Program-made: the position numbers and the translations under genes
Shown here: piece by piece, positions 1 to 21,641 of the stretch
How positions within the stretch are numbered: position 1 is the stretch's first letter
Layout: every line of letters starts with the position of its first letter
Notes under the pieces: model-generated
What the model saw: the letters and a program-made list of their open reading frames with translations, nothing else
What the model was told of the DNA's origin: nothing
Database searches by the model: none
Source of the DNA: Deltaproteobacteria bacterium
GTDB taxonomy: Bacteria; Bdellovibrionota_F; JAHFAK01
DNA length: 21,641 nucleotides
Assembly (NCBI GenBank): GCA_023250585.1
Contig: JAHFAK010000024.1
Span: forward strand, 1-21,641
Direction: 5' to 3'

Positions 1-445
1 CTAATTCCTCTTTGGTGAGATCACGTTTTACTTTGGCGGGAAAGCCGAGAGCAAGCGTACCTGAGGGAATGATGGTTCCTGGCGAGACAAAAGCGCCAGC
101 AGCAATCATTGCATCTGGTTCGATGACAACGTCGTCCATAATAATTGCGCCCATGCCAACAAGTACGCGGTCTTTGACCGTGGCATTATGAATAATTGCA
201 TTATGGCCAACGGTTACATCATCGCCTAAGCTACATACATTTCCATGACGAACATGCAGGACTGAATTGTCTTGAATATTGGTACGTTTCCCAATTTTAA
301 TTGGCCCGGTATCACCGCGAAGTACCGCGCCAAACCAAATATTTGCCTCTTCATCTAGGAAAACGTCACCAACAATCGCGGCGTTCTCTGCGATGAAAAC
401 ATTTTTTCCTGCAGAGGGGCGTATATTTTTGAATGGATACATCAT
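1..445 (-). CDS. Gamma-carbonic-anhydrase-like hexapeptide-repeat protein (3' end outside window)
   Basis: Read on the minus strand from ATG at 445, the frame stays open to the window edge, so the C-terminus is missing after about 148 residues. The protein starts MMYPFKNIRPSAGKNVFIAE and shows a left-handed beta-helix pattern of hexapeptide repeats (IVGDVF, IWFGAV, IKIGKR, VTVGHN, VLVGMG). The GDDVTVGHNAIIH segment, with an earlier LHVRHG, supplies the three His residues that bind metal in gamma-class carbonic anhydrases and YrdA/CaiE-like proteins. Carbonic anhydrase activity is inferred; many relatives have no demonstrated activity. The start overlaps the atpC stop by 4 nt (ATGA), so it is probably translated as the last gene of the atp operon. 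A second ATG directly follows, at 442. The family is usually 165-180 residues, so only a short tail is lost. Confidence 0.85.
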   Translation of the reverse strand, partial: MMYPFKNIRPSAGKNVFIAENAAIVGDVFLDEEANIWFGAVLRGDTGPIKIGKRTNIQDNSVLHVRHGNVCSLGDDVTVGHNAIIHNATVKDRVLVGMGAIIMDDVVIEPDAMIAAGAFVSPGTIIPSGTLALGFPAKVKRDLTKEEL

Positions 446-681
446 AGTTCTAATATTGTTATTTGGTTATCTTTAATATGCAAAAAACCGGGTTCAATTT
501 CAATCGTTTCTTTTTTATGTGTATAATCAAAATAACGAAGTTCACCTTTCGAAACTTTTGTCATATAGTGGGTATGGTTTTCAAGAATTCCTACTTCCCC
601 TAATTCAGTAGGGATGTATAATTCTTCGATATCTTCTTTTTTTAGTTTAGTTGAATTTTTAGTAAGGATAGTTACATTCAT
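442..681 (-). CDS. atpC: F1 ATP synthase epsilon subunit, short form
   Basis: This encodes 79 residues matching the N-terminal beta-sandwich domain of the epsilon subunit (IEELYIPTELGEVGILENHT corresponds to the conserved 'T..Ge.gilpnH' region). Epsilon sits on the central stalk with gamma and couples rotation to the c-ring. The usual bacterial protein is about 135 residues and has a C-terminal helical hairpin that can inhibit ATP hydrolysis. That part is absent here, and the gene stops cleanly in an ATGA overlap with the next gene, so it looks naturally short rather than broken. The start lies 2 nt after the atpD stop, with no clear Shine-Dalgarno sequence, which suggests translational coupling. 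Identification rests on position plus the conserved sandwich motif. Confidence 0.9.
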   Translation of the reverse strand: MNVTILTKNSTKLKKEDIEELYIPTELGEVGILENHTHYMTKVSKGELRYFDYTHKKETIEIEPGFLHIKDNQITILEL

Positions 682-683
682 AA

Positions 684-2227
<1,544 letters not shown>

Positions 2228-2234
2228 TTTAAAA

Positions 2235-3095
2235 CTAATTTGTTAGGGCTTCTTTGCCTCCGATAATTTCAAGCATTTCTTTCGTAATTGAAGCTTGGCG
2301 TTTCCTATTAAAATCAAGTGTTAACTTCCCAATTAAATCTTTTGCATTATTTGTCGCAGAATCCATTGCAATCATTCGAGAGCTAATTTCAGAAACAAAG
2401 GTATGCACCAAGGTTGTATAAAAAGTATGATGTACCAAATGTTCTAAAAATGATTTTAGAACTTCTTTTTTAGTTGGTTCAAAGAGAGGCTCTCTATCAT
2501 TTTGGATTTCGTTGTTTTCAATAGTGAGAGGAAGCACATTCATAGCTTTTGCCGTATTTGAAATAGCAGAATTAAAATGTCCATAGACAATAGAAACCAT
2601 ATCAAATTTATTTTCGAGGAAATCAGTAATTAAAGAAGTAGCTATAGATGGCGTAATATTTTCTTTAAATATCTGGTCGATTGAAAAAGAATCTTTAAGC
2701 TCTACAGTAAGTTTTTTTGCAAACGCTTGTCCCTTTTTTCCAATAGTTGTCAGCGTAATTCTGTGACCTTGATTCTGGTATTCTTTAATCATTCGTTCAC
2801 ACATGGCAATTAAATTGGTATTAAATGAACCACATAATCCTTTATCACCTGTCATGAGAATCAACAATGTATTTTTGGTTTCACGTTTTTGACCCAAGGG
2901 TGACGAAGTAAAATCTACGCTTTTGGAAAGCTCGCCAAGTATCTTTTTATATGCGTCCATATAATGAGTGGCATTTATGAGATTATGTTGTGCTCGGCGA
3001 AGCTTTGAGGCTGCAACCATTTTCATAGCTCGTGTAATCTTCTGCGTATTTTTAACACTTCCAATTCGTTTTCGTATATCGCGTAAACTAGGCAT
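2235..3095 (-). CDS. atpG: F1 ATP synthase gamma subunit
   Basis: This is the central rotor-stalk subunit, 286 residues from [20 protein letters not shown]. The N-terminal helix carries the signature [17 protein letters not shown]. The C-terminal helix has [18 protein letters not shown] and [19 protein letters not shown], both diagnostic. The upstream ATG at 3116 would add MSLRKNI, but the ATG at 3095 matches the family start and has an AAGGA about 8 nt before it, so I use 3095. The gene overlaps the end of atpA by 8 bp, consistent with coupled translation. The stop at 2235-2237 lies 7 bp from the edge of the family A hairpin element. Confidence 0.97.
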
Positions 3096-4596
3096 TATAT
3101 TTTTCCTTAAACTCATCTAATGCTTTTCTTAATTTTGTCTCGAGTTCTTTGCCTATTTCTTTTTTGTTTCGTATTTCTTCTAAGAGAGAAGCATAGCGTG
3201 TATCAAAAAATTCATAGAGCGCATTTTCGAAGTGGGGAATTTTTTTAACATCGATAGTATCAATATAACCTTGAGTAGCGGCGAAAATAACGAGAATCTG
3301 TTTTTCAACTGCAAGAGGAGTGTATTGTGGTTGCTTCAGGATTTCCATCAGTCGGCTTCCTCGTTCGATTTGTCGCTGAGTCGCTTTATCAAGGTCACTT
3401 CCAAATTGCGCAAATGCTGCTAATTCTCGATATTGTGCAAGCTCAAGACGCAATGATCCGGCAATCTTTTTCATTGCTTTAATTTGCGCGTTTCCTCCAA
3501 CTCGAGATACGGAAAGACCTGCGTTGATAGCAGGGCGAATACCTGAATAAAACAAATTACTTTCAAGATAGATTTGTCCATCGGTAATTGAAATTACGTT
3601 CGTAGGAATATAGGCAGAAACGTCTCCTGCTTGTGTTTCAATGATTGGTAATGCCGTAAGTGAGCCTGCTCCTTGAGCATCGTTTAATTTAGCGGCACGT
3701 TCCAGAAGGCGTGAATGTAAATAAAAAATGTCTCCCGGATATGCTTCTCGTCCTGGAGGACGACGAAGTAATAACGAGAGCTGTCGATAACTCACCGCGT
3801 GTTTTGAAAGATCATCATATACAATAAGAGCATGTTTGCCGTTATCCCTGAAGTATTCACCCATGGTTACTCCTCCATAAGGAGCAATGTATTGGAGTGG
3901 AGCGGGATCAGAAGCAGATGCTACAACGACGGTTGTATAGTCCATGGCGCCCGAGAGTTTTAATTTATCGACAACTTGTGCAATGGTGCTTTGTTTTTGT
4001 CCAATAGCTACATATATACAATATACTCCCATGCTTTTTTGATTAATAATGGTATCAATAGCAATTGCAGTTTTTCCTGTCCCTCGGTCGCCAATAATGA
4101 GTTCTCGTTGTCCACGACCGATGGGAACCATGGAATCAATTGCTTTTAATCCCGTTTGTAAAGGTTCATGAACGGATTTACGGGCAACAATTCCGGGAGC
4201 TTTAATTTCAATATTTCGTGTATGTTTTGCTGCAATACTGCCTTTGCCATCAATAGGATTCCCCAGCGGGTCTACAACACGACCGAGTAAGCTTTCACCA
4301 ACAGGAACTTGCAAGATTTTATGAGTTCGTTTTACGGTATCACCTTCTTTGATGTGCGTACTTTCACCAAAAATAGCAACACCGATATTTTCTTCTTCAA
4401 GATTAAGTACGACGCCTTTGGTCCCATTTTCAAATTCAACCATTTCCGATGCCATAACGTGATCAAGGCCGTAAATACGGGCAATACCATCACCAACAAC
4501 CAAGACTTGTCCTACTTCGGCGGTATCAATTTTTTTATCAAAGCTTAAAATTTGTTCTTTTATAATTTCTGATACTTCTTCAATTCTTAATGCCAT
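3088..4596 (-). CDS. atpA: F1 ATP synthase alpha subunit
   Basis: The 502-residue non-catalytic nucleotide-binding subunit of F1 is of normal length. It begins [20 protein letters not shown] and shows the beta-barrel domain ([11 protein letters not shown]), the P-loop GDRGTGKT at residues 169-176, the [29 protein letters not shown] block (given here for its core [18 protein letters not shown]), and the arginine-finger region [16 protein letters not shown]. Alpha subunits alternate with beta and complete the catalytic sites. The gene overlaps atpH upstream by 10 bp and atpG downstream by 8 bp, so it is part of a tightly packed operon. Nothing in the sequence suggests damage. Confidence 0.98.
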
Positions 4597-5117
4597 TGTC
4601 TTCTCCTCTGAATGTTTTCTAAGTGATTTTTTATGCTAAAATCATAGAGGCGGCTTCCTATTCGTAAGGTAAGACCACCAATGAGAGAACTATCTATTTT
4701 TGAATCTATGATAATATTCATTTTAAAAGTGTTTTGTAGTTTTTGGATGATTTGATCCATAACTTTAGGATCTAATTCGCGAGCACTGGTGCATTCAACT
4801 TTCAGAATATTTTTTTCTTTATTATAGAGATCAGTAAAGTGTTCAATAATTGAGGGAAAAAGATCTATTCTTTTTTTGTCAATCAAGAGGGTCATAAATT
4901 TTCGTGTAGCGGGCATAAAATCGTTATATTTAAACACTTCATTGAGAAGAGCATGTTTTTTTGTTTTATCAAGTAAAGGAGAGAAGAAATAGTAATCGAG
5001 ATTAGTTTCATCAAATACTGCAGTGAGCTCCTTGAGCTCACTCTTTGCTTTTTCAATATCAAATTCTTTTGAAGCATCAAAAAATGCTTTTGCATATCTT
5101 CGGGCAACGCTATTCAT
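4587..5117 (-). CDS. atpH: ATP synthase delta subunit (OSCP-like)
   Basis: This 176-residue protein starts [20 protein letters not shown], the typical N-terminal helix of delta/OSCP. It ends with the conserved C-terminal segment [20 protein letters not shown] and a final helix NHLENIQRR. Delta links the peripheral stalk (b and b') to the top of the F1 alpha subunits. The start overlaps the atpF stop by 4 nt (ATGA), and the end overlaps atpA by 10 bp. Length and both conserved ends fit the family. Confidence 0.95.
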
Positions 5118-5764
5118 TGTATATCCCTCTGAAGAAAATTCTTGTAGAGGTTGTCATGATCATTTTCGGTCATTTTCTCTTGAAGAGTTTTTTTCGTGTC
5201 TTCGATAATTTCGTGAAGACTTTCAGTAACAAGCCGATCTTTCATTTTTCCTATTTCACTTTCGATATGAAGTTTTGCATCTTCTTTGATCTTTGCTGCA
5301 AGATTATGTCCTTCTTGTAAAAGATGGCGCGTCACCGTTTCTGTGATTTGTTTCATTTCATCATTAATCATGGTAATTGTAGTATCGAGATGTGCGATTT
5401 CATTTTTATACTTTTCAATTTGTTGATGGGCAACCTGGTTTTCATTCTGCGATTTCTTGATATGATCCTGGATGGCATGTTTCCGATTTTTGAAGAAATT
5501 AATAACCGGATAGCGAAGAACGAAATAAAGAATAAGAATAAAGATGATAAAATTGATAGAAGACCACATGAGTTGGGTCCATGGTATTTCATATGTAGCT
5601 TCAGTTGACCCCAGAACAATTCCAGGAATCATATAATACAAAGCCGCATTCAAAATGATAACGAGGCGGCGAAGAGGAAGCGACGCAAGCGTATGTATAT
5701 AATATGCTGAGGAGCTTCCGACGAAGCCAACGAAGTTAGCGTTTGAATGCGGCTTTGTATTCAA
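5114..5764 (-). CDS. atpF: F0 ATP synthase b subunit with N-terminal extension encoded by a repeat (start uncertain)
   Basis: The core of this protein is a b-type peripheral-stalk subunit: one membrane helix (SSINFIIFILILYFVLRYP) followed by a long charged coiled coil. Two starts are possible. ATG at 5632 gives 172 residues (MIPGIVLGSTEATYEIPWTQ...) but has no ribosome-binding site and sits at the base of the family B hairpin. TTG at 5764 gives 216 residues, overlaps the atpF' stop by 4 nt (TTGA) and has AAAGGA 9 nt upstream. The 4-nt overlap matches the ATGA overlaps elsewhere in this operon. I therefore give the longer form with caution. Its first 44 residues come almost entirely from the repeat, which is open in this frame and provides RRLVIILNAALYY, a stretch that could act with MIPGIVLGSTEA as a signal-peptide-like region. 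Confidence 0.9.
   Translation of the reverse strand: MNTKPHSNANFVGFVGSSSAYYIHTLASLPLRRLVIILNAALYYMIPGIVLGSTEATYEIPWTQLMWSSINFIIFILILYFVLRYPVINFFKNRKHAIQDHIKKSQNENQVAHQQIEKYKNEIAHLDTTITMINDEMKQITETVTRHLLQEGHNLAAKIKEDAKLHIESEIGKMKDRLVTESLHEIIEDTKKTLQEKMTENDHDNLYKNFLQRDIQ
5635..5761. repeat. Family B hairpin element, copy 1 (between atpF' and atpF)
   Basis: Perfect 20-bp inverted arms (5635-5654 and 5742-5761) enclose an 87-bp core (5655-5741). The core aligns without gaps to the reverse complement of the copy at 10392-10516, with 70 of 87 positions identical by hand count. An inner hairpin (AGCGTAT at 5688-5694 with ATATGCT at 5702-5708) is conserved by compensatory changes. The element is more G+C-rich than the genes around it, fills the junction between atpF' and atpF, and is an open reading frame in the atpF frame. 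Confidence 0.93.
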
Positions 5765-6180
5765 TTGAGATATTCCTTTAGTAATTCTTTTTTAAAACCA
5801 TCTATTCGTTGAGAGAGGTCTTTTTTTAGAGTAGCATATTCACTATAGATTTTTTGTAATTCGCGAGACATTGTTTCATTCGCTTCTTTGCGTGATTCTG
5901 CAATTAAATGACTGGTTTCTTCTTTTGCTTTTTGGATTAAGATTTCTTTTATTTTTGCTGCTTCATCTCGCGCTTCATTAATTCGTTGCTTTAGAAAAGC
6001 AATTTTTCCTTGTATATCTTCATGCAGCCTTCCAGTTTCGTTATCAAGATCAAGCGTTTTGCCGATGCGTTCTCTATAAATACGATCAATATGAACGAAT
6101 ACAAATTTCCAAAGAATAATAAGTGAAGACAAAAATATACACAGTTGTATGAAAAAATCTTTTAAATGAAATTCAATCAT
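5761..6180 (-). CDS. atpF': F0 ATP synthase b' subunit
   Basis: This 139-residue protein has one N-terminal membrane helix (IQLCIFLSSLIILWKFVFVHI) and a long charged helix (residues about 33-139), the architecture of b/b' peripheral-stalk subunits. The opening MIEFHLKDFFIQL and the order b', b, delta, alpha fit the b' (atpX/atpF') gene that is first in split delta-type operons. It is the promoter-proximal gene here, with a good promoter candidate upstream at 6214-6242. Its stop codon (TGA, 5763-5761) touches the right arm of the family B element, so the element may have altered the last residue or two. The calls of b and b' could in principle be exchanged, since both are poorly conserved. Confidence 0.88.
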   Translation of the reverse strand: MIEFHLKDFFIQLCIFLSSLIILWKFVFVHIDRIYRERIGKTLDLDNETGRLHEDIQGKIAFLKQRINEARDEAAKIKEILIQKAKEETSHLIAESRKEANETMSRELQKIYSEYATLKKDLSQRIDGFKKELLKEYLN

Positions 6181-6213
6181 ATCATTGTATTACGGAAAAT
6201 TCCGAGCTCGTTG

Positions 6214-6242
6214 AAAATATATACTTGTAGGTAGCTTGTCAA
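6214..6242 (-). promoter_or_regulatory. Candidate sigma70-type promoter of the atp operon
   Basis: On the minus strand TTGACA (6242-6237) is a perfect -35 box. It is followed after 17 nt by TATTTT (6219-6214), or after 15 nt by TATATT (6221-6216). It lies 34 nt before the atpF' start and is back to back with the fbp promoter candidate. Confidence 0.45.
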
Positions 6243-6249
6243 TTAGTAG

Positions 6250-6278
6250 TTGCAAACTTTTTTGATGTGTACTATATA
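6250..6278 (+). promoter_or_regulatory. Candidate sigma70-type promoter of fbp
   Basis: TTGCAA (6250-6255) is separated by exactly 17 nt from TATATA (6273-6278). This would give a leader of about 27 nt that contains the fbp ribosome-binding site AGGAGG (6300-6305). Confidence 0.4.
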
Positions 6279-6311
6279 CCTAAAGGAAATCAGACACATA
6301 GGAGGATTCCA

Positions 6312-7379
6312 ATGCAAAAGGGTGTTACAACACTTGGAAGATTTCTTTTGGAAGAACAACGTAAATATTCCTATGCCTCAGGTGAATTCACTGCCATTCT
6401 AGAGCAAATTGCTTTTGTTGCTAAAGTCATTGGTCGAGACGTTAATAAAGCAGGACTTATTAATATTTTAGGACAAACCGGATCCACAAACTCTCATGGA
6501 GAAGAACAGCAGAAGCTTGATGTGTATGCACATACTAAAGTTATTCAGGCTCTTGATCATTTAGGCAAGGTCTTTGCCATGGCTTCAGAAGAAGAAAAAG
6601 AAATTATTCATATACCAGAAAAATTTCCCAAAGGAAAATATCTTGTTGTTTTTGATCCGCTCGATGGTTCAAGTAATATTGATGTCAATATCAGTATCGG
6701 GACCATTTTTGGTATTTTTAAAAAAAAATCCGAGAGCGAAGCAGCAACCATCCAAGATTTTTTACAGCCTGGAAAAAACTTAGTAGCGTCAGGATATGTA
6801 ATTTATGGTTCAAGCACCATGTTTGTTTATACAACGGGAAATGGAGTTAATGGCTTTACACTTGATCCCAGCATTGGAGAATTTTTACTTTCTCATCCGG
6901 CGATGAAAATGCCTGAATATGGGCAGATCTACAGTGCTAATGAATCCAATAGTAGCTCATGGAAAGAAGAAGTAGTGGCCTATATAGATTGTCTACGCAA
7001 TTACCCTGAACGAAAGTATACATCTCGCTATATTGGTTCGCTTGTTGCGGACTTTCACCGGAATCTTCTTAAAGGAGGAGTCTTTCTTTATCCTGAAGAT
7101 AAACAGTATCCTCAGGGAAAACTTCGCTTGTTATATGAAATCATTCCTCTTGCATTTATTGCCGAACAGGCCGGTGGTTCGGCTACTGATGGTGAAAATA
7201 ATATTATGGATCTTGTGCCAAAATCTCTCCATGAACGAACGCCTGTTGTCATTGGCTCCACATTTGAAATAGCTCTCTATCAGCAATTCATTAAAGAAGG
7301 CATACGGAAACGCAAAAAGAAGTTTGCCAAATCTGGTAAATCTACGCTCGAAAAAGCAATCCGAGAACCAGTTATATAG
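6312..7379 (+). CDS. fbp: Class I fructose-1,6-bisphosphatase
   Basis: This cytoplasmic enzyme hydrolyses fructose 1,6-bisphosphate to fructose 6-phosphate in gluconeogenesis, or in a Calvin-type cycle. The 355-residue protein has the class I metal-binding signature FDPLDGSSN (residues 114-122), GYVIYGSSTMFVYTTG, the substrate-binding block KYTSRYIGSLVADFHRNLL, and LYEIIPLAFIAEQAGGSATD. The ATG at 6312 has a strong AGGAGG 6 nt upstream. An upstream in-frame GTG at 6267 would overlap the predicted -10 region and is not used. The C-terminal tail (KRKKKFAKSGKS...) is basic and slightly longer than in E. coli Fbp. The gene stands alone, divergent from the atp operon. Pairing with ATP synthase may only be chance. 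Confidence 0.97.
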   Translation: MQKGVTTLGRFLLEEQRKYSYASGEFTAILEQIAFVAKVIGRDVNKAGLINILGQTGSTNSHGEEQQKLDVYAHTKVIQALDHLGKVFAMASEEEKEIIHIPEKFPKGKYLVVFDPLDGSSNIDVNISIGTIFGIFKKKSESEAATIQDFLQPGKNLVASGYVIYGSSTMFVYTTGNGVNGFTLDPSIGEFLLSHPAMKMPEYGQIYSANESNSSSWKEEVVAYIDCLRNYPERKYTSRYIGSLVADFHRNLLKGGVFLYPEDKQYPQGKLRLLYEIIPLAFIAEQAGGSATDGENNIMDLVPKSLHERTPVVIGSTFEIALYQQFIKEGIRKRKKKFAKSGKSTLEKAIREPVI

Positions 7380-7402
7380 GACTCTCTCTATCCGCCTTCG
7401 CA

Positions 7403-7430
7403 GAGCCCCACGGCTTTAGCCGTGAGGCTC
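7403..7430 (+). repeat. Strong hairpin downstream of fbp, resembling IS200/IS605 end hairpins (type C, copy 1)
   Basis: GAGCC-C-CACGGC, loop TTTA, GCCGTG-A-GGCTC forms an 11-bp stem with one mismatch, 24 nt after the fbp stop. The 13-mer GGCTTTAGCCGTG recurs at 15538-15550. Such CACGGCTTTAGCCGTG hairpins resemble those near the ends of IS200/IS605-type elements, but no transposase is present. It may also stabilise the fbp mRNA 3' end; no U-tract follows. Confidence 0.5.
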
Positions 7431-7475
7431 CATAGTGTAAAAATGTGGTAGTGCCAGTTAGGCGCTATAAAGTTA

Positions 7476-7504
7476 TTGCTAACGTTTAAAACGTTTGATA
7501 TAGT
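7476..7504 (+). promoter_or_regulatory. Candidate promoter of the first DUF4143-type ATPase, with AACGTTT repeats
   Basis: TTGCTA (7476-7481), a 17-nt spacer and TATAGT (7499-7504) end 6 nt before the ATG at 7511, which predicts a leaderless mRNA. AACGTTT occurs twice in and beside the spacer (7481-7487 and 7490-7496), and AACGTT again at 7514-7519. These are possible operator sites. Confidence 0.45.
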
Positions 7505-7510
7505 AGAGTT

Positions 7511-8827
7511 ATGAACGTTAGAGAAATAAACGACCTGTTAAGTAGAGGTGACATTGATCATGAAGAGTTGTGGCCTCATTTATTGGATTTAAAAAAGCAA
7601 GCGGTAACATTTAATTTTGAATTCGGTTTAAAAAAACTCCCTATAGAACCTGGTCTTATAATTATTCGAGGGCCACGGCAATATGGTAAGAGTACCTGGC
7701 TTGAATTACATTTAAAACAGACCATACAATCCTTTAAAAAAGGGAGTGCTTATTATATAAATGGTGATGAAATTTCAACACACGAAGATTTTTTTGAGGA
7801 ACTCATTATATTGAATAATGCTTTTTCAAAAGATGTTCCCGTAAAACGTATTTTTATTGATGAAGTGACTGCTATTATTGACTGGGAAAAAGCGTTAAAA
7901 CGTGCATGGGATCAAGGCTTTTTACGTGATGTATTAATTATAACAACCGGCTCAAAGGCACGAGATTTACGACGTGGCATTGAAAAATTACCCGGCCGCA
8001 AAGGCAAGTTACCTAAAAATGAATACATATTTTTACCCATATCCTATAAAGAATTCCATACATCTTGTAGTCATAAGCTCAAAAGTAAAACTTTGGTATC
8101 GTATTTATTAACTGGTGGCTCTCCGATTGTTTGCAATGAAATGTATTCACATGAACGAATACCTGAATACTGTATTCAATTAATTCGGGATTGGATCCTG
8201 GGTGAAATAGTTTCAAGCGGACGGAGTAGAATTTCTTTGCATAACGTCTTTAACGTGATTTTCAAATACGGCGGCCAAGCCGTTGGATACGCAAAGTTAG
8301 CACGAGAAGCAGGGCTTGCCAATAATACTGTTGCTAGCGGGTATATCGAACAGCTCGTAGACCTTTTGAGTTTGCTGCCATCATGGCAATGGGATCAGAA
8401 TACAAAAAATTTACAGATCAGAAAACCATGTAAATTTAATTTTATTAACCTTGCTGCTGCAATTGCATTTCATCCAAGTACGATAAGAACAGTACATGAA
8501 TTTGAAACGTTACCAGATACTCTACAGGCTCTTTTTTTAGAGTGGATTGTTGCACAAGAAATTTGGAGAAGATCAATACTTGCTGATAGTAGTACTCCTG
8601 AATCGCTTGGGTTTTGGAAATCAGATGAACATGAAATAGATTTTATCACGCCTCAAGAAACCTTTATAGAAGTTAAAAAAGGAAAAGCAGGGCCATTAGA
8701 CTTTTTATGGTTTAATAAAGTTTTCCCCAAGAAAAAATTACTCGTCATATGCAAAACTCCATTTGAAACAAATCAAATCACAGGAATAACGCTTGAAGAT
8801 TTTCTCGTAGACGAGACTATTGTATAA
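7511..8827 (+). CDS. AAA-type ATPase with DUF4143-like C-terminal domain
   Basis: The 438-residue cytoplasmic protein belongs to the large AAA_14/DUF4143 family of P-loop ATPases, whose function is mostly unknown. It has Walker A GPRQYGKS (residues 54-61), Walker B IFIDE (about 114-118), and a sensor-like TTGSKARDLRRG segment. The C-terminal part ends with EIDFITPQETFIEVKKGK, an Asp followed by Glu-x-Lys like the core of PD-(D/E)XK nuclease folds known in this family. No ribosome-binding site is visible; the promoter hexamer lies 6 nt before the ATG, so the mRNA is probably leaderless. The gene stands alone. A divergent paralogue with the same domain order lies at 15759-16982. Both are preceded by a type C hairpin sequence, which may reflect mobility. 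Confidence 0.85.
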   Translation: MNVREINDLLSRGDIDHEELWPHLLDLKKQAVTFNFEFGLKKLPIEPGLIIIRGPRQYGKSTWLELHLKQTIQSFKKGSAYYINGDEISTHEDFFEELIILNNAFSKDVPVKRIFIDEVTAIIDWEKALKRAWDQGFLRDVLIITTGSKARDLRRGIEKLPGRKGKLPKNEYIFLPISYKEFHTSCSHKLKSKTLVSYLLTGGSPIVCNEMYSHERIPEYCIQLIRDWILGEIVSSGRSRISLHNVFNVIFKYGGQAVGYAKLAREAGLANNTVASGYIEQLVDLLSLLPSWQWDQNTKNLQIRKPCKFNFINLAAAIAFHPSTIRTVHEFETLPDTLQALFLEWIVAQEIWRRSILADSSTPESLGFWKSDEHEIDFITPQETFIEVKKGKAGPLDFLWFNKVFPKKKLLVICKTPFETNQITGITLEDFLVDETIV

Positions 8828-8843
8828 TTAAGGGAACCCTTAA
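8828..8843. terminator. Small palindrome between convergent genes
   Basis: TTAAGGG-AA-CCCTTAA follows the ATPase stop codon directly, in the 35-bp gap between two convergent genes. It could act as a short bidirectional terminator stem, but the loop is very small and there is no T-run, so support is weak. Confidence 0.25.
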
Positions 8844-8862
8844 CAATGTAAATATTGAAGTA

Positions 8863-10158
8863 TTAGTTAATTTTCCATACATGTACTATCGGATCTTCCG
8901 CATTTTGTTGGATAACATAGAGAATTCCATTTTCTTGATCAAAGGCAGCCCCGCCAACTCCGTAATTACATGACGAGAAAAAAGCGGAAGTTAAGTTTAA
9001 ATGTGCATAAGGGATAATTTCCTGAGACTGAATTTTCCCTTGAGCAACAAGAGCCAAATCTTTTGGATCATAGAAAACGAATTCTGGTTCATAGGGGTAA
9101 CAATGATAACCTTTGTATATGCTACAAGAATCGTTACAGGCAGCTGCTTCGCCATAGCATGTTGGGCCTCGGCCTCTTCTTCCTGCAAAGAGTACTCCCG
9201 ATTTCCCATGGGAACTAATCCATACCGCTCCTTCCCACGAATCACATTCACTCCATTGTGGAAAATATTGAGGAGAATTTTCTGGAGCAGCAGGATAATA
9301 GAGAAGTACCGTAGCAGGTAAGACAGAGTCATTTTTTGGATTACTATCATTCGACGGAGGTTCAACAGCAAAAAGAGCTGGACCATAACTATTAGCAGCA
9401 AGCCCTGGCCCATCGCCTTTGCCTGTCGCTATAGACATTCCTTGAGTATAATTTTCCGCCCAGTTTTTAGGAATTTCAAACATATAATTTGCCGTCTTTT
9501 TTTGATGAAATGGCTCGGTTCCAAATGGTCCGATATGCCATACTCCTTGAGCTTCTGGATGAGCTAAGTCTCTTTTTGATCGACCATGTGATGCATAGTC
9601 GATGTCTCCAGGAGGTTGAACAGAATAATACTGAAAAAAGCTCCAGTAAAGCCAATCTCCATCTGCAATATAGACTAATCCTCCAAAGACATTCATATCT
9701 TCAGGCGCTAAGATGGTGTTTTTAAGCCCTTGAGTTATATCCATAAAATCTTGAAGCTGCGTGGCAACAGGAAGCTCCTGTAGGGCTTTATTCGCTGAAA
9801 TTATTGGTTGTGGAATAGAACATTCTCCAACAAGATTATCATAGACATGGCCTGAGCCAAAGAGTGAACCTGGATAACCATCGTTAGAACTTTTTTCATC
9901 TCCTTTGGGATAAAAGGTCAGTGCCATACCTCCATATCCCCAACGTGAAGCTCCATAGATTTCTTTTGGTAGAAGAAAAGCACCTTGGTACTGTAAATCC
10001 TCAGGTTGAAGCAGCTTTTCTTGAGCTTCTGCTGTATGTGTAGTGGGAGTTGATTCGACATTTTCTTGTGTGCCATTTCTTCCGGTGTCGGTATTATTCC
10101 CACAGGTAATGAACCATGAGATTAAGAAGAGTAACAAAATGAAGCGTGCTCGTATCAT
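8863..10158 (-). CDS. Exported lipoprotein of unknown function
   Basis: I do not recognise this family. The ATG at 10158 gives 431 residues with a signal peptide MIRARFILLLFLISWFITC, where the Cys followed by GNN suggests a lipoprotein (the Thr before Cys is unusual). A longer frame starting at TTG 10188 would place 10 polar residues before the signal and is less likely. The mature protein has a low-complexity Thr/Glu linker, then a region rich in aromatic residues and Gly with short beta-strand-like repeats (WGYGGMALTFYP, DGDWLYWSFFQYYS, EGAVWISSHGKSG, GVGGAAFDQENGILYVI). This suggests a beta-propeller or similar secreted fold. Ten Cys residues beyond the lipobox, six of them close together (PTCYGEAAACNDSC...), point to disulphides in the periplasm or outside. 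It is convergent with the ATPase gene and has no obvious partner. Confidence 0.75.
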   Translation of the reverse strand: MIRARFILLLFLISWFITCGNNTDTGRNGTQENVESTPTTHTAEAQEKLLQPEDLQYQGAFLLPKEIYGASRWGYGGMALTFYPKGDEKSSNDGYPGSLFGSGHVYDNLVGECSIPQPIISANKALQELPVATQLQDFMDITQGLKNTILAPEDMNVFGGLVYIADGDWLYWSFFQYYSVQPPGDIDYASHGRSKRDLAHPEAQGVWHIGPFGTEPFHQKKTANYMFEIPKNWAENYTQGMSIATGKGDGPGLAANSYGPALFAVEPPSNDSNPKNDSVLPATVLLYYPAAPENSPQYFPQWSECDSWEGAVWISSHGKSGVLFAGRRGRGPTCYGEAAACNDSCSIYKGYHCYPYEPEFVFYDPKDLALVAQGKIQSQEIIPYAHLNLTSAFFSSCNYGVGGAAFDQENGILYVIQQNAEDPIVHVWKIN

Positions 10159-10391
10159 ATAATCAGAATTAAGCAAAATGTATGCCAAAAACTATAAAAT
10201 ATGTATATTATAACATACTAAATTTATTGATATTATTCATAAGTATTTTTTTGAGTACCGTAATTAATTCTCTTTTATTTAATTTCCTTGTAAAATGTGC
10301 AGCCTAATATGAATTTTGTACGAGTTGACATGGTTATGAGGTATCCAAGAAATTTATGCATAAGGGGGATATGGCGTGTTCTACGTTATTG
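10159..10391. other. AT-rich non-coding stretch upstream of the 10158 gene
   Basis: About 230 bp with no convincing long gene. It should hold the promoter of the lipoprotein gene; a TATAAT on the minus strand around 10207-10212 has no good -35 at 17 nt. Near 10325 there is a TTGACA on the plus strand, and AAGGGGG at 10362-10368 precedes the small ORF at 10371. Confidence 0.4.
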
Positions 10392-10502
10392 ATACTAAGT
10401 TGCATTCAAACGCTAACTGCGTTGGCTTCGTCGTCGGCTCCTCAACGTACTCATTACGTACGTTTGCGTCGCCTTCTCCTTGCCGCCTTGTTATCATTTT
10501 GA
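10371..10502 (+). CDS. Small ORF running through the family B element (possible peptide)
   Basis: An ATG at 10371 preceded by AAGGGGG opens a 43-codon frame that begins MACSTLLILSCIQTL, runs through the whole family B core and stops with TGA at 10500-10502. The peptide has two hydrophobic stretches, with basic residues before the second (VRLRRLLLAALLSF). Good ribosome-binding-site placement is the only sign of expression. Most of the frame is repeat DNA, so this may be accidental. Confidence 0.25.
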   Translation: MACSTLLILSCIQTLTALASSSAPQRTHYVRLRRLLLAALLSF

Positions 10503-10516
10503 ATGCAACTTAGTAT
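10392..10516. repeat. Family B hairpin element, copy 2
   Basis: Perfect 19-bp inverted arms (10392-10410 and 10498-10516) flank an 87-bp core (10411-10497). The core lies in the opposite orientation to that at 5655-5741 and is about 80% identical without gaps. The inner hairpin is AACGTAC (10444-10450) with GTACGTT (10458-10464). Three arm positions differ from copy 1, and both arms change together, so pairing is kept. The right arm codes the last residues (TKLHSK, stop) of the gene at 10494-11966. Confidence 0.93.
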
Positions 10517-11966
10517 GAGAAGACGGAGCATAATCATTCGTGAGCATATATTCCAAAGCTTCGAATAATGAAATCTGTGCTGTCTTACTAAGATCAAGGA
10601 GTAGCCTGAAATTTTTGCTATCACTAGGAGAAATTCCCCAAAAAATAGAGGAATCTTGTTGTGGAGCAGATTCTTGTGCTGCGGTCTGATTTGAATTCCT
10701 ATCTTTTTTTTCCTTATGTGATAATGGTTCATGAAGTAAATAATTACTGATAAGCATAAGAAGACCATCAGATAAAAGGGCGCTGCCATTGGTTATTACG
10801 AAATTGTATACAGGCATATTATGAGTTTTTAGGTGCTCCATGATTTTTTTCATTTCAATACCCATAGTTGCATTCGCTGCTTCTGCAGCTACTATACTCA
10901 TGAGCATAAAAGGATCATTTACACAATGATTGATTTCCTGGGGTAGTTTGTTTTGTACAAGCCATCGTTCACGAGCAAGAAAAGGAAAATAAGTGCGTAT
11001 AAGATAGTGTGCTTCGGGATTTATACGTGCACTTAATAATGAATGTGCAATAGTAAAATAGTTTATCATTGAATTTAATAAATCGGGATCTCCAACAACG
11101 AGAAGTTGTTGGTTGCCTTTTTCTAGATCATATAAGTAATTTCGGCTAACACCAAGTTCGTCTAGTGTCTTTTTTAAGCTCACATGATCTTCAGATGGAT
11201 GATACATAAATAATATATTATTTTTCAGAGGAACAAGTTGGTCCTTGAAAGCATATGTTTCTCTTCCCTCGAGAGTCTTAATTTTTACAAATGGCCCCCG
11301 CTCTTCTAGTTTAGAAACTAAAAAGTAACGATAGAAATAGGGAGAAGAACTATCGGGAGTGGTCCATCCTCTATATTCTGGCACTTTAAGAAAAGCCGGC
11401 GCTCCCGATAGAAGAGTAACTTCACCTTGTGTAGATGGAACAATTTTCAATATATTTTTTGTATATTGGGTATCAACGAAAGAAAAGAATCTATCTTCAG
11501 TTGGAGCATAAAAAATATAGCGATGCGGAATAAGTCTAAATCTTAGCTGTACCGAGAGGTATTCGTCACTAGCTGTTTCGGGATCTTCAACTATTTTATG
11601 TAGAATAGCTAATGTAATAAAAGGTTTTTGATCGGGGTTAGCGTCGTTGAGAAAGAAGACTTTATCGCCCGTTTGCAAATCACTGAGAGATTGTACCGTT
11701 GGAAAAGCTACACCGTTAGAATATCTATTCAAAAATTCTTTGATGGCAGAAGCGATAGGGCCATTAATAGAAGGGAGATGTGTATCTTCTAACTTTGTAC
11801 TAATAGGAGAACGTTTTGTTACATCCTCATTAAAAATGTTACATGCATATGTTTGACCAGAGTGAATATTTACTATGAGTAACAGTACAATAAGAAAAGC
11901 CAGTCTCATTTTTAAATTAAATGTTTTGCGCAAAGGCACTAAGTGTATACGAATCATAATCCCCAT
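10494..11966 (-). CDS. Exported protein of unknown function, C-terminus formed by a repeat
   Basis: This 490-residue protein is not recognisable to me. It carries a signal-peptide-like segment MRLAFLIVLLLIVNIHSGQTYA ahead of CNIFNED. ATG codons at 11966, 11957 and 11909 are in frame. The promoter candidate at 11972-12000 ends 5 nt before 11966 and favors that start as leaderless, though it leaves a 19-residue n-region; 11909 would give a more compact signal peptide. The middle contains beta-rich stretches (SDLQTGDKVFFLNDANPD, GPFVKIKTLEGRETYAFKDQ) that look like SH3-like or similar barrels, then a helical region to the end. The last six codons (TKLHSK) and the stop lie in the right arm of a family B element, so the original C-terminus may have been lost or replaced. 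Confidence 0.75.
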   Translation of the reverse strand: MGIMIRIHLVPLRKTFNLKMRLAFLIVLLLIVNIHSGQTYACNIFNEDVTKRSPISTKLEDTHLPSINGPIASAIKEFLNRYSNGVAFPTVQSLSDLQTGDKVFFLNDANPDQKPFITLAILHKIVEDPETASDEYLSVQLRFRLIPHRYIFYAPTEDRFFSFVDTQYTKNILKIVPSTQGEVTLLSGAPAFLKVPEYRGWTTPDSSSPYFYRYFLVSKLEERGPFVKIKTLEGRETYAFKDQLVPLKNNILFMYHPSEDHVSLKKTLDELGVSRNYLYDLEKGNQQLLVVGDPDLLNSMINYFTIAHSLLSARINPEAHYLIRTYFPFLARERWLVQNKLPQEINHCVNDPFMLMSIVAAEAANATMGIEMKKIMEHLKTHNMPVYNFVITNGSALLSDGLLMLISNYLLHEPLSHKEKKDRNSNQTAAQESAPQQDSSIFWGISPSDSKNFRLLLDLSKTAQISLFEALEYMLTNDYAPSSHTKLHSK

Positions 11967-11971
11967 ATTGA

Positions 11972-12000
11972 TATTTATTCAAGTAATGCACATTTGTAAA
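11972..12000 (-). promoter_or_regulatory. Candidate promoter of the 11966 gene
   Basis: On the minus strand TTTACA (12000-11995), a 17-nt spacer and TAAATA (11977-11972) end 5 nt before the ATG at 11966. There is no ribosome-binding site, so a leaderless mRNA is predicted. Confidence 0.4.
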
Positions 12001-12057
12001 GAATTATATTGCATATGTGTCACGAGAAGTTTGTAATGGCTTAGTTAAATGGGGGAG

Positions 12058-12174
12058 TTAGGGGGTACGTATGTTCCCAAAAAGAATTTATATCGACGTC
12101 GCTTCCATAATACTATTAAGAACAGGAAAGCGCGATCGATATAAATTCTTTTTGGGAACATACGTACCCCCTAA
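12058..12174. repeat. Family A hairpin element, copy 2
   Basis: Perfect 39-bp arms (12058-12096 and 12136-12174) flank a 39-bp core (12097-12135) that is the exact reverse complement of the core at 2150-2188. Identity continues for 6 bp into each stem (51 bp in total). The outer stem (TTAGGGGGTACGTATGTTCC...) is strongly diverged from copy 1 but still pairs perfectly. It lies between divergent genes, so it cannot be a shared read-through element as copy 1 is. Confidence 0.95.
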
Positions 12175-12208
12175 TAACTGAAGGATTACAGAAGTTTCTC
12201 GTTTTGGA

Positions 12209-12241
12209 TTGACAAAAATTGCCGCGACATATGATTATGAT
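12209..12241 (+). promoter_or_regulatory. Weak promoter candidate for the haem-binding protein gene
   Basis: A perfect TTGACA (12209-12214) is followed by TATGAT at 15 nt (12230-12235) and again at 21 nt (12236-12241). Neither spacing is ideal. The first would again place the start site near an ATG (12243 or 12249). Confidence 0.3.
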
Positions 12242-12248
12242 AATGTAT

Positions 12249-12794
12249 ATGAAAAAGAAATTTCTTATAGGAGGGCTGATAGTAATTGCTTATATCCTTA
12301 TTACGCGCTTTATTTCAATTGAAGCAACTCATAGTATGAAAGTTCAACCTCCGGTGATTTGTACAATTGATAATCCCATTGATGCCCAGAAGTATGATTT
12401 CCATATTATCAATCGAGGATTTCCGTGTGAGAAGATCCGCGAAATACATAATCAATATATGGTTCAAGTACAACCTATTATTGAAAAAAAATGTTTGATG
12501 TGTCATGGATTTGTGGCGAAGATGCCATTGTATGCATTTATACCTCCGACTTCGTGGCTCATTCATCATGACCAAAAAGAGGCAAAAGAATATATGGATA
12601 TGAGTTTTGGTTTTCCGTTTAAAGGTACCGGCTCTGCATCTGAGGATTTAGAAACACTTCGTGACATTGTAAGGGACAATGAAATGCCTCCGTTGCAGTA
12701 TCGTATTATGCATTGGCAATCACGTTTAACAGAAGATGAAAAAACAGTTATTCTCGAATGGATCGAAACAGGACTTAAAAGATTGGAAGAATAA
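12249..12794 (+). CDS. Membrane-anchored haem-binding (CxxCH) protein
   Basis: This protein of about 181 residues has an N-terminal membrane segment (FLIGGLIVIAYILITRF) and a single c-type haem motif CLMCH (residues 82-86), in a context (VQPIIEKKCLMCHG) resembling Haem_bd domain and Planctomycete-type cytochrome c proteins. The C-terminal HWQSRLTEDEKTVILEWIET matches the end of that domain, and a Met such as that in DNEMPPLQYRIMH could be the second haem ligand. It probably faces the periplasm and may take part in electron transfer. In-frame ATG codons at 12231, 12237, 12243 and 12249 and a TTG at 12219 are possible starts; I chose 12249, directly before the basic KKK and membrane helix. It is followed after 5 bp by a thioesterase gene, probably co-transcribed. 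Confidence 0.8.
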   Translation: MKKKFLIGGLIVIAYILITRFISIEATHSMKVQPPVICTIDNPIDAQKYDFHIINRGFPCEKIREIHNQYMVQVQPIIEKKCLMCHGFVAKMPLYAFIPPTSWLIHHDQKEAKEYMDMSFGFPFKGTGSASEDLETLRDIVRDNEMPPLQYRIMHWQSRLTEDEKTVILEWIETGLKRLEE

Positions 12795-12799
12795 AACTT

Positions 12800-13258
12800 A
12801 TGAGTAAACAATCATTTCAAGAATTATTTGGCTCTGACAATCATTGCTTTGGGTGTGGCATGCATAATGGACACGGTCTTCGCATCAAAAGTTTTTGGGA
12901 TGGAGATTATGCAGTAGCAATATTTAATCCACAATCTTATCACTGCGCAGGTTCTACAACAATCGTCAACGGCGGAATTTTAGGAGCGCTCATCGATTGT
13001 CACTGTAATTGCTTTGCCATAGCTGATGCCTACAAACGAGAAGGCTGCGAAATGGGGACGAATCCAAAGATTTGGTATGTTACGGCGAATTTAAATGTTT
13101 CATATAAAAAGCCTGTAGCGATTGATACTCCAATTTATTTGAAAGCTGTCGTTAGTAAAATCGATGGACGAAAAACATGGATGAGTTGCGAATTATTTTC
13201 GAAAGACGCACTGTGTGTCACCGGTGAAGTACTTTCAATTCGATTGATCGATAAGTGA
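12800..13258 (+). CDS. PaaI-type hotdog-fold thioesterase
   Basis: This 152-residue protein resembles PaaI/YigI-like acyl-CoA thioesterases. The N-terminal NHCFGCGMHNGHGLRIKSFW is the common 'CfvCG..Np.GL.l' opening of a subfamily. The central TTIVNGGILGALIDCHCNCFAI is the hotdog helix with the usual His/Asn-Gly-Gly region, though here the helix is rich in Cys and His. A C-terminal VTANLNVSYKKPVAIDTPIYLK strand region completes the fold (named here by its YKKPVAIDTPIYLK part). The substrate is unknown. It follows the haem-binding gene by 5 bp, and its 3' end overlaps the convergent beta-propeller gene by 24 bp. Confidence 0.82.
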   Translation: MSKQSFQELFGSDNHCFGCGMHNGHGLRIKSFWDGDYAVAIFNPQSYHCAGSTTIVNGGILGALIDCHCNCFAIADAYKREGCEMGTNPKIWYVTANLNVSYKKPVAIDTPIYLKAVVSKIDGRKTWMSCELFSKDALCVTGEVLSIRLIDK

Positions 13259-15370
13259 AATATTTTTTATAGGATTTTCTAAATCATCAGTATGTGAAAT
13301 TGAAATTATATCTCCTGCAACTGAATAAACATAGTCATCCATGATAATACTTCTTTTGACCGTCGAATTTGATTCTGCCCACCAGTTATTGCAGTCATTC
13401 TCGGGATTACTTCCTTGATAAGGAATTCCTCCTTTGAGTTTGAATCCTCCTTCGATGGTTACATCATACACTCGAAGTCCATTAAAGGTCATATCAGATC
13501 CATATGAAGATCCACCCGTGCTTTCATCACAAATCGCAATGGGTAATGCTAAAAGGTTTTTTTCTTGAAAGTAATTAAATGCTAGATGATTTGTCGCTGC
13601 GTCAGATGTTGAGCCTCGTGTTCCAATAATTTCTTTATGAATAAGTGATGGATTTTTCGGATCTTCAATGCTGAAAATTTGGAGCATAATTCCCTGAAAC
13701 CATGCAAATTCACCTTGATCATCAGCATCATAGCCAATGGTAAGTAGATGAGTTTCATCCATCATATGCATATAAGTTGAAAAGCCAGGAATCTGTAATT
13801 CACCCTGAATTACAGGATTTTCAGGATTACTTAAATCTAAGATAAATAATGGATCAGTCTTTTTAAACGTAACAATGAATCCAAGGTTGCCATTAAATCT
13901 CACTGAACGAATATCTTCACCGGGAGCAATGTTATCAATAGAGCTGATAAGTCTAAGTTCATTATTTTCTTCTTTTAAAATAGAAAGCGAATTACTGACC
14001 ATCCAACCGATACTTGTAGCGATTCTTAAATTGCCGTTATATTCGTCCATAGAAAATTGATTGAGCACGTTTCCTTTTATAACTCCACTGCCCTTATACG
14101 TAGCTGTGACATGAGTACTATCTAATTGAAATTTATGAACTACCGTTGCTTCCTGTAATTCATCACGATTATCAAAATACCATGAATTCATGGCATAAGC
14201 ATAATGTCGGGTAGCTACATAGAATGATTTTTCATTTGCATAGGTCGTACCTGGTTTTCCAAGGATAATCGTTTCGTTTATGGGGGCAAGTTCATTTATA
14301 TTCAGTGCATACAGGCCTAAAAAACTCTGCCCATCATGCGATTGCGATACATAATAGTTATTACAATTCGAAGATTCTTCCTGCGATTGATTCTCCCCAT
14401 AGCGAATATCTTCTATGCGAGGCAGAGAATAATTATGCTCGGCAATGATTGTTTTATTGATATCTTTTAATTCATTAAAGAGGGATTCAAGTTCCAATCC
14501 ATTATACGCTTCTAATTCATCGCACGAAGGATAACCATAGGGAAATGCTTTTGGATAATAGCTTATTTCGCTCGGTATACTATTTTGCGGATATATAACT
14601 ACTGTATAAAGAGCGTTATCTATTCTTCGCGAATTAAGATAAGACCCATGAAATGAAGTTTCCCGAAGTAACGTAGGATTTGTTTTATCACTGATATCAA
14701 GCATCGTAATTTTTAAGAATTTTCCATCTTCGGAAAAATCGCAATCGTATCCATACATACATTCGGGATAACTCGGATAACTTATCGAGCTATTTTTAGT
14801 TTCCTCATGCTTAGCTTCGAGCGATGAATAAATAACAACACGATTATTATACACAAAAAGACGTTTTGGTTCTCCTTCGATTGTAACCCGAGAAAGCACG
14901 TGTGCTTCTTCGGGAGGAAATGCTTGGAGAATTTGAAATACTTTATCTGCTACAATATAAATATAGGTCCCATCATTTTTTATAAAATCTGCTTCGTCGA
15001 TTCCTGCAACTTGATTGTTAGTCTCTGAATAATCATGTGCGCCACTGTCACTAATTCCTGAAGAAGCTACTGCTACATCCGTTGTTTCCGTTGGAGTTGC
15101 ATTATATCCCGTGTCGCTATACGTACGACAGAACTCTTTTTTTTCTAAAATGTAGGCATAATTATCATCCACTCTTTTTTCCATATCTGCGGTAAGACGA
15201 GAAATTAATTCCGTCTGTACTTCGTCGCAACTCGCAGCACTCTTTAGTTTTGCTAGTTCTTGAGCATCGACTTCACTCGGACGTGGTTTAATCTCCCCGA
15301 TGTCCTCATACTGACAACTCAGGAAAACGAGAACAATCAAAAAGCTCAGTTTTGTGATACTTTTATTCAT
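13235..15370 (-). CDS. Beta-propeller domain lipoprotein (Beta_propel/PF09826-like)
   Basis: The 711-residue protein has a clear lipoprotein signal MNKSITKLSFLIVLVFLSC. It then shows the family signature QVAGIDEADFIKNDGTYIYI, repeated beta-propeller blades (PKRLFVYNNRVVIYS, GNLRIATSIGWM, GNLGFIVTFKKTDPLFILDL), and the late motif GSTSDAATNHLAFNYF typical of secreted C-terminal beta-propeller proteins. It is probably attached to the membrane and acts in the periplasm or at the surface; its function is unknown. ATG 15370 has AAGGAG 5 nt upstream. A promoter-like motif shared with the ECF sigma gene (TGAGACAAA, 14 nt, GTCTA) lies 33-60 nt upstream, suggesting ECF control. The 3' end overlaps the convergent thioesterase gene. 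Confidence 0.85.
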   Translation of the reverse strand: MNKSITKLSFLIVLVFLSCQYEDIGEIKPRPSEVDAQELAKLKSAASCDEVQTELISRLTADMEKRVDDNYAYILEKKEFCRTYSDTGYNATPTETTDVAVASSGISDSGAHDYSETNNQVAGIDEADFIKNDGTYIYIVADKVFQILQAFPPEEAHVLSRVTIEGEPKRLFVYNNRVVIYSSLEAKHEETKNSSISYPSYPECMYGYDCDFSEDGKFLKITMLDISDKTNPTLLRETSFHGSYLNSRRIDNALYTVVIYPQNSIPSEISYYPKAFPYGYPSCDELEAYNGLELESLFNELKDINKTIIAEHNYSLPRIEDIRYGENQSQEESSNCNNYYVSQSHDGQSFLGLYALNINELAPINETIILGKPGTTYANEKSFYVATRHYAYAMNSWYFDNRDELQEATVVHKFQLDSTHVTATYKGSGVIKGNVLNQFSMDEYNGNLRIATSIGWMVSNSLSILKEENNELRLISSIDNIAPGEDIRSVRFNGNLGFIVTFKKTDPLFILDLSNPENPVIQGELQIPGFSTYMHMMDETHLLTIGYDADDQGEFAWFQGIMLQIFSIEDPKNPSLIHKEIIGTRGSTSDAATNHLAFNYFQEKNLLALPIAICDESTGGSSYGSDMTFNGLRVYDVTIEGGFKLKGGIPYQGSNPENDCNNWWAESNSTVKRSIIMDDYVYSVAGDIISISHTDDLENPIKNISLIDQSN

Positions 15371-15402
15371 TTTGTCTCCTTAATAGTTAATTTTCATTAG
15401 AG

Positions 15403-15430
15403 TAGACTTATGAAAATGATATTTGTCTCA
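15403..15430 (-). promoter_or_regulatory. Predicted ECF-sigma promoter of the beta-propeller lipoprotein gene
   Basis: On the minus strand TGAGACAAA (15430-15422), 14 nt, GTCTA (15407-15403). The same two boxes with the same 14-nt spacing occur at 17351-17378, and with 15 nt at 21560-21588 before the sigma gene. GTC-containing -10 elements are common in ECF promoters. It is 33 nt upstream of the ATG. Confidence 0.6.
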
Positions 15431-15534
15431 AGTTTCTGCGCATATTAAAAAATAAAGACATTGACATTAAGACGCAATTTTATACGTATAATTTCAGCGC
15501 GTTATATGCATACAAAGGAGGTTAAAAAATGGTA

Positions 15535-15550
15535 CATGGCTTTAGCCGTG
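15535..15550 (+). repeat. Type C hairpin sequence, copy 2, at the start of the RHH gene
   Basis: CATGGC, loop TTTA, GCCGTG. It shares the 13-mer GGCTTTAGCCGTG with 7412-7424. Here it spans the start codon of the ribbon-helix-helix gene, where it could hide the start in a hairpin. Confidence 0.4.
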
Positions 15551-15700
15551 GAGCTCTATGAAGAATTTCAGAAATCTAAACCGATTAATATACGATTACC
15601 TCTTCGCGTAATTAATCGTCTGAAGCAAGTAGCAATTGAAAAAGGAATAGCGTATCAAACACTTATACGGCTTTGGATTGTTGAGAGATTAAAAGACTAA
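15536..15700 (+). CDS. Ribbon-helix-helix protein, antitoxin-like (orphan)
   Basis: A 54-residue protein with the CopG/BrnA-type ribbon-helix-helix sequence INIRLPLRVINRLKQVAIEK followed by GIAYQTLIRLWIVERLKD, as in CopG_antitoxin proteins that bind operator DNA as dimers. No toxin gene (HicA, BrnT, RelE) lies nearby; the next gene is a DUF4143-type ATPase. The start is odd. AAAGGAGG (15514-15521) is ideally placed for an ATG at 15529, but that frame ends after 10 codons. The in-frame ATG at 15536 is 14 nt from it, and another in-frame ATG (15506) lies before it. A type C hairpin sequence (CATGGC-TTTA-GCCGTG) covers the start, so an insertion may have changed the original N-terminus. Confidence 0.65.
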   Translation: MALAVELYEEFQKSKPINIRLPLRVINRLKQVAIEKGIAYQTLIRLWIVERLKD

Positions 15701-15726
15701 TTTTATGGTTACCATCATTTAGTCTT
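15693..15726. promoter_or_regulatory. Inverted repeat between the RHH gene and the ATPase gene
   Basis: AAGACTAA (15693-15700, containing the RHH stop codon) pairs with TTAGTCTT (15719-15726). Inside is the near-perfect palindrome ATGGTTACCAT (15705-15715). The right arm overlaps the -35 box of the ATPase promoter, so this could be an operator or a weak terminator. Confidence 0.4.
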
Positions 15727-15752
15727 GACTTTTATATGGTAAACCTTAAAAT
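15725..15752 (+). promoter_or_regulatory. Candidate promoter of the second DUF4143-type ATPase
   Basis: TTGACT (15725-15730), a 16-nt spacer and TAAAAT (15747-15752) end 6 nt before the ATG at 15759. A leaderless mRNA is predicted, as for the paralogue at 7511. Confidence 0.45.
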
Positions 15753-15758
15753 AGTCGT

Positions 15759-16982
15759 ATGATCAATAGAGTTCTTGAAACATGGGCTTTTGATAGGAGT
15801 TTTCTTCATAATAAAATGTCATTTATTGCCGGCCCGCGGCAGGTTGGCAAGACTACTTTGGCTCAAAAATTTCTTAAAAATTTAGCTCAGGAAGACTGTT
15901 ACTACAATTGGGATACACTCGGATTTAAACAGCAGTTCGCAAAAAATCCTCTTTTCTTTAAAGAAACGTTTCCGCCTCGGGCAAAAAATCAATGGATTGT
16001 TTTTGATGAGATACATAAATACCCTCAGTGGAAAAATCTCTTAAAAGGTTACTATGATGAAATGAAAGATGAAGTACAATTCATTATTACGGGTAGTGCA
16101 CGCCTGGATCTTTTTAGAAAATCGGGAGATAGTCTTGCAGGAAGGTATTTTTTATTTAAGCTATTTCCGCTCGGTCCAAAGGATATAGTCAAAACACTAT
16201 ATAATCGTACAAAGAGCTGGAATCCCAAAGATCTTCTTGAGGATATCCCTCCCGCAAATTCTACTTTCTCCGAAGCTGTTGATTCTTTATATAATACGAC
16301 CGGCTTTCCTGAACCTTTTTTAGATGGAACAAAAGATTTTTATAACCGTTGGAAGGATATTCATCTCTCGCTTATTATTAATGAAGACATACGAGATCTT
16401 ACCAAAATAACTCACATAAAAAAATTAGAAACGCTCGTCTTTCTTTTACCAGAACGTGTGGGCTCTCCTATTAGTTTAAATGCTCTCAGAGAAAATCTGG
16501 AATGCTCTCATGAATCTATTAAGACGTGGCTCGAAGCCTTTAATAAAGTTTTTATTAGCTTTGATATTCCTCCGTATACAAAAAAGCTCTCACGCGCTAT
16601 TCTCAAGGAGAAGAAAATATATTTTTGGGATTGGGGAATAGTAGAAGATACAGGAAAACGATTTGAAAATTTTGTCGCGGTCCAACTCGCGCGTGTAGTT
16701 ACTCAGTGGAATGAATGGGGTTTAGGGAAATATAGCCTTCATTATATTAGAACAAAAGATGGGTATGAAGTTGATTTTGCAATAGCACTCAATAATACAG
16801 TTGTGTTACTTATAGAGGTGAAAGAACAAGCAACTGAAGTGCCCAAGAGCTTTATCTTGATAAGAGAAAAACTCAATAACCCACTTTCTTTCCAAGTAAT
16901 TCACAGGAAAGGATTTTATAAAAGAACCAAGGAAAATATTCTTGTTTTAGGAATTGATCGCTTATTACAACTTTTGCCATAG
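15759..16982 (+). CDS. AAA-type ATPase with DUF4143 domain (second copy)
   Basis: This 407-residue protein has Walker A GPRQVGKT (residues 25-32), Walker B IVFDE (about 80-84) followed by IHKYPQWKNLLKGYYD, the sensor segment FIITGSARLDLFRKSGDSLAGRY, and a C-terminal DUF4143 region with EVDFAIALNNTVVLLIEVKEQ (core VDFAIALNNTVVLLIEVK), an Asp/Glu-x-Lys arrangement like PD-(D/E)XK nucleases. This is a more standard member of the AAA_14/DUF4143 family than the protein at 7511. Function is unknown. There is no ribosome-binding site; its own promoter overlaps an inverted repeat downstream of the RHH gene, which makes the RHH protein a candidate regulator. It ends 10 bp from the convergent Cys-rich lipoprotein gene. 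Confidence 0.9.
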   Translation: MINRVLETWAFDRSFLHNKMSFIAGPRQVGKTTLAQKFLKNLAQEDCYYNWDTLGFKQQFAKNPLFFKETFPPRAKNQWIVFDEIHKYPQWKNLLKGYYDEMKDEVQFIITGSARLDLFRKSGDSLAGRYFLFKLFPLGPKDIVKTLYNRTKSWNPKDLLEDIPPANSTFSEAVDSLYNTTGFPEPFLDGTKDFYNRWKDIHLSLIINEDIRDLTKITHIKKLETLVFLLPERVGSPISLNALRENLECSHESIKTWLEAFNKVFISFDIPPYTKKLSRAILKEKKIYFWDWGIVEDTGKRFENFVAVQLARVVTQWNEWGLGKYSLHYIRTKDGYEVDFAIALNNTVVLLIEVKEQATEVPKSFILIREKLNNPLSFQVIHRKGFYKRTKENILVLGIDRLLQLLP

Positions 16983-16992
16983 CTGATTATCT

Positions 16993-17319
16993 TCATTCTT
17001 GAACATCAACGAGAAAATATTCACAAATATTATTTATACATTGTATTTCATCTGTTCCACATTCTCTATACACCTCCGTACAGATTACGCCCTTACAGTC
17101 AAATTCATTTAAGAATTCTTCTTGTTGATTCTTGTTAATTGCTAGGTCTTCACCTCCATTAGCGCAGTCGCAACAACCGTTATTGATATATATACAATCG
17201 CTATCTGTAGTACATGTCCTATATTTCAATGTTTCAGCTTCTGGCATAGAGGTTTTTAAGCCTTCTGAAGAACATGAAATACTTAGTAAAAGTAGTATAA
17301 AATAGATTAAGTGTTTCAT
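16993..17319 (-). CDS. Small Cys-rich lipoprotein
   Basis: A 108-residue protein with signal MKHLIYFILLLLSISC and a good lipobox (SISC followed by SSEG). The mature part has ten Cys residues after the lipobox (CTTDSDC, GCCDC, DCKGVIC, EC, QC, IC), suggesting a compact disulphide-stabilised domain outside the cytoplasm. The GCCDCANGGEDLAINK motif recalls small secreted Cys-rich domains found in deltaproteobacterial lipoproteins, but I cannot name a family. ATG 17319 has AAAGGAG about 6 nt upstream. A motif identical in boxes and spacing to the one before the beta-propeller gene lies 32 nt upstream, so it is probably part of the same ECF regulon. Confidence 0.8.
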   Translation of the reverse strand: MKHLIYFILLLLSISCSSEGLKTSMPEAETLKYRTCTTDSDCIYINNGCCDCANGGEDLAINKNQQEEFLNEFDCKGVICTEVYRECGTDEIQCINNICEYFLVDVQE

Positions 17320-17350
17320 AACTTTCTCCTTTGTTGATGTTACATAGGTA

Positions 17351-17378
17351 TAGACTTTGGAGGAGGGATTTTGTCTCA
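17351..17378 (-). promoter_or_regulatory. Predicted ECF-sigma promoter of the Cys-rich lipoprotein gene
   Basis: On the minus strand TGAGACAAA (17378-17370), 14 nt, GTCTA (17355-17351): the same boxes and spacing as at 15403-15430. It is 32 nt upstream of the ATG, leaving room for the AAAGGAG ribosome-binding site. Confidence 0.6.
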
Positions 17379-17418
17379 GATTCCGTAGAAATTTTATAAC
17401 CTGATCTATTTATTAACT

Positions 17419-18588
17419 TTATCGATCAAACCATCCATCGAGCGCAAAGCCTTCTAACGTAGTTATTGATGAATTGATCACATCGATTTTTGTAAGGAGG
17501 CCAAGGGAATTTGCGTGTGTTACAAAAAGTGCGTCTTTGTAATCGTGAATTTTTAATGGATCTTTGAGAAGAGCATAACGGCTTGCTATCGTATTGGTTG
17601 AAAGATTAAGCGCTACGAGTTCTTCATCCGATAAGATAAGAAGCTTGGGTGTTGTATCTGCTTCGCCTTCATGATAAAAAAGCATTTTTATTGAAGACAA
17701 ATCCGATACCGAAGCACGTGTTTCGGACAATGTTATTGGAGTTTCAAGAGAAGTATAATTTCTGATGATGATAGTATCAGACGAAGCCACCGTAGCCATA
17801 TAGAGTGTCGTATGACTTGCATTCATAATCATATCTAGAGGCGTAAAGTCGAGCGTTTCTGAATCACGAGTAGTATTATTTTCTAAATCAAAAATAACGA
17901 ATTCTTTTCCACAAGCCAGAAAGATATATTTGTCGGTAGCATAAAATTGTGCAGCCGTAACTGTAGTACAAACCATGGCTTGATTAATTGACGAAGGAGT
18001 CGAAGGATTAAAATAAAGCAGCGTCGTATCACTACTTCCAAAGAGAACAACAAAATTATCTGAGACTTCGATCTTATGTGGGTCCGTGGCTAATGAAATA
18101 ACCTCTTGTGAAGAAATAGCAAGGCTTTCATCCAAATGAATTACTTCCATTTGTTTATCGCTCGAGAGAATAAAGATTTCGTTACTGGTTTTTGAAATCT
18201 TGATGTCAGTAATATTTATGACTGAAAGAGATACATTTTTTGTTGAATCATTTTTAGTATCAATAAAAGTAAGATAGTTTTCCATACGATCATTAACGAC
18301 GACGAAATTCCCATCATCTGAAGCAGCAAGAATATCAAGAGTTTTTCCCGTCGAAATATTTTTTACCAGCGTGAAATTTTCCAAGTTAATTTTTGAGACG
18401 GTTTTAAATGATTCATTGGTACTATAGAGAAACTTAACATTTCCTGTTGCGCTTGGGGGTTCCGTTGACACAGATGTCTCATCTCCAACTGTAGGTTGAT
18501 TAGCAAAAATTGTTGAGTCTTCTTCATGTGGTCCTGAGCTACAGTGAAGAAGCATGAGAAGGCTTATGAAAATATGAGCATGTTTCAT
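17419..18588 (-). CDS. Propeller-like lipoprotein in the caspase operon
   Basis: A 389-residue exported protein. The signal MKHAHIFISLLMLLHC is followed by SSG; His before the Cys is unusual for a lipobox, but the Cys-Ser-Ser context supports a lipoprotein. The mature part consists of repeated beta-strand blades of about 40-45 residues (VKFLYSTNESFKTVSKINL, LAASDDGNFVVVNDRM, IKISKTSNEIFILSSDKQ, ATDKYIFLACGKEFVIFDL, MIMNASHTTLYMATVASS), like a YVTN/NHL-type propeller, often a protein-binding scaffold. The function is unknown. It starts 4 bp after the caspase stop, and its ribosome-binding site lies in the end of that gene, so it is translated from the same mRNA and may be a partner of the caspase-like protein. 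Confidence 0.75.
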   Translation of the reverse strand: MKHAHIFISLLMLLHCSSGPHEEDSTIFANQPTVGDETSVSTEPPSATGNVKFLYSTNESFKTVSKINLENFTLVKNISTGKTLDILAASDDGNFVVVNDRMENYLTFIDTKNDSTKNVSLSVINITDIKISKTSNEIFILSSDKQMEVIHLDESLAISSQEVISLATDPHKIEVSDNFVVLFGSSDTTLLYFNPSTPSSINQAMVCTTVTAAQFYATDKYIFLACGKEFVIFDLENNTTRDSETLDFTPLDMIMNASHTTLYMATVASSDTIIIRNYTSLETPITLSETRASVSDLSSIKMLFYHEGEADTTPKLLILSDEELVALNLSTNTIASRYALLKDPLKIHDYKDALFVTHANSLGLLTKIDVINSSITTLEGFALDGWFDR

Positions 18589-18592
18589 AGTT

Positions 18593-20245
18593 TTAAAACC
18601 TCGTAACGACTCCTATTTGTTCTCCAATACTTGTATATGCAATATCTCCAAATGTGGTAAATGCAAGGGGCACGAAACGGATATCACTCATTGCAACGAT
18701 AAAAATATTATTTGCAACACGTAAGAAAAACCGTAAGCCTCCTAAATATATTGGTCCATATGATGTGTCAGCGCTATCTCTATCCTCAATTGAATAGACT
18801 AAATGAGCATATGAAAAACCTGCTCCTGCAAATATTTGAGCGGAAAGAGCGTAATTTTGAAACAAGGTATACGATGGTGCAATCGTATATGAGAGCTGAT
18901 AAAATTGAGTCGTAAGATTAATCGTATCATCGAGCGTTTGTTCAAATGTTTCGGTGAGATGAATTTCAGAAGCAATTTTCAAAGGTCGTTTTAAGAGAGT
19001 CATTAAGTGATGCGTATAACCAAGCGAAAGATCATATCCATAATCAAGTCCGACTTTTTCTTTCCATTGATTTCCAAAAAAATATGATGGTCCGAGCTTA
19101 AATTCAATTTCATTCGGTTTTGGTTTAATAATTTTTTCAAGAGAAATTTTAGTATTGGTATTTAACGAAATTTTGTCTTTAAAGACAACTTCGTTATCTT
19201 CTGTCTTAACTTCAATCATATACGTTCCTGGCTCCAGCGAAAAAAATCCTGGGAAACTTCCTTTTTTAGTTCCATTTGCAAAGAGGCTGTATTTTTCAAA
19301 TTGTGTTGCGTATGAATAGAGACTTGGATTTGGATCTTTGATTTGTGCTCCACTTAAAATCACAGGATCAGAGCCGGCAAGATTCACTTGAGCTGTGGGA
19401 ATTTGCTCTCCTTTTGTATAAAGATATGTCAGCTCTTTCGCGAAATCATGTGCTTCAAGAGCTGAGATGGCTCCATCTTTATTTTTGTCACTTAAAGATT
19501 TTTCTTGGAATGATTTAATGAGAAAGTGCGTATAAATATCATTTTGTAGACCCGCGTCCTCTTTTGCTGATTCAGTGATACGGGATGCTGACAAAATAAT
19601 TGATGCTTCAGAAACATCGTTAAATGGTAACAAAACAGGAGCCCCTTTGATACCAGTCAGATCTTTTTGTGTTGAAGAAGAAAACTTTGATTTTCCAATG
19701 CCTGAATAACAAGAAGCAATGATGAGTAATTTACGCTGTGACTTTAACAGGTTAAATTTTTCATGAATCGTCGCGAGAGAAATTCCGGTTTGTGGAATAT
19801 CATTCTCATCAGTATCACGTACGATAAGAAATTGTTGAAATTCCTGTGTATGTTTCATAGGAATAATCGTTCCATGAGTTGAAAAGTAAATGAGCACAGT
19901 ATCTTCACGCTTAGTATTTTCAAGGAGTAAGTCGTTGAGCTTTTGGATAATTGTTTTACGATCCGTAAGATCGCTTGTTTCTAAAAGAACAACTCGGTTG
20001 AAATTACTTTCTTTATTGGTGAGTGCAAGAGCCAAATCATTTGCATCTTTTGCTGCAAATTTTAAATCAGGCCAAAAGGGATCATCAAAGTCATTAATGC
20101 CTACAATAAGAGCTATGCGTTTGGGCTGATTCTCTTGAGAGCTATCTTTATAATAATATTTCCATTCTGCTGTGGTTGCCTTGAGAGGAAAGAAACATAC
20201 AGCAATAATGAAAAAAGTTATTTTGTTAAGAGAATAGTTATACAC
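18593..20245 (-). CDS. Exported caspase-like protein with EF-hand-like loop and C-terminal outer-membrane beta-barrel
   Basis: The 550-residue protein has a signal peptide (FFIIAVCFFPLKATTA, cleavage before EWK), then a peptidase C14 caspase domain (about 43-300) with RIALIVGINDF, the catalytic His124 in YFSTHG and Cys179 in IASCYSG. Within it DKNKDGAISALE (253-264) fits a 12-residue EF-hand calcium loop. A beta-sandwich-like section follows (about 305-370, with PGTYMIEVK), then a region of alternating strands from about 378 that ends in VVTRF. A terminal Phe after amphipathic strands is the hallmark of outer-membrane barrels. Ala replaces the Asp usually preceding the Ser-Cys pair in metacaspases, so specificity may differ. 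GTG 20245 is used because it gives the signal peptide and has AGAGG upstream; it overlaps the anti-sigma gene by 28 bp. Confidence 0.85.
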   Translation of the reverse strand: MYNYSLNKITFFIIAVCFFPLKATTAEWKYYYKDSSQENQPKRIALIVGINDFDDPFWPDLKFAAKDANDLALALTNKESNFNRVVLLETSDLTDRKTIIQKLNDLLLENTKREDTVLIYFSTHGTIIPMKHTQEFQQFLIVRDTDENDIPQTGISLATIHEKFNLLKSQRKLLIIASCYSGIGKSKFSSSTQKDLTGIKGAPVLLPFNDVSEASIILSASRITESAKEDAGLQNDIYTHFLIKSFQEKSLSDKNKDGAISALEAHDFAKELTYLYTKGEQIPTAQVNLAGSDPVILSGAQIKDPNPSLYSYATQFEKYSLFANGTKKGSFPGFFSLEPGTYMIEVKTEDNEVVFKDKISLNTNTKISLEKIIKPKPNEIEFKLGPSYFFGNQWKEKVGLDYGYDLSLGYTHHLMTLLKRPLKIASEIHLTETFEQTLDDTINLTTQFYQLSYTIAPSYTLFQNYALSAQIFAGAGFSYAHLVYSIEDRDSADTSYGPIYLGGLRFFLRVANNIFIVAMSDIRFVPLAFTTFGDIAYTSIGEQIGVVTRF

Positions 20246-21027
20246 GATTTAGTATCCTCTTTCTGTAATTCATCAAGTGTTCGTATTGTTTTCTTTACAA
20301 TGTATGCGCAAAAGCTAACGTTGGGTTCATCTATATGAGCGAGTGAATATGCTGCAAGTCGATTGTTTATTGTTAGATCATGGGTTCCAACGCGCATAAA
20401 TAGAGACGTTTCAATCTTTTCGGGATAGATCAGTTTCATTTTATTTTGAGCTTTTTCTATAAGATACAGATATCCTGCAGTTTTCAACTGAAATGAAAAG
20501 AAGAGGTCATTGTTTCGTGAAAGGGTTATATTATTTTCAATAAAACCTTGGATCTTTCTTTCTTCTCCATTCATTGTCCCAAATTGAGCGGTAAGCATAA
20601 TAGATGATAGGCTGTCTCCCTTAATTCCCGTATAGGGAGTTTCTGAGATTTCTTTCGTGAGATACACAAATACAAAAGACAACGCAAACACTGCAATAAA
20701 AACGGCCGCAAAGGCGGGGCGAGTAAAACTCGAGAAAATTTTCTGTAAAAAGAAAGCAAAACGAGATGATCTTTTTTGTGAAATAATTTCACGTAAAATG
20801 GAATTCTTTTTTGCTTCATTATACGAAAAATTTTGTGATTGTTGTTGTCGACAATCTTCGAGTAGAGCAAAGAGAGTAATACGTTTTTCATCTTCTGCCT
20901 GGCTTAAGAATACTTCGCATGATTCACATTCTTGCCCAAGATGATCGCTCAGCATTGTATGTTCTTCTTGAGTCAGTGTGCCATTAATCAGCGCATCAAA
21001 TTTTTTAGTGAATATACATGTGTTCAT
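20218..21027 (-). CDS. Membrane anti-sigma factor with DUF4384-like domain
   Basis: A 269-residue protein that follows the sigma gene with an ATGA overlap. The N-terminal part has HLGQECESC (His29, Cys34, Cys37), close to the zinc-binding motif of ZAS-type anti-sigma factors, which hold ECF sigma factors inactive. A single membrane segment follows (PAFAAVFIAVFALSFVFVYL, about 104-123). The C-terminal part (about 150-269) contains NDLFFSFQLKTAGYLYLIEK and MKLIYPEKIE, typical of the DUF4384 domain that is often found next to caspase-like proteins in deltaproteobacteria. It probably lies in the periplasm and senses a signal. The His-x4-Cys spacing is one residue longer than the classic His-x3-Cys. 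The gene overlaps the caspase gene by 28 bp, implying coupled expression. Confidence 0.85.
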   Translation of the reverse strand: MNTCIFTKKFDALINGTLTQEEHTMLSDHLGQECESCEVFLSQAEDEKRITLFALLEDCRQQQSQNFSYNEAKKNSILREIISQKRSSRFAFFLQKIFSSFTRPAFAAVFIAVFALSFVFVYLTKEISETPYTGIKGDSLSSIMLTAQFGTMNGEERKIQGFIENNITLSRNNDLFFSFQLKTAGYLYLIEKAQNKMKLIYPEKIETSLFMRVGTHDLTINNRLAAYSLAHIDEPNVSFCAYIVKKTIRTLDELQKEDTKSCITILLTK

Positions 21028-21557
21028 GACTTTTCCTTTCCTTGCGAAAGTAAGTCTTGTGCAAGATCTTTCATCATTTTTACTCTAAATCGATTAAGCT
21101 TTGTCGTTATGGTGCTGATTGGAATTCCCAGCTCATCTGAAATTTCGCGAACCTTTTTTGTATCATAATAAAAGCATTCTATAATTTTTTTTAAAGTAAG
21201 ATCCGTAATAGTTTGTACGTAGTTTTTAATGATTTCTTTTAATTGAACATCTTCTGCTCTATATTCTTCGGATGACTCAAATTCTTTTCCATATTGTTTA
21301 AAAGCTTCACGCTCAGTAATTTTTTTTCTCAAATATGTTTTTCCTTCATTATGAGCAATTGCAATAAGCCAACTCTTAACTTTTGTCTGATCTCGTAATG
21401 ATTCAATGTTGTTGTATACTTTCATAAACACCGTTTGTACGATATCATATGAGCATGCCTCATTATAATTGGTATATTTTTGCGCAATAATAAATATCAA
21501 ATTAAAATGCTCATTATATACCGTATTGAAATATTGATTCTTTTTGTCTTTCATCAT
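21024..21557 (-). CDS. ECF-family RNA polymerase sigma factor
   Basis: A 177-residue sigma70-family protein. Region 2 is visible as FNLIFIIAQKYTN...DIVQTVFMKVYNNIESL and KVKSWLIAIAHNEGKTYLRKK, and region 4 as LTLKKIIECFYYDTKKVREI followed by the helix-turn-helix SDELGIPISTITTKLNRFRV. No region 3 lies between them, as expected for ECF factors. I use ATG 21557 (MMKDKKN...); a TTG at 21572 would overlap the predicted promoter. It is the first gene of the operon sigma - anti-sigma - caspase-barrel - propeller lipoprotein. Two promoter candidates overlap just upstream, a sigma70-type and a self-type, suggesting basal expression plus autoregulation. Confidence 0.92.
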   Translation of the reverse strand: MMKDKKNQYFNTVYNEHFNLIFIIAQKYTNYNEACSYDIVQTVFMKVYNNIESLRDQTKVKSWLIAIAHNEGKTYLRKKITEREAFKQYGKEFESSEEYRAEDVQLKEIIKNYVQTITDLTLKKIIECFYYDTKKVREISDELGIPISTITTKLNRFRVKMMKDLAQDLLSQGKEKS

Positions 21558-21559
21558 AT

Positions 21560-21588
21560 TAGACAGATACAATAACTATTTTGTCTCA
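21560..21588 (-). promoter_or_regulatory. Predicted autoregulatory ECF-sigma promoter
   Basis: On the minus strand TGAGACAAA (21588-21580), 15 nt, GTCTA (21564-21560). The boxes match those at 15403 and 17351, with one extra spacer base. The -10 box ends 2 nt before the first ATG, so transcription would start near the second ATG (21554). Confidence 0.5.
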
Positions 21589-21616
21589 TTATACTCACTT
21601 TTCTTTGGATTGACAC
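21588..21616 (-). promoter_or_regulatory. Candidate sigma70-type promoter of the sigma operon
   Basis: On the minus strand GTGTCA (21616-21611), a 17-nt spacer and a perfect TATAAT (21593-21588). The last T of TATAAT is the first T of TGAGACAAA, so the two promoters abut. Confidence 0.45.
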
Positions 21617-21641
21617 GAAAGAAATGCACAGGAGGGTAATA

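What the first reader, a model, noticed from the sequence alone, without database searches (positions are those of the whole stretch)
17419..21616. Sigma factor-controlled outer-membrane caspase system
Four overlapping or nearly touching genes encode an ECF sigma factor, its membrane anti-sigma factor with a DUF4384-like sensor, a secreted caspase-like protein that ends in a beta-barrel, and a propeller lipoprotein. Seen: gene order, motifs (YFSTHG, IASCYSG), signal peptide, terminal Phe. Known: caspase-like, DUF4384 and sigma genes are often neighbours in deltaproteobacteria. Inferred: an envelope signal releases the sigma factor, and a barrel-anchored protease acts in the periplasm or at the surface, with the propeller protein as adaptor. 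A caspase domain fused directly to an outer-membrane barrel is unusual.
Basis: partly seen in the sequence, partly recalled or inferred. Interest (0 to 1): 0.8.

Follow-up and report, generated by a model that had tools for sequence, protein, structure and literature searches.

The report
Sigma-factor-linked outer-membrane caspase operon
A bacterial relative of the protein-cutting enzymes of animal cell death appears to be anchored in the outer membrane and is inherited as a block with a gene switch (sigma factor) and its membrane-bound off-lever, an arrangement common in myxobacteria in which the enzyme may work the switch itself.

Summary
The four genes are real and nearly touching: ECF sigma factor, one-TM anti-sigma factor, secreted C14 caspase-like protease (catalytic His124/Cys179, EF-hand-like loop, PEGA-like domain, C-terminal beta-barrel) and a secreted propeller protein. 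Sigma/anti-sigma/caspase-barrel is a conserved block: 110 of 195 Myxococcota genomes hold relatives of the caspase. In 41 sampled loci the gene order is near-invariant, usually with coupled starts. The propeller is not part of the block; that slot normally holds a coupled carboxypeptidase-regulatory-like lipoprotein. So the caspase-barrel fusion is widespread, not rare. The sigma-caspase linkage was noted in 2012; I found no account of the barrel or lipid anchor. AlphaFold was uninformative; the barrel rests on profile evidence (93% HHalign match to OMP barrels, controls at most about 4%). New leads: an operon-specific promoter-like motif in myxobacteria, and a Lys-Gly dipeptide conserved in membrane-proximal linkers of the anti-sigma factor (25/26) and the caspase (36/39). 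Best explanation: a periplasm-facing, outer-membrane-anchored caspase in a self-inducing ECF circuit, plausibly cutting its own anti-sigma factor. Anatomy is well supported; cleavage is inferred. The window member is divergent: no clear lipobox, no KG in its caspase linker.

The parts
21024..21557 (-). ECF sigma factor (177 aa from ATG; alternative TTG start at 21572)
   Evidence: Sigma70_r2 5.8e-10 and sigma70-ECF 8.8e-18
21561..21587 (-). ECF-promoter-like site GAGACA-N16-TGTCT just upstream of the sigma gene (tentative)
   Evidence: Same GAGACA-N16-KGTC pattern before the sigma genes of L072 and L075; shuffle probability 1.5e-4, pattern chosen post hoc; only 3 such sites in the genome versus 2 for the reversed control
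21588..21616 (-). sigma-70-like promoter GTGTCA-N17-TATAAT (tentative)
   Evidence: 10/12 consensus match, but the region has no more such sites than shuffles
20218..21027 (-). membrane anti-sigma factor (269 aa): N-terminal HC-rich domain, one TM helix, periplasmic domain
   Evidence: Position directly after the sigma gene; H29-x4-C34-x2-C37 each in 24/26 members; zf-HC2 hits in 2/26 members
20917..20943 (-). H-x4-C-x2-C motif of the anti-sigma domain (residues 29-37)
20659..20715 (-). predicted transmembrane helix of the anti-sigma factor (residues 105-123)
   Evidence: Hydrophobic stretch read from the sequence
20617..20622 (-). Lys136-Gly137 of the anti-sigma factor, candidate cleavage site in the periplasmic juxtamembrane linker
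   Evidence: KG in 25/26 relatives, shuffles at most 12; also in all 9 divergent paralogues next to other caspases
18593..20245 (-). secreted caspase-like protease with C-terminal barrel (550 aa, GTG start)
20168..20245 (-). signal peptide region (residues 1-26); Cys17 sits in the lipobox column of the relatives but with Val at -1 (IAVC)
19388..20122 (-). Peptidase_C14 (caspase) domain, residues 42-286
   Evidence: Pfam 5.6e-13
19874..19876 (-). catalytic His124
   Evidence: 39/39
19709..19711 (-). catalytic Cys179
   Evidence: 39/39
19454..19489 (-). EF-hand-like calcium loop DKNKDGAISALE (residues 253-264)
   Evidence: D253, D257, G258, E264 in 39/39; N or D at 255; EF-hand_5 hit in one member
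19136..19324 (-). PEGA-like beta domain, residues 308-370
   Evidence: PEGA hit in 6/39 members; the best-predicted part of the AlphaFold model, block pLDDT up to 88
18596..19111 (-). outer-membrane beta-barrel, residues 379-550, terminal Phe
   Evidence: OMP_b-brl E 3.1e-4; family-level strand alternation above all 2000 shuffles; HHalign 93% to OMP barrels, built without the window
17419..18588 (-). secreted beta-propeller-like protein (389 aa) in the slot of a variable downstream lipoprotein
   Evidence: PQQ_ABC_repeats 8.2e-6 and YNCE 3.6e-4, both below cut-off; 4-bp gap to the caspase gene

Best explanation
It is a self-inducing ECF sigma circuit built around an outer-membrane-anchored, periplasm-facing caspase-like protease. 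The anti-sigma factor spans the inner membrane, holds the sigma factor with its HC-rich cytoplasmic domain, and carries a periplasmic domain on a short linker with a Lys-Gly site. The caspase is held at the outer membrane by its C-terminal barrel (plus a lipid in most myxobacteria) and faces the periplasm. When envelope conditions activate or admit the caspase (possibly with Ca2+ in its EF-hand-like loop), it cuts the anti-sigma factor at K|G. The sigma factor is then freed and transcribes mainly its own operon, making more caspase and a lineage-specific secreted partner (here a propeller, elsewhere a carboxypeptidase-regulatory-like lipoprotein). Shown here: gene order and linkage, catalytic residues, barrel-type C-terminus, conserved KG dipeptides, and in myxobacteria an operon-specific promoter-like motif. 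Inferred: topology, autoregulation, calcium, and above all the cleavage of the anti-sigma factor.
For: Conserved block: 35 of 41 loci have all three genes detected on one strand, 32 of these with both gaps at most 60 bp, medians 3 and -4 bp; also in two genomes of another family, f159. Relatives in 110/195 Myxococcota genomes, up to 4 matches each. Catalytic dyad and EF-hand-like loop conserved in 39/39. Barrel: HHalign 93.4%, 149 columns, against 16 OMP_b-brl proteins; ten control pairings at most about 4%; own genome has three Omp85 hits, so an outer membrane. Promoter-like GTGGC-N17-GGTC before the sigma gene in 14 loci versus 4-6 in shuffles, not enriched genome-wide. KG in anti-sigma linkers 25/26 and caspase linkers 36/39, against shuffle maxima of 12 and 16; KG in anti-sigma factors beside a second, divergent caspase type 9/9, absent in two paralogues with no caspase seen nearby. 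Metacaspases and orthocaspases cut after Arg/Lys (PMC6426788).
Against: The window caspase lacks KG in its own linker and has no clear lipobox, as does the Bdellovibrionota member. Ala177 replaces the acidic residue that metacaspases have two before the Cys (39/39), so basic P1 specificity is not assured. KG could begin the folded periplasmic domain; the non-caspase control set is tiny and the loci short. In L019 the sigma/anti-sigma pair is divergent from the caspase gene. The window barrel does not match the myxobacterial barrel HMM directly. AlphaFold gave no usable model. The myxobacterial promoter motif is not in the window.
Confidence: 0.4

Rival explanations
1. The caspase is only an output: an unrelated envelope stress inactivates the anti-sigma factor (another site-1 protease or ligand binding to its periplasmic domain), and the induced caspase trims or degrades envelope or foreign proteins. 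The KG dipeptides are sorting, processing or structural features.
For: This is the textbook logic of ECF operons; promoter motif and gene order fit it equally. The periplasmic domain could bind a ligand. The window caspase lacks the linker KG.
Against: Does not explain why KG recurs in linkers of both proteins and tracks caspase neighbours.
Confidence: 0.35
2. The caspase processes the variable fourth-gene protein (a shedding or maturation system): the sigma circuit supplies a matched pair of protease and secreted substrate.
For: The fourth slot holds a coupled lipoprotein-like ORF in at least 26/41 loci, different in domain content between lineages; conserved [VI][KR]G near its lipidated Cys in 15/27.
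Against: The slot is empty or different in L019, L078-L080 and others; the RG may simply be part of a homologous CarboxypepD_reg fold; the window propeller shows no such motif near its Cys.
Confidence: 0.15
3. The module carries out lysis or programmed cell death (developmental or during predation), as proposed in general for prokaryotic metacaspases.
For: Myxobacteria undergo developmental lysis and hold several copies (PMC3501461).
Against: No toxin, pore or death-domain partner is linked; the same block sits in a 2.2-Mb genome of a small separate phylum; the protease is secreted, away from cytoplasmic targets.
Confidence: 0.07

Closest known systems
Sigma-70/metacaspase operons of Myxococcus xanthus, Anaeromyxobacter, Haliangium, Sorangium (Asplund-Samuelsson et al. 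2012, PMC3501461)
   Same: Sigma factor and metacaspase in one operon; by phylum and copy number these are very probably the same genes as the relatives found here (inference)
   Different: The paper's text does not mention a barrel (0 occurrences), and its operon section names no lipid anchor, anti-sigma role, promoter motif or KG motif; the window lies outside Myxococcota
E. coli sigmaE-RseA-DegS pathway (own knowledge)
   Same: ECF sigma factor held by a one-TM anti-sigma factor with a periplasmic domain that may be cut by an envelope protease
   Different: A caspase-fold cysteine protease fused to an OM barrel and encoded in the operon, instead of the inner-membrane serine protease DegS
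EACC1/EACC2 caspase systems with ECF sigma genes (PMC8195603; NF047832)
   Same: Caspase genes next to ECF sigma genes; NCBIfam caspase_w_EACC1 matches the window caspase at 1.4e-20, below its cut-off
   Different: Those neighbourhoods carry EACC and TPR partners; here a secreted caspase with an anti-sigma factor and a barrel
Metacaspases and orthocaspases (yeast Yca1 4f6o, Arabidopsis metacaspase-4 6w8s)
   Same: p20 fold and His-Cys dyad; the best solved relatives at 8e-4 to 2e-3
   Different: Ala two before the catalytic Cys, secreted, PEGA-like and barrel domains added

Membership tests
C14 caspase superfamily | Significant match to the caspase domain | tested here: met
   PF00656 5.6e-13, above the gathering cut-off; 37/39 relatives match at E up to 0.05
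C14 caspase superfamily | His-Cys catalytic dyad | tested here: met
   H124 and C179 in 39/39
Metacaspase/orthocaspase subgroup | Acidic S1 residue two before the catalytic Cys (D-x-C) | tested here: not met
   Ala177 in 39/39; the second, divergent caspase type does have DACESG
Metacaspase/orthocaspase subgroup | Cleavage after Arg/Lys | not testable with these tools
   Needs an enzyme assay
ECF sigma / membrane anti-sigma pair | Sigma regions 2 and 4 with an adjacent one-TM anti-sigma gene | tested here: met
   region 4 match is below Pfam's cut-off but the ECF superfamily model is above its own; TM helix read from the sequence
Zinc-binding anti-sigma (ZAS) domain | H-x3-C-x2-C | tested here: inconclusive
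   Conserved H-x4-C-x2-C instead, 24/26; zf-HC2 hits in only 2/26
OMP_b-brl-type outer-membrane barrel | Barrel profile and amphipathic strands ending in an aromatic residue | tested here: met
   Family level: HHalign 93.4% versus controls at most about 4%, alternation above all 2000 shuffles. Window alone: Pfam 3.1e-4, below cut-off; alternation p 0.058
OMP_b-brl-type outer-membrane barrel | Closed barrel in a structural model | tested here: inconclusive
DUF4384 | Match above the Pfam cut-off | tested here: not met
   15.6 bits against 27, in 1/26 members
Bacterial lipoprotein (caspase) | Canonical lipobox | tested here: not met
   36/39 sequences have Cys in the column, but the window has IAVC with Val at -1

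The most novel reading that the evidence does not exclude
A caspase anchored in the outer membrane acts as the site-1 protease of its own ECF anti-sigma factor, cutting at a conserved Lys-Gly in the juxtamembrane linker (and, in myxobacteria, cutting itself loose at the same dipeptide): transmembrane signalling by a caspase in bacteria.
Probability: 0.25. Interest if true: 0.85.

Novelty: new variant of a known kind. Interest (0 to 1): 0.55.

Why it matters
Roles of bacterial caspase homologues are largely unknown. This block offers an operon-encoded sigma factor, anti-sigma factor and protease, a predicted localisation and a candidate cleavage site, so the question 'what do these proteases cut?' becomes a mutant experiment in Myxococcus xanthus. 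A caspase that drives gene expression through an anti-sigma factor, rather than cell death, would change how the ancestral role of the fold is seen.

Tried and rejected
Foldseek on the weak barrel model: nothing at E up to 0.001, amphipathic-hairpin proteins among the top rows, treated as meaningless. PDB search with the barrel profile: no relative. Viral contigs: none. Regulon search with the myxobacterial motif: no clear excess over the reversed control in 8 genomes; with the window motif: 3 versus 2. The propeller protein in other caspase-bearing genomes: none found, without a positive control. Rejected: 'four-gene unit with propeller adaptor' (fourth slot differs elsewhere); 'surface-exposed protease' (topology); DUF4384 as an established domain. 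The joining of window and L019 in the tree is a long-branch artefact risk.
Full report
WHAT IS THERE. The window is a complete contig of a 2.24-Mb genome, with an ATP synthase operon at its other end, so the block sits on an ordinary chromosomal contig. The genome has a single C14 caspase and three Omp85 hits, so it has an outer membrane. Its phylum has only two genomes in the collection.

ANATOMY OF THE CASPASE. Signal peptide, Peptidase_C14 domain 42-286, PEGA-like domain about 308-370, barrel 379-550 with terminal Phe. Across 39 aligned sequences His124 and Cys179 never vary, and an EF-hand-like loop (D253-x-[ND]-x-D257-G258-...-E264) never loses its ligands. Ala177, two before the Cys, is also invariant, where metacaspases carry an acidic residue (own knowledge for the comparison), so this is not a standard metacaspase pocket. 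Most relatives have a lipobox Cys (36/39 have Cys in that column); the window has IAVC, which is not canonical.

IS THE BARREL REAL? The evidence is therefore from profiles. The window C-terminus hits OMP_b-brl at 3.1e-4, and 9 of 32 members hit the same family at E up to 1. Hydrophobic alternation in the region exceeds all 2000 shuffles for the family, though only p 0.058 for the window alone. HHalign of the family barrel, built without the window, against 16 OMP_b-brl proteins from other loci gives 93.4% over 149 columns; reversed profiles and other domains give at most about 4%. The window barrel does not match the myxobacterial barrel HMM itself, so the two may have diverged strongly or been exchanged.

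CONSERVED BLOCK. 110 of 195 genomes of the phylum of G029 hold a relative of the caspase, most matched over nearly full length, many with several copies. That phylum is Myxococcota: L018 is labelled Myxococcota by the tree tool, and its contig has the same length as that of L054 from G106 of this phylum. In 41 loci examined, 35 have sigma, anti-sigma and caspase on one strand as detected by profile; 32 of these have both gaps at most 60 bp. Two genomes of another family (f159) have the same order. A Bdellovibrionota MAG has the three genes with the caspase divergent. Outside these, full-length relatives were not found among 386 genomes sampled across many families.

FOURTH SLOT. In at least 26 of 41 loci an ORF with a lipobox-like N-terminus starts within 40 bp of the caspase stop. 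It is a CarboxypepD_reg protein in five of eight tested, with a weak VWA hit in one. In the window the slot holds a propeller-like protein.

REGULATION. Upstream of the sigma gene, GTGGC-N17-GGTC occurs in 14 loci against 4-6 for the best pattern in shuffles, mostly 33-78 bp before the start codon. Genome-wide the full pattern is not clearly commoner than its reversed control, which suggests the operon is the main target. Related loci inflate the count, but the motif also recurs in more distant lineages such as L070, L076 and L088. The window and two f60 loci share GAGACA-N16-KGTC, a tentative, post hoc observation; a sigma-70-like site lies next to it.

THE KG DIPEPTIDE. The caspase linker between lipid anchor and protease domain holds KG in 36/39 sequences ([ED]KG in 32), and the anti-sigma juxtamembrane linker holds KG in 25/26; shuffles reach at most 16 and 12. 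Related sequences inflate such counts, but the linkers are otherwise variable. Nine divergent anti-sigma paralogues next to a second caspase type also have KG; two paralogues with no caspase seen in their short loci do not, and one such case does. Since metacaspases and orthocaspases cut after Arg or Lys (PMC6426788), KG is a candidate cleavage site in both proteins. The window anti-sigma factor has it (GIKG, residues 134-137); the window caspase does not.

MECHANISM. Topology follows from the barrel: the caspase and PEGA-like domains face the periplasm, opposite the periplasmic domain of the anti-sigma factor. The economical model is that the caspase is both product and trigger: it cuts the anti-sigma factor, frees the sigma factor, and so induces its own operon. 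Shown: linkage, residues, motif counts, barrel profile. Inferred: cleavage, calcium, signal. The main rival is that the caspase is only an output.

KNOWN AND NEW. The association of sigma-70 genes with metacaspases in M. xanthus (four of five) and other Deltaproteobacteria was published in 2012 (PMC3501461). ECF sigma genes near caspases are also described in EACC2 neighbourhoods (PMC8195603). In the open-access library searched I found no description of the barrel, the lipid anchor, the promoter motif or the KG motif; subscription papers were not searchable. Filed as a new variant of a known kind.

Noticed in passing
L186-L194 (Myxococcota loci): A second, divergent caspase type (DACESG, ordinary signal peptide, possibly also a barrel C-terminus) lies beside paralogous sigma/anti-sigma pairs whose anti-sigma factors also carry the KG dipeptide.
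   Followed up: partly
window 16993-17319 (-): 108-aa Cys-rich lipoprotein without Pfam match, 100 bp downstream of the propeller gene on the same strand; may extend the operon. Some myxobacterial fourth-slot lipoproteins also have Cys-rich tails.
   Followed up: no
window 13235-15370 (-) and 12219-12794 (+): A 711-aa Beta_propel protein (PF09826, 1.9e-130) and a haem-binding-domain protein (PF14376) in the middle of the contig.
   Followed up: no
window 7511-8827 (+) and 15759-16982 (+): Two AAA_14/DUF4143 ATPase genes on the same short contig.
   Followed up: no
window 8863-10188 (-) and 10494-11966 (-): Two long ORFs (441 and 490 aa) with no Pfam match at E up to 0.001.
   Followed up: no
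L071, L074 downstream of the caspase gene: In family f60 the fourth-slot lipoprotein is about 590 aa; the L074 protein shows a weak VWA match (DNSGSMV motif) behind the CarboxypepD_reg domain.
   Followed up: partly
L164 3643-4767 (+): Anti-sigma factor of G322 has a long Ser-Pro repeat linker between the TM helix and the periplasmic domain, and still keeps KG.
   Followed up: no
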